44,237 bases of DNA from positions 1 to 44,237 of IMG/VR virus record IMGVR_UViG_3300008627_000014; one strand, 5' to 3'. The translations under genes and the position numbers were made by a program. Positions 1 to 44,237 of the stretch are shown here, one piece after another. This DNA is from a virus. The notes below the pieces were generated by a model. That model was not told the origin of the DNA. It ran no database searches and saw only the letters and a list, made by a program, of their open reading frames with translations. Within the stretch, counting starts at the first letter, position 1. Each line of letters starts with the position of its first letter.

Positions 1-950
1 TGGACATTTCTTAATTGCCATGAAAGTGTTTCAAATACAGGGTCACCCGGTTGCATTTCAGTTGCGTGTTCTGAAACACCTACTCCTGAGAAATCCAATA
101 CAATTGATTTTTCAGATGATGTTGTCAATCCGTTTGTTAATGTAATTTGTAATGTTGCTACACCAGTGTTTGCTACAGTACCATCTGCTGCGTTAAACAC
201 TCTATCTATCTGTGTTTTATCTACGGTGGCAGCTTTAAACTTTCCAGTCATTTCAAAGATTTTTCTAAATGCCCCTACAGCACTTGCACTTCCCATTCCA
301 TAAAGTAATTCTGTATTCAAATTAAAGTTAATTTCAAATTCTTGTAATTGTGCGACTACTGTAGCGTCTGGTAGTTCTAATGTTGCATGAGCAAAGGTAT
401 ATGGAAATTTAATATCATCCTCTGCAATTGTTGCATCAACTGATGTGCCTACTGCATCTTCATTACCCCAAGAACATTCGGCAGTACATTTTACGGTTTC
501 ACCTAATGCTGCTTTTAATGATAAAGTATTTATTACTACACCTTTCATATTTCTTACAACGTCAGCAGTTTCTGCGTCAAACCCATGTTCTATATGCATA
601 GTGTGGGGTATAACCACACCTGTATTATCTGCTGTTAAAGCAGTTTTATCAGAATTCCAAATATGAGTATAATCTGAAGCTGAACCAGATGTATCAACTG
701 CGTCTAAAATAATATCAAAAATCCAAGGGGTTGACATTACAAATTCTACTGAACCTGAACCCTCATTTTTACCATAAGCATAACATTGAACTTCTATATC
801 ATTAAGTGCTGTTAAAGGTATTTGATTATTTTTCCAAGTAACACCAGTGATTTTTTGTTCTAAACCGAAAACTCTAGTTTGAGTGGCTCCTCCTGCAAAT
901 GTAGATTCTTTACCATATTGTAGATATCCACTAGAGCCTGTTCGTACCAT
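1..950 (-). CDS. Tail tube-like protein, 3' end cut by window
   Basis: An open minus-strand frame runs from ATG at 950 to the window edge with no stop (about 316 residues seen). It starts MVRTGSSGYLQYGKEST and is rich in Thr, Ser, Ala and aromatic beta-strand sequence, as in major tail tube proteins of siphoviruses. It follows the tail terminator candidate in gene order, which is the usual place for the tube gene. A TATA box at 971-980 lies about 25 nt ahead of the ATG, so it probably has its own leaderless transcript, as expected for an abundant structural protein. The tail function is inferred from position and composition; no catalytic motif exists to confirm it. Confidence 0.6.
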   Translation of the reverse strand, partial: MVRTGSSGYLQYGKESTFAGGATQTRVFGLEQKITGVTWKNNQIPLTALNDIEVQCYAYGKNEGSGSVEFVMSTPWIFDIILDAVDTSGSASDYTHIWNSDKTALTADNTGVVIPHTMHIEHGFDAETADVVRNMKGVVINTLSLKAALGETVKCTAECSWGNEDAVGTSVDATIAEDDIKFPYTFAHATLELPDATVVAQLQEFEINFNLNTELLYGMGSASAVGAFRKIFEMTGKFKAATVDKTQIDRVFNAADGTVANTGVATLQITLTNGLTTSSEKSIVLDFSGVGVSEHATEMQPGDPVFETLSWQLRNV

Positions 951-970
951 AAGTTAGAATGTCTATTATG

Positions 971-980
971 GCTTATAAAG
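971..980 (-). promoter_or_regulatory. TATA box of tail tube gene
   Basis: Minus-strand CTTTATAAGC lies about 25 nt upstream of the ATG at 950. It sits at the very end of the preceding gene. Confidence 0.6.
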
Positions 981-1418
981 TTATGGGTTCAATATTCTAT
1001 AGGTTAATTCCATGACGTGCCTATACATATTTCTGTAATTATGAGACAAATTCCTGCTTGATGTTATTCTTAAATCAGTGTATTGTGGGGATGATGTTTC
1101 TCTTCTTACCTGTGCTTTTATGATTTTATCTATTTGGTCTACTACATCTCTGTGTTTTTCCTCCTCCCCGTATCCTCTGATATCCAATATAACAGTAGGA
1201 TAATGTAAATGGTCTCTACCATATAGACTGAAATAATCTATCTTTTCAGCACCGGGAGTCACTACCACTATGTCTTGAGTATCGTCTATAATACCTACAG
1301 ATTTTTCCTCATATACTTTGACAAAACTAGGTTTAGGAACGTCATCATTATCATAATTCCATTCTGTATTTAAGAATGAAATAACGTCTTCGATTGCATC
1401 ATATGAACCTACACCCAT
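981..1418 (-). CDS. Putative tail terminator/completion protein
   Basis: 145 residues. It sits between the connector genes and the tail tube, the usual slot of the tail terminator in HK97-type viruses, and its length fits that role. The sequence shows a mixed alpha/beta pattern with a conserved-looking TVILDIRGYG strand and an extended charged helix. Its ATG overlaps the stop of the upstream gene by one base (TAATG), implying translational coupling. The function is inferred from synteny only. Confidence 0.5.
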   Translation of the reverse strand: MGVGSYDAIEDVISFLNTEWNYDNDDVPKPSFVKVYEEKSVGIIDDTQDIVVVTPGAEKIDYFSLYGRDHLHYPTVILDIRGYGEEEKHRDVVDQIDKIIKAQVRRETSSPQYTDLRITSSRNLSHNYRNMYRHVMELTYRILNP

Positions 1419-2107
1419 TATACATCTCTTCCTTTATTAAGTGTATGTGACCCTGCATCATAATTAAGGATTGTGGTACTGCTTGATAATGTGACTGAAT
1501 TAGGAGTGATTCCATGTGCTGATATCTGTTGCCTTAAATTATATGATGTCCATTTCAATGCTTTAATATATTGTTCCATATTTCTAGGTTTTCCAAAATG
1601 TATACTTCCATCCTTAACTTTCCAATAATTATACTCTATCATCTTATTTAACATTGGTCTTTCTGATAAATATACATTTTTCATCCAATCTCCAAACCCA
1701 TCTTTATCTCCAAATATCTTTGCGTTCTTTGGTTTCAAGACATATCCCTCAATAGTTTCATCTTCTTGTTCTTCATGTTCTACCATTTCTTCATAATCAG
1801 TATCATCTATTAATTCTCCACCAGCTGGTGAACCATATCTTTCTAACATCTGTCCAACAGAATCCTCTATCTGTGCGTCTGCTACAATTGCTTCTATCGC
1901 TGCTTGTTTCATACTTTCAGGATTGTCAGTAAAACTCATATTTCCTGTTGTTTGTGATGAGGCTTGATATAATGCTTCTCTTAATCTTCTTTTTCTTTGC
2001 CCCACCTGTCTGTTAGATGTTGCAGAACCTCGTCTTTCATTTAATGATTGTAAGAACTTGTCTGCTTCCTTTTCTAAAAATGAAGCAAAAGGAAATCTAT
2101 CAGGCAA
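1418..2107 (-). CDS. Putative neck/head-closure protein
   Basis: 229 residues, not recognised by sequence. It has a basic N-terminal helix with RKRRLREALYQ, a very acidic middle (residues about 100-120, DYEEMVEHEEQEDE) and a C-terminal half with aromatic residues. It overlaps the upstream connector gene by 8 nt and the downstream tail terminator candidate by 1 nt, so it belongs to the connector cluster. Synteny suggests a head-closure or neck protein; a minor virion protein is equally possible. Confidence 0.45.
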   Translation of the reverse strand: MPDRFPFASFLEKEADKFLQSLNERRGSATSNRQVGQRKRRLREALYQASSQTTGNMSFTDNPESMKQAAIEAIVADAQIEDSVGQMLERYGSPAGGELIDDTDYEEMVEHEEQEDETIEGYVLKPKNAKIFGDKDGFGDWMKNVYLSERPMLNKMIEYNYWKVKDGSIHFGKPRNMEQYIKALKWTSYNLRQQISAHGITPNSVTLSSSTTILNYDAGSHTLNKGRDV

Positions 2108-2765
2108 TTGGTATAATTTCTTGGCGTTGGGTGATTACTCTTTGGATATCTTCTTTCCATTGATTAATAGAATCTTTCCAATCCCATCCACCAGAACCTC
2201 CAACAGGTAAAATATCTGCTCTAAATGATGTTGATAATAATTCAATTGCAGTTAGTTTAATACATATATCTGTAATATCTCCCGGTACAGTTGTATCACC
2301 ATAACGATAAGTAATTCTCATTCTGTTCTTTCTCATTACAGTAAAGATATATCCTCTCATGTATAGTCTTCCATATTCGGGGTCTAATACAAATCCACCA
2401 TCAGAATTATCAGTAATATCAGTATAACTTGCTGAACCTCCGGGATTACCTCCAGAAGCCCCTGCATAAACCTCAAGTGAATCACCCGAAGCTGAAACCA
2501 ATCCACCATCTGCATCAGTTCTAATTTTTCTATGTCGGAGGAAAATAGGAGTACCCCAACCAAATTCATAGATAATAGGCATGTCATGAACTTCAGTAGT
2601 AGCAGTTGCTTCACGCCATGCGTGACCTGTTCTTCTGTCTATTTCGTCTTCCTTACGATTGATTAGTTTTTCTACTTGTGTAATATTAGGTGTTGTTGTA
2701 GCTGTTATATCTACCCTCAAAAAGTCTGCCACATCAGCGACTGAACAATATACAGGTGTAACCAT
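2100..2765 (-). CDS. Head-tail connector (gp6-like adaptor)
   Basis: 221 residues. The N-terminal part, with CSVADVADFLRV followed by a helix with RKEDEIDRRTGHAWR, resembles HK97 gp6-type adaptors, which have an alpha-helical N-terminus, a 'D..TG..W' turn and a beta insertion. It lies downstream of the capsid gene and ahead of the neck and tail genes. A TATA-like CTTTAAAAG at 2787-2796 stands 25 nt ahead of the ATG. Confidence 0.6.
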   Translation of the reverse strand: MVTPVYCSVADVADFLRVDITATTTPNITQVEKLINRKEDEIDRRTGHAWREATATTEVHDMPIIYEFGWGTPIFLRHRKIRTDADGGLVSASGDSLEVYAGASGGNPGGSASYTDITDNSDGGFVLDPEYGRLYMRGYIFTVMRKNRMRITYRYGDTTVPGDITDICIKLTAIELLSTSFRADILPVGGSGGWDWKDSINQWKEDIQRVITQRQEIIPIA

Positions 2766-2786
2766 GTTTAAATATGATAGTTGTCT

Positions 2787-2796
2787 CTTTTAAAGA
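2787..2796 (-). promoter_or_regulatory. TATA box of connector gene
   Basis: Minus-strand ATCTTTAAAAG about 25 nt upstream of the ATG at 2765. Confidence 0.5.
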
Positions 2797-2801
2797 TTAC
2801 C

Positions 2802-3224
2802 CTAGTTTTCGCCACGATGATATACATGTAATGTACCATGAGTATCTGCAACTGATGATTTTACTCTAAAAACCAATCTTGAATAAGGATTATCTAATGT
2901 ATCAATTGTTGGTGCTGCACTTGCTGTTAATGTTGTTTCTGCTTTTATTTGTACCCACCCGTTATCATAATCATCATCATCTGTTCCAGTCATATCTGTC
3001 TGGTCAGCGAAAGGTAATGTGGTTGCCCAAATTTCATATTTCAAATCATTTGAAGCATGAGTATTAAATGAAGTAATTACTGAACTTCTAATACCTCTAC
3101 AATCAATATCAAGAACCGTTGCATAAGCATTAGTTGATGTAACTGGAGCATTTCTTCCATAAACACCTACCAGAGAACCTCCATCATTATACGGTTTTTC
3201 TCTAGGAGTATCTACTTGAGCCAT
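2802..3224 (-). CDS. Putative capsid decoration/fibre-like beta protein
   Basis: 140 residues, Thr/Ser/Asp rich with short alternating hydrophobic stretches, and ending in LHVYHRGEN. No helix-rich region and no catalytic motif are seen. It lies between the capsid gene and the connector and has its own strong TATA box (3245-3254). That fits an abundant beta-sandwich decoration or head-fibre protein, but this is inference. Confidence 0.45.
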   Translation of the reverse strand: MAQVDTPREKPYNDGGSLVGVYGRNAPVTSTNAYATVLDIDCRGIRSSVITSFNTHASNDLKYEIWATTLPFADQTDMTGTDDDDYDNGWVQIKAETTLTASAAPTIDTLDNPYSRLVFRVKSSVADTHGTLHVYHRGEN

Positions 3225-3244
3225 AATAAATCAACGTATTCATA

Positions 3245-3254
3245 CTTTATAAAG
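3245..3254 (-). promoter_or_regulatory. TATA box, gene at 2802-3224
   Basis: Minus-strand CTTTATAAAG centred about 25 nt ahead of the ATG at 3224. It is one of the cleanest archaeal-type promoters here. Confidence 0.65.
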
Positions 3255-3261
3255 ATATTGG

Positions 3262-3277
3262 AAAAAAATAAATAAAA
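3262..3277 (-). terminator. T-rich terminator after gene 3283-3651
   Basis: On the minus strand the stop of the gene at 3283 is followed by CTTTTATTTATTTTTTTC, a poly-T tract of the kind that stops archaeal RNA polymerase. Confidence 0.45.
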
Positions 3278-3282
3278 GGGAA

Positions 3283-3651
3283 TTAAAATCCGTATACCCT
3301 TAGTTTACAAGTCATTGTAATAGAGTCAGCATCATCTGCTTCATCAAAGGCTGCACTAGCAGTGCCTGATTCGTATATTTTAAGTTTACCTAATGCTGCT
3401 GCACTGGATGCACCATGAACATACTGTACTGAATTGCCTGTTGAAACCTCTAGAACCTCTACTGCTATGATTGTGTCTATTCTTCCATCTAATGATAGGT
3501 CTACTACATTGCCCCCGATATCATAATCTTCGGTTGCATAAGTAACGTCTACAATAGCCACTTTCAATTTAGAGAGTAGTTCTGCTTGTACGGACAGTGT
3601 TTTTCCGGTCAATGATTTATGGTCGGAATTCTGTGCGATTGCCAAAGTCAT
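3283..3651 (-). CDS. Putative small capsid-associated protein
   Basis: 122 residues of beta-rich composition (VVDLSLDGRIDTIIAVEVLEV, then TMTCKLRVYGF at the end). It lies directly downstream of the major capsid gene with its own TATA box, and a T-run follows its stop. The position suggests a decoration protein or capsid stabiliser; there is no recognisable family signature. Confidence 0.45.
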   Translation of the reverse strand: MTLAIAQNSDHKSLTGKTLSVQAELLSKLKVAIVDVTYATEDYDIGGNVVDLSLDGRIDTIIAVEVLEVSTGNSVQYVHGASSAAALGKLKIYESGTASAAFDEADDADSITMTCKLRVYGF

Positions 3652-3671
3652 TAATATAATGCATTAACAGT

Positions 3672-3682
3672 GATATATAAAG
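3672..3682 (-). promoter_or_regulatory. TATA box, gene at 3283-3651
   Basis: Minus-strand CTTTATATATC, about 25 nt upstream of the ATG at 3651. Confidence 0.6.
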
Positions 3683-3685
3683 ATT

Positions 3686-3699
3686 TAAAAAATAAAAAA
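3686..3699 (-). terminator. T-rich terminator after major capsid gene
   Basis: A minus-strand TTTTTTATTTTTTAAA tract lies just past the capsid stop codon at 3714. Confidence 0.45.
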
Positions 3700-3713
3700 G
3701 AGTTTTGGTTTGA

Positions 3714-4940
3714 CTAAAGTTTGATATCTCTAATCTTGCCTTGTGATTTAAAGTGTCTACAGACGGTTTCTCCCATTGTTCTGAACAATGCTTTCTCAAC
3801 AAGCGTGTTGCTGTTGATGAATGGATAACCCGGAGTACGTCTAGTGGCTTCGTAATACTCTGTTGGAATTGCGACTTGGATACCCAATCTTGGATAACCG
3901 AATCCCTCTGCATCAGATGTGTCCAATGCGAACAATCTTCCGACTTCAACAGAAGCACCTTTTGGTGCATCCTTGGTTGGAATGAATGGAACTCCGTAGA
4001 GTGAATTAACGTGTATACCAACACCAGTGCCGTCAAATGTTTTAATTCCGTTTACATCGACTTGAACAATCTTCTCACCGTATGGGTTTGCGACCCTGAC
4101 TTGTGGGAGATATAAGCCTTGTATCTCAGAATAAACTTCGTGACTGCCTAGGAACACATTTGGGTCTTTACCAGCTGCGATTCTAATTTTTCTTAAGTGA
4201 GTACGTAATACGTCATCAGTTAATACTCCATCAGTACCGATTGTGCCGGAAGCTGAATCAACAGTAGAGTCATAAGTTGTACCAGAATCTCTGTCAATTG
4301 CAGAGGTTGTTCCTGCCCAAGGGTCATAGTTGGTAGTATAAGTACCACCTAATGCATCTTCTTCAGCATCGGAAGAAATAATTCTGTCCAATGATTCAAA
4401 GTCATTAGTTCCTGCCCAGTTAGCAGTGGCTGCTCCAGCTGGAACTTCAACGTCTGCCAATAAGGCTTGGTTGATTAATTCTTTATGCTGTACTGCCATG
4501 TACAATCTGAGTGAACCGAGTCCACCCCAAATGTCGTCTTTACTGTGATTGGAAAGCCATTCCATAACTTCAGATGTACTGAAAGTTAGTGCCATTGTTT
4601 TTGGTCTGACGTCAATTTCAGCGATAGCTGGTTTGACAGTGTCAGGAATAACACCACCCTCGGCTACACCACCTTTGGAAGTGTTGCCTTGTGCTGTGTC
4701 AATGGTTGGTCTTGAAGAGATAACCCTCCATCCAGATTTGTCCCACGGATATTTTGGTAATACACCGAAAGCGTTTGCTTCTAAGTTTAATTGAGCCCAT
4801 GCATAAGCACCAAAGACTGCGTTGAAAACGCCACCTGTTGATGTCAACATTGGGTTATTAGTCTTAGCAACTAGGCTTCGGCTAAATCCACCGTAGTATA
4901 GAGACTCTAATTCGTCCATAGTTCTAATACCGTTCACCAT
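3714..4940 (-). CDS. Major capsid protein, HK97-fold candidate
   Basis: 408 residues, a normal length for an HK97-fold shell protein. The N-terminal part (about 1-60) is helical, followed by a P-domain-like region with TMALTFSTSEVMEWLS near residue 115. A central low-complexity Thr/Asp/Gly-rich insertion lies around 190-240, and a C-terminal part contains GVPFIPTKDAP and RLGIQVAIPTEYYEATRR. Gene order protease, scaffold, this gene, connector is the standard HK97 arrangement. It overlaps the scaffold-like gene by one base (TAATG). No fold was computed; the call rests on order, size and general sequence style. Confidence 0.75.
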   Translation of the reverse strand: MVNGIRTMDELESLYYGGFSRSLVAKTNNPMLTSTGGVFNAVFGAYAWAQLNLEANAFGVLPKYPWDKSGWRVISSRPTIDTAQGNTSKGGVAEGGVIPDTVKPAIAEIDVRPKTMALTFSTSEVMEWLSNHSKDDIWGGLGSLRLYMAVQHKELINQALLADVEVPAGAATANWAGTNDFESLDRIISSDAEEDALGGTYTTNYDPWAGTTSAIDRDSGTTYDSTVDSASGTIGTDGVLTDDVLRTHLRKIRIAAGKDPNVFLGSHEVYSEIQGLYLPQVRVANPYGEKIVQVDVNGIKTFDGTGVGIHVNSLYGVPFIPTKDAPKGASVEVGRLFALDTSDAEGFGYPRLGIQVAIPTEYYEATRRTPGYPFINSNTLVEKALFRTMGETVCRHFKSQGKIRDIKL

Positions 4941-5533
4941 TATAGTGTACCCTCCTTATCGTATTTTTCAGCGATGTCTAAGAGACTTTTTCCAACCTCA
5001 GAGAGGTTTTGATATCCAGCACTTCTACATTTCTGTAGGACTTGATAAGAGACTAGGTCTTCTTTGCCATTACTTTTTGATACTTCAGAGTGAGCCGGTC
5101 TTTCGACTGGAGAAGTGGTATGTGTAACATTAGATTTTTCCTGCATTTTCAAATCACCTTTATCATCTGATGGCTTGTCTTCTGATGTAGTATCATCATG
5201 TAGACCAGCTTGGTCACCAGTTGGGTATGGGTCTTTTGGTGCAGTGACTTTGTCACCAACATCTTCACTATCAGCAGTACCTTTTGGGGACTGTGGTAGG
5301 TCAGTAGGTGTTTCCATTGCCTTATCGACTTTAGCTTCAGTTTTTGCTAATCTGTCACTAATAGACTTAAGTGCTTCTAGAATTGCCTTGTTGGTTTCAT
5401 CTTCGTCTTCTGTTTTTTCTACCTCTTTTTCCTCAGATTTTTCGTCTTCTGCCTTTTTTTCAAAAGGGTTTTCTTCTTTATCTTCGGACTCTTCGGTTTT
5501 AGCTATGTTTTTGAGTTCTTCTAAAGTTGTCAT
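4940..5533 (-). CDS. Scaffold-like acidic coiled-coil protein
   Basis: 197 residues with an extremely charged N-terminal half (Glu/Lys/Asp runs, residues 10-50). A coiled-coil segment (ILEALKSISDRLAKTEAKVD, about 50-72) and a disordered Pro/Asp/Lys-rich middle follow. It lies between the prohead protease and the capsid gene, where scaffolding proteins are usually encoded, and it has its own TATA box (5550-5559). The scaffold role is inferred from position and composition. Confidence 0.6.
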   Translation of the reverse strand: MTTLEELKNIAKTEESEDKEENPFEKKAEDEKSEEKEVEKTEDEDETNKAILEALKSISDRLAKTEAKVDKAMETPTDLPQSPKGTADSEDVGDKVTAPKDPYPTGDQAGLHDDTTSEDKPSDDKGDLKMQEKSNVTHTTSPVERPAHSEVSKSNGKEDLVSYQVLQKCRSAGYQNLSEVGKSLLDIAEKYDKEGTL

Positions 5534-5548
5534 AGTTGTTAAGTATTT

Positions 5549-7174
5549 TTATATAAAGGGGTTTATAAAGATTATGTTTCCTGATTCATCTACTATGTTT
5601 CCTGATTTGTCTACTTCTATATTTTTTCCGTATTGTGCTATTCCTTCTGGTGATGTTGAGAATGCACTAGCGTCTGCTATCCATTCACTTTCTGAACTAT
5701 GTAAATATGCTTTTGTTATTTGTTCTTGAGCCTGTGGTTTCCAATTAGTTATGAAGTCCTTTATAGCGTTATGTAAGTCACTGTTATTATCACTGGTTTT
5801 ATTTTCCCTCCAATATTCTGTAATTGATTCTAGGAATGATTTAGCCATTGGGTCTTTAAGTTTACTTGGATTTGATTCTAATTTTTCAGGGTCTCCTAGT
5901 CTTGCAGGGTCTGCTATTTCTGCATCTTTCTTTTTCTTGTCGGGTTCTTTTATTACTGTTATATTTTTATCTCCCCCGGTTCCATTTGCTGATGTATTAT
6001 ATGCCCCTAAACCTCTTGGATTTTCAGTACCACCAATAATATCCTTTTGAACTGAAATACTACATCCACAATCTTTCTTAAAGTAATCTCTGTCTCCATT
6101 AACTTCTGAACCTTGGACTTCATCTAGTCCAGCTTCATCCAATGTTGGTTTCTCAGAACAAGGTGCATCTTCTTTACATTGATTACCTATACCTGTTGAA
6201 CCCTCATTTGCTTTAGTCATATTGTTATCAACATACCAAGTTTCTCCATTTGAATCAATCAAGTGTGGTATGAACCCATTTTTGTCTACGTGTTGCTGAA
6301 TTGAACCACAGTAACCCTCTGGATTCTTAACATTGGGGTCTTTCTTTGCATGTGATTCACAAGCATCAAATTCCAACTTACCCCATTTAGTAGGTAATGG
6401 TTTAGTTTTATCATCAATTTTTTCAGGTTTGAAATCTTCTACTGCTTGACTTCCAAATGCTGTTGTTTTCTCTTTTTCTCCAATCATAGTTTCAACTTTC
6501 TTTGGAACATCATCTTGGTCTATTGGAGTTCCAAGGTCTGCTTTAGCAGATGATTTTTGAACGTCTGCATTAATATAACAATTAGTTCCATCACATTTAA
6601 TTTTAAGTTCTTCATTATCTTTTTCCACATGATATGCTTTTGTTACTTCTGAAGATTTTGCCATTGGATTAACATCAGTGATTAATGCAAATGCCACTGC
6701 TGGGTCTTCACATACTGCGACTTCATAAATTTCTAAATCCTTAAGAGCATAAGCCATACTACCATCTGATTGAACTACTGGAGTTCTGTCTGCTTTAGTT
6801 GCACCGCCAAATGACAATCCTTTGTAAACACCTGTCTGGATTTGTTTCCAGATGAAATCATCTAATGCTGAAGATGAATGAATTTTACCTAAAATTTTAA
6901 TAGCTGGGAGTTCAATTCCGTTCTTTGATGTAATTGTTACCTTTTCAAAATTAATACCTTTTCCTACAATTCTGTTAGAATGGGTATCTGACATTGCTCC
7001 TCCTCTATCAATCCATGCAGGAAGTGCCTTGTATAATTCATCTATGCTTGTAATTTCTCCTTGTCTATCTTTTATTTCTACTGATAATATTCCCTCGAAA
7101 TATCTGTCTGTGTTATCCTCTTTTAATAATAATGCTTTAGTATTAAAAGTAGTCACATATACATCTTCGGGCAT
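5549..7174 (-). CDS. Prohead maturation protease (S78-like) with long C-terminal extension
   Basis: 541 residues. Residues 1-170 match the HK97/S78 prohead protease pattern. His65 lies in SDTHSNRIVGKG, Ser121 in VYKGLSFGG, and an acidic partner is probable in DLEIYEVAVCEDP (Glu151). Typical proteases of this family are about 200 residues, so residues 170-541 are an added tail rich in Lys, Asp, Ser and Gly. Inside it, around 267-295, is FDACESHAKKDPNVKNPEGY followed by CGSI, a Cys-bracketed motif also seen in other phage capsid-module proteins. The enzyme would cleave scaffold and capsid precursor inside the prohead. A TATA box lies at 7195-7207. Confidence 0.8.
   Translation of the reverse strand: MPEDVYVTTFNTKALLLKEDNTDRYFEGILSVEIKDRQGEITSIDELYKALPAWIDRGGAMSDTHSNRIVGKGINFEKVTITSKNGIELPAIKILGKIHSSSALDDFIWKQIQTGVYKGLSFGGATKADRTPVVQSDGSMAYALKDLEIYEVAVCEDPAVAFALITDVNPMAKSSEVTKAYHVEKDNEELKIKCDGTNCYINADVQKSSAKADLGTPIDQDDVPKKVETMIGEKEKTTAFGSQAVEDFKPEKIDDKTKPLPTKWGKLEFDACESHAKKDPNVKNPEGYCGSIQQHVDKNGFIPHLIDSNGETWYVDNNMTKANEGSTGIGNQCKEDAPCSEKPTLDEAGLDEVQGSEVNGDRDYFKKDCGCSISVQKDIIGGTENPRGLGAYNTSANGTGGDKNITVIKEPDKKKKDAEIADPARLGDPEKLESNPSKLKDPMAKSFLESITEYWRENKTSDNNSDLHNAIKDFITNWKPQAQEQITKAYLHSSESEWIADASAFSTSPEGIAQYGKNIEVDKSGNIVDESGNIIFINPFI
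5550..5559 (-). promoter_or_regulatory. TATA box of scaffold-capsid operon
   Basis: Minus-strand CCTTTATATA about 20-25 nt ahead of the ATG at 5533, inside the end of the protease gene. Confidence 0.6.
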
Positions 7175-7194
7175 ATATTAGAAACGTCCTAATG

Positions 7195-7207
7195 GTTTAT
7201 AAAGTTA
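7195..7207 (-). promoter_or_regulatory. TATA box of prohead protease gene
   Basis: Minus-strand AACTTTATAAACC about 25 nt ahead of the ATG at 7174. Confidence 0.6.
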
Positions 7208-7227
7208 ATGAAAAAGAGAAAAGGGTG

Positions 7228-7449
7228 CTAGGATACTTTCCTACCTAGACCAATTTGACTAAATGCCATACCTGCACCTGCTATAGTAAGTGTCCATGAA
7301 CCTATCAATATTGTTTTGACTAGTTCATCATCTGCTTGTATTCCTATTTCTATTACATACCAAGCTGGTAAGGTAATACTCATTGAAACCAGAATTAATA
7401 CGAATGCTAATTGTATTTTTTGTCTGGTCTTGTCTTCTGCTAATGACAT
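7228..7449 (-). CDS. Small two-helix membrane protein, holin-like
   Basis: 73 residues with two hydrophobic segments (about 13-35 and 45-66) separated by a short acidic loop, and charged ends (MSLAEDKTRQK and GLGRKVS). This is the shape of a small holin or a virion membrane protein. No lysis enzyme is next to it, so the holin idea is weak. It has its own TATA box (7469-7480). Confidence 0.5.
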   Translation of the reverse strand: MSLAEDKTRQKIQLAFVLILVSMSITLPAWYVIEIGIQADDELVKTILIGSWTLTIAGAGMAFSQIGLGRKVS

Positions 7450-7468
7450 GATAGGTTACGGTTAATCA

Positions 7469-7480
7469 GTATATTTAAAC
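7469..7480 (-). promoter_or_regulatory. TATA box of membrane protein gene
   Basis: Minus-strand GTTTAAATATAC, about 25 nt upstream of the ATG at 7449. Confidence 0.55.
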
Positions 7481-7491
7481 TTGTTGTAATG

Positions 7492-7683
7492 TTAAAATGG
7501 TTTTAGTCGTGATAATTTCTTTATTATAACACAACCTTCTTTTTTCTGAACTCTCATTCCTTCATCTAATGGACATGATACCTCTTCCCCATCATCAAAT
7601 TCCTTAGTATCTATAATATAGTTAGTTTTTTCTAGAGAAAGACTTACAATTTTGTCATATTTTGGGTGGGATTTGTCAATCAA
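7492..7683 (-). CDS. Hypothetical protein
   Basis: 63 residues starting at a TTG that overlaps the TGA of the preceding gene (TTGATTGA). The start is supported by an upstream AGAGG. Mixed charged and hydrophobic sequence with one Cys (EEVSCPLDEG). Not recognised. Confidence 0.45.
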   Translation of the reverse strand: MIDKSHPKYDKIVSLSLEKTNYIIDTKEFDDGEEVSCPLDEGMRVQKKEGCVIIKKLSRLKPF

Positions 7684-7864
7684 TTACCTGTACCTCTATT
7701 CTCCCATCTTTTAGAGTGATTGCCTTCTTCATATAACCTAAGCGTTTCCACTGCCATACCCTCATTATAATGGTCTGACCTTCCTTGATTTCGAATGAAT
7801 GGTCTTTTCGAGTGAATCCAAACTTGAATAATGGTATCCCAATTTTGAATGAGTCTTCTGACAT
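7676..7864 (-). CDS. Hypothetical protein
   Basis: 62 basic residues, beta-rich (FKFGFTRKDHSFEIKEGQTI). A TATA box at 7884-7894 points to the ATG at 7864, which decides between this frame and the overlapping frame that opens at 7883. Not recognised. Confidence 0.5.
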   Translation of the reverse strand: MSEDSFKIGIPLFKFGFTRKDHSFEIKEGQTIIMRVWQWKRLGYMKKAITLKDGRIEVQVID

Positions 7865-7883
7865 GATTTAGTTTCAATTGCAA

Positions 7884-7894
7884 TATATTTAAAC
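7884..7894 (-). promoter_or_regulatory. TATA box of 7864 operon
   Basis: Minus-strand GTTTAAATATA about 25 nt ahead of the ATG at 7864. Confidence 0.55.
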
Positions 7895-7912
7895 ATTATT
7901 ATTTATAAAGAT

Positions 7913-8128
7913 TTAGTTAACAGGCTGAAGTTGACCTACATTGATTAAATCCAGTATGAGTTCAGGTTGATATATCATTTCTTCTAACAATTTTGGGTCT
8001 GTGCCTGTACCATCAAACATACCACATTCATAACATATGCCTATTGTAAACTTTCCATCAGAATATACAAACAACTGTTTGTCTTTTCTACTACATCTGT
8101 CTGTAGTACATTTGACTTCTTTTTTCAA
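7913..8128 (-). CDS. Small zinc-ribbon-like protein
   Basis: 71 residues with CTTDRC at 7-12 and CYECG at about 33-37, a probable four-Cys metal site. The C-terminal half is hydrophobic and helical. It starts at TTG 8128, back to back with the plus-strand gene that begins at the same place. Function unknown. Confidence 0.45.
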   Translation of the reverse strand: MKKEVKCTTDRCSRKDKQLFVYSDGKFTIGICYECGMFDGTGTDPKLLEEMIYQPELILDLINVGQLQPVN

Positions 8129-8745
8129 TGTATAAACTTTACAAATGGTTTATTAATAAGTATTCTGTAATGTTTATAATGGCTAGTTCCATATATGTTT
8201 ATAAGAATATTGATGATTTTTTAGAATATTATAAAGGTAAAGAAGACCAATTAATTCATAAAATTCCCATAATCGATATGTATATTGAACCTAGATTAGA
8301 AAAGTTATTTGTTGTTACTAACCAAGATGTTCAGCAAGAAAAGAAACAAAACATTGATTGGTTTAGAACAATTGTTCATATTAGGAATGAAGAGTTTATT
8401 CCAGATATGTTTGCAAGAGAGGAGTTAAATCCTGTGGTTGTTCAGTATGGTAAGGTTTTCTTTGACGGTAAGACTGGTTATATTAATTTCTTCCCTCGCA
8501 GATTTAGAAAATCATTATATGGTCAACATGTTGATAGGTTTATTGGGGGGATGAGTAGTCAGAAGAAATATCCTTTAAAGTACGAGCATCGATATTATGA
8601 TTTCTTGCAAGATAGGATAAATCTAATTCTAGGTGACGTTCACGAGTCGGGTTGGACTCGTTTACGTTTAACTTTGGAAAGAGTGGGTCGTTTTTTAAAT
8701 CCTCTAAATAATAAACTTCTGGATTCTCAGAAGACCAATGTTTAA
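8128..8745 (+). CDS. Hypothetical protein, lone plus-strand gene
   Basis: Up to 205 residues. Starts are possible at 8128, 8170 and 8179; a TATA-like TTTATTAATA at 8147-8157 favours 8179. It has a short hydrophobic N-terminus and then a charged soluble domain with YGKVFFDGKTGYINFFPRRF. It is the only plus-strand gene in the structural block, and its last 200 nt overlap the opposite sulfotransferase frame. No family recognised. Confidence 0.5.
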   Translation: MYKLYKWFINKYSVMFIMASSIYVYKNIDDFLEYYKGKEDQLIHKIPIIDMYIEPRLEKLFVVTNQDVQQEKKQNIDWFRTIVHIRNEEFIPDMFAREELNPVVVQYGKVFFDGKTGYINFFPRRFRKSLYGQHVDRFIGGMSSQKKYPLKYEHRYYDFLQDRINLILGDVHESGWTRLRLTLERVGRFLNPLNNKLLDSQKTNV

Positions 8746-9079
8746 TCCATCTGTCATAATCAATTTGTTCAAAAATATTGTTTACTTCATTTTCATTGTT
8801 AGGTTGATTAACATATGTGTTTAGACTTACTCCGGGCATAAAGTAATTATAATTAGATAATAATGCTTTTTTTCTATTCTTTCTTAGAATTAAAATTTTA
8901 ACAAAGTCTTTGTATTGTTCGTGCCATTCCTTGTTTGGTAATCCTTTTCTGTAAATACATTCTACTTTTTCAACAGTGCAGCCGGGATATTTCTTGTAGA
9001 GATATTCTACTAGACTGGTTTGCCCACATTTGTAAGCACCTATAATACAGAATTTTAGATTCTTACTTTCCGTGCAGAT
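8540..9079 (-). CDS. Sulfotransferase-like P-loop protein, no normal start codon
   Basis: This minus-strand frame reads KFCIIGAYKCGQTSLVEYLY at its start, matching the 5'-phosphosulfate (PAPS) loop of sulfotransferases (G.x.K.G.TS). Further on come KILILRKNRKKAL, in the place of the 3'-phosphate site, and RWIKHWSSENPEVYYLEDL. It resembles the second sulfotransferase at 14235. The frame opens after a stop at 9080 and contains no ATG, GTG or TTG before the P-loop. It may therefore use a rare start, be made by a -1 shift from the upstream gene (which ends at 9055), or have lost its start. The true 5' end is unknown. The last 200 nt overlap the opposite gene. Confidence 0.55.
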   Translation of the reverse strand: MCTESKNLKFCIIGAYKCGQTSLVEYLYKKYPGCTVEKVECIYRKGLPNKEWHEQYKDFVKILILRKNRKKALLSNYNYFMPGVSLNTYVNQPNNENEVNNIFEQIDYDRWIKHWSSENPEVYYLEDLKNDPLFPKLNVNESNPTRERHLELDLSYLARNHNIDARTLKDISSDYSSPQ

Positions 9080-9525
9080 TCACCAGCCATGATTTGTTTG
9101 AAATCCTTTCCGTGTTTCCTACGCATAGATTTCCAAAATGGGTCATGACCAAATTGTCCACCGGCTTTATTGTAAGCTTTTGTAATATCTGCTATTCTTC
9201 TATGACATGGTTGACAAAATCTTGCATTGATTTGTTCCATATTGAATTTATAAGAATTACACATATAACATAGACCGTAATATTTTGGTGCAACTACAGC
9301 AAGAAGTGCCTCTCTACCTTTCTTTCCTGCACAATCTCCACAGATATCAATCAGTGTTGCATTACAAGCTGCCTTTGTGAAACAACCAAAACATACTGCT
9401 TCATTATCATCATTTACGTGTAAATATTCATTTGCTTGATGTTTCTTCCATAATTTCTTTTGTGCATCGTTGGAGTTATGTTCTCCACCGGAGATTTTCT
9501 TATCACCCAATCTGCTTACACCCAC
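9055..9525 (-). CDS. Multi-cysteine zinc-binding protein
   Basis: Up to 156 residues from GTG 9525; TTG 9510, which overlaps the stop of the small Cys-rich gene ahead, is an alternative. Cys pairs CFGC, CGDC, CYMC and CQPCH suggest two zinc knuckles in the middle, with a basic C-terminus (KSMRRKHGKDFKQ). The design suggests a nucleic-acid-binding protein. It lies in a group of small genes between portal and protease. Confidence 0.5.
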   Translation of the reverse strand: MGVSRLGDKKISGGEHNSNDAQKKLWKKHQANEYLHVNDDNEAVCFGCFTKAACNATLIDICGDCAGKKGREALLAVVAPKYYGLCYMCNSYKFNMEQINARFCQPCHRRIADITKAYNKAGGQFGHDPFWKSMRRKHGKDFKQIMAGESARKVRI

Positions 9526-9616
9526 ACATGGTACATTCGTATACCTGTCTTACAGACTGATGACATGGACAATCACATGGTAAAAGACTGCATTTGCCGT
9601 CTTTACAATCAGTCAA
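9503..9616 (-). CDS. Cys-rich micro-protein
   Basis: 37 residues from a TTG that overlaps the upstream stop. Nine cysteines and a histidine are arranged as C...C, CDCPCH and CTMCGC, so it probably folds round one or two zinc ions. It fills the gap between two zinc-type genes with no spare bases. Function unknown. Confidence 0.45.
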   Translation of the reverse strand: MTDCKDGKCSLLPCDCPCHQSVRQVYECTMCGCKQIG

Positions 9617-9986
9617 GTGTCTTCCTCAAATTAATTAGTTTGCGTTGACATTCTTCTATGATGAATTTAGCTTCTGTAGTTGGATTAGGTAAATCATATG
9701 ATGATATTTCTCTAACAAGTTGTTTAATCTCTGAAATTTCAGGGTCTTCTCTTGTTGCATATGCTGCTACATTTACCCATGAATTCTCTTCATCTATGGT
9801 AACAGTTTCAGTTTTATCCGCTGAGAAATTTACAGTAGATGAACCATTATCAAATTCAGTTGCTCCTGTCATAATTTCATCCGGTATTGATTCTGTATGT
9901 TTTATCTTCTTCTCCACTTTTTTTGCCTTTGTTCTTTTAGGAGGGTGTTTACAACTCTCGTCACATCTATGGTTACGCTTGGTCAT
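9609..9986 (-). CDS. Hypothetical protein with basic Cys/His N-terminus
   Basis: 125 residues from ATG 9986, chosen because GGGAG sits just upstream; a longer frame opens at 10013. The N-terminus (CDESCKHPPKRTKAKK) is basic with a possible metal site, and the C-terminus is helical (KFIIEECQRKLINLRKTLD). It overlaps the end of the portal gene. Unknown role. Confidence 0.5.
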   Translation of the reverse strand: MTKRNHRCDESCKHPPKRTKAKKVEKKIKHTESIPDEIMTGATEFDNGSSTVNFSADKTETVTIDEENSWVNVAAYATREDPEISEIKQLVREISSYDLPNPTTEAKFIIEECQRKLINLRKTLD

Positions 9987-11916
9987 TGTCACTCTCCCAT
10001 CTTTCAAATGCACTCATCTCGTTATCTACAAGTTCTCTTGCGTCTCTTACTGTCATTCTGGTAGCTTTTCTTAATTCATCTACTATTTTAGTTTTCTTCC
10101 AACCGAAATCTAAAGCAGTTTGTAAAGTAGTTTTAACAATATCAAAGTTATCAGGTGTTATACCTTTTGGGAAATTCTTTCTGATACCAGTTTGTGTACC
10201 ACGTCCTGCACCTCTTGGGTCACCTTGTATTCCACCCTCTGTTCCCGGTCTCTGTTTTGCTGGTGCTCCTTGCATACGTTGTTGTTCTTCTTTAGGGTCA
10301 GCTCTACTTCTTCCACGTCCACCCGGTTTTATAACCGTATCAGTCTCATTTTCGTAACCACCTTGTTGTTCAAACTGGTCTTCCAATGTAATTACAGGAT
10401 TTTGTGAAACAATAAATTCTCCTGTTGGTGTTCTTGAAACTTCAAAGCCAAGAGATTGATAGGCTTTCATGTTTTCTATTTCAACACCCTCTATCTGTAA
10501 GTCTCTAAGTTTGTCAGTCTCTTCACCCTCTTTCAATTTTATATCCCAATCATCGATACCAAGTGTATCTCCGATTTTTCTAAAGAATGCCTTGTATAAA
10601 ATATCCTGTCCCCATTTGACAGCACGATTAGTAATAGTAACTTGAAGTCCCTCTTGTGACCAACCGGTAGGAAGTTCACCAAAGTAAAGTGGAAGAACAC
10701 CGTATAATGCACCAATAATCATTCTAAGTTCTCTTCTAATAACTGTAAATTCTAATTCCTTAAGTGAGCCTGTGAAATCAAGCCACTCTGCCATCTTGCC
10801 AGAACCACCTCTGTCCTGTTCAACTAATAATGGTTGAATAGCATATGGGTCTTCCATTGATTTTTGCTGTAATACATCCCATGACTTTTTAAAAGTCTCA
10901 TAGTTTCTTGAAGCCATGATGAGCATGCCTCTTGGTGGTCTCATCTTGTCGAAATATTTTCTAATGTATTCATCCATATGAGATAATGACATTGCCTTTG
11001 ACCAGATGGTGTAGATTGGAGAATAACCGTAAAGCATTCCCGGAGAATATTTTCCTACTTTCCATAGAATTTCACCTTTTCCATAGACTACCCTTTTCGG
11101 GGTAGGAACACCAAGACCATATACAGTATTAACTTCAAACCAAGCATCAATTCCTACAGCATTACATATATTACATCTAGCCTCTTCACCATCCTTTACA
11201 TACATTAGATTCTCTTTTCTATGTGCAGGGTCTGGACAGATTTTAACTTGAGCACCAGTGTCAGTATAACCTAATCTGCCATCTGCATCAACAATAAATG
11301 CAATTGATGGTGGGTCTATTCTGACATATTCTGTATATTCTTTAACAGTTGATTCACCTGTCTTGTCATTAATATCATATTTAGGTGATGTGAGTAAGAA
11401 AGCCATATCAAATATTTCTAAATCCTGTTCTATTTGTCTTGATACTTCCTCAAGAGTCTGTTGGTTTACGTTTACTGGTTTAGTCATTAATTCTTCTAAT
11501 CTTTTTCTGTTCTTTGGGTCTGGTCTTACTATATTTGTCCCCCCACAAGTATCACACATCAAAGGTGAATCTTTGATATCTTTAACTGAATTATTAGGTA
11601 AATTATCTACTTTTATTTCTTCAGAATCCTCTTTTTTAGGAGGATATTCAAATTCTTTTGCACAATCACTGCATTTATACTTGAATCTTTCTAATATTTC
11701 AAACCCATTCTTAAACATTTCACGGTTTAAAGTGTCAATTGGAATTCTTACAGCGTCTACTGTCTTGGCTAATTCGACTACCATAGCCATTGGGAAAGGG
11801 AAAATTGGTAATTTAGCACCTGTATCAGTGCTCATCATAGGTGTAGATACTGTTGGTCTTACAGTTTGAGTAGTATTTCTTTTACTTAGAAAGTTAATCT
11901 TATCTAAAAAACCCAT
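9973..11916 (-). CDS. Portal protein with two zinc-ribbon insertions
   Basis: 647 residues from ATG 11916; TTG 11931 is possible, but the TATA box at 11941-11950 fits the ATG. The middle shows portal-family style: GMLYGYSPIYTIWSKAMSLS, a long helix with MDEYIRKYFDKMRPPRGMLI, and the clip/wing-like ELPTGWSQEGLQ. Two Cys4 clusters (CSDC...CDTC at about 60-105, and CPDP...CNIC at about 226-255) are unusual for portals. The C-terminal 150 residues are Gly/Arg/Gln rich, ending in a helical segment. It forms the DNA entry ring of the prohead. Confidence 0.75.
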   Translation of the reverse strand: MGFLDKINFLSKRNTTQTVRPTVSTPMMSTDTGAKLPIFPFPMAMVVELAKTVDAVRIPIDTLNREMFKNGFEILERFKYKCSDCAKEFEYPPKKEDSEEIKVDNLPNNSVKDIKDSPLMCDTCGGTNIVRPDPKNRKRLEELMTKPVNVNQQTLEEVSRQIEQDLEIFDMAFLLTSPKYDINDKTGESTVKEYTEYVRIDPPSIAFIVDADGRLGYTDTGAQVKICPDPAHRKENLMYVKDGEEARCNICNAVGIDAWFEVNTVYGLGVPTPKRVVYGKGEILWKVGKYSPGMLYGYSPIYTIWSKAMSLSHMDEYIRKYFDKMRPPRGMLIMASRNYETFKKSWDVLQQKSMEDPYAIQPLLVEQDRGGSGKMAEWLDFTGSLKELEFTVIRRELRMIIGALYGVLPLYFGELPTGWSQEGLQVTITNRAVKWGQDILYKAFFRKIGDTLGIDDWDIKLKEGEETDKLRDLQIEGVEIENMKAYQSLGFEVSRTPTGEFIVSQNPVITLEDQFEQQGGYENETDTVIKPGGRGRSRADPKEEQQRMQGAPAKQRPGTEGGIQGDPRGAGRGTQTGIRKNFPKGITPDNFDIVKTTLQTALDFGWKKTKIVDELRKATRMTVRDARELVDNEMSAFERWESDNDQA

Positions 11917-11940
11917 GTCTAATATTGTCAATGTGTCACA

Positions 11941-11950
11941 CTATATAAGG
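11941..11950 (-). promoter_or_regulatory. TATA box of portal gene
   Basis: Minus-strand CCTTATATAG about 28 nt ahead of the ATG at 11916. It decides the start codon. Confidence 0.65.
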
Positions 11951-11967
11951 TTTCTGTCAAGTTTTTG

Positions 11968-12228
11968 TCAATCAAAATTTATTTTTTTCATAATGAAATG
12001 GTCACCATCACCATCAGTCATATCACAACTATGTTGCCATGCATTACTGTTATCTTCAGTCGCCCAATCAAATAAACCATGTAACCATTCATGTGATATA
12101 ACTCTACATATATCTTTGATACCATCTGCAAAATGATTTATATAATATGTTATTTTAAGGTCATCTGTAAAATATTCTGCCATAGGGTCATCTGACTCTC
12201 CGAACAAGTCAAATTCCTCATAAAACAT
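11968..12228 (-). CDS. Small HExxH protein, possible zinc protease
   Basis: 86 residues. His46-Glu47-Trp-Leu-His50 (ISHEWLHGLFDWATED) is a textbook HExxH zinc site, with further His66 and Asp residues downstream that could be the third ligand. It is very short for a protease and acidic at the N-terminus. It lies two bases after the Cys gene upstream and 475 nt from the separate metzincin-like gene at 12703. It may be a minimal protease or an inactive metal protein. Confidence 0.5.
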   Translation of the reverse strand: MFYEEFDLFGESDDPMAEYFTDDLKITYYINHFADGIKDICRVISHEWLHGLFDWATEDNSNAWQHSCDMTDGDGDHFIMKKINFD

Positions 12229-12230
12229 GG

Positions 12231-12371
12231 TTATGCACCGTGTTTTTTACAATTCAAATCTCTAGTTTCTTTTATACAAGAGCATTTAGGCTCAGATTTA
12301 ATAGGTTTTACTGCTATTTCTTCCTTTTGGGACACTTTTTCTTCCTTATGCATGGTCTTTTTATCACACAT
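12231..12371 (-). CDS. Cys-containing micro-protein
   Basis: 46 residues from ATG 12371. The first 28 are highly charged (MHKEEKVSQKEEIAVK), followed by CSCIKETRDLNCKKHG, a likely metal site. It appears to be co-transcribed with the HExxH gene. Unknown. Confidence 0.4.
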   Translation of the reverse strand: MCDKKTMHKEEKVSQKEEIAVKPIKSEPKCSCIKETRDLNCKKHGA

Positions 12372-12446
12372 ATCCTTAAAAAGATTACTAAAAAAGACTA
12401 ACTAACCAGTATACTTAAATAAATAATTTAAATAAGTTATATAGAA
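12372..12446. promoter_or_regulatory. Divergent promoter region
   Basis: 75 nt between the leftward structural block and the rightward genes. Plus-strand AATTTAAATAAG (about 12425-12436) is a TATA box for the ATG at 12447. A minus-strand CTTTTTTAG (12392-12402) can serve the ATG at 12371. It contains one copy of a 23-nt repeat. Confidence 0.5.
12413..12435 (+). repeat. 23-nt repeat, copy A
   Basis: Starts ACTTAAATAAATAATTTA. Identical over 23 nt, in inverted orientation, to 35831-35853. Both copies lie in promoter gaps. Confidence 0.55.
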
Positions 12447-12671
12447 ATGTATAATGAAGATACAGAAACAGTGTTAAATGGAGTAAAATTCGTGTATAAT
12501 TGCTTCAGAGAGTCAGATTTTAATATAAATTCCATGTCCCAAGAAGAATTAGAGGTGTTTTTTGACACAATTGCCGGTATGATTAGTGGTATATCTACTA
12601 TTGTTTCTAATGTTGACCCCAAACTCCATGCAATCATAGAGAATTCATTAGAAGATTTATCTTTACGATAA
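12447..12671 (+). CDS. Hypothetical acidic helical protein
   Basis: 74 residues, Glu/Asp rich and helical, with a hydrophobic stretch IAGMISGISTIVS in the middle. The leaderless start is set by the TATA box about 24 nt upstream. Not recognised. Confidence 0.5.
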   Translation: MYNEDTETVLNGVKFVYNCFRESDFNINSMSQEELEVFFDTIAGMISGISTIVSNVDPKLHAIIENSLEDLSLR

Positions 12672-12702
12672 ATTTAATAACATTCATTATCTTTAATATA
12701 AT

Positions 12703-13407
12703 ATGGTCACAGAAATAATTTGTAGAGCTATAACAAATGGAACTTTTGATTCTGTCAGGGTTTCAGGTGTAACGTTATCAAATCAACTAGAAGATGATAA
12801 GAAATTTGGATTTCTAGAACCAACAAACGGTATTCTAACATATATTATTCTTAACAATGATAGAGAAATAAAAGAAAAACAAGTAAGAAGAGCAGTTGGA
12901 ATGGCACTTTTCGGGTGGAGAATGAGAGTACCAATCAAATTTAGAAGAGTAAAAAACAGGCTAGACGCAGATATTATACTTGAGTTTAGGTCAGAAGAAG
13001 AGGATGAAATACTAAATTCTAACACTTTAGCCTACATGTATTATCCATTAGGAGGGGTAAATAACGGTGTTTGTGTTATTAATAAGAGATTCCATTGGAC
13101 TAATGATGGTAAAGGTGTTGATATGCATTATGTTGACCCTGTTCACTATCCCACACCAAAACATACAAACCCAATTGGGAAAACATATGATTTAGACAAG
13201 GTGTTAAGACATGAATTCGGTCATGGTATATTTGGTTTACCTCACTCACAAAATAACAATGTCATTATGACAGGTAATGAAAGTATAATGAGTGAACATT
13301 TACAAGATGAGGATGTAATTAGAGCACAAGCCAAAGCCGGTATCAGACGTGGGTTTGCACATCGGTTAACTAACATGTTACGTTGGTACAAGTTGCGAAG
13401 CAACTAA
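12703..13407 (+). CDS. Metzincin-like zinc metalloprotease
   Basis: 234 residues. HEFGHGIFGLPHS at 170-182 is close to the matrixin/metzincin site HExxHxxGxxH, but has one extra residue between the second and third His. A following NVIMTGNESIM could supply the Met-turn. No signal peptide is visible, so it may act on the virion or inside the cell. The N-terminal part (VRRAVGMALFGWRMRVPIKF) looks like the usual beta/alpha protease fold. It could be a virion maturation, entry or lysis protease. Confidence 0.7.
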   Translation: MVTEIICRAITNGTFDSVRVSGVTLSNQLEDDKKFGFLEPTNGILTYIILNNDREIKEKQVRRAVGMALFGWRMRVPIKFRRVKNRLDADIILEFRSEEEDEILNSNTLAYMYYPLGGVNNGVCVINKRFHWTNDGKGVDMHYVDPVHYPTPKHTNPIGKTYDLDKVLRHEFGHGIFGLPHSQNNNVIMTGNESIMSEHLQDEDVIRAQAKAGIRRGFAHRLTNMLRWYKLRSN

Positions 13408-13420
13408 AAGATTACACAAG

Positions 13421-13430
13421 CCTTATATAC
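13421..13430 (+). promoter_or_regulatory. TATA box for GTG start at 13452
   Basis: CCTTATATAC centred 26-27 nt ahead of GTG 13452. It indicates a leaderless transcript and corrects the start. Confidence 0.6.
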
Positions 13431-13451
13431 ATTAGTTACTATAACACAGTT

Positions 13452-13661
13452 GTGAATTATGCAACAGTTTTCATAGGGTTAATTTTGGTTGGAGCATTGG
13501 GTGTAGCGATAGGTGCGTCATCAACTTCTCAGCCTGAAATGAATACAATTTGTAACAATTTCCATTCTGAAGTTAAAATAGTCAAATCATATATTGATGG
13601 CAAAGTAGTGCCACTTGAAATTACTGAATATGTTTGTGATGATTTTGAGATGAGAAAATGA
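13452..13661 (+). CDS. Single-pass membrane protein
   Basis: 69 residues from GTG 13452. Residues 3-22 are a membrane helix (YATVFIGLILVGALGVAIGA), followed by a soluble tail with two Cys (TICNNF and YVCDDF), probably outside the membrane and possibly disulfide linked. An earlier in-frame ATG at 13383 exists, but the TATA box favours the GTG. Confidence 0.55.
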   Translation: MNYATVFIGLILVGALGVAIGASSTSQPEMNTICNNFHSEVKIVKSYIDGKVVPLEITEYVCDDFEMRK

Positions 13662-13930
13662 AATTATCTAGAAAAGAATTAGAGAATACCATATGCATAG
13701 CCTGTGGTAAACGTTTTGGTTACCATACAAAACAGGGGGGCACAAAGTTTAACTTACCCACCCTAATGGAATGTATGTTCAGAATACAGGGAACGTATGT
13801 CGAGATGGGTGACAGACATCGTCAGCAAGCATGTAAAAAAGACAAAGCGGAGCGTTCCGAGGAAGCGGAAGAGATTGAAGCACTTTGTTCATCTAATGTG
13901 GAGGAGATAATAAATGATTCTAAACACTGA
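13658..13930 (+). CDS. Hypothetical protein with Cys4 site
   Basis: 90 residues, overlapping the stop before it (ATGA). CIACGKRFGYHTKQGG resembles half of a zinc ribbon; more Cys at about 39 and 59 may complete it. The acidic C-terminus is helical. Confidence 0.5.
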   Translation: MKLSRKELENTICIACGKRFGYHTKQGGTKFNLPTLMECMFRIQGTYVEMGDRHRQQACKKDKAERSEEAEEIEALCSSNVEEIINDSKH

Positions 13931-14057
13931 AAAGATTAGACCATCTGGAACATTCTATATACATACTACACGTATATCTGGAGATGTATTTTATATAAAG
14001 ATGTTTAGTGACCCTGATTATAAGAATCTAATATCTGAGGCTGTAGACTTTGCTTAA
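13914..14057 (+). CDS. Micro-ORF, hypothetical
   Basis: 47 residues, with GAGGAGAT 8 nt ahead of the ATG inside the end of the previous gene. Beta-rich start (GTFYIHTTRISGDVFYIKMF). Unknown. Confidence 0.45.
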   Translation: MILNTEKIRPSGTFYIHTTRISGDVFYIKMFSDPDYKNLISEAVDFA

Positions 14058-14160
14058 CACATCTAAAATAAGAAAACTCAAGATTACAAGAGTTGCAGAT
14101 TATGAATGGTGTTTAACACATCTTACAAAAAAGGAGATGGATGAATATGTTGAATACTGA
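14050..14160 (+). CDS. Micro-ORF, hypothetical
   Basis: 36 residues from a TTG overlapping the previous TAA. Basic helix followed by WCLTHLTKKEMDEYVEY. The start is uncertain. Confidence 0.3.
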   Translation: MLNTSKIRKLKITRVADYEWCLTHLTKKEMDEYVEY

Positions 14161-14242
14161 TAAAATTGACGGATTAGAATATTTCAAAAAAGAGCTAAGA
14201 TATAATATATCTAAAATTTATGGAGTTGAATTAAATGTATAA
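14147..14242 (+). CDS. Micro-ORF, hypothetical
   Basis: 31 residues. AAGGAGAT lies about 8 nt before the ATG. It ends by overlapping the sulfotransferase start by 8 nt, so it may couple translation of that gene. Confidence 0.35.
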   Translation: MLNTDKIDGLEYFKKELRYNISKIYGVELNV

Positions 14243-14762
14243 GGATTCGATATTTGAATTAGACAAATCTAAAAAATATGCACTGGTAGGTGCAAGCAAG
14301 TGTGGTACTACAAGTTTCACAAAATATTTGGGGCAGAACGGGTATCACGTTGAGAAACTTGACTCTTGGTTATGGTTTCCAGAGTTTATAGCTGGGGTAA
14401 AACCCGGGGGTAAATTCGAGGGGTATGTACCTATTATGATTTTACGAGACCCGGTTGAGCGTGCTTGGAGTCACTACCACTATATGTTTCAGAACAAACC
14501 TGTAGAGGATACGGATGAGCATATAAAGAAACAAAGACTGGAAGAGGTCTCTAGGAAGAGCTGTTATACTCCGTGGCTGATGAAATGGCTTGAGCAATGT
14601 GATGACCTACGTGTGTTTTGGTACGAGGATTTGGTTTCTCTCCCCGATTTTCCTCATGAGAATGCGACTGTGGTGAAACCTGAACTTGACGATGAGACTA
14701 GAGAAAAGATTGAAGAGTATATTATGGATGAGTTTAAAAAACAATCAGACTTACCCAAATAG
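14235..14762 (+). CDS. Sulfotransferase-family protein
   Basis: 175 residues. GASKCGTTSFTKYL at 19-32 is the PAPS 5'-phosphosulfate loop, and LRDPVERAWSHYHYMF at about 70-85 is the 3'-phosphate motif. Both are characteristic of the sulfotransferase family. It is shorter than typical enzymes (about 250-300), lacking much of the C-terminus. It would transfer sulfate from PAPS to a sugar or other acceptor, perhaps a virion or cell-surface glycan. A divergent relative lies at 8540-9079. The GC-richer codon use (CGT, GGG) differs from the neighbours. Confidence 0.75.
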   Translation: MYKDSIFELDKSKKYALVGASKCGTTSFTKYLGQNGYHVEKLDSWLWFPEFIAGVKPGGKFEGYVPIMILRDPVERAWSHYHYMFQNKPVEDTDEHIKKQRLEEVSRKSCYTPWLMKWLEQCDDLRVFWYEDLVSLPDFPHENATVVKPELDDETREKIEEYIMDEFKKQSDLPK

Positions 14763-14773
14763 TTAAATACTAT
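14761..14773 (+). promoter_or_regulatory. TATA box of candidate RNA at 14791
   Basis: AGTTAAATACTAT lies immediately after the sulfotransferase stop, about 24 nt ahead of the proposed RNA start. The same 13-mer recurs at 15127. Confidence 0.55.
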
Positions 14774-14790
14774 CTATTATATAGAATATT

Positions 14791-14900
14791 AGCCTTTCAG
14801 GGATTACGGTAACTTTACGGTAGCCCTCTTAAGGTATAAGGTGAAAGTGACTCTTTCGTAGTTATTCGATTGAGAATTCTCCATCACCTATCTTACCATA
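14791..14900 (+). ncRNA. Candidate structured RNA
   Basis: A non-coding stretch with its own promoter. The first hairpin pairs CCTT and AGGG (14793-14802) with CCCT and AAGG (about 14833-14842), with an inner TAC/GTA pair. A second long-range stem pairs GGTA-AGGTGA (about 14840-14851) with TCACCT-TACC (about 14883-14897) round a smaller CTC/TCG hairpin. GC content is higher than in the surrounding AT-rich gaps. It could be a viral regulatory RNA or a long 5' leader of the gene at 14934, though that gene has its own TATA box. No known family matched by eye. Confidence 0.4.
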
Positions 14901-14933
14901 ATGTTTATATCTCTTCCCTCCCGGATTATATTA

Positions 14934-15104
14934 ATGTCGACAGATACATTTAAAGGAGAGAAATCTCTAGAAGTGCTAGAGCAAGAAATGTTCTCAGTCT
15001 TGAATGAGATTGATTTTGACGAACGAGACATATCTTTTAATAAAAAGATGATGAAGTTATGCCAAGCATGGGTTGCCAAGGCACGAACCGTAAGGGAACG
15101 TTAG
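14934..15104 (+). CDS. Hypothetical helical protein
   Basis: 56 residues from ATG 14934, chosen over ATG 14901 because GTTTATATC at 14903-14911 is a TATA box about 26 nt upstream. Acidic then basic helix (KMMKLCQAWVAKARTVRER). Unknown. Confidence 0.5.
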   Translation: MSTDTFKGEKSLEVLEQEMFSVLNEIDFDERDISFNKKMMKLCQAWVAKARTVRER

Positions 15105-15156
15105 TCCCAATCAAAGATAGCCTAACAGTTAAATACTATCTTAACATACTTTTTTT

Positions 15157-15312
15157 ATGCATTTTAAATATGAAGACCTGCATGGAGAACATTCCACTCT
15201 GGACATAGATACACTTTCCATATTGAAAGGACAGGTAGATATGTTGCCAGATAATATTGGTTTAATAATGACCAAAGATGGAAGACTGTTAGAAACTCAG
15301 ATAGACTTTTAG
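15157..15312 (+). CDS. Hypothetical micro-protein
   Basis: 51 residues. The leaderless start is set by GTTAAATACTATC at 15128-15140, a repeat of the promoter at 14761. Mixed acidic sequence ending LLETQIDF. Unknown. Confidence 0.5.
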   Translation: MHFKYEDLHGEHSTLDIDTLSILKGQVDMLPDNIGLIMTKDGRLLETQIDF

Positions 15313-15366
15313 TTCTATTTGTATCTACACTTTTTTTATTTATATCCCCCCGAAATAGAAATTTGT

Positions 15367-15489
15367 ATGCCCCCTAATTCAAAAATTCACCTTTTCTTCT
15401 GTGAGGACTTGCCACTAAGGCTTTGGAAAGCTGACACTTTGGAAATACTTTTTGAAAAAATAAAAAATAGAATAGTTACCAAAAAATAG
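15367..15489 (+). CDS. Hypothetical micro-protein
   Basis: 40 residues from ATG 15367. TTTATTTATATCC (15335-15347) is a TATA box 26 nt upstream. Hydrophobic/basic sequence (IHLFFCEDLPLRLWKADTL). It overlaps the end of the opposite gene by 14 nt. Confidence 0.4.
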   Translation: MPPNSKIHLFFCEDLPLRLWKADTLEILFEKIKNRIVTKK

Positions 15490-15679
15490 CAACTATTTTG
15501 TTATGATGGTTTTTTGCTATACCTTTGAATTGAGTGCCTGTGTATTCGGCTACTTCCTCAATATCACAAGCTAACAAATTTCCCTCATGTTCTGAATCAC
15601 AAGATAGACGAAAGATTTTATCGTCATCAGTTTGGATTCTGTCTTTTACATCTCTTGAAATGTATGTTTGTTTTGACAT
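15476..15679 (-). CDS. Hypothetical protein with EEVA motif
   Basis: 67 residues. CDIEEVAEYTGTQFKG near the middle resembles CSMEEVAKLLVEF in the next gene upstream (15752), so the two may be distant paralogues or share a fold. A TATA-like ATTATATAG lies upstream (about 15697-15707). Confidence 0.45.
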   Translation of the reverse strand: MSKQTYISRDVKDRIQTDDDKIFRLSCDSEHEGNLLACDIEEVAEYTGTQFKGIAKNHHNKIVAIFW

Positions 15680-15719
15680 ACCTATTATAGAAACTACTTC
15701 TATATAATACTTTGTTTTA

Positions 15720-15739
15720 ATAAAAAAAATAAAAAAAAG
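15720..15739 (-). terminator. Poly-T terminator
   Basis: Minus-strand CTTTTTTTTATTTTTTTTAT directly after the stop of the gene at 15752. Confidence 0.5.
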
Positions 15740-15751
15740 AGGGTTTTATCC

Positions 15752-16078
15752 CTAATCGTTGTAAATTTCGAATTTATAGTCTATTCGATTGTTCCAAAAT
15801 AGTTTTGGATTTCTGTCAAATTCAACTAATAGTTTTGCTACTTCTTCCATTGAGCAAGAACCTACTACGCTGTTTTTTTCTGTTGGTTCAATGGTGATTA
15901 TTTCACCATTACCAATATCATGGAATTTACGACTTGTTTTCTCGTTTTCGTTGAATAACCCAATTTCAAAAAGTTCAGGGATTACTACATATTCAAGGGT
16001 TTTCGAGTTCAGTATTTTTTCAGGAATAACACTAAACATTATTCCGTCTTTTGTGTGTTTTATGATTTGTGTATTCAT
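15752..16078 (-). CDS. Hypothetical protein with EEVA motif
   Basis: 108 residues, alpha/beta, with CSMEEVAKLLVEFDRNPKLF at about 74-93. A TATA-like GGTTTAATAC (16100-16109) stands about 25 nt ahead. Family not recognised. Confidence 0.5.
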   Translation of the reverse strand: MNTQIIKHTKDGIMFSVIPEKILNSKTLEYVVIPELFEIGLFNENEKTSRKFHDIGNGEIITIEPTEKNSVVGSCSMEEVAKLLVEFDRNPKLFWNNRIDYKFEIYND

Positions 16079-16120
16079 ATTAACCCTAAGAATAATGATG
16101 TATTAAACCTTTCTAATTTG

Positions 16121-16145
16121 AATAAAAAAAGAAAAAAAAGAAAAG
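16121..16145 (-). terminator. Poly-T terminator
   Basis: On the minus strand, an interrupted run of T residues follows the stop of the gene at 16149. Confidence 0.5.
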
Positions 16146-16148
16146 GAA

Positions 16149-16295
16149 TTAATCCTTTTCAAAATTTCCACAAGAAATACAGTATTCACCATGTTGAGAA
16201 TCTGCTAAAACTTGCAGTTTTGAACCTATGAGATTAAAGCCCATAGATTCCCAGCTCTTACCCGTGCTGTCTATTTTACATTGACATTTTGTCAT
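16149..16295 (-). CDS. Small zinc-ribbon protein
   Basis: 48 residues: CQC near the start and CISCGNFEKD at the end make a Cys4 metal site round a short beta-like core (GFNLIGSKLQVLAD). It has its own terminator. Unknown partner. Confidence 0.45.
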   Translation of the reverse strand: MTKCQCKIDSTGKSWESMGFNLIGSKLQVLADSQHGEYCISCGNFEKD

Positions 16296-16374
16296 ACTAG
16301 AGGGTAAGAATGAATAGTTAATAAAACTTTAATCTTTTATATACAAATTCCTGAATTTGTCTAAGTCCGAAAAT

Positions 16375-16447
16375 GCATATAAAGCTACTAAACATTTATA
16401 TGCTTTTTAGTTTTAACATTCCTGTCAAATATGGGGGGTTTATATGC
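16375..16447. repeat. TTTATATGC repeats, one inverted
   Basis: GCATATAAA at 16375-16383 and TTTATATGC at 16395-16403 form a 9-bp inverted repeat with an 11-nt spacer. A third copy, TTTATATGC, is at 16439-16447. It lies in the 210-nt gap between opposed promoters, so it may be an operator for both. Confidence 0.45.
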
Positions 16448-16476
16448 AAAACCAACCTACCACTTTAATTGTTAAG

Positions 16477-16486
16477 GTTTAAATAA
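16477..16486 (+). promoter_or_regulatory. TATA box of gene at 16507
   Basis: GTTTAAATAA about 25 nt ahead of the ATG at 16507, giving a leaderless transcript. Confidence 0.55.
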
Positions 16487-16506
16487 CAAGTATGAGAATC
16501 TAAATT

Positions 16507-16959
16507 ATGACAAAAACGATTAGTTTGACATTGGAAAACCCAATAACTATGTTAGGTAGAAAACTAGCAAAAAGAAAAATCTCCAAATTGTCAAAACAAA
16601 TTGAAAAAAGACAAGAAAAAATTGCTAAGTTGAATAGCAAATATTTTAAAAATGATTCAACAACAAAACAAGAAACAAAAACCATAGCAACCAAACTTGA
16701 AAAAATCAATCAAAAAACTTACAGATATTTTTTGAGAGATGATACAAAAAAAGGCGTTATGAGTGCTCAAATCGCAAAAATTGCAGGAAAAAAAGCAACA
16801 TGGAAAAGAGCAGGAAAAAACCAAGATAAAGACTGGTTCATTAAAGCCATAGGTTCAAAATCTGATAACGTTGGCATTGTTATGGAACAATTACCAAACA
16901 TGGAAAAATATTTTAACAAAAGCCCATACGTTGCAAAATTTTGGGGTAAAACCCAATGA
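16507..16959 (+). CDS. Basic coiled-coil protein
   Basis: 150 residues, about one quarter Lys. Residues 17-75 form a long helix with heptad character (KRKISKLSKQIEKRQEKIAK), followed by a basic domain (AKIAGKKATWKRAGKNQ). It is probably DNA- or RNA-binding. The A-rich codon use (AAA, ACA) stands out from neighbouring viral genes. It lies next to the repeat-rich region that may be an origin. Confidence 0.5.
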   Translation: MTKTISLTLENPITMLGRKLAKRKISKLSKQIEKRQEKIAKLNSKYFKNDSTTKQETKTIATKLEKINQKTYRYFLRDDTKKGVMSAQIAKIAGKKATWKRAGKNQDKDWFIKAIGSKSDNVGIVMEQLPNMEKYFNKSPYVAKFWGKTQ

Positions 16960-17123
16960 ACTCTTTTTTTGTTTTAACCCAAAATGACGAATATAATACA
17001 TATCTCACAGAATATTTTAAAACCAGAGAAAACGCAGAAAATAGAAAAAACGAATTAACTCAAAATGAAGATTATGAGTTATATTATGAATTTGAGATTA
17101 AAGAGGTTAATTTTAATGATTAA
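16956..17123 (+). CDS. Hypothetical acidic micro-protein
   Basis: 55 residues; the ATG overlaps the previous stop (ATGA). Beta start (NSFFVLTQNDEYNTYLTEYF), then an acidic helix. Unknown. Confidence 0.45.
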   Translation: MNSFFVLTQNDEYNTYLTEYFKTRENAENRKNELTQNEDYELYYEFEIKEVNFND

Positions 17124-17211
17124 TCTTTTTTCTATTTTTGATGAAATAGAAAACGAATTAATGCAAAGTCTTGAAAATGGAATTGAGGAAATTGAGAAAA
17201 ACCTACAATGA
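17116..17211 (+). CDS. Acidic micro-protein
   Basis: 31 residues, almost one amphipathic acidic helix (DEIENELMQSLENGIEEIEK). It overlaps the previous gene by 8 nt. Confidence 0.35.
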   Translation: MINLFSIFDEIENELMQSLENGIEEIEKNLQ

Positions 17212-17311
17212 AAAACTCAAGGAAATGTCAATTTTTATTGACATGATGTCAAGTAAGATTTTCATGAAAGATGAAGATAAGGAAATATTAGAGTATGAGG
17301 ATAGTATATGA
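17177..17311 (+). CDS. Charged micro-protein
   Basis: 44 residues from an ATG within the preceding gene, in another frame: a basic helix and then an acidic tail (KDEDKEILEYEDSI). No clear ribosome site. Weak call. Confidence 0.3.
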   Translation: MELRKLRKTYNEKLKEMSIFIDMMSSKIFMKDEDKEILEYEDSI

Positions 17312-17825
17312 TTTTATGAAAGTATGAGGATTTTTCAGTACCGTAAAGTACCGTACTTTTGGCATAAGTACCGTACCAGTACCGTAATTTGAGGTACCTG
17401 TACCGTACAATAAAGTACCAAAAAGTACTAAGTATGAAAGTATGAACTTATTAGAATATGAATATATTAGAATAAGTAAGTATGTAAGTATGGTGGTAAG
17501 TATGTATGATATTGTTACTATAAGTATATATGATTTTATTATATTCCTCCCGAATGTTTAGGCATAAAAAAACTGGAGGAAAAGAACATATCCCTAATAG
17601 ACATCTAAGTAATAAGTAAAATAATCGTACACGATAAGTACACTAAGTATATGCTAAGTTATAAGTAAATTTTAAGATGTACACGTAAGTAGTACACGGG
17701 TGGTATGAGGTTATGAGGATATTATTGTGTGATAGTATGATGTTATGAGTATGTGAATGTATGAGGATATTATAGGAGTAACATATGACCGTATGATAGT
17801 ATGAGGATTGGGTATTATGTGGCTA
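17312..17825. repeat. Repeat-rich non-coding region, candidate origin
   Basis: No gene seen. 17335-17430 has at least five copies of TACCGTA, most as AGTACCGTA, plus related GTACC/GGTACC steps. 17425-17530 has AAGTATG/TAAGTAT repeats. 17590-17700 has GTACAC elements spaced by AAGTA. 17700-17815 has repeated TATGAGGATATTAT-like units. Iterated short motifs in AT-rich DNA, placed between small genes of opposite style, are typical of viral replication origins or of clustered operators. No initiator gene is adjacent, so the origin idea is inference. Confidence 0.5.
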
Positions 17826-17870
17826 TTTCTTTCACCCCATTATTTGTTGGAAAAAGGTTATAAAGGATAA
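17826..17870 (+). promoter_or_regulatory. Promoter P1 of shared family
   Basis: TTTCACCCC, then TTTGTTGGAAAAAGG and a TATA box TTATAAAGG (about 17858-17866), 25 nt before ATG 17887. It shares its layout with promoters at 18652 and 22135. Confidence 0.6.
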
Positions 17871-17886
17871 CGGTTTAGAGTTGGTA

Positions 17887-18219
17887 ATGACAAGAGCAAC
17901 AAAAGCACAATTAGAAGATAAAATTGCTGAATTGGAAAAACAATTAGCAAAAAATACTTCAAAAGTGGCTAAAAAAGCAAACAAAATCGTTGCAAAGGTA
18001 GAGGATGGATTTCACGACTATGAAAGAATTTCTAGTCTTTCAGGTGGAAAAGACATCAAAATCAGTGCAATTACCAAAGATGGTAAAATCACAGGATTCT
18101 ATCTTGCAAATATGTTCCCAAACTATGACGGCAAGGCTAAAGGATTGCATATCCCAACAAACCTTAAAGAAGTAGTTTTCGACAAACTCGACAAATGTGA
18201 GATTAAAAATCTCGCATAA
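17887..18219 (+). CDS. Hypothetical protein with coiled-coil N-terminus
   Basis: 110 residues from ATG 17887 (promoter position decides). Residues 5-40 are a Lys/Glu/Ala coiled coil (LEDKIAELEKQLAKN). The rest is beta-rich (DIKISAITKDGKITGFYLAN). It is flanked on both sides by repeat-rich DNA, so a DNA-binding role there is possible but unproven. Confidence 0.5.
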   Translation: MTRATKAQLEDKIAELEKQLAKNTSKVAKKANKIVAKVEDGFHDYERISSLSGGKDIKISAITKDGKITGFYLANMFPNYDGKAKGLHIPTNLKEVVFDKLDKCEIKNLA

Positions 18220-18236
18220 TTTTTTCTTTTTTTACT
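18219..18236 (+). terminator. Poly-T terminator
   Basis: ATTTTTTCTTTTTTTACT directly after the stop of the gene at 17887-18219. Confidence 0.55.
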
Positions 18237-18640
18237 TATCAGGCGTGGGCGAAGCCCTACTTAACTCGTACACTTAGTAGGAGAACTTAAGTATGATATA
18301 TATTGGAGATAAGTAATGTACACTTAGTAAGTCTTAAGTATAGTCGCTGGGCTATAAATATAGTTGGATATATTCTATATATTTGTATCAATAAACTATA
18401 TAGTTCGAGTAGTAGGGAGTATGTGGCAAGTATATGGGGATAATATAGGCGTAGTATAGGGTGTATAGGTAGAACAAATAGTAGTAATATATATCTATTA
18501 TAGTATATTATAGTATGTCTTATAGTGTATGTTATAGTATGATTATGTCTATTAGGGTTATTTTTCTCCCCACGATTATTGTATATCTATTATAATAGAT
18601 TGATATGTTATAGTTTGTTTATTATTATGTATTATAGTAT
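18237..18640. repeat. Second repeat-rich non-coding region
   Basis: No gene seen. It begins with a tight GGGCGAAGCCC hairpin (about 18249-18259). Two copies of TACACTTAGTA follow (about 18270 and 18314). The rest is a long tract of TATAGTAT variants (18350-18640). The AT tract would melt easily. Together with 17312-17825 it brackets one gene. Confidence 0.5.
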
Positions 18641-18651
18641 AGTTATTATTA

Positions 18652-18706
18652 TCTTTCCCCCGTTTCACCTGATGTTTTGTTGGAAAAGGCTTTTAAGCAA
18701 CCAAAA
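18652..18706 (+). promoter_or_regulatory. Promoter P2 of shared family
   Basis: TCTTTCCCCC, TTTTGTTGGAAAAGG, then CTTTTAAGCAACC as TATA region, about 25 nt before ATG 18720. Very similar to P3 at 22135. Confidence 0.65.
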
Positions 18707-18719
18707 GAATTACCTTTCA

Positions 18720-19226
18720 ATGAAAACAAAACACTCTAGTAAGAGAGGTAGTTTAGATTGTAAATCGTCTTTTATTGATAGACAATCTTACGATAAGATA
18801 CAGCCTAGAAATGTATCTAAATATAATAGATTAGAGAAGAAGATGAAGTCTAGTAGTTGGACATCACATATGTTAAAACAATATTTTCTTATTGTTGACG
18901 CATTACAACCAACACCTATGCAACAACAAGGCATACCTAAACAGGCTACTCAATTAGATTACATCACTCAAACACATGACCAAATCAAACAGTATATAAT
19001 AGACAACCCTAACAGTCAAGAGGGTAAAGAAGCAGGACTTATATATGATGAGGTCAAAAAGAATACATTAAAACTGTTAAGTAAAGCAGAACGATACAAC
19101 ATTCGTAGATTGAATGTGCCTGAATCAGTAAAGAAAGAAGGAGGTAATGCGATACAAGGTAAAGCAGAAGTCGTGCCTAGAAATAATGGAGAACGAATCC
19201 ATATTAAATTGGAGGAAGTATTATAA
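18720..19226 (+). CDS. Hypothetical basic protein, first gene of long run
   Basis: 168 residues from ATG 18720, fixed by promoter P2; the longer frame from 18579 runs through promoter sequence. N-terminus basic (MKTKHSSKRGSLDC), middle helical (SWTSHMLKQYFLIVDALQPT), C-terminus Lys-rich. GGAGGAAG near its end serves the next gene, which overlaps by one base. Family unknown. Confidence 0.55.
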   Translation: MKTKHSSKRGSLDCKSSFIDRQSYDKIQPRNVSKYNRLEKKMKSSSWTSHMLKQYFLIVDALQPTPMQQQGIPKQATQLDYITQTHDQIKQYIIDNPNSQEGKEAGLIYDEVKKNTLKLLSKAERYNIRRLNVPESVKKEGGNAIQGKAEVVPRNNGERIHIKLEEVL

Positions 19227-19495
19227 TGGGTTACGGATTAGAGCAGGATAAATATTATACTCCTGTGAATCATCAAGAAACTCTCAAACTAGAGTGGAAG
19301 ATACATAACATCATGATACGAGCAGAACAAATCGCACATGACACACGCATTAAGTTAGGTCTTGACCATAAATGTCATGGATTTGACATACAATGTGATT
19401 GTGAACTGCCTGAATTTCAAGGCGAATTACACCCAGCACATAACTTCAACAAGTATGTAATGGAACAGCGTATTAGATATGGGAGTCAATCATAA
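19226..19495 (+). CDS. Hypothetical His/Cys-containing protein
   Basis: 89 residues. CHGFDIQCDCELP with nearby His may bind metal; helical elsewhere. TAATG coupling at both ends. Confidence 0.45.
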   Translation: MGYGLEQDKYYTPVNHQETLKLEWKIHNIMIRAEQIAHDTRIKLGLDHKCHGFDIQCDCELPEFQGELHPAHNFNKYVMEQRIRYGSQS

Positions 19496-19653
19496 TGACC
19501 GAGAAAGAAAAAGCATACTGTAATATGTGTGGGTTTGAAACTGTGCGTAACAAAGGAGATTCATGCCCTTATCATCAATCAGTATCTTATTCAGAAGATG
19601 GAGAGGTATCTTTTGCGTATGATGAGTTCAATCAAGATGGAGAGGAATGGTAA
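19495..19653 (+). CDS. Zinc-ribbon micro-protein
   Basis: 52 residues: CNMCGFETVRNKGDSCPYH is a CxxC...CxxH zinc site. The acidic tail (DEFNQDGEEW) ends the protein. Overlaps the gene before by one base. Confidence 0.5.
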   Translation: MTEKEKAYCNMCGFETVRNKGDSCPYHQSVSYSEDGEVSFAYDEFNQDGEEW

Positions 19654-19654
19654 T

Positions 19655-19876
19655 ATGATTGACCAATGGTATAATATTTTATCTAAACAGATAGATATAT
19701 TAATTCATAATAGTGAATGTCATACCGTTGGTGATTCAGAAATAATAGAGATGATGTCTAAAAAATATCATATGAGTGAGGAAACTGCAACCCAACTTGT
19801 AAAAGAATATTCAGATACATTTATACCTTGTCCTGAACATATTATTGATGAGTATAACGAATGGGAGTATGATTAA
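19655..19876 (+). CDS. Hypothetical acidic helical protein
   Basis: 73 residues from ATG 19655; the same frame stays open upstream to 19529 but that part lies over the zinc gene. GGAGAGG upstream. Helical, acidic C-terminus. Unknown. Confidence 0.45.
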   Translation: MIDQWYNILSKQIDILIHNSECHTVGDSEIIEMMSKKYHMSEETATQLVKEYSDTFIPCPEHIIDEYNEWEYD

Positions 19877-19878
19877 GT

Positions 19879-19959
19879 ATGGCACATAATATACCTGTCA
19901 TTAGTGATGAATTGATGGCAAAGGTTGATAGTATATTTGCTCATGGAAGTCAATCATGA
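19879..19959 (+). CDS. Micro-ORF, hypothetical
   Basis: 26 residues ending FAHGSQS, similar to the end of the gene at 19226 (RYGSQS). Its stop overlaps the next start. Confidence 0.3.
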   Translation: MAHNIPVISDELMAKVDSIFAHGSQS

Positions 19960-20114
19960 TTAAAGATTGTCCTAGATGTGAGCAAAGAGTCAATGCTGTT
20001 TGTCAAGGTATGATGAATGGTCGTAGTTTCTTTTGCCCTAGTTGTAGATATTGGGGTAGCCATTTTAAATGGAATGAACCTGAAAAATATAGGTTGTCGG
20101 GAGAGTATAATTGA
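19956..20114 (+). CDS. Zinc-ribbon micro-protein
   Basis: 52 residues: CPRC and CPSC separated by 20 residues form a classic zinc ribbon, with a basic aromatic tail (RYWGSHFKWNEPEKY). ATGA overlap with the previous gene. Confidence 0.5.
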   Translation: MIKDCPRCEQRVNAVCQGMMNGRSFFCPSCRYWGSHFKWNEPEKYRLSGEYN

Positions 20115-20214
20115 TAATATTAGATAAAGATGTGCTGGTATTATCTTTTCCCCACCCTTGTTTTTAGGCGTGAGTGTTAATAGGTATGTCAATTTATGAC
20201 TCATGTCAATCATA

Positions 20215-20673
20215 ATGAACGTGCCTAAATGTCTAACTAATATTAGTCCTCGTTGGGCTAAGATATTAGATACTTATTCTATTAGTGATGTTCTTGCTTA
20301 TACTTTTCTCCCCACGAATCATGGGTTGGAAAATATAAGTAGACATGATGAGGACTTGTTATATCAGGCAGAGGTTGATGGTATACCACAGTTAAGGATA
20401 GGTGATTTCGCCTGTTGTATAGTAGGTGAAGCATGGAATCTTAATGAAGATAACGAACGTAATGATAATAGGTATGGTGATTGTCGTGAATGTTATAATC
20501 ATAGTATGAGGTTCTGCACTATGCTTGAGGAGATAGATGGTGGGTATGAATCATGTGATGAAGAAACAGATATATCTATAACCGATTACGAGGCAGAGAT
20601 AGAATTGTTTTGTGAACATATTGGTAGCGAACACCCTGAACTCATTAAGAATGATGAAGTGGATTGTGAATAG
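20215..20673 (+). CDS. Hypothetical Cys-rich protein
   Basis: 152 residues from ATG 20215; ATG 20203 adds four. Contains FACCIVGEAW, CRECYNHSMRFC and CEHIG: several Cys/His that may hold metal. C-terminus strongly acidic. An internal CTCCCCACGAA followed by GGTTGGAAAATATAAG looks like the P1-P3 promoter core inside coding sequence. Confidence 0.5.
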   Translation: MNVPKCLTNISPRWAKILDTYSISDVLAYTFLPTNHGLENISRHDEDLLYQAEVDGIPQLRIGDFACCIVGEAWNLNEDNERNDNRYGDCRECYNHSMRFCTMLEEIDGGYESCDEETDISITDYEAEIELFCEHIGSEHPELIKNDEVDCE

Positions 20674-20675
20674 AT

Positions 20676-20807
20676 GTGGCACACCCAACCTCACATTATT
20701 GGGTTGGTCATAAAGATGGTTACTTATTCTGTTCCTGTGGCGTTGCTAAACTCAACGGAAATATATATCCCATTGAGTATGTGAGAGAGAGGATAAAGTA
20801 TGACTAA
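20676..20807 (+). CDS. Micro-protein with CSC motif
   Basis: 43 residues from GTG 20676: HPTSHYWVGHKDGYLFCSCG. His and Cys residues suggest metal binding. ATGACTAA overlap with the next gene. Confidence 0.4.
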   Translation: MAHPTSHYWVGHKDGYLFCSCGVAKLNGNIYPIEYVRERIKYD

Positions 20808-21030
20808 GCAAGAAGATTATGAGAAAACATTAGTGCAAGAGTTGTATCATAACATGTGTGTGGATAGTGCTAACGAGGAATTGTATGACAAACTGCAATC
20901 ATTCTTAGAGGGGAAACCATCAATGGTTGTCATTGATACAATCAAAGTGTTACTTATGTCAGCATGTAAAGATGGGATAGACCAATCAAGAACTATACTA
21001 ACAGATAAAGAATTGAATGGAGGTGTATAA
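20800..21030 (+). CDS. Hypothetical protein
   Basis: 76 residues, helical and acidic, one Cys (MSACKDG). GAGAGAGG upstream. Not recognised. Confidence 0.45.
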   Translation: MTKQEDYEKTLVQELYHNMCVDSANEELYDKLQSFLEGKPSMVVIDTIKVLLMSACKDGIDQSRTILTDKELNGGV

Positions 21031-21032
21031 GT

Positions 21033-21137
21033 ATGAAGCGTAGAACTGTATTTATTATTAGTATTCTTTTGCTTCCTGTTGCTCTTGCCCACGAATTGTG
21101 GTCAAGAACTGCTGGAACATTCGGAGGAATATTATGA
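21033..21137 (+). CDS. Short secreted or membrane peptide
   Basis: 34 residues. MKRRTVFIISILLLPVALAHE is a perfect short signal sequence with an ALA-H cleavage-like end, leaving about 15 residues. It is preceded by a 22-nt ribosome-site cassette identical to that at 26227. Confidence 0.45.
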   Translation: MKRRTVFIISILLLPVALAHELWSRTAGTFGGIL

Positions 21138-21271
21138 TAGAATCATTAAATATATTCCAAGCAGTTTATAATAGATGTGAAGATGATGATGATATAACCG
21201 AATCAGATTTAACTACCAATATCATTGAGGAAAAAATCAATGAGATTATTAAGGAGTTAAATAAAGAATGA
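21134..21271 (+). CDS. Acidic micro-protein
   Basis: 45 residues, highly acidic (CEDDDDITESDL), then a helix (EEKINEIIKELNKE). ATGA overlap at both ends. Confidence 0.4.
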   Translation: MIESLNIFQAVYNRCEDDDDITESDLTTNIIEEKINEIIKELNKE

Positions 21272-21438
21272 ATGAAGCAGGACAATGTCCTAAGTGTAAA
21301 AAGGATAGAAATATGAGTGGAGATTCAGAATCATATGTTGGTAATGATGAATATACAACACAATATTATTGTGATGGTTGTAAATTAAGTTGGCTATCAT
21401 ATTTTAAATTTGATAGACAAGAGGTAGATGAAGAATGA
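21268..21438 (+). CDS. Zinc-ribbon micro-protein
   Basis: 56 residues: CPKC and CDGC about 35 residues apart, aromatic middle, acidic tail. Typical zinc ribbon. Overlaps the next gene (ATGA). Confidence 0.5.
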   Translation: MNEAGQCPKCKKDRNMSGDSESYVGNDEYTTQYYCDGCKLSWLSYFKFDRQEVDEE

Positions 21439-21677
21439 GAGTAAGTAGAGAATATCTCGATACTATCTGTGAAGATTATTGTGGAGATAGTGATAGTGCA
21501 TGGTGGATTAGTGGACAGATAGAACAAGCATTAGATACATTCATTGATTATCTTAATGATGACCGACATGATTTCATGGGTAGGATAGAGATTTGTCCAT
21601 TGGAATCACACCTTAATTGTGAGTGTATGATTATCAATGAGAAAGTAGATGGTATTCCATGTGAGGAACACGCATAA
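21435..21677 (+). CDS. Hypothetical protein with Cys/His tail
   Basis: 80 residues, acidic, with CPLESHLNCECMI near the end and a final CEEHA. Possible metal site. Unknown. Confidence 0.45.
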   Translation: MRVSREYLDTICEDYCGDSDSAWWISGQIEQALDTFIDYLNDDRHDFMGRIEICPLESHLNCECMIINEKVDGIPCEEHA

Positions 21678-22117
21678 TGGGACACGATTTTTCCCTCATT
21701 TATGAGGAAAACAAATGTAATGAATGTGGTCGCAGTAATGTAAATGTGATAGAGGGAAATATGTATGTATCATATAATCATTGTTGGGCTTTCTATGACC
21801 ACGTTGATAAAGATATAGGGTTCAAATGGATATATGGTAAGCCTGTTACGGAAGTAATACCTAAGATGGAATTATTAAAGGCTAGAATACAATTCGATAA
21901 TGGTGGTATTCCCACACATAAAATGAATGAAGATGGTAGTATTGCATGGAGTGGTAAGTTAATAGATACTATTAACTATGGTAAAAATGAAAAGGCTAGA
22001 GATAATGGTTGGGCAAAGACTATGTTCAATGTTTATAGATGTGCTGATGAAATACTACAAGCGTGTTACAAGGCAGTCGAACAAGGACATCTTAACGCTG
22101 AGTTTTATGGGGATTAG
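21677..22117 (+). CDS. Hypothetical protein with N-terminal zinc knuckle
   Basis: 146 residues. CNECGRSNVNV at about 14-24 with later CWAFYDHVDKD; the rest alpha/beta with IPKMELLKARIQFDNGG. The start overlaps the previous stop (TAATG). It is the last gene of the P2 run before promoter P3. Confidence 0.5.
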   Translation: MGHDFSLIYEENKCNECGRSNVNVIEGNMYVSYNHCWAFYDHVDKDIGFKWIYGKPVTEVIPKMELLKARIQFDNGGIPTHKMNEDGSIAWSGKLIDTINYGKNEKARDNGWAKTMFNVYRCADEILQACYKAVEQGHLNAEFYGD

Positions 22118-22134
22118 ATTTGTATAAGTATAGT

Positions 22135-22186
22135 AGTATCTTTTCCCCCGAAACCAACGGGGATTTGTTGCAAAGGGTTTTTAAGC
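22135..22186 (+). promoter_or_regulatory. Promoter P3 of shared family
   Basis: ATCTTTTCCCCC, ATTTGTTGCAAAGGG, then TTTTTAAGCAACC. It shares the CCCCC box, the TTTGTTG element and the TTTTAAGCAACC block with P2. CCCCG (22145-22149) and CGGGG (22158-22162) also form an inverted repeat. Confidence 0.65.
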
Positions 22187-22274
22187 AACCAAGACAAAAC
22201 AGAAAGGTTAGAAAGGAATGATGGGTAATACTACATTCCCTAACAAATAAATATAACAAGGAGGTAGATATAAT

Positions 22275-22538
22275 ATGAAATGTGATAGTAGATTATTAAC
22301 GGCTAAAGAAGTTCCAACTTTAGAGGGCGTTAAAACAGCACAACTTAGAACATTAGTTAATGCTTCAGATAAAAAAGTAGCAGAAAATTTCGCAGTTTTA
22401 TTAGTGAACGTTCCTACAACTGATGGCAATACTCAAATGTTTAGAGCAACATTAAACTCACAAGTTCCATTGAACACCGAGATTATTCGTAGTCAAGATG
22501 GTCAAATTGTGGGAATCCCAGTAGTATCGGGTGGCTAA
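22275..22538 (+). CDS. Hypothetical protein ahead of GHKL ATPase
   Basis: 87 residues with a strong AAGGAGG site. Alpha/beta, Val-rich (ENFAVLLVNVPTTDG). A 10-codon ATG reading frame (22218-22250) lies in its 5' leader and may act as a leader peptide. A clear terminator follows, so it is expressed from P3 perhaps at higher level than the genes beyond. Function unknown. Confidence 0.55.
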   Translation: MKCDSRLLTAKEVPTLEGVKTAQLRTLVNASDKKVAENFAVLLVNVPTTDGNTQMFRATLNSQVPLNTEIIRSQDGQIVGIPVVSGG

Positions 22539-22567
22539 ACTTTTAGTTTAGTCTTTTTATTTTTTAT
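22535..22567 (+). terminator. Hairpin plus T-run terminator
   Basis: CTAAAC and GTTTAG form a 6-bp stem round TTTTA, followed by a T-rich tract. It probably attenuates reading from P3 into the ATPase gene. Confidence 0.55.
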
Positions 22568-22581
22568 TAGGTAAATTCATT

Positions 22582-24936
22582 ATGGGTAATGAAACAGTAG
22601 GCGAGGATAACCTCGAAGTATATACTCCTGATATTGGAGAAAGTCAAGAGATAGGTATTGATGAAACAACAACAAGTTATTCTCCACGTTTAAACAAACT
22701 TAAAGAGGGGGAAACTATCCAAGTTAAACTAAATGAAAAGGCAATTAAATGGCGTATTTCTCACGACTTATACAAAGACTTTAAATCTGGTGTAAGAGAA
22801 TTATTCCAAAACGAAGCAAGGGCTTGTCGTCAGGCACGTACTAAGTATAATGCAAAGCCAAAGATTGAGGTAAGAATTAATCCAAACACTAAGAGTTTAA
22901 CCATTCAAGGCATTGATTCTCTAGGTATTAGTGAATCTGTATTTGATAATGTGTTGAGAGTTCTTGGTGTGTCAGGTAATACTGATGGAGGTAATGAAGT
23001 AGGTCAATTTGGTATGGGATTTGCTTCTTATACAACGCTTAGTGATATTATTCTGGTTGAAACTTGGTATCGTGAGAATAGAGATGATGGTAGTGAGCAA
23101 CGTTATGCTTTCTTAGGGGATAATGGTATTGACTTTAAGATTCTCCCCGAACCTGAACTAGATACATTTGGAACAAAGTTATCCATGACATACAATGTAA
23201 AGGTAGAGGAACGTGGTATTATTGACATGATTACAGAATGTGCCAAGTTTTGTGGCGTTCCTGTAAGTCTTATAGTTGATGGAACATGGGACACTTATCA
23301 TGAGTATGGACATGAGGGTATCTATGAACTTACAACCTATAAATCATTACCTGATTGTTTAAAGATACAGTTCCAAGAGAGATGTGTTCAGGATAAAATG
23401 TATGATGAAGATGGTATTAACTATGATTCAGATACAAGAGTAGGATTTTATAAAGAAGTTCATATAGATAACGAGGACTATGAGTTCTTTGGTATTATTG
23501 CAATCGCTAAGAGTAAGACAGGTGATTACACAAACAGAATGAATAGTATTATGAACTATCATTTGTTGGCAACAGTTCCGATAGAGATTAACTTCCGACC
23601 AAAAGGATTTTGGACATCTTATGCACTCAATATTAAAAATGAGAGAAAGTTTATGCCAACAGCAGATAGAGATAGACTTACACAAGAAGCAGAAGAAGAA
23701 ATACAAAATGCTTTCAATGAAATCATACCAACATACTTTACAGAACTAGGATTGGAAACTGTTAGTGATTACTTGTCCACGTTAGACAAACCAATCTATG
23801 ACCAATGGTATTACTTTGAATCATTAATTGATAAAGAAGTGTATGAAAATTCTCAAAGAGTTATAAGTGTATTAGGAAAGAGATTTAGTTTAGGTGGCAC
23901 TCGTTCATATAGAACATTAAAGTCTATGATTGCTAGTGGTTCAACCATGATTAAGTTAAAGGCTTTGCGTGGTGATTACATAGCAAGACTAGGAACTGTA
24001 TTTGATGACAAGATTTGTTTCAGATATAAAGAGAGTGATGAGGGTGGTTACGAGGAAAACTATAACAAGACATTAGATTTGCTTGAAGAAGCAGGAGTAA
24101 TATTCGGAGAGGAATATATCAAAGAGCATAAGATTAAACCACTCACAAAGAAAGAAAGAAACACGGGTAATAAGATAGCCAACTCAGAAAAAGCAATTAG
24201 ATTATACAACGCAGGATATAGACATCACCATGAAGTAGATGGCGAGAGAGCATTTGGGTTGGCAACAAGTTACAGAAGAAGTATTGTATCAACTAAGGTA
24301 GGACAAGTCAATGAAAAAATGCACGATAATATGATTGTGTATGATTTGAAAGGTAAGGACAAGATAGAGTTTGATGAAATCAAACAGAAACTATACAGCA
24401 CGGAAGCAAGTTATGTATTCATGAAAAACATAAAGGGATTAGACGAGGACATCTTAAAGTTTAGTGAGTATCTTGTGGACATTGATAATCATAAGTTTAC
24501 ATTAGTTAATGGAAAACAGTTACGAGTAAAAAGTATGATTGAGGCAGTTCCTGTTATAATGGGTGACCATATAGCAATCAATAAGTTATGTGATAACAAA
24601 GTAGTAAAAGGTTACGAACATTGTGTAGTAGTCAAAGACCAAAATGAATTATTTGATTTGGAATTTGCATTAAAGAAACATGGTAAGTATACTAGCAGAG
24701 GCTATCAATCTAATTGTAGTGAAAGTGATTTGATTGAGAAATCAAGTGGTATAGATGTAGAGGACATCACCATGTATTGTAACGATGCACAAAAGAAAAT
24801 AATCTATTCTAAACTACCTAATGTTAAGAACAAACTTAGTGATGGTATGTTCAGGGTATTCTTTAGAGCAGTAGCAAGTAGACCTTATGATTTTGATAAG
24901 ATACTTGCAGAATTAGATGAGGATATGAAAGAATGA
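22582..24936 (+). CDS. GHKL-type ATPase, T4 rIIA-like size
   Basis: 784 residues. The N-terminal 230 residues carry the Bergerat ATP fold of the Hsp90/MutL/topoisomerase VI-B group. The N-box is VRELFQNEARA (Glu73, Asn77), then IDSLGIS (Asp112, Gly115), the glycine lid VGQFGMGFASY (140-150), and TFGTKLSM (195-202). Beyond about residue 400 no known domain is seen; the C-terminal half is Lys/Glu rich. Large phage proteins with only this N-terminal ATPase include the rIIA group, of similar length. Topoisomerase VI B is less likely because no A subunit is present here. The stop overlaps the next gene (ATGA), so the two are likely partners. Confidence 0.75.
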   Translation: MGNETVGEDNLEVYTPDIGESQEIGIDETTTSYSPRLNKLKEGETIQVKLNEKAIKWRISHDLYKDFKSGVRELFQNEARACRQARTKYNAKPKIEVRINPNTKSLTIQGIDSLGISESVFDNVLRVLGVSGNTDGGNEVGQFGMGFASYTTLSDIILVETWYRENRDDGSEQRYAFLGDNGIDFKILPEPELDTFGTKLSMTYNVKVEERGIIDMITECAKFCGVPVSLIVDGTWDTYHEYGHEGIYELTTYKSLPDCLKIQFQERCVQDKMYDEDGINYDSDTRVGFYKEVHIDNEDYEFFGIIAIAKSKTGDYTNRMNSIMNYHLLATVPIEINFRPKGFWTSYALNIKNERKFMPTADRDRLTQEAEEEIQNAFNEIIPTYFTELGLETVSDYLSTLDKPIYDQWYYFESLIDKEVYENSQRVISVLGKRFSLGGTRSYRTLKSMIASGSTMIKLKALRGDYIARLGTVFDDKICFRYKESDEGGYEENYNKTLDLLEEAGVIFGEEYIKEHKIKPLTKKERNTGNKIANSEKAIRLYNAGYRHHHEVDGERAFGLATSYRRSIVSTKVGQVNEKMHDNMIVYDLKGKDKIEFDEIKQKLYSTEASYVFMKNIKGLDEDILKFSEYLVDIDNHKFTLVNGKQLRVKSMIEAVPVIMGDHIAINKLCDNKVVKGYEHCVVVKDQNELFDLEFALKKHGKYTSRGYQSNCSESDLIEKSSGIDVEDITMYCNDAQKKIIYSKLPNVKNKLSDGMFRVFFRAVASRPYDFDKILAELDEDMKE

Positions 24937-25682
24937 AAAAACTTGCAGAAAGAAGTAACGTATTCATAGTAGAAAACGAGGGTAAAGTATCAACACTAAT
25001 CAAAGATACATATACTATCCTAAAGATTAATGAGTTTGATGGTAACAGAATCTTTTATGATTTTGGTGATGGTTTAGAAGTAAAAGAAACTTATGATGAT
25101 AGAATCTTTAACTGTTTTAAAAACGGAGAGACTATTAACATTCGTGATGGTAACAAGATAGCCGAGTTTATTGCTGACAATAATTCAGCAGGGTATGATT
25201 CTTATTTCAAACAGCATTACTATGAACAACACCGATTAGAATTTGTAGATGAAGTAATAAAATCCTATGGTGATAGGGTTGTTAAAATTCCTGATGGTTA
25301 TCTAGTAGATGACATTTGGAAAGTAAATAATACAGGTTCATCATATTATTTGGCAAAGAATCACAAGGGTTCTTTCGACCAAGATGTAGTAAATGTTCAT
25401 GGTGAAACTGCAAAAGGAAATGAGGGTGATTGGCATTTCTTATGCACGGTTGCTCAAGGTAATTTCTTGAAGATGAGTATAGATACTAAGATTGGTTCAC
25501 TTGAATTAGATTCAACAACCATGACTATACTTGCAAAGATTAATTTCCTTATGAATCCAAACATAAATGATAGTGTGTTCATGAATCAACTTCCTAAAAA
25601 GATTAGTAAGTTATTGATTGATGAGCATGAATCAAAACAAAAAGATACAGTAGAATTAAAAGATGGAGGCGATTATATATGA
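24933..25682 (+). CDS. Partner protein of GHKL ATPase
   Basis: 249 residues, not recognised. Beta-rich N-terminal half (NVFIVENEGKVSTLIKDTYT, FYDFGDGLEV), a helical middle with many His and Tyr (YFKQHYYEQHRLEFVDEVI), and a helical C-terminus. Translationally coupled to the ATPase by ATGA and to the following gene by the same overlap. It could be a functional partner, as rIIB is to rIIA, but shows no rIIB likeness by eye. Confidence 0.5.
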   Translation: MKKLAERSNVFIVENEGKVSTLIKDTYTILKINEFDGNRIFYDFGDGLEVKETYDDRIFNCFKNGETINIRDGNKIAEFIADNNSAGYDSYFKQHYYEQHRLEFVDEVIKSYGDRVVKIPDGYLVDDIWKVNNTGSSYYLAKNHKGSFDQDVVNVHGETAKGNEGDWHFLCTVAQGNFLKMSIDTKIGSLELDSTTMTILAKINFLMNPNINDSVFMNQLPKKISKLLIDEHESKQKDTVELKDGGDYI

Positions 25683-25906
25683 CACTACCAAAAGTAGAAA
25701 GAGAACCTGATGTTCGTGTTCATTATTGTAAGGCACAGAAATCTAGTGGCTTACCTATAATGGTAACCGAGTTAGGTAAAGATGAATACCAAACAGATTT
25801 GATTGAACTTCACAACGTCAATGTTAGAGTTCAATTTATGAATGGTAATCCAAAAGAACTTGGGCGTGGAGCTACAAGTATATTGGAGGTATGGAAAAAT
25901 GAATAA
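25679..25906 (+). CDS. Hypothetical protein
   Basis: 75 residues in the same coupled set (ATGA after the partner protein). Beta-rich (LHNVNVRVQFMNGNP). The GGAGG near its end serves the next gene. Confidence 0.45.
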   Translation: MTLPKVEREPDVRVHYCKAQKSSGLPIMVTELGKDEYQTDLIELHNVNVRVQFMNGNPKELGRGATSILEVWKNE

Positions 25907-26141
25907 TGTATTAGAGCATAAAAAAATTAGAAGTAGAGATGGAAAAAATACTCATTGGTATAACAAGTGTGAGTGTTGTGGATATGGTTTTGATGATGGA
26001 GAGATAAGACATAAGTGGCGTTTAAATATCCCTACATCACAAAACTATTTGCGTGGTCAATTTTGGACTACTCAATGTAATGAATGTTTATTAAAAACAA
26101 AAGAAGAATGGTTGAGAGGTCTTGAAGCGTTACAAGTATAA
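25899..26141 (+). CDS. Zinc-binding protein
   Basis: 80 residues from ATG 25899, with GGAGG 9 nt ahead and 8-nt overlap with the previous gene. CECCGYGF and CNECLLKTKEEW form a Cys4 site with an HNH-like spacing, but no HNH histidines are evident. About 100 nt after its stop hold no convincing gene. Confidence 0.5.
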   Translation: MNNVLEHKKIRSRDGKNTHWYNKCECCGYGFDDGEIRHKWRLNIPTSQNYLRGQFWTTQCNECLLKTKEEWLRGLEALQV

Positions 26142-26243
26142 GAACTACGAAGTCGAGGGGGATAGATGGCAAGTATGGTCTATGTTATCTAAAGAGTTTC
26201 CTGATGAACAAATAATATTAAATAAAAATGGAGGTGTATAAGT

Positions 26244-26474
26244 ATGAAAGGAATTGATGAGTTTCACGTTAAGATAAAATCTGCTAGGTTTAATATATAT
26301 AATAGTGGTAGTGGTAATAGTTATACCGTAATAAAACATAATGATTTATGGAATTGTGATTGTAAATCATTTCAGTTTTGTATTGAACCAGCAACTTGCA
26401 AACATATAGATGAGATTAAAAATGACCTAGAAGAATTAGTCCCTGACTATGATAGTGAGGAAGAAGAAGAATGA
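26244..26474 (+). CDS. SWIM-type zinc-finger protein
   Basis: 76 residues. WNCDCKSFQFCIEPATCKHI fits the SWIM pattern CxC...CxH, a small zinc module found in nucleic-acid enzymes and regulators. The tail is very acidic. It is preceded by the 22-nt ribosome-site cassette also seen at 21016. Confidence 0.6.
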   Translation: MKGIDEFHVKIKSARFNIYNSGSGNSYTVIKHNDLWNCDCKSFQFCIEPATCKHIDEIKNDLEELVPDYDSEEEEE

Positions 26475-26560
26475 ATGATGATATATTATACTGCAAACAT
26501 ACTAGAACTGAAGAAGATTTATGTTTGAATTGTTATCAGAATATAAAGGAGGAAGATTAA
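26471..26560 (+). CDS. Zinc micro-protein
   Basis: 29 residues: CKH and CLNC make a minimal CxH...CxxC site. ATGA overlap with the SWIM gene; its own end holds the next gene's GGAGG. Confidence 0.4.
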   Translation: MNDDILYCKHTRTEEDLCLNCYQNIKEED

Positions 26561-26561
26561 A

Positions 26562-26681
26562 ATGAAAGAGTATAGAGTTTATTGTGAAACATATGTTTCA
26601 GCAGAAAATGAAGAAGAAGCATTAGAGAAAGGATATAATGCTTTGTTCGATATAGATTATGAAGTGGAGGAAGTAGACTAA
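26562..26681 (+). CDS. Acidic micro-protein
   Basis: 39 residues, strong AAGGAGG site, acidic helix (SAENEEEALEKGYNALFD) between two beta strands, a pattern seen in small ACT-like or DUF units. Unknown. Confidence 0.45.
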   Translation: MKEYRVYCETYVSAENEEEALEKGYNALFDIDYEVEEVD

Positions 26682-26779
26682 TGGGACTAGAATTTACTAC
26701 TGAAGTTCATGTATGTTGTCCTCATTGTCAAGAGGAATTTGATACGGAGGTAGACGTGGAATATGAACCTGACTGTTAG
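26681..26779 (+). CDS. Zinc micro-protein
   Basis: 32 residues with VCCPHCQEEFDTEV and a final Cys. Probable half zinc ribbon. TAATG coupling. Confidence 0.4.
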   Translation: MGLEFTTEVHVCCPHCQEEFDTEVDVEYEPDC

Positions 26780-26906
26780 TCAAACTAGGTGTAATCATTG
26801 TGAAAAACGACAAAGATTACGAGAAAAATATGAAGGAAAATGCAGAAATTGTTTTCTTGCACATAAAATAGTATTTGAATATAGAGGTAAGTTTAAAGAT
26901 GAATAG
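26763..26906 (+). CDS. Basic zinc-ribbon micro-protein
   Basis: 47 residues: CNHCEKRQRLREKYEGKCRN, then C, giving a compact CxxC...CxxC ribbon rich in Arg and Lys, suited to nucleic-acid binding. Overlaps both neighbours. Confidence 0.5.
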   Translation: MNLTVSQTRCNHCEKRQRLREKYEGKCRNCFLAHKIVFEYRGKFKDE

Positions 26907-27549
26907 AAAAGAAGCGAGTAAGATTATTGGTGGCTTGACTACAACTAGCAAAATGCCATGCCCTAGTTATTCACTCCCTGCTACTTCGTGTAAGATGGGT
27001 AGTAAATTAGTGAATGTAAAGGGTAGTGTATGTGAGGGTTGTTATGCCCTCAAAGGTTTCTACCGATTCAAGCAAGGTCGTAATGCTAGAGAGATACGAC
27101 TTGCTAGTATTTATAAACCAGAATGGGTAGAGGCTATGGTTACTGCACTTGAATCTCGTAAGGATAAGTCATACTTTAGATGGCATGATAGTGGGGACTT
27201 GAATAGTATTATGCACTTGTCTAATATAATGGCAGTTGCTACTCGCACACCTAATACTAAGCATTGGCTTCCTACTAGGGAGTATAAGATGGTTAGTGAT
27301 TATGTTAAGAATGGTCTTTCTATTCCTAGTAATATGTATGTTAGGATTTCTACTTATATGATTGATGGTATTCCTCCCCTCGAATTTGCTCGTAAGTTAA
27401 ATGCTTATGAGAATGTGGAGGGATTCATTGGTGTAAGTAGTGTAAGTAAGAAAGAATATAGTTGTCCTGCATATGAACAGGGTGGACAATGTGGGGATTG
27501 TCGTGTATGTTGGACAACAAAAGAGAACGTAACTTATCCGTTCCATTAA
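26899..27549 (+). CDS. Gp88-family protein
   Basis: 216 residues from ATG 26899, chosen for the GAGGTAAG ahead and the 8-nt overlap with the previous gene. It carries the whole signature of the mycobacteriophage gp88 family: SKMPCPSYSLPATSC (18-31), GSVCEGCYALKGFY (42-55), FRWHDSGDL (93-101), HWLPTRE (122-128) and CPAYEQGGQCGDCRVCW (189-205). The conserved Cys pattern and HDSGDL suggest a metal or iron-sulfur enzyme, but no activity has been shown for the family as far as I know. Confidence 0.8.
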   Translation: MNRKEASKIIGGLTTTSKMPCPSYSLPATSCKMGSKLVNVKGSVCEGCYALKGFYRFKQGRNAREIRLASIYKPEWVEAMVTALESRKDKSYFRWHDSGDLNSIMHLSNIMAVATRTPNTKHWLPTREYKMVSDYVKNGLSIPSNMYVRISTYMIDGIPPLEFARKLNAYENVEGFIGVSSVSKKEYSCPAYEQGGQCGDCRVCWTTKENVTYPFH

Positions 27550-27572
27550 AATAAAAAGGAGGTAGATGTAAA

Positions 27573-27866
27573 ATGAATTATAAAAAATTAGATGGTAATG
27601 ATATGAGTTCCAACGGAACATCATTACAAGGGTATGTTAGAACAACCCGTAATAATATAGTGAACAAACTAGGTGATGAAACCTATTGGGATAATGATTA
27701 TACTGAGAAAGTTCAATCCGAATGGGTATTGAAATTTGATGACGGTAAGGTTGCAACTATATATAATTACAAGACAGGTATCACACCACTAGATGAATAT
27801 GATTGGCACATAGGTGGACATGATGAAGATGTTGTCAAACGTGTGGAGGGCATACTGAATGACTAA
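27573..27866 (+). CDS. Hypothetical protein
   Basis: 97 residues with an AAAAGGAGGTAGATG site nearly identical to those at 22258 and 28276. Beta-rich (SEWVLKFDDGKVATIYNYKT) and acidic. Similar in style to phage proteins of unknown role. Confidence 0.5.
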   Translation: MNYKKLDGNDMSSNGTSLQGYVRTTRNNIVNKLGDETYWDNDYTEKVQSEWVLKFDDGKVATIYNYKTGITPLDEYDWHIGGHDEDVVKRVEGILND

Positions 27867-27957
27867 AGTAGATAGTTATGGTGTTAATACCAAAACCATT
27901 GACAGTCAAATAGCATTAGATGATGGTCATGACAAAGCCACTTGGTATGGTGATTAA
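27859..27957 (+). CDS. Micro-ORF, hypothetical
   Basis: 32 residues starting within the end of the previous gene (8-nt overlap). No motif. Confidence 0.3.
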   Translation: MTKVDSYGVNTKTIDSQIALDDGHDKATWYGD

Positions 27958-27959
27958 TC

Positions 27960-28127
27960 ATGACTAATATAGAAGTGACTAAATGTGATGATTGTGGATA
28001 TGTTCAATACTCTACAAACCCACATGATGAAAATGATGTATTGTATGTGTTTGAATGTAAAAAATGTAAAAATCATTATTGTGAAAATTGTCAAGATATT
28101 CATGCCAATGAGGAGTTATGGGAATGA
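27960..28127 (+). CDS. Zinc-ribbon micro-protein with three CxxC
   Basis: 55 residues: CDDCGY, CKKC and CENCQDIH. The last two pairs are six residues apart, as in RING or ZZ-like cross-brace modules. Overlaps the next frame (ATGA). Confidence 0.45.
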   Translation: MTNIEVTKCDDCGYVQYSTNPHDENDVLYVFECKKCKNHYCENCQDIHANEELWE

Positions 28128-28291
28128 CTGAACTAATATATTATGAATGTGATGAGTGTGGGTTTTGATTGAGTCCGACTAATGTATGTGAATGTTGCTG
28201 GAAATTAGGTAACACATATAAGGTTGAGAAAGGATATGTTTGTGAAGAATGTATAGAAATATTAAAAAAATTAAAAAAAGGAGGTAGATGA
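28124..28291 (+). pseudogene. Zinc-ribbon frame interrupted by TGA
   Basis: ATG 28124 opens 14 codons (YYECDECGF) that stop at TGA 28166-28168. The same frame continues at once with TTG 28169 for 40 codons (LSPTNVCECCWKLGN ... CEEC). The two halves together would make a normal zinc ribbon, so this is either a broken gene or two coupled micro-genes with the second starting at TTG. Confidence 0.4.
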
Positions 28292-28293
28292 TA

Positions 28294-28557
28294 ATGGTTA
28301 ATTTATATGAAAAATTCAAATGTTATAAATGTGAAGAAAAATATATCGGTAGAGATATAATCAAAGGTAGTACAATAGGCAGTGGATTTTTTACAGAATA
28401 TATGTGTGAGAAATGTACAAAGGAAAATTATATATGGGCGACAGGTGATGACCTGTTAACTGAATATGAGAAAGAAAATATTAGACAGGCTAATTTGAAA
28501 ATAAATAGAAAGATAAATAAAATATTATTAGAATTGGGAGGTGTATTAACAAATTGA
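28294..28557 (+). CDS. Zinc-ribbon protein
   Basis: 87 residues from ATG 28294, placed by the AAAGGAGGTAGATG site. CYKCEEKYIGRD and CEKCTKENYIWA give a Cys4 ribbon of about 40 residues, followed by a basic helix. Stop overlaps the next start. Confidence 0.55.
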   Translation: MVNLYEKFKCYKCEEKYIGRDIIKGSTIGSGFFTEYMCEKCTKENYIWATGDDLLTEYEKENIRQANLKINRKINKILLELGGVLTN

Positions 28558-28787
28558 CCTTTGGGGATAGAGAGCAGAATCTTATTGAGTTCGGTAGGTT
28601 CACAATATATCAATCACTAAAAGAAATGATTACTGAGGGTGATGATATTAGAAAGATTAACTTTGATGAGTTAATATCAAGGACATTGGCAAACATAACT
28701 GACACAGATTTGTTATCTGTTATTGACCAAGTGGTTAATGAAGATGATGATATAGCATATAAGGATTGGCGTGATGGTTTGGAGTAA
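28554..28787 (+). CDS. Hypothetical helical protein
   Basis: 77 residues from TTG 28554, which overlaps the previous TGA; GGGAGG is 15 nt ahead. Acidic helices. It is the last gene before an internal promoter at 28831. Confidence 0.45.
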   Translation: MTFGDREQNLIEFGRFTIYQSLKEMITEGDDIRKINFDELISRTLANITDTDLLSVIDQVVNEDDDIAYKDWRDGLE

Positions 28788-28830
28788 TATTATCACTTGG
28801 TATAGGGTATGAGCTTCATAACATATGAAA

Positions 28831-28842
28831 AGCCTTATAAAG
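28831..28842 (+). promoter_or_regulatory. TATA box for GTG 28863
   Basis: AGCCTTATAAAG centred 26-27 nt ahead of GTG 28863. A leaderless internal promoter within the long run. Confidence 0.6.
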
Positions 28843-28862
28843 CATGAGGGTATTAACCCCAT

Positions 28863-29027
28863 GTGGACAAGGTAAAAGAAGCATTAATAAATGACATACT
28901 TAAACTTGATAAAGAGATATGGATTCCAATGCACCAAACAAGTATAGAAGAATTGGAAACAAAAAGCCTACGAGAACTTACTATGTATTATAATAGTCTT
29001 GTTCACGTTAGGGAAAATCCTGTATGA
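28863..29027 (+). CDS. Hypothetical helical protein
   Basis: 54 residues from GTG 28863 (TATA box decides). Helical (VKEALINDILKLDKEIW). ATGA overlap with the next gene. Confidence 0.5.
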   Translation: MDKVKEALINDILKLDKEIWIPMHQTSIEELETKSLRELTMYYNSLVHVRENPV

Positions 29028-29155
29028 CAATATGCAATATATGTGCAGAAGATAAGGATACTCTCAAATATGATGAACTCAATCTTTGTTCCTTGTGTAT
29101 GAAACAAGTAGAACGAGAAATTGCTAACCCTAGAGTATGCAAACCAGACTCTTAG
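29024..29155 (+). CDS. Zinc-ribbon micro-protein
   Basis: 43 residues: CNIC and CSLC 18 residues apart, plus a later Cys. A zinc ribbon coupled to the previous gene. Confidence 0.5.
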   Translation: MTICNICAEDKDTLKYDELNLCSLCMKQVEREIANPRVCKPDS

Positions 29156-29190
29156 TAAGTATTATTAATTAGTAAGTTATACTGATAACT

Positions 29191-29502
29191 ATGATGATGG
29201 AAATTAATTCCTTTACTAGACTAAAGCAACAGTTAAGTAAGGAACACATTGCAGATGGTTTGACATTGACTAACGTGCCTGATGATTTTTATCCTGATGT
29301 TAATTCGTTTATAAATGAGAGTGGTAACAATGATGTTAAGATTATGATGGCTAAGTTTAAGCGTATTAGATTGACTAAGATGGTTAGGCTTGTTAGTTCT
29401 TTTACTTCTTATGATTCTATTTCTGATAAACTTTCCCCCGAAGAGCAGGTGTTATATTGTGAACTGTTAGAATCGGCTGAGAAATATTGGAGGCTAAATT
29501 AA
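29191..29502 (+). CDS. GINS-like replication factor
   Basis: 103 residues (ATG at 29191, 29194 or 29197). The middle reads LTNVPDDFYPDVNSFI, then KFKRIRLTKMVRLVSSF and LSPEEQVLYCELLES. That order (LP-DFY, Lys/Arg-rich helix with a KR.R pattern, then an L..EE..LY helix) is the A-domain pattern of archaeal GINS subunits. The B-domain is absent. GINS clamps MCM and Cdc45/GAN in the replicative helicase, and this window also encodes MCM. The likeness is by eye and needs a profile search. Confidence 0.55.
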   Translation: MMMEINSFTRLKQQLSKEHIADGLTLTNVPDDFYPDVNSFINESGNNDVKIMMAKFKRIRLTKMVRLVSSFTSYDSISDKLSPEEQVLYCELLESAEKYWRLN

Positions 29503-29543
29503 TTGAATGATATTATTTTATGTGAGGAGGAGGGAGTATTAAT

Positions 29544-29828
29544 ATGCTTATCACCAACAAGTATGAAAATAAATGCACAAACTGTGGACAATCCATTCCT
29601 GTTGATGAACAAGTCGAGTGGAATAAAGGAAGTGGAATTACACATATTAAGTGTCCAACCACAGAAGATAAGTTCAAAGGAATTGAAAAGTTGTCGTTCG
29701 CAGAAGCAAGAGAACTCACCAACTGTCAGTTATGCGAATCAGAAGCAAACTATGTTAACACATATTATTACGAAAACTATAGATTATGCGAAAGATGTTG
29801 GGAGGGGACTCTAGGTGGAATGTCATAA
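29544..29828 (+). CDS. Zinc-binding protein
   Basis: 94 residues from ATG 29544 with GAGGAGGAGGG ahead. CTNCGQSIPVDEQVEW at about 11-26 looks like the CxxC start of PARP/topoisomerase-type zinc fingers; CQLC and CERCW near the end make a second site. Confidence 0.55.
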   Translation: MLITNKYENKCTNCGQSIPVDEQVEWNKGSGITHIKCPTTEDKFKGIEKLSFAEARELTNCQLCESEANYVNTYYYENYRLCERCWEGTLGGMS

Positions 29829-29904
29829 GTGTGCCGACTATCATATTAGTTGTATGATTATAGGCATATCAGAAGAATACTGTGGGTGTGATTGTCATAA
29901 ATAA
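29815..29904 (+). CDS. Cys/His-rich micro-protein
   Basis: 29 residues from GTG 29815: CHKC, then CGCDCH. Metal binding is likely. Overlaps both neighbours. Confidence 0.4.
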   Translation: MECHKCADYHISCMIIGISEEYCGCDCHK

Positions 29905-30007
29905 TACTGATAGGATAAATGGTACTGTGTGTTTGGCTGATTATTATTCCCCCGAACATCAGGCACTTGTAGATACGATACAAAAGGAATTAGCTGAACA
30001 TGTTTGA
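29888..30007 (+). CDS. Micro-ORF, hypothetical
   Basis: 39 residues from GTG 29888 (VCLADYYSPEHQALVDTI). It contains one copy of the CCCCCGAA motif and overlaps both neighbours. Confidence 0.35.
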   Translation: MIVINNTDRINGTVCLADYYSPEHQALVDTIQKELAEHV

Positions 30008-30155
30008 GATATTCTTTAAGATAAATGAAACCTTACAGGAGATACGTGACCTCATGGTTAAGATGGAAAAACATCTTAGTGATTTAACTGACCCACCTGA
30101 TTTAAATGAGTGGGCTGATTATAAAACTAAGTATAAAAAGGAGGAAGAAGAATGA
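30000..30155 (+). CDS. Hypothetical helical micro-protein
   Basis: 51 residues, coiled-coil like (INETLQEIRDLMVKMEKHL), acidic tail carrying the next gene's GGAGG. Confidence 0.45.
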   Translation: MFEIFFKINETLQEIRDLMVKMEKHLSDLTDPPDLNEWADYKTKYKKEEEE

Positions 30156-30307
30156 AACTGACTAAGGACATGTTATACTGCTGGGAACGGGTAAATGACA
30201 ATGATGATTTTGAGAAATCCATGAAGAAGAGAAAATGTTTGTGTAACTTACACAAAGCAGGAAGACCTAATAGAGTATGGGGTGCTGGTGCAAGTAGGCA
30301 AAAATGA
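30152..30307 (+). CDS. Basic micro-protein
   Basis: 51 residues, basic (KKRKCLCNLHKAGRPNRVWG), with Cys/His that could bind metal. ATGA coupling at both ends. Confidence 0.45.
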   Translation: MKLTKDMLYCWERVNDNDDFEKSMKKRKCLCNLHKAGRPNRVWGAGASRQK

Positions 30308-30366
30308 AATTCACATTCAAAGGTAAGAAGTTTAAACGAGTTGGGTGGAAACTAGAATTAGAATGA
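30304..30366 (+). CDS. Very short basic ORF
   Basis: 20 residues (KFTFKGKKFKRVGWKLELE). Kept only because it is coupled by ATGA to the gene before. Confidence 0.25.
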   Translation: MKFTFKGKKFKRVGWKLELE

Positions 30367-30396
30367 GATATTAAATGAAGATGGTTGATGTAAATT

Positions 30397-30504
30397 GTGG
30401 ATAACTTGCTCTATATTCTGAACGAAGTTATAAACAAACTTGTAGATACCCATAAGTTAATAAACGGTAAGAACCATAGGGTTAGAGTGAAGAGAGATGG
30501 ATAA
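30397..30504 (+). CDS. Micro-ORF, hypothetical
   Basis: 35 residues from GTG 30397, helical then basic. No clear ribosome site; overlaps the next gene by 8 nt. Confidence 0.3.
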   Translation: MDNLLYILNEVINKLVDTHKLINGKNHRVRVKRDG

Positions 30505-30589
30505 GTATTGTGATTGTCAAGGAAGAATGGGGTTAGATGAGTTATCTAATAAGTTAAAATATTATGAGTGTGGGGTATATTTTACATGA
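30497..30589 (+). CDS. Cys-containing micro-protein
   Basis: 30 residues: CDCQG and YYECGVYF. AGAGAGATGG includes the start. Overlaps the next gene (ATGA). Confidence 0.35.
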   Translation: MDKYCDCQGRMGLDELSNKLKYYECGVYFT

Positions 30590-30837
30590 TTGAAAGAGTT
30601 AAAGGTAAGAAACACCCTGATGACGAAATCATATTGTTTAATGGACACGCACCTAGTTTCTTAGAACTGTTAGAGACTATACTTCTTCATGTGAGGAATG
30701 AGGATAATATTTATCCTCCTCCAAAATATAAGGGAGGGGCTATGTTGCAGGAGTTCTTCATTAAGTATATAGGGGAGAGAAGAATGCCTAGTGATGACGA
30801 ACTTAAAGAACTAAGGTTGGGAAAGTATAGACCATGA
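30586..30837 (+). CDS. Hypothetical protein
   Basis: 83 residues from ATG 30586, coupled to the previous stop; the frame is open to 30568. GHAPSFLELLETILLHVRNE and YPPPKYKGGAMLQEFFIKYI show a compact alpha fold. Unknown. Confidence 0.5.
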   Translation: MIERVKGKKHPDDEIILFNGHAPSFLELLETILLHVRNEDNIYPPPKYKGGAMLQEFFIKYIGERRMPSDDELKELRLGKYRP

Positions 30838-31304
30838 CCAAATGTGCCAACTTTGTTTGCTTGAATGAGGCTAGTGGGCTTAAGAGACTTAGGGGAAAAT
30901 TCTGCAAGAGATGTCTACAAGATAACAAACCATTTGTTTTCCAATGTGAAACTTGTAATAATACATTTATTCCAAAGGGTAAAACATTCTCTGTCATACC
31001 AAAATCATGTTCATCTAAGTGTAGGAATAGACGTAAGTATCTTAGAAATGGAAAGGAGTGGTCAAAAAAATATGCCAAGAAACACCCTAGACCTAAAGTA
31101 ATGAAGAAAGCAAAACTATGTAAGAATTGTGATGAAGCGTTCAAGGGATTTGAAAGGCGAGTATTTTGTACAAAGAAATGTGCTAGTGAGTTTGACCGTA
31201 AGTATAATAAAATGAATAGATTGTTTAAGTATACTAAGAAGATGGTGGAACAACATCTGAATCTTTCAAAGCCTCAAGAAACTCTCTACGTGACTCGTCA
31301 TTAA
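30834..31304 (+). CDS. Basic protein with multiple Cys zinc sites
   Basis: 156 residues, last gene of the plus run. Cys pairs: CANFVC, CKRC, CETC, CSSKC, CKNC and CTKKC. The pattern CKNCDEAFKGFERRVFCTKKC resembles small zinc modules in HNH and recombination proteins. Very basic (KKYAKKHPRPKVMKKAK), so it probably binds nucleic acid. Its end overlaps the opposite gene by 71 nt. Confidence 0.55.
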   Translation: MTKCANFVCLNEASGLKRLRGKFCKRCLQDNKPFVFQCETCNNTFIPKGKTFSVIPKSCSSKCRNRRKYLRNGKEWSKKYAKKHPRPKVMKKAKLCKNCDEAFKGFERRVFCTKKCASEFDRKYNKMNRLFKYTKKMVEQHLNLSKPQETLYVTRH

Positions 31305-31680
31305 ATCTGTCCTTGAATATATTGGGACAGTTATAATGCTGGACATCTACTACTATGCAGTCATTCCACTCTAGAGTTTTTTTCTGAACCCTGTCCCTTT
31401 CGCTAGTCATAGAGCCTGAGTGATGTTGGTCTTGGACTCTTACTACTATGGGCATTTGTTTTTCTCTGAATACTACTATGTCTAGTGTTTCTTTTTCTTG
31501 TCTTTCTGTTACACTCCCCACGAAATCTCCTTTCATTAGTTTGCTAAAGTTCCATTGAATTTTTATATCTGCTGTAGGGTATAGTTCCTTAAGTATACTT
31601 AGGCAGACATCTTCTCCGTGACCGATAAAGTTCCCATTAACATCTTTATACATGATTACCATATCCCCTATATGCTTCAT
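31234..31680 (-). CDS. PD-(D/E)XK-like nuclease
   Basis: 148 residues; ATG 31680, or ATG 31662 with GGGGAT ahead. HGEDVCLSILKELYP near the start supplies a helix with Glu, ETLDIVVFREKQMPIVVRVQD a possible D...(E/Q)xQ core strand pair. Together they look like an archaeal resolvase or endonuclease fold. The exact catalytic Lys is missing (Val-Arg-Val-Gln), so activity is uncertain. Confidence 0.45.
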   Translation of the reverse strand: MKHIGDMVIMYKDVNGNFIGHGEDVCLSILKELYPTADIKIQWNFSKLMKGDFVGSVTERQEKETLDIVVFREKQMPIVVRVQDQHHSGSMTSERDRVQKKTLEWNDCIVVDVQHYNCPNIFKDRFNDESRREFLEALKDSDVVPPSS

Positions 31681-31813
31681 CGACTTCGCATTTCAAACAG
31701 GTAGAAAAGAAACTATTCTTTCCACACGAATTACATATATTAAGTTTCCTTGTGAAAGTTTTACCACTAAATGATTTCTTTAATCCTTTAATGAATCCAC
31801 TAATTATGCTCAT
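31646..31813 (-). CDS. Small zinc-ribbon protein
   Basis: 55 residues: a basic amphipathic N-terminus (SGFIKGLKKSFSGKTFTRKL), then CNSCG and CLKC. It overlaps the genes on both sides. Confidence 0.5.
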   Translation of the reverse strand: MSIISGFIKGLKKSFSGKTFTRKLNICNSCGKNSFFSTCLKCEVDEAYRGYGNHV

Positions 31814-32144
31814 AGATTCTCTCTAGAACTTCCCACTTCTTAAGTGTTGTGGAATATCTGACATTAAATACCATAGCCTTTGAGTCTTTTACTTTGTTTA
31901 CCCATTCTATTATTGGTTGTTTCTTCGCCCACGCATTTGTTTTAATTTGAATGAATACTAGTTTATTATTTGGGTCAAGGCATATACCATCCCATAAATT
32001 CCACAAGTCCAATGCCCTATACCATGAACCTTTCTCTTTTGATTTATAAACCAAGTCATGTCTCCTACCGTGAGGCTTTAACCAAATTTCCGTATAACCT
32101 TTTTCTAATAAGTATAGTACAACCTTACGATTAGAGTAACGCAT
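31800..32144 (-). CDS. PD-(D/E)XK nuclease, resolvase-like
   Basis: 114 residues. DGICLDPNNKLVFIQIKTNAW is a clear D-(x)n-QxK core (usually D...ExK). RRHDLVYKSKEKGSWYRALD precedes it. The size suits a Holliday-junction resolvase or VRR-like nuclease. GAGGAGAT stands 10-15 nt upstream. Position next to RadA supports a recombination role. Confidence 0.55.
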   Translation of the reverse strand: MRYSNRKVVLYLLEKGYTEIWLKPHGRRHDLVYKSKEKGSWYRALDLWNLWDGICLDPNNKLVFIQIKTNAWAKKQPIIEWVNKVKDSKAMVFNVRYSTTLKKWEVLERIYEHN

Positions 32145-32200
32145 TCTTTGACGTGGATTGATTTTAAATCATCTCCTCGTGTGAGAATTAAGTATAAGAT

Positions 32201-32325
32201 GATAAGGCGTCAATGAAAGGAAAACAACTAGAATCCACAAAAGGGATATCTAAAAACCTTGAGTTTGCTTTTGTAGGCAAGCTCTCAAAGAGAGACCTCT
32301 TATCACAAACTTCTAGCCTTATCAA
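32201..32325 (-). ncRNA. Candidate structured RNA with own promoter
   Basis: Read on the minus strand, the region starts TTGATAAGGCTAGAA and ends TTCTAG ... GCCTTATC. GATAAGGC (32316-32323) pairs perfectly with GCCTTATC (32201-32208), and CTAGAA with TTCTAG inside it. An inner CTCTC-TTT-GAGAG hairpin lies near 32283-32295. A TATA box (about 32347-32358) with a CCCCAACC box is placed so that transcription would begin within a few bases of the closing stem. No ORF on this strand fits. It may instead be the leader of the nuclease gene at 32144. Confidence 0.5.
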
Positions 32326-32344
32326 CATAGTAAGTATACTTAGT

Positions 32345-32369
32345 TATAGTATAAAAAGGTTGGGGAAAG
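32345..32369 (-). promoter_or_regulatory. Promoter with CCCCAACC box
   Basis: Minus-strand CTTTCCCCAACCTTTTTATA just past the radA stop. The TATA box is about 25 nt ahead of the start of the candidate RNA. Confidence 0.6.
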
Positions 32370-33392
32370 TTATTCCACATCGTCTATACCTTTTTCATTC
32401 AAGGTGTATTGGCATTCAAGTAGTGCATCCTTTGGACTATCTACCATACGTGCTATACGTTTCTTTCCCTGTTTCTTAAAGTATATTCTATAGGTACTCG
32501 CGTGACCTACAACATTTCCTCCAATAGGTTTTATTGGGTCGCCAAACATAACACTTGGGTCTGTTTGCACTTGGTTAGTGAACAAAACTGTACACTTAAA
32601 GTAATAGCATATATTCTTTAAATGAGTCATGACTCTTCTTAACTTGTTTTGTCTTGCAGACAGAGTACCTCTTCCTATGTATTCTTCTGCGTATTGTCCT
32701 ATTATTCCGTCTACTACTACTAAGGCTGTGGGGTTTGCTACTAGTAATGATGTTATCTTCCCCTCCTCAAGTTCATAGTCTTCGGTGTTAGGAGTGTGTC
32801 TGTAAGTAATATTCTGAAGTAGTTCCTTTGCTTTGTCTTCCGAATCAACAAGTTCACGATTGACAAGAATCTCTACAAGTCTTTTAGGTTTGAAAGTATC
32901 TTCACAGTCAAACCATACAACGTGTCCACCTTTTGCTAATACATTAGCGACAGCTGTAAGGCTGAACTGTGTCTTGCCTGAACCAAACTCACCGTATATT
33001 TCATACAGTGCTTCTGGTGACATACCACCACCTAACAAATCATCTAACTCTTTGACACCAATAACAATTTTATCAATATCTTCTTGATAGTCAAGTAAGT
33101 CAAGTGCTGACATTTGCGTACTTCGTACAAGTCCTTTATCTTCTAGCATATGTTTTGCTTTAAGAACCCAGCCTTGTGCAGTAGTCTTATCGGCTCCTGT
33201 TAATTCTTCTATCTCTCTTGCTCCCCTTATACATAAGTCATATAGATTATCTATACCAAATCCAGCAAGTTTATCGATAGTCACTTTACCAACTCCTTTT
33301 AGTTGGGCTAAACCAATATCTAATTTTTCTATCACTTCAACAGCTTCCTCATCGGAAGCATCAGTAATGATAGCACTCTCTTCGCTAGTCAT
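32370..33392 (-). CDS. radA: RadA/Rad51-family recombinase
   Basis: 340 residues, the usual length of archaeal RadA. Helix-hairpin-helix N-domain (LAQLKGVGKVTIDKLAGFGI, 28-47), then Walker A GEFGSGKTQ (134-142), Walker B LVVVDGIIGQY, and the C-terminal core with LFTNQVQTDPS and PIGGNVVGHASTYRIYF. It forms filaments on single-stranded DNA for strand exchange, here for viral replication or repair. It has its own promoter, sharing the CCCCAACC box with MCM. Confidence 0.92.
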   Translation of the reverse strand: MTSEESAIITDASDEEAVEVIEKLDIGLAQLKGVGKVTIDKLAGFGIDNLYDLCIRGAREIEELTGADKTTAQGWVLKAKHMLEDKGLVRSTQMSALDLLDYQEDIDKIVIGVKELDDLLGGGMSPEALYEIYGEFGSGKTQFSLTAVANVLAKGGHVVWFDCEDTFKPKRLVEILVNRELVDSEDKAKELLQNITYRHTPNTEDYELEEGKITSLLVANPTALVVVDGIIGQYAEEYIGRGTLSARQNKLRRVMTHLKNICYYFKCTVLFTNQVQTDPSVMFGDPIKPIGGNVVGHASTYRIYFKKQGKKRIARMVDSPKDALLECQYTLNEKGIDDVE

Positions 33393-33410
33393 TACATATG
33401 ATTAATTACT

Positions 33411-33433
33411 TAATATAAAAAGGTTGGGGAAAG
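33411..33433 (-). promoter_or_regulatory. radA promoter with CCCCAACC box
   Basis: Minus-strand CTTTCCCCAACCTTTTTATA, 20-40 nt ahead of the ATG at 33392. Identical over the box and TATA to the promoter at 32345. Confidence 0.65.
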
Positions 33434-33441
33434 TAATGGTT

Positions 33442-35439
33442 CTACAGAACCTCTACTGATTTTTTCCATACCCCTGAACCTTTCATTACAATTTCATTTG
33501 CTCTTTCCAAGTCCGACATGACTTTCTGTGCTTCATGTTTTGTGAACTTGCCAGTTTCAATTAGTTTTTCAATGAACTCTTTTGATTTGAACAAATCATT
33601 CTCATTCATACAAAGTCTCATTACTTTATGGATTGCAATTTCTTTACTGTCGGCTTTTCCTACGAATTGATTTTGAATTGATTCTCCTTTATCCAAGTCT
33701 ACATTAAGACTTTTGTATGAGGACTTTAAAAGATTTGTTACGATTTCCAAGTCTTCACTTGTTACTTCATCTCTAAGCATTAACTTAGCGTGTGCATATG
33801 CAAGACGCATAATTCCTTCAAGTTGACGAGTGCCAACTGCAAGTCCTTCATTTCCTTTACTTGCACGTCTAAGTGTATGGTAAAGTTTCTTGGCTTCTTT
33901 AATCAAGTCTTTGTTAATCTTTGGTTCAAGGTCTCTTGCATGATTCAAGTATGCTGTCATTTGTTCTACGTTCAAGTAGACATCTTCTTGATTAGTTTCC
34001 TCATCAAAGAAATCATTAAGTATGTGGTTTGCTTTCAAGTCGTCATAGTTCTCATCAACCTTATCCACGATGAGCCAAATCAAATCAAACCTAGACAGTA
34101 TGGTTGCTGTCAATTGTAGGTTGTCTGATAGGCTTGACTCTGGGTCATACTTTCCACCGATTGGGTTGGCTGCTGCGAGTATACTTGTCTTAGTTGGAAG
34201 ACTCATGATGATACCTGCTTTTGCGATTGAAGTTGTCTGTTGTTCCATAGCCTCATGTATGGCACTTCGGTCATTTGCTGTCATCTTATCGAACTCGTCT
34301 ATCATTGCAAAGCCACCTGAACAAATCGGGAGAACTCCTGCCATTGCTACCTTTCTTCCAGAGTCTAGCGTGACAATTCCAATGGTAAGTCCTGCTGATG
34401 TTGAACCCTTACCTGATGTGTATAGGGATAATTGAGTTACTGACTTTGCATATTGTAACATTACTGATTTTGCCATGCTTGGGTCTCCTACTAGTATTTG
34501 GTTTATGTTTGCTCTTTTTGCTCCTTTCTTTCCCCCGACTAGTTGTAACATCATTGCTAACTTCATATCCTTATAGAGTTGGTTAGCATAGATTGTTGGA
34601 GCAAATGAATCAATAAGTTTGTCACAATAACCCCCCTTAATTGAGTCAGATTTATACTTCTCTAATTCTGCTATAGTGGGTAACAATGGTTCTGTTGACA
34701 CTTTATCTACCATTGAAGTTATTTCTATGAATATATCATTCTCATTATCCTTACCGGGACGTGAATGAAATATACCTGTCATCAACTTTTTTTGACCCGG
34801 AAACGCACTACCTACATGACTGTCGTATATCTTTGCTTCGAATGAAACAGAGTTGTTGAACTTTGCTTCCTCGATAGGTTCTTGTATGACGATAGTCTGA
34901 ACGTAGCCTGTAATGATAGTCTCTCTTTTTATATCACATTTAGCTTTTTTACACCCTGCATAACTACAGAATACTGATGGTAATGATTTGTCAAAGTCTG
35001 CTCTTGATTCATATTCATTATCACATTTAGGACAAACTACCTTACATGATTTGGTATAAGTCTTCCATGAATCCCCTGCTACAATATCACAGTTGAATGA
35101 TATAGGAGAGTTCTCATGGTCTTGAGGGTTGATGTCATGTAACAGAATTGTTTCATCTGTGGTGAATTCTATCTTCAATGCATTGAATGTAAGTTCAACT
35201 TCTATGTCAGGATATACCTCACTAAGTATTGAAAATACTGCTTTCTTATATTCTGCTCTAAATCTAACAGGGTCTGATAGATAATAGTCTATGAATTCTG
35301 AATCATTTACATTTACTGTTAATGTACTTGTAGGTTTTAGTTTAGTTAATGTATTGATTGTTTCCTTTCTAGACTGAATTACACCTACCAACCTATCTCT
35401 GATTGCAGAGTCAGTATAGAGTATTTCTTCTTCACTCAA
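33442..35439 (-). CDS. mcm: MCM replicative helicase
   Basis: 665 residues, full length for an archaeal MCM. Zinc site CPKC...CSYAGC (136-163), Walker A GDPSMAKS (318-325), Walker B FAMIDEFDKM (377-386), sensor 1 AAANP (422-426), arginine finger LSRFDLIWL (448-456), and a winged helix at the C-terminus. The Walker A replaces the usual GTAKS with SMAKS. It should unwind the viral genome as a hexamer. The start overlaps the gene before (ATGA), so the two are co-transcribed. Confidence 0.95.
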   Translation of the reverse strand: MSEEEILYTDSAIRDRLVGVIQSRKETINTLTKLKPTSTLTVNVNDSEFIDYYLSDPVRFRAEYKKAVFSILSEVYPDIEVELTFNALKIEFTTDETILLHDINPQDHENSPISFNCDIVAGDSWKTYTKSCKVVCPKCDNEYESRADFDKSLPSVFCSYAGCKKAKCDIKRETIITGYVQTIVIQEPIEEAKFNNSVSFEAKIYDSHVGSAFPGQKKLMTGIFHSRPGKDNENDIFIEITSMVDKVSTEPLLPTIAELEKYKSDSIKGGYCDKLIDSFAPTIYANQLYKDMKLAMMLQLVGGKKGAKRANINQILVGDPSMAKSVMLQYAKSVTQLSLYTSGKGSTSAGLTIGIVTLDSGRKVAMAGVLPICSGGFAMIDEFDKMTANDRSAIHEAMEQQTTSIAKAGIIMSLPTKTSILAAANPIGGKYDPESSLSDNLQLTATILSRFDLIWLIVDKVDENYDDLKANHILNDFFDEETNQEDVYLNVEQMTAYLNHARDLEPKINKDLIKEAKKLYHTLRRASKGNEGLAVGTRQLEGIMRLAYAHAKLMLRDEVTSEDLEIVTNLLKSSYKSLNVDLDKGESIQNQFVGKADSKEIAIHKVMRLCMNENDLFKSKEFIEKLIETGKFTKHEAQKVMSDLERANEIVMKGSGVWKKSVEVL

Positions 35440-35771
35440 GAAATAATTCCCTCTATTCTTTTATCAATTATGTTACCAAGTTGTCTATGTCTCTTCTGAA
35501 ATTTTTTAATATCTGGTTGTGGCATAGCCTTTATAAAATTCTTCCATTGTTCAATCTCAGAATAAAACATTGGCATTGCTACAATATCTTTATTTGTAAA
35601 GTCTGTAATTTTTAATGGTACATCTTTGTTGTTAAGATAGTATTCATTGGCAGCAACACCAAGAAATTGTGAGAATGAAATATGGTTTGGTCTGATGGAA
35701 TCAATCAATTTGAATGAGCCACGATTATCATCAGTCATAGATATTGTTATCACACTTCGTTCTAATTTCAT
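35436..35771 (-). CDS. Ribbon-helix-helix-like protein ahead of MCM
   Basis: 111 residues. RSVITISMTDDNRGSFKLID, followed by ISFSQFLGVAANEYYL, fits a ribbon-helix-helix DNA-binding domain at 5-47. The rest is helical and basic (IKKFQKRHRQLGNIIDKRIE). Coupled to MCM; it may regulate the operon or act at the origin. Inference from pattern. Confidence 0.5.
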   Translation of the reverse strand: MKLERSVITISMTDDNRGSFKLIDSIRPNHISFSQFLGVAANEYYLNNKDVPLKITDFTNKDIVAMPMFYSEIEQWKNFIKAMPQPDIKKFQKRHRQLGNIIDKRIEGIIS

Positions 35772-35789
35772 AACGCTACTGCGTAAGTA

Positions 35790-35808
35790 TAGTATATAAC
35801 GGTTGGGG
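35790..35808 (-). promoter_or_regulatory. MCM operon promoter with CCCCAACC box
   Basis: Minus-strand CCCCAACCGTTATATACTAT about 25-35 nt ahead of the ATG at 35771. The third promoter with this box. Confidence 0.6.
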
Positions 35809-35830
35809 TATGTTTGGTAAGTTAAATAAG

Positions 35831-35853
35831 TTATTTAAATTATTTATTTAAGT
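35831..35853 (-). repeat. 23-nt repeat, copy B
   Basis: Inverted copy of 12413-12435, in the gap ahead of the MCM operon promoter. Confidence 0.55.
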
Positions 35854-35874
35854 TAGAAAAAGATAAAGGAATTT

Positions 35875-36000
35875 CTAGACTGTTTTTCCAAGTCTAAAGG
35901 TCTTACCCTCTTTTTCTAGTTTCTGAGAAATAACTCCTGCACTTCCAATTGGAACACAAAGAGGATTATCAGCACCGTCTACATGAATTTCAATATACAT
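35875..36000 (-). CDS. Hypothetical micro-protein
   Basis: 41 residues from ATG 36000, chosen because a TATA box (ACTTTTATACC, about 36020-36032) stands 25 nt ahead; the same frame is open upstream to 36126. YIEIHVDGADNPLCVPIGSA suggests a small beta protein. Confidence 0.45.
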   Translation of the reverse strand: MYIEIHVDGADNPLCVPIGSAGVISQKLEKEGKTFRLGKTV

Positions 36001-36067
36001 AGAATCTATTAGAACTTGAGGGTATAAAAGTATAGTGGAATATAAAAGAAAAAAATTGGAAAAAATA

Positions 36068-36361
36068 CTAAGTCCAAATATTACCAGTATCTGGTTTAAT
36101 ATCTTTATATATATTGGCACATCCACATTGACATTTATGTGATTCTATTTTGCCTAACACAACTCTTTCCTTAATAATTTTCTCAATAACTCTCCTATTT
36201 ATATTAGGAAATTCTTTTACCAAGTCATTAGCCAAGAATTCATTTGGGTTATAATGTATCCATTCCAATATCAGTTCCTTTTGGGTGGGTTTTTTGGTTT
36301 CTATATCATGTGTAGACTTTGCTGATACTTTGTTTTGTCTTATTGGTTTAGATATGACCAC
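36068..36361 (-). CDS. Winged-helix-like protein with Cys tail
   Basis: 97 residues. Residues 27-75 read as a winged helix (KELILEWIHYNPNEFLANDL, FPNINRRVIEKIIKERVVLG). CQCGC near 78-82 suggests a metal site. Probably a transcription regulator. It overlaps the phosphoesterase gene by 14 nt. Confidence 0.5.
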   Translation of the reverse strand: MVISKPIRQNKVSAKSTHDIETKKPTQKELILEWIHYNPNEFLANDLVKEFPNINRRVIEKIIKERVVLGKIESHKCQCGCANIYKDIKPDTGNIWT

Positions 36362-37148
36362 TGATTTTCCCCTCCGAAGCCTTGATACTTAATGTTGCAG
36401 TTCCCGGTTTACTATAGACAACCTCATTCTTTCTGTCCATATATCCATCTGCACCATCTACTAATGTATGACAGAATGTTCCTGCATTGACTAGATGTAT
36501 GTCTCTCTCCCATCTCTGACCTTTTTCAAAGTTAAAGTCATTTGCTATCTCTGGAGTATACCGTTTTTGATGTAAGTGTCCACACAGGAATATATCTGCA
36601 TAGACATTCTTTTTCATCTGGTCAAACATACGTTCAGGTTTACCACCACCACTACCATGTATTGCTAGTATGGTTAATTGCATAAGTATTTCTTCCTCAT
36701 GTTTAATCTCTAGTCCTATCATGGCTCTACTTCCCAAGAAATCTATTTCATGTGGAGTAGTAAAGTGATTCTCTAAATAACTTCTAGTAATTTGTGGTAT
36801 TTTATATTCGTGATTACCATGTAGTAATCCCCATATCTTTTCATTTTCAGATATAGAATGTTCGTCTATCAATGGTTGTGTAAGTTTATCCCATTTCAAA
36901 CGTTGATTATCAATGTCATGTTCTTTAGACATATCAGGATTAAATCTCTTATCGAATGTAGTGATAGCATCTATTTGGTCACCTAAGAAAAGTGTGTACC
37001 TGTCAGGGTCATCTGCTATTGATTGCACCCTATCTTTGTATAGTTCTTCATCAAACCCTGCGTGTCCAATATGGATGTCGCTTAAGGGTTCAAGATGAAT
37101 CATATCATCTCTGTTGTTTAATTCTATAGTTACTTTCTTACTAAACAT
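36348..37148 (-). CDS. Calcineurin-like metallophosphoesterase
   Basis: 266 residues with all five family motifs: SDIHIGH (Asp24, His26), FLGDQID (Gly56-Asp57), LLHGNHEY (Asn112, His113), AIHGSGGG (His164) and CGHLHQKR (His191, His193). It would hydrolyse phosphodiesters, either as a nuclease related to Mre11 or as a phosphatase. The N-terminus lacks extra nuclease domains. Promoter at 37164. Next to replication genes, so DNA end processing is plausible. Confidence 0.85.
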   Translation of the reverse strand: MFSKKVTIELNNRDDMIHLEPLSDIHIGHAGFDEELYKDRVQSIADDPDRYTLFLGDQIDAITTFDKRFNPDMSKEHDIDNQRLKWDKLTQPLIDEHSISENEKIWGLLHGNHEYKIPQITRSYLENHFTTPHEIDFLGSRAMIGLEIKHEEEILMQLTILAIHGSGGGKPERMFDQMKKNVYADIFLCGHLHQKRYTPEIANDFNFEKGQRWERDIHLVNAGTFCHTLVDGADGYMDRKNEVVYSKPGTATLSIKASEGKISGHI

Positions 37149-37163
37149 AAGGACGGTACTACG

Positions 37164-37176
37164 GTATAGTATTTAA
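37164..37176 (-). promoter_or_regulatory. TATA box of phosphoesterase gene
   Basis: Minus-strand GTTAAATACTATA about 22 nt ahead of the ATG at 37148. It matches the promoters at 14761, 15127 and 38032. Confidence 0.6.
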
Positions 37177-37179
37177 CCA

Positions 37180-37569
37180 TTACCTAATGTTTGGATTAGG
37201 TTGATTCCATAACTTTCTAGTCTTTTCTTTTTCCTCATCAGATATTACCATAAAGTCTATGTCATCCAATAGTTCTCCATTTGGATGCCATTGTGCCTTA
37301 TGTTCTGATATAGTATGTCCATGTATTTCGGGGTGTCTATCAAAAAAATCATCAACATAACAATGACCAGAGTTACCCAAACATAACTCACATTTAACAT
37401 AGTCTTCTTTCTTACCTTTGTAGAATTTATTCTCTGGAGGTTTATTACACCATTTACCATCAGACCTTTTATGGTTTTCTAGTTTCCATTTTCCAGTCTT
37501 TTTGTTAAAGTCGTAATCCCAACCGAGATTCTTATGTTTACATTTGTTACAAGTTTTTGTTCCTGTCAT
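37180..37569 (-). CDS. Hypothetical Cys/His protein
   Basis: 129 residues. CNKCKHKNLGW at the start, then CNKPP, CELCLGNSGHC and several His near HGHTISEHKAQWH. It looks like two zinc sites. Basic first half. A TATA box lies at 37591-37600. A distant HNH nuclease cannot be excluded, but no HNH core is clear. Confidence 0.5.
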   Translation of the reverse strand: MTGTKTCNKCKHKNLGWDYDFNKKTGKWKLENHKRSDGKWCNKPPENKFYKGKKEDYVKCELCLGNSGHCYVDDFFDRHPEIHGHTISEHKAQWHPNGELLDDIDFMVISDEEKEKTRKLWNQPNPNIR

Positions 37570-37618
37570 AAATAAAAAAGGGGGGTTGTAAGTATATAAC
37601 AGTTACTCAATGTTCTGA

Positions 37619-38014
37619 TTAAATGGTTTTTGAACTCAATACAGTAAACAATTGGTCTACCAATTTTGAACGAATTTGTCCAAATGTATGAGTGTTCTCA
37701 TCCAAGTCAGGATACAAAACCTTTACGGCTTTGTGAGCTGCTGCTATACCTTGTACAACTTTTTCCATTGATTCAGTATAGTTGGCAGGAACTTCTACAT
37801 CAGGGCAAACGGTAGTAATTGTTTGCTTTTGGTAGGAACTCTGTCTCCCAAATGAACCAGTGGATGCTGGAATGTTTTTAGACTTTTGTGTCTCGAAACA
37901 ATCGTTATCAGAACAAGTAGCTTTTGGTTCTTTGGAGTAAAAGATTTTGTCTCCTACTTTCCAAGAGTTACCACAATGACTACAAGTTCCTTTGTATCTT
38001 GCATCTATAGGCAT
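37619..38014 (-). CDS. Protein with N-terminal zinc finger
   Basis: 131 residues from ATG 38014 (the TATA box at 38032-38043 decides over ATG 38083). CSHCGNSWKVGDKIFYSKEP and CSDNDC form a PARP/topoisomerase-like four-Cys site near 11-43. The C-terminal half is helical (KVVQGIAAAHKAVKVLYP). Possibly single-strand or damaged DNA binding. Confidence 0.5.
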   Translation of the reverse strand: MPIDARYKGTCSHCGNSWKVGDKIFYSKEPKATCSDNDCFETQKSKNIPASTGSFGRQSSYQKQTITTVCPDVEVPANYTESMEKVVQGIAAAHKAVKVLYPDLDENTHTFGQIRSKLVDQLFTVLSSKTI

Positions 38015-38031
38015 AGTGTAATTATTAGTAG

Positions 38032-38043
38032 TATAGTATTTAA
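38032..38043 (-). promoter_or_regulatory. TATA box of gene at 38014
   Basis: Minus-strand GTTAAATACTATAC about 24 nt ahead of the ATG. Confidence 0.6.
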
Positions 38044-38113
38044 CGTTATGGGTATGTTCATGTGTTTTCTTTTCTCCCCTCAAGATTTAAATATAACTAA
38101 TATAATTGATAAT

Positions 38114-38368
38114 ATGGCACAACGAAGAAGTGGTAATTCACACACTACGATTTCAATCACTTGGGATGATAAGGATGAGTTTAGAAGATATGCAAGTAAA
38201 GTAAAATCCACCAAAAATGGTGAGATGTATGAAAGTGATGCTGTTCTTTTTCATAAGATGTTAGAATTATATAAAGATAAAATCATAAAAGAACCTATGG
38301 ATAAAGCACAACCTACTTATCCTAATAAAATTTCTCTAAGTGATGTCCAGCAAGATTTTTCTCTCTAG
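38114..38368 (+). CDS. Ribbon-helix-helix-like regulator
   Basis: 84 residues from ATG 38114; GATTTAAATATAAC (38083-38096) is its TATA box. SHTTISITWDDKDEFRRYA, followed by YESDAVLFHKMLELYKDK, fits a CopG-type ribbon-helix-helix. It is an isolated plus-strand gene divergent from the zinc gene, so it is a good candidate regulator. It overlaps the end of the RNase H gene opposite. Confidence 0.55.
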   Translation: MAQRRSGNSHTTISITWDDKDEFRRYASKVKSTKNGEMYESDAVLFHKMLELYKDKIIKEPMDKAQPTYPNKISLSDVQQDFSL

Positions 38369-38696
38369 GAACCCAAATAATTCTATCACCAAACTTCATT
38401 TTCTTTTTTACTTTTTCTAATAGTTTCTTTAGATTAGGTGGGTTACACTTATACTTACCATTAATATGATTCACTATTAGTTGACTGTCAGATACCAATA
38501 ATACCTTCTTTCTACTATAATTATTATTACAATATTCTATAGCATAGATTACAGCAAGGTATTCAAGTTCATTATTGGTAAGTGTATTTCCTTGTACACC
38601 ATTCCTTTTCTTAACAAAACTTCTATTAATTTGTGGGTCATGTATACATATAACAGAACCACGAGTACCACCGTCACAGAAAATAGTAGTAATCAA
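38322..38696 (-). CDS. RNase H-like protein
   Basis: 124 residues from TTG 38696. Type 1 RNase H motifs: FCDGGTRGS (Asp8), NNELEYLAVIYAIEY (Glu43) and LLVSDSQLIVNHI (Asp70). At the end, NLAGHHLE stands where the fourth acidic residue (usually A-D) is expected, with Gly/His instead. It would remove RNA from RNA-DNA hybrids such as primers. The start overlaps the upstream stop. Confidence 0.75.
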   Translation of the reverse strand: MITTIFCDGGTRGSVICIHDPQINRSFVKKRNGVQGNTLTNNELEYLAVIYAIEYCNNNYSRKKVLLVSDSQLIVNHINGKYKCNPPNLKKLLEKVKKKMKFGDRIIWVPREKNLAGHHLEKFY

Positions 38697-38812
38697 AATA
38701 TCAGTTTCTCATCATATGGTCTATATATTTTATCTATATTTGTAACAGGTATAGGGTTCATATCAATATCATCATGATTAAATTGTTTTTTATTACCACA
38801 ACCACAAATCAT
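38693..38812 (-). CDS. Micro-protein with CGC motif
   Basis: 39 residues beginning MICGCGNKKQFNHDD, then a charged tail. TGA overlaps the RNase H TTG start. Unknown. Confidence 0.4.
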   Translation of the reverse strand: MICGCGNKKQFNHDDIDMNPIPVTNIDKIYRPYDEKLIF

Positions 38813-39012
38813 CTTGCTTTCTCAGCCTCATCATCTGTAAGATAGTTTTTCTTATTTACTGAAAATTTTTGTACCATCATTTGAGGTGGTTCTCTGAACA
38901 TACTATGAATCGTCTTTATCATCAAATATGCCAACATTATCAATCCAACTGGCATGAATACAACTAACATCATACCCATCGTTATCCAAAGAAAAGTATC
39001 TAATTTTACCAT
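38809..39012 (-). CDS. Single-pass membrane protein
   Basis: 67 residues: a long hydrophobic segment at 7-33 rich in Met and Val, then a basic, soluble tail (KKNYLTDDEAEKAR). A TATA box lies about 25 nt ahead (near 39032-39043). Overlaps the next gene (ATGA). Confidence 0.55.
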   Translation of the reverse strand: MVKLDTFLWITMGMMLVVFMPVGLIMLAYLMIKTIHSMFREPPQMMVQKFSVNKKNYLTDDEAEKAR

Positions 39013-39075
39013 ATATCTTACATAGTTTTGCCATATATAAATAATATGGAGAGTAATATAAAAAGAAAGAGGGTG

Positions 39076-39243
39076 TTATTGGAAGTGTTTAAACTCAGTG
39101 TCGTCTGAGTGTTGTTCCTCACCTAGTAATCTCTTACAGGCATGATAGCAAACATCCCAACGGTCTTCTTTTGTATCTTCATATTTTTTAAGATAAAAGT
39201 CACGCAAGTCTTCCCATTGTTTTTTATGCAAGTCGTCTGTCAT
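39076..39243 (-). CDS. Hypothetical charged protein
   Basis: 55 residues (LHKKQWEDLRDFYLKKYEDT), with CYHAC in the middle that could bind metal with nearby His. Overlaps the C2H2 gene stop (ATGA). Confidence 0.45.
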   Translation of the reverse strand: MTDDLHKKQWEDLRDFYLKKYEDTKEDRWDVCYHACKRLLGEEQHSDDTEFKHFQ

Positions 39244-39413
39244 TTTCCACACCAACTACATTTAGGGTCAGGTATTTCACCATCTGCTTGTCTTCTTTCC
39301 AATATGGAATCGATTGAATTTTCTGGATGTGTTCTTTCATGTGCTAATATCGATTCTACTATTTGTGTCTGTCCCTCGAAAATTTCAGGACACCATTGAC
39401 AACTATATTTCAT
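39240..39413 (-). CDS. C2H2-type zinc-finger protein
   Basis: 57 residues: CQWCPEIFEGQ ... LAHERTH is a C2H2 finger like those of archaeal and viral DNA-binding proteins, with a second pair CSWC at the end. Coupled to both neighbours. Confidence 0.55.
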   Translation of the reverse strand: MKYSCQWCPEIFEGQTQIVESILAHERTHPENSIDSILERRQADGEIPDPKCSWCGK

Positions 39414-39547
39414 TACTTCTTCTTTGCATTTGCTTCTTTATATAAGTTTCTACAAGTGTCTCCACAATAAATTCTTTGTCTTCCTTTATATCTCCAAGGT
39501 AATTGTGTTTGGCAATTTATACAAAGTTTAGGTTCTGAGCTTTTCAC
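39413..39547 (-). CDS. Basic zinc-ribbon micro-protein
   Basis: 44 residues from GTG 39547; a TATA box (about 39563-39573) makes it leaderless. CINCQTQLPWRYKGRQRIYC, then GDTC: four Cys in a basic, aromatic frame, nucleic-acid-binding style. Confidence 0.5.
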   Translation of the reverse strand: MKSSEPKLCINCQTQLPWRYKGRQRIYCGDTCRNLYKEANAKKK

Positions 39548-39583
39548 TACTATTTAAACATGTATAAAGTATTTAAGTGTTGC

Positions 39584-40672
39584 TTATTCTATATCTTGTG
39601 TTTTATTTAATTTAGTCTTACCATAACCTAATCCGTAAGATGAATTTGATTTAGCAACACCAATTGTTTTACCGACATGATTCTCATTATCGTTGTCAGA
39701 ATTGAATCTTGTGTTATGAACTGAATTAAATGAGCCAGAATCACCTGTTCCCATTGAAGCATTCTCTTTCTCTACTTCTTCTTTACCGATATAAGTTTCA
39801 TCTTGTTTACCTTTACCCTCTTTTGCTCCTGCAATCATTGCAGTTGGCATATCACCTTTACCAGAACCGTCTTTATTTTCTACTTCAGGTTTTTTGTAAG
39901 AGTCTGGAACTTGCTCTGGTTCTTTAGTTGAAGTATTTGGTTTAAGATTATCATGTTTGAAATTTGATTCGTCATCAATGATGTCAACTGATTCATAGTC
40001 TTCATCACTGTCAAAATGTATTGATGTATCGATTCCCCCATATTTACCTTGTTCAAAGTTAGACTTTATAAGATTTACTATTTCTTGTGGCATATCTTCC
40101 CAATTTCTAGTAACGAATGAAAGTGGACATCTTGCTTTAGTTAGAATTTCTACTCTTTCATCTACTTCCATGTGAGCCCATGAACGTCCTTTAGAAAGGA
40201 TTTGGTCTACAAAGAATACATCGGAAATTTGAATATCTTGATATCCCCCTGTGTCTTTTCTAACAGTGAAAAATTCAGAGGTCATGGCATAAACTGTGCC
40301 TTGTCCTTCTTCTCCATTTAAGTAATATTTGATAGTATCATTTAATTGAACTTCTGCGATTTTGTTCTTGTCTGGCATCTTACTTTCTTTCTGTGGTGCT
40401 CCTATATAAGGTTCACTGTCTTTAGCACCATCTGCGTGTATATTTCGTACATTTAGACTGTCTTCCACGCTTTGAAACTTGTCTTTCTTACCATTTTCTT
40501 CATGTTCATCTTTAAATGCAGGAGTAGGATGTCTCCATCGTTCTTCTTCTGCTTCCCCTACTTCTTCAGCACTTACGTCAGTTGTAGGTGTAAAAACATG
40601 TCTGCCTTGCACTCGCTTCCATTCCCCTGATTCACCTTCTGGTGTCAGAATGCTTGGCTTCCTGAAAGGCAT
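39584..40672 (-). CDS. Large acidic protein next to terminase
   Basis: 362 residues, not recognised. Residues 1-95 are charged and disordered. A beta-rich module at about 103-160 (LNDTIKYYLNGEEGQGTVYA, then FFTVRKDTGGYQDI) could be SH3- or KOW-like, followed by a helical stretch (RWEDMPQEIVN-like) and a long Ser/Gly/Asn/Lys low-complexity tail. Its TATA box (40691-40703) lies inside the terminase end. It may be a minor virion or packaging-linked protein. Confidence 0.45.
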   Translation of the reverse strand: MPFRKPSILTPEGESGEWKRVQGRHVFTPTTDVSAEEVGEAEEERWRHPTPAFKDEHEENGKKDKFQSVEDSLNVRNIHADGAKDSEPYIGAPQKESKMPDKNKIAEVQLNDTIKYYLNGEEGQGTVYAMTSEFFTVRKDTGGYQDIQISDVFFVDQILSKGRSWAHMEVDERVEILTKARCPLSFVTRNWEDMPQEIVNLIKSNFEQGKYGGIDTSIHFDSDEDYESVDIIDDESNFKHDNLKPNTSTKEPEQVPDSYKKPEVENKDGSGKGDMPTAMIAGAKEGKGKQDETYIGKEEVEKENASMGTGDSGSFNSVHNTRFNSDNDNENHVGKTIGVAKSNSSYGLGYGKTKLNKTQDIE

Positions 40673-40690
40673 GATATATTTGTGTTATAA

Positions 40691-40703
40691 TCCTTTATAA
40701 AGT
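40691..40703 (-). promoter_or_regulatory. TATA box of gene at 40672
   Basis: Minus-strand AACTTTATAAAGG about 25 nt ahead of the ATG at 40672. Confidence 0.6.
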
Positions 40704-42097
40704 TATCCGAACAGATTTTCTTGAAGTTCTTTTGACATGGTTAATACATGCCATTGGTCTCCATGTGAGATTGCTAGGCATACAAGTGCTATTGCATCTG
40801 CATAATCGTCCTTACCATCTGATTTAATCTTCATAATACCTGTCTCTGTATACTCTCTTGACATAACACTGAACTGTTCTACTGCTGTTTGACCTATGTT
40901 TCTTATCTGATGTTTCTCAAATACAACTCTAAGTGATTTAAACATCTCTTCTTTTGCATGTAGTGAGAACATTTGTCCTCTTATTGGTATGCTTCTTTCT
41001 TGTGCTAAGTCTATTAATCCTCCCCCCAAACCTGTCTCATCTACATAACATATTTCAACATTCCATTTTTTTACCAAGTCTTCCATTCTTCCTGCTACAT
41101 CAACTACATTAGATTGAGACTCGTGTTCCATATGACATATTCTACCTATACCATTTTCATCAACTTCCATAACACAGTATACAGTTTCATCACGACCTGT
41201 TCTTGCAATATCTACACCCATATATCTACGGACTTGACCTTTTGGTTTATAATCATCTAATGCATCCATAAGCATTTCATGTGGAATTAAAGCATTACCG
41301 ATATCTAGGAATTCTCCCTCTACCTCAAGAGCATACTGTTCTTGTGTCATTGATTCTAAGAATGTCAAGTATTCGGGGTCGGCTGCAATCAACGGGTTGT
41401 CATATGACTTAACATGAAATTGTGTCCACTGTCCTTTTGCATCAACAACTTCACCATTAATCTTTTTAGACTTCATACACGCTTTGTAGAAATAACCTTG
41501 TTTAGAGAAAGGTGTAGACGTAAGCCAAATCCTAGCCCTAGTCGCAGCCCCTGCTGGAAACAATGCTCTTAATATTTCTTCTTTGATAAATGAACACTCG
41601 TCCACGATGATAACGTGAGGGGAATAACCCCTGACACTACTACCTGTTTCACCTGTAGCCTTTGTTGCAATATGAGTAACACCTTGGTCATTAAGCCAAC
41701 GTAGTCCAATTTCTGCTTGGGTATTCTTTACTACAAAACCTGAAAGAAATTCACTAGATGTTATGAGTGTTCGTATACGCTCATACATGATTTTTGCTTG
41801 GTCTTGTGTAGGTGCTACAATCAGAATGGTACATTCCTTGTCAACTGTATCCAATAATAGGGGGGCAAAAAAGGCAAAATGTATAGCCTTAATGGCAGTT
41901 GTCATTGTCTTACCAACCTGTCTACCAGACCTGTATACTATATATCTGTCAAATGAATCAGCATAGTTTTTGTTATAGTCAAATACTTTATGACCTAAGA
42001 ATTTCTCAGAAAAAGCACTAGGTTTCTCAACACATTCTACAAAATCAGAAACGAATTCTTCTCTTGCTTCCTTAATCTCATCAGGAGTCCTTGGCAT
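40703..42097 (-). CDS. terL: Terminase large subunit
   Basis: 464 residues. ATPase: Walker A YRSGRQVGKTMT (55-66), Walker B HVIIVDECSF (161-170) and coupling motif LTSTPF (192-197). Nuclease: GVDIARTGRDE (Asp296), YVDETGLGGG (Asp353) and DDYADAIAL (Asp430-434). It is the motor that packs DNA into the prohead through the portal and cuts it. The start overlaps the upstream TerS candidate by 17 nt. This gene proves the tailed-virus nature of the window. Confidence 0.95.
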   Translation of the reverse strand: MPRTPDEIKEAREEFVSDFVECVEKPSAFSEKFLGHKVFDYNKNYADSFDRYIVYRSGRQVGKTMTTAIKAIHFAFFAPLLLDTVDKECTILIVAPTQDQAKIMYERIRTLITSSEFLSGFVVKNTQAEIGLRWLNDQGVTHIATKATGETGSSVRGYSPHVIIVDECSFIKEEILRALFPAGAATRARIWLTSTPFSKQGYFYKACMKSKKINGEVVDAKGQWTQFHVKSYDNPLIAADPEYLTFLESMTQEQYALEVEGEFLDIGNALIPHEMLMDALDDYKPKGQVRRYMGVDIARTGRDETVYCVMEVDENGIGRICHMEHESQSNVVDVAGRMEDLVKKWNVEICYVDETGLGGGLIDLAQERSIPIRGQMFSLHAKEEMFKSLRVVFEKHQIRNIGQTAVEQFSVMSREYTETGIMKIKSDGKDDYADAIALVCLAISHGDQWHVLTMSKELQENLFG

Positions 42098-42617
42098 TAT
42101 CCATCAAATGTTTCTTGGCTGATAGTTCTTTGAATACTGATTTTATTAATCCATCCTTGTCTAATTCTGTGGTTTCTTTTACCTCCACGGAACCTGATAA
42201 TTCTTGCATTTGTTGCATGGTTTTCAAAAGCATATTCAGTTGTGATATAGTATTACGGTCAGGTATATTACCATCCATCTTCATTTGGGCTAGAGATATG
42301 ACTGTGTTCTCTGACATTATATGTATAAATTCTCCTAGTAATTTCTTTAAATCTTCAGGGTTACGTGTATCTAATTGTTCAATATATGAACTGAACTCGT
42401 CACGTATGGCACAAACAGCGTCCTTTTCATATTTAGGACATTTGCCATTACCTCCCTCATCTATTGCCTTGTAAATACAATTGTTACATTCGGCAGGGAG
42501 ACTGGCATTCTTAAAATGTTTCAATGAGTTATATGGTGATATTGTTTTTCTTTTATCTTCTGATACTTCTAGTTCTTTTTTTCCCTCGATTTTCTTAATT
42601 TTAAATATATCATCCAA
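42081..42617 (-). CDS. Putative terminase small subunit
   Basis: 178 residues just ahead of terL and overlapping it. Central Cys cluster CNNC...CPKYEKDAVC (43-69), then long helices with an oligomerisation look (LNMLLKTMQQMQELSGSVE). No helix-turn-helix is evident. TerS is inferred from position and size. TATA box at 42641-42650. Confidence 0.55.
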   Translation of the reverse strand: MDDIFKIKKIEGKKELEVSEDKRKTISPYNSLKHFKNASLPAECNNCIYKAIDEGGNGKCPKYEKDAVCAIRDEFSSYIEQLDTRNPEDLKKLLGEFIHIMSENTVISLAQMKMDGNIPDRNTISQLNMLLKTMQQMQELSGSVEVKETTELDKDGLIKSVFKELSAKKHLMDNAKDS

Positions 42618-42640
42618 TATAATACAATTGTTAATTCAAA

Positions 42641-42650
42641 GTATATAAAG
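42641..42650 (-). promoter_or_regulatory. TATA box of TerS-TerL operon
   Basis: Minus-strand CTTTATATAC about 25 nt ahead of the ATG at 42617. Confidence 0.65.
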
Positions 42651-42659
42651 ATAATGCTC

Positions 42660-42730
42660 CCTCGTTAAGGTAGCGAACCTCTTCTTTCATCTACGTGGGT
42701 CGAGACTAGCCTTTATACAGCGTGTCAGTT
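42660..42730 (-). ncRNA. Possible small RNA upstream of TerS
   Basis: A 198-nt gap holds no gene. On the minus strand a TATA box (CTTAAATATATATG, about 42748-42760) precedes GC-richer sequence with CTCG (42704-42707) pairing with CGAG (about 42663-42666) round an AGGT-TCGCT-ACCT hairpin. It includes TAAGGTAGCGAA, which resembles a 23S rRNA segment on the plus strand, probably by chance. A long leader is the simpler view. Confidence 0.3.
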
Positions 42731-42815
42731 AATTAAAGTTATCATCATATATATTTAAGTGTTATACAATCTTTCCTTTTCCTCACCATTTACTGAACGT
42801 TTAATCCAGTTGAAG

Positions 42816-43589
42816 TTAACACATAAAGTTTTCGGAGTATATACCAAATGTCTTACATAGAGGCATTACATTCAAAGCTATTGGTAGTCGTAATAATGCG
42901 TCATACTCATTATCTAATACATCCTGTTTCTTTATGTTACATTTCTCTAGGTTGTCTTTATATTGTTCTAGTATGTATTGTAGTTGTGATTTCATGTGTT
43001 TTCCTTTCTCCCCGAAGAACATAGATGTAGAACTGTTGTTTCGCCAAACTTCTGTCTTCTTAGATACTGCTGCTGAAATCCAAGCAGATGTATCTAACGA
43101 TTCAAACATTCTATTCTTAGCAATATACTTACCTTTAGCAAGTCCATGTAATTTAAGATTTCCGGGAAGTCTTCTTATTTGTTCTTCTGTTTCTATTCTT
43201 CCTTTTACCTCTCCTATACATACATAGTCATCAGGTTTAGGTTTCAATAACATTAGATGTTGTTGGTAGTTCTCTTGTAAAACTGGAAGTGTCCAATCTA
43301 TCCCCATCTCTCTCTCTTTTTCCAGATACTTCATAGTTTCTTTCATATCATAAAATACATCAAACTGTGTTGCATAATCATACTTATCCCTGTTATCCTT
43401 TAACCATTGGTGATAAAGTGTAGGGTCTTTTATATTAACGCCTGCTACAACGAATACTTTGTCAAAGTTATCACGGTATTTATCTATGCTAGCATATGCA
43501 TATTTGTGTGCTACCATCACATTTTTTACACCACAATCTATCAGAGCAGTTCGTGTGGCTAGGTTGTTTGCATTTAGAAATAATTTCAT
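42816..43589 (-). CDS. DpdA-like tRNA-guanine transglycosylase homologue
   Basis: 257 residues. It matches the phage group often called queuine tRNA-ribosyltransferase-like (DpdA). DWTLPVLQENYQQHL (98-112) is the 'PVLQ' strand, VCIGEVKGR (123-131) the glycine loop, LHGLAKGKY (147-155) the 'HG(F/L)' strand, and FESLDTSAWISAA (162-174) the family's S.D...W motif. It is shorter than cellular TGTs and lacks the zinc motif. DpdA enzymes insert 7-deazaguanine bases into DNA. Archaeal hosts make preQ0 for archaeosine, so the virus could rely on that supply; no synthesis genes are here. Confidence 0.7.
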   Translation of the reverse strand: MKLFLNANNLATRTALIDCGVKNVMVAHKYAYASIDKYRDNFDKVFVVAGVNIKDPTLYHQWLKDNRDKYDYATQFDVFYDMKETMKYLEKEREMGIDWTLPVLQENYQQHLMLLKPKPDDYVCIGEVKGRIETEEQIRRLPGNLKLHGLAKGKYIAKNRMFESLDTSAWISAAVSKKTEVWRNNSSTSMFFGEKGKHMKSQLQYILEQYKDNLEKCNIKKQDVLDNEYDALLRLPIALNVMPLCKTFGIYSENFMC

Positions 43590-43705
43590 CCTACTAATGA
43601 AACAATATGCTTACTTATATCCTTATGTATATCTGATGTATTTTTATCATCAAAGAATAATCCACATCTAAAACAGATGGAATATGCTCTAGTCTTCTTT
43701 TCCAT
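43586..43705 (-). CDS. Small C2H2-like zinc protein
   Basis: 39 residues: CFRCGLFFDDKNTSDIHKDI, then SKH give CxxC...H...H spacing. It overlaps the nuclease gene upstream and the DpdA-like gene downstream (ATGA), so it is co-expressed with both. Confidence 0.45.
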   Translation of the reverse strand: MEKKTRAYSICFRCGLFFDDKNTSDIHKDISKHIVSLVG

Positions 43706-44237
43706 ATGTGCCAAAACACTCCATAGCATACGGACAGAATCCATCACATAGATAGTTTCTAGTCCTTTCAGGTAGTTCTCCTGTCATTTTAAAGTGTTTC
43801 AAAGTATCCATATTCTCTTTTACCCACTTGTCGGTTTCTTCTATTTCATCAAGTTTGAAATATAATGGGTGTATCTTATCTCTATCTTCTTTAGATACTG
43901 AATTTGGTATATAAATTACACAACCATATTTAGAATCTATACCTAGGCATTTCTTTAATAAACTACGATAAACATTAATCTGTGTCATATGGATGGCATT
44001 AGGTTTCTTATCTCTTTTCTTGATAAAGTAATCTATACTTCCTGTTGTCTTTTTATCTGATATAACATATTGTCCATTTATTTCCATAACATCATCTACA
44101 CTTCCGTATAATATGTTTAGTTGTCTTGGGTCATCTTCTGGTATTAATTTGGCTTCTTCTAATGTTAATGCTTTTTCCTCCTCGAAATCATAAGCCAAAA
44201 AGACTTCATGTAATTCCGGTTTGGTTAGCATTGAATT
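43689..44237 (-). CDS. RecB/Cas4-like nuclease, 5' end cut by window
   Basis: At least 182 residues; the frame is still open at the window edge, so the start may be outside, though ATG 44231 is possible. GSVDDVMEINGQYVISDKKT holds the D...D-x-K core of PD-(D/E)XK nucleases of the RecB/Cas4 group. CDGFCPYAMECF near the C-terminus supplies three Cys of an iron-sulfur cluster; the fourth would lie near the N-terminus, perhaps beyond the window. Likely a DNA end-processing exonuclease. Confidence 0.7.
   Translation of the reverse strand, partial: NSMLTKPELHEVFLAYDFEEEKALTLEEAKLIPEDDPRQLNILYGSVDDVMEINGQYVISDKKTTGSIDYFIKKRDKKPNAIHMTQINVYRSLLKKCLGIDSKYGCVIYIPNSVSKEDRDKIHPLYFKLDEIEETDKWVKENMDTLKHFKMTGELPERTRNYLCDGFCPYAMECFGTYGKED

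Follow-up and report, generated by a model that had tools for sequence, protein, structure and literature searches.

Genes for preQ0 synthesis are usually found in the same genome as a DpdA gene, but they are not essential. The DpdA subfamily of archaeal viruses is DpdA4. Enterobacteria phage 9g carries its DpdA gene among preQ0 genes. The archaeal tailed virus HRTV-29 has DpdA alone, and the part of its description cited here reads this as supply by the host (PMC8651126). Among phages with DpdA only, LC-MS detected no 7-deazaguanine in Orion and about 0.02% of G modified in 7-11 (PMC6884629). In TGT, attack of Asp280 on the sugar gives a covalent intermediate; Asp102 takes a proton from the base that enters and assists base exchange (PMC6165067). 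Here we describe a TGT-like gene in IMG/VR virus record IMGVR_UViG_3300008627_000014. The whole 44,237-nucleotide stretch analysed (positions 1 to 44,237 of that record) is referred to as the window.

The TGT-like protein, its fold and its active site

The gene has the coordinates given in the initial annotation, 42816 to 43589, but runs along the minus strand, from an ATG at 43589 to a stop codon that ends at 42816, and encodes 257 amino acids. Together with its IMG/VR relatives, the most distant of which are about 35 to 40% identical, the protein forms a set of 63 distinct sequences. Comparison of the window gene with its closest relatives gave a dN/dS of about 0.07, so the gene is maintained under strong purifying selection. 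The motifs S.D...W, PVLQ and HGL, on which a DpdA-type identity had been proposed, all are present (S164-L-D166-T-S-A-W170, P102-V-L-Q105 and H148-G149-L150) and are not chance occurrences. S164, W170, P102, L104, H148 and G149 are invariant among the 63 sequences, and Q105 is Gln in 54 of them; the conserved positions comprise N8 and N9, G50, Q75/D77, Q105, G126, H148-G149-K152 and S164-D166-W170. The family named from these motifs was right, but PVLQ on its own does not mark a DpdA, because the aligned canonical phage DpdAs have His at the Gln position.

When the window protein was scanned as a single sequence, no TGT came up in Pfam, PHROGs, NCBIfam, PADLOC or the PDB sequences, and family-wide scans yielded nothing better than one member matching PHROG 887 at an E value of 0.26. 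An AF2 model built from 23 relatives (pLDDT 88, pTM 0.86) was compared with known structures using Foldseek. All seven PDB matches with E values of 0.001 or less were TGTs, the best being 2ash (E = 2.7e-5, probability 1.00). Against viral structures there were 26 matches at the same threshold, with phage queuine-TRT/DpdA proteins on top. Those that carried names were mostly queuine-TRT/DpdA (Megan, E = 1.5e-8) and included Vibrio phage nt-1 protein R9TGF0 and a putative queuine-TRT of Sulfolobales Beppu rod-shaped virus 1. SAM and AAA identities, suggested by weak matches, were rejected since the fold search gives TGT.

Profile-profile comparison with hhalign matched the window family to Streptomyces phage BRock gp36 (E = 1.4e-7), Mycobacterium phage Knocker (1.2e-6), Arthrobacter phage Sonali (3.2e-5) and the Bacteroides-type DpdAs (2.1e-5). 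All 300 unrelated phage ORFs run as controls were negative (best E = 0.0073), and the match to the 9g DpdA alone was not significant (0.02). PHROG 887 also matches the TGT-like proteins of relatives directly (E = 1.3e-8 for L095 and 8e-5 for L077), and the window protein reaches the BRock set at 1.2e-11, through the family profile only. Membership in the TGT/DpdA superfamily, as the initial annotation had proposed, is thus settled by Foldseek, by hhalign with its controls and by the PHROG 887 matches, and the same analyses make phage DpdA the nearest neighbour of this barrel. One Bacteroides-type DpdA, L183, entered the hhalign comparison minus an insert. Judged by eye, the insert, several hundred residues long, is an apparent intein, and it splits the protein exactly within its active-site motif (SDSS / TTW; ORF 1518-3716 of MT835482.1 60378-68803).

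Relatives were sparse outside IMG/VR. The sole match in the phage record collection was weak (BRock gp36, E = 0.9; annotated in RefSeq as queuine tRNA-ribosyltransferase). Assemblies of cellular genomes, queried with the TGT-like alignment and with RadA, yielded no relative and therefore no evidence of a provirus. HVTV-1 gp69 and gp83, which lie beside the preQ0 genes of that virus, were the only two of its proteins compared as candidate relatives of the archaeal DpdA4 type, and showed no similarity.

From the DpdA alignment and known TGT motifs, we take Asp102 to be the Asp of DSG and Asp280 that of S.DS. Canonical phage DpdAs have Asp at both positions, namely those of 9g (LDSGAF, SCDSSSW), Knocker, Sonali and Bacteroides phage BS162P1. 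The 9g protein resembles the window protein in its HG motif, where His196 corresponds to H148 (kept in 63 of 63), and in S.D.S.W, but differs in keeping DSG. The nucleophile position, D166, is Asp in the window protein and in 60 of the 63 relatives; the other three have Asn and all come from one metagenome. The DSG position falls in V48-A49-G50, with V48 replacing Asp, and no Asp or Glu occurs there in the alignment of 63, which has V, I, T, G, N or S. Loss of this residue throughout the family means that the TGT-like protein may have changed its job. D77 is altered in 9 of 63. The invariant polar residues also include N8, N9, N23, Y59, Q75, K152, S164, W170, S172 and K178, several of which map to predicted barrel strands or immediately behind them in the AF2 secondary structure, the region that houses the pocket in barrels of this kind. 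We infer a pocket that is altered yet still under selection, and no dead scaffold.

The four-gene cassette and the 4-Cys partner

Packaging and nuclease genes had been noted next to the TGT-like gene, and this was confirmed. On the same strand, a gene for a PD-(D/E)XK/Cas4-like nuclease (43689 to 44237, minus; about 255 amino acids in relatives, its N terminus beyond the window end) precedes the TGT-like gene. A gene for a 178-residue protein (42081 to 42617, minus) follows, with the pattern CxxC...KCPxYExxxxC and then a predicted helical hairpin. We refer to it as the 4-Cys protein; C44, C47, C60 and C69 are invariant. Its 3' end overlaps by 17 bases the start of the TerL gene (40703 to 42097, minus; 464 amino acids), whose best annotated relative is in the haloarchaeal virus HGTV-1 (29%). 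The order nuclease, TGT-like, 4-Cys, TerL is constant: the 4-Cys gene comes immediately after the TGT-like gene in all 75 relatives, TerL is next in 74 (the exceptional contig has only 846 bases left), and the nuclease precedes in 73, both exceptions being near contig ends. This cassette and the incomplete active site are two points that go beyond the earlier reading of the sequence.

Analysis of PHROG 887 ("queuine tRNA-ribosyltransferase"), which has BRock gp36 as a member and spans at least 110 IMG/VR contigs, revealed the relationship between the two central genes. The TGT-like domain is the N-terminal half of this family, and the C-terminal half matches the 4-Cys protein (E = 7.8e-5 for the window and 2.3e-10 for L061). 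Since PHROG 887 matches both proteins, the TGT-like and 4-Cys genes are two halves of one fused family. Gene fusion and adjacency together argue that the two proteins are a working pair. The AF2 model of the 4-Cys protein was too poor for detailed reading (pLDDT 52), the oligomeric DNA-binding ring by which terminase small subunits stimulate TerL included, and its fold search was therefore set aside; the one good match, A0A8S5QQE4, also was matched by the TGT-like model.

The BRock-type members of PHROG 887 align with both genes of the window but differ in being single fused proteins of about 500 amino acids. Their nucleophile is Ser instead of Asp in 71 of 73, and D/E-S-G is kept in most. The fusion gene lies tens of kilobases from TerL, beside NTase-, HAD- and class II RNR-like genes, so the packaging linkage is not universal. 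In the BRock-like loci (L098-L177), the Ser-nucleophile fusions share an invariant RYPKKMKDQAR stretch, and constant neighbours that, by eye, look like genes for an NTase, a HAD phosphatase and a class II RNR. A distinct module for modifying nucleotides or DNA is one possible reading of these loci.

Bacteroides phage BS162P1 and two related contigs have separate, adjacent genes in the same TGT-like, 4-Cys order as the window, and the motifs HG and S.DS..W. They differ from the window in the full catalytic set (DSG, SVDS), in preQ0 genes encoded by the phage, and in a pair that is not beside TerL. A QueC-like gene is directly upstream of the pair, and in the two related contigs a gene that by eye is a QueE-like radical SAM gene follows; QueD, and in two cases FolE, are elsewhere in the same record. 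In phages of this type (L194, OP172706.1 7000-14000, and the L178 and L183 records), QueD sits immediately ahead of a TerL-like gene and a long way from QueC, DpdA and the 4-Cys gene, and 7-deazaguanine and packaging genes again are close together.

The 4-Cys domain also is the C-terminal region of annotated actinophage terminase small subunits of 455 to 485 amino acids, whose genes stand immediately ahead of TerL in Rhodococcus phage Mbo2, Gordonia phages Woes and GMA7 and Tsukamurella phage TIN3; the label of small terminase is in these cases annotation only. The link was obtained by tblastn (3e-3 for Mbo2), by hhalign of the 4-Cys protein against the C-terminal region (E = 8e-6; best of 300 controls, 0.0068) and with PHROG 887, which matches the C-terminal part of these proteins (best E = 4.6e-4). 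Likeness extends over the 4-Cys domain and the region that follows it, and the 4-Cys gene of the window stands in the same spot, immediately before TerL. The actinophage proteins differ in an N-terminal part of their own of about 280 amino acids without detectable TGT similarity; a TGT barrel there, suggested by visual likeness, was unsupported with several profiles. Apart from the 4-Cys gene, nothing beside TerL in the window was recognisable as a candidate small-terminase gene. HGTV-1 gp2, gp3 (annotated as TerS) and gp4 gave no significant match to the 4-Cys profile.

The virus, its host and the supply of preQ0

The proposal of an archaeal tailed virus stands. The window encodes MCM, a Rad51/RadA protein, a portal and a major head protein, in addition to a TerL nearest that of HGTV-1, and its MCP is related to those of amoC-carrying viruses. 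amoC was found in six records with the same cassette family, and two of these six have an MCP that shares about 74% identity with the window MCP, so marine ammonia-oxidising thaumarchaea are most likely the hosts. Ahlgren et al. 2019 reportedly described marine thaumarchaeal amoC viruses. The six cassette-family records with amoC resemble these; the window differs, its record being a linear fragment with no amoC.

The remaining genes include several of note, all on the plus strand. Positions 12703 to 13407 encode a Matrixin-type metalloprotease (PF00413, E = 3.7e-18), and 26875 to 27549 a member of the phage "Gene product 88" family (PF17338, E = 6.3e-29). The 784-residue product of 22582 to 24936 has the look, by eye, of a GHKL/HSP90-type ATPase and a weak PHROG match; with the 249-residue product of the gene that comes after it (24933 to 25682), it recalls T4 rIIA/rIIB. 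A weak sulfotransferase-like match at 14235 to 14762 (PF00685, E = 0.0024) is below the cut-off.

The initial annotation had reported no preQ0 synthesis gene in the window and suggested use of a host precursor. Indeed, QueC, QueD and FolE were found in none of 21 records (the window and 20 related ones of 45 to 68 kb, possibly incomplete). One thaumarchaeon is reported to encode most archaeosine genes, and thaumarchaeal TGT to lack the PUA domain (PMC6790972). These genes make a host preQ0 precursor plausible for the window virus, and the same was proposed for HRTV-29, an archaeal tailed virus that likewise has DpdA without preQ0 genes. HRTV-29 is likened to the window by description; it differs in being haloarchaeal, and no terminase cassette appears in the part of the description cited here (PMC8651126).

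Possible functions of the pair

The reading we favour, at a probability of roughly 0.4, is a divergent two-component DpdA-like unit that acts on viral DNA in connection with packaging. The TGT-like protein would be one half of this unit in marine thaumarchaeal viruses. The 4-Cys protein, encoded at the usual spot of a small terminase gene, would be the other half and would bind viral DNA and connect the TGT-like protein to TerL. Asp166, the counterpart of the covalent nucleophile Asp280, may attack guanine glycosidic bonds in viral DNA, with N8, N9, H148 or K152 standing in for the missing DSG Asp. Guanine would be swapped for a host-made 7-deazaguanine, and the DNA would be marked at packaging or just before. 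A packaging role is conceivable because the 4-Cys partner is obligate and linked to terminase small subunits. The loss of DSG, the D77 changes, the D166N cases and the lack of preQ0 genes in 21 records speak against this reading, as do the Ser nucleophile of the BRock-type fusion, the distance of its gene from TerL, the failure of single-sequence searches to match the window protein to TGT, and the N-terminal part of the actinophage small terminases, in which no TGT similarity was detected.

We favour the two-component unit over a split small terminase and over plain protective modification. In a split small terminase, the TGT fold would exchange no bases and, with the 4-Cys protein, would recognise the packaging start and load TerL, catalysis being lost or vestigial. 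In favour of this are the overlap of the 4-Cys gene with the start of TerL and its homology to the C-terminal region of proteins annotated as small terminases. In addition, no other such gene was recognised beside TerL in the window, the catalytic Asp residues are eroded, and the fused sister family has lost the nucleophile. We nevertheless consider this reading unlikely: D166, H148, K152 and other pocket residues are near-invariant, a degree of conservation that a mere scaffold would not require, the Bacteroides-type pair sits with preQ0 genes and the BRock-type gene beside an RNR-like gene far from TerL, and the small-terminase labels are annotation. The protective role raised in the initial annotation is possible on the sequence evidence but somewhat less likely again. 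An active DpdA would swap guanines genome-wide for host preQ0- or archaeosine-type bases, shielding the DNA from host nucleases, and adjacency to TerL would be operon convenience. The TGT fold, the kept nucleophile position and the preQ0 pathway genes of the Bacteroides-type relatives are consistent with this, as are the thaumarchaeal archaeosine genes and PUA-less TGT (PMC6790972) and the HRTV-29 precedent, as far as its description is cited here (PMC8651126). It leaves the invariant tie to the 4-Cys and TerL genes unexplained, the DSG Asp is missing in 63 of 63, and the two DpdA-only phages measured had no modified G or about 0.02% (PMC6884629).

A TGT that modifies host tRNA during infection is very improbable. 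It would belong to the same superfamily, and the PDB matches are tRNA TGTs, but the 257-residue sequence has neither the CxCxxC...H zinc site of tRNA TGTs nor the PUA domain of the usual archaeal TGT, and no Pfam match to TGT or PUA. The window protein also is nearer phage DpdAs and has an invariant DNA-packaging context, and thaumarchaea have their own TGT (PMC6790972).

To return to the two-component unit, the TGT-fold enzyme and the 4-Cys protein might form a packaging initiator that recognises and possibly guanine-marks viral DNA, base modification or recognition licensing packaging by TerL. This proposition is doubtful, if slightly less so than the split small terminase. The 4-Cys domain would join 7-deazaguanine DNA modification and genome packaging, which usually are treated apart, and DpdA-like enzymes would gain a partner protein. 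This raises the question of the role of DpdA-only viruses whose DNA has little or no 7-deazaguanine. For viruses of ocean ammonia oxidisers, we found no study of DNA modifications or packaging in the literature.

In one further record, IMGVR_UViG_3300022690_000065 (L032/L070), the TGT-like gene occurs twice. The two copies are divergent, face opposite ways and each have Asn in place of the nucleophile; either a true duplication or a join made during assembly could account for them.
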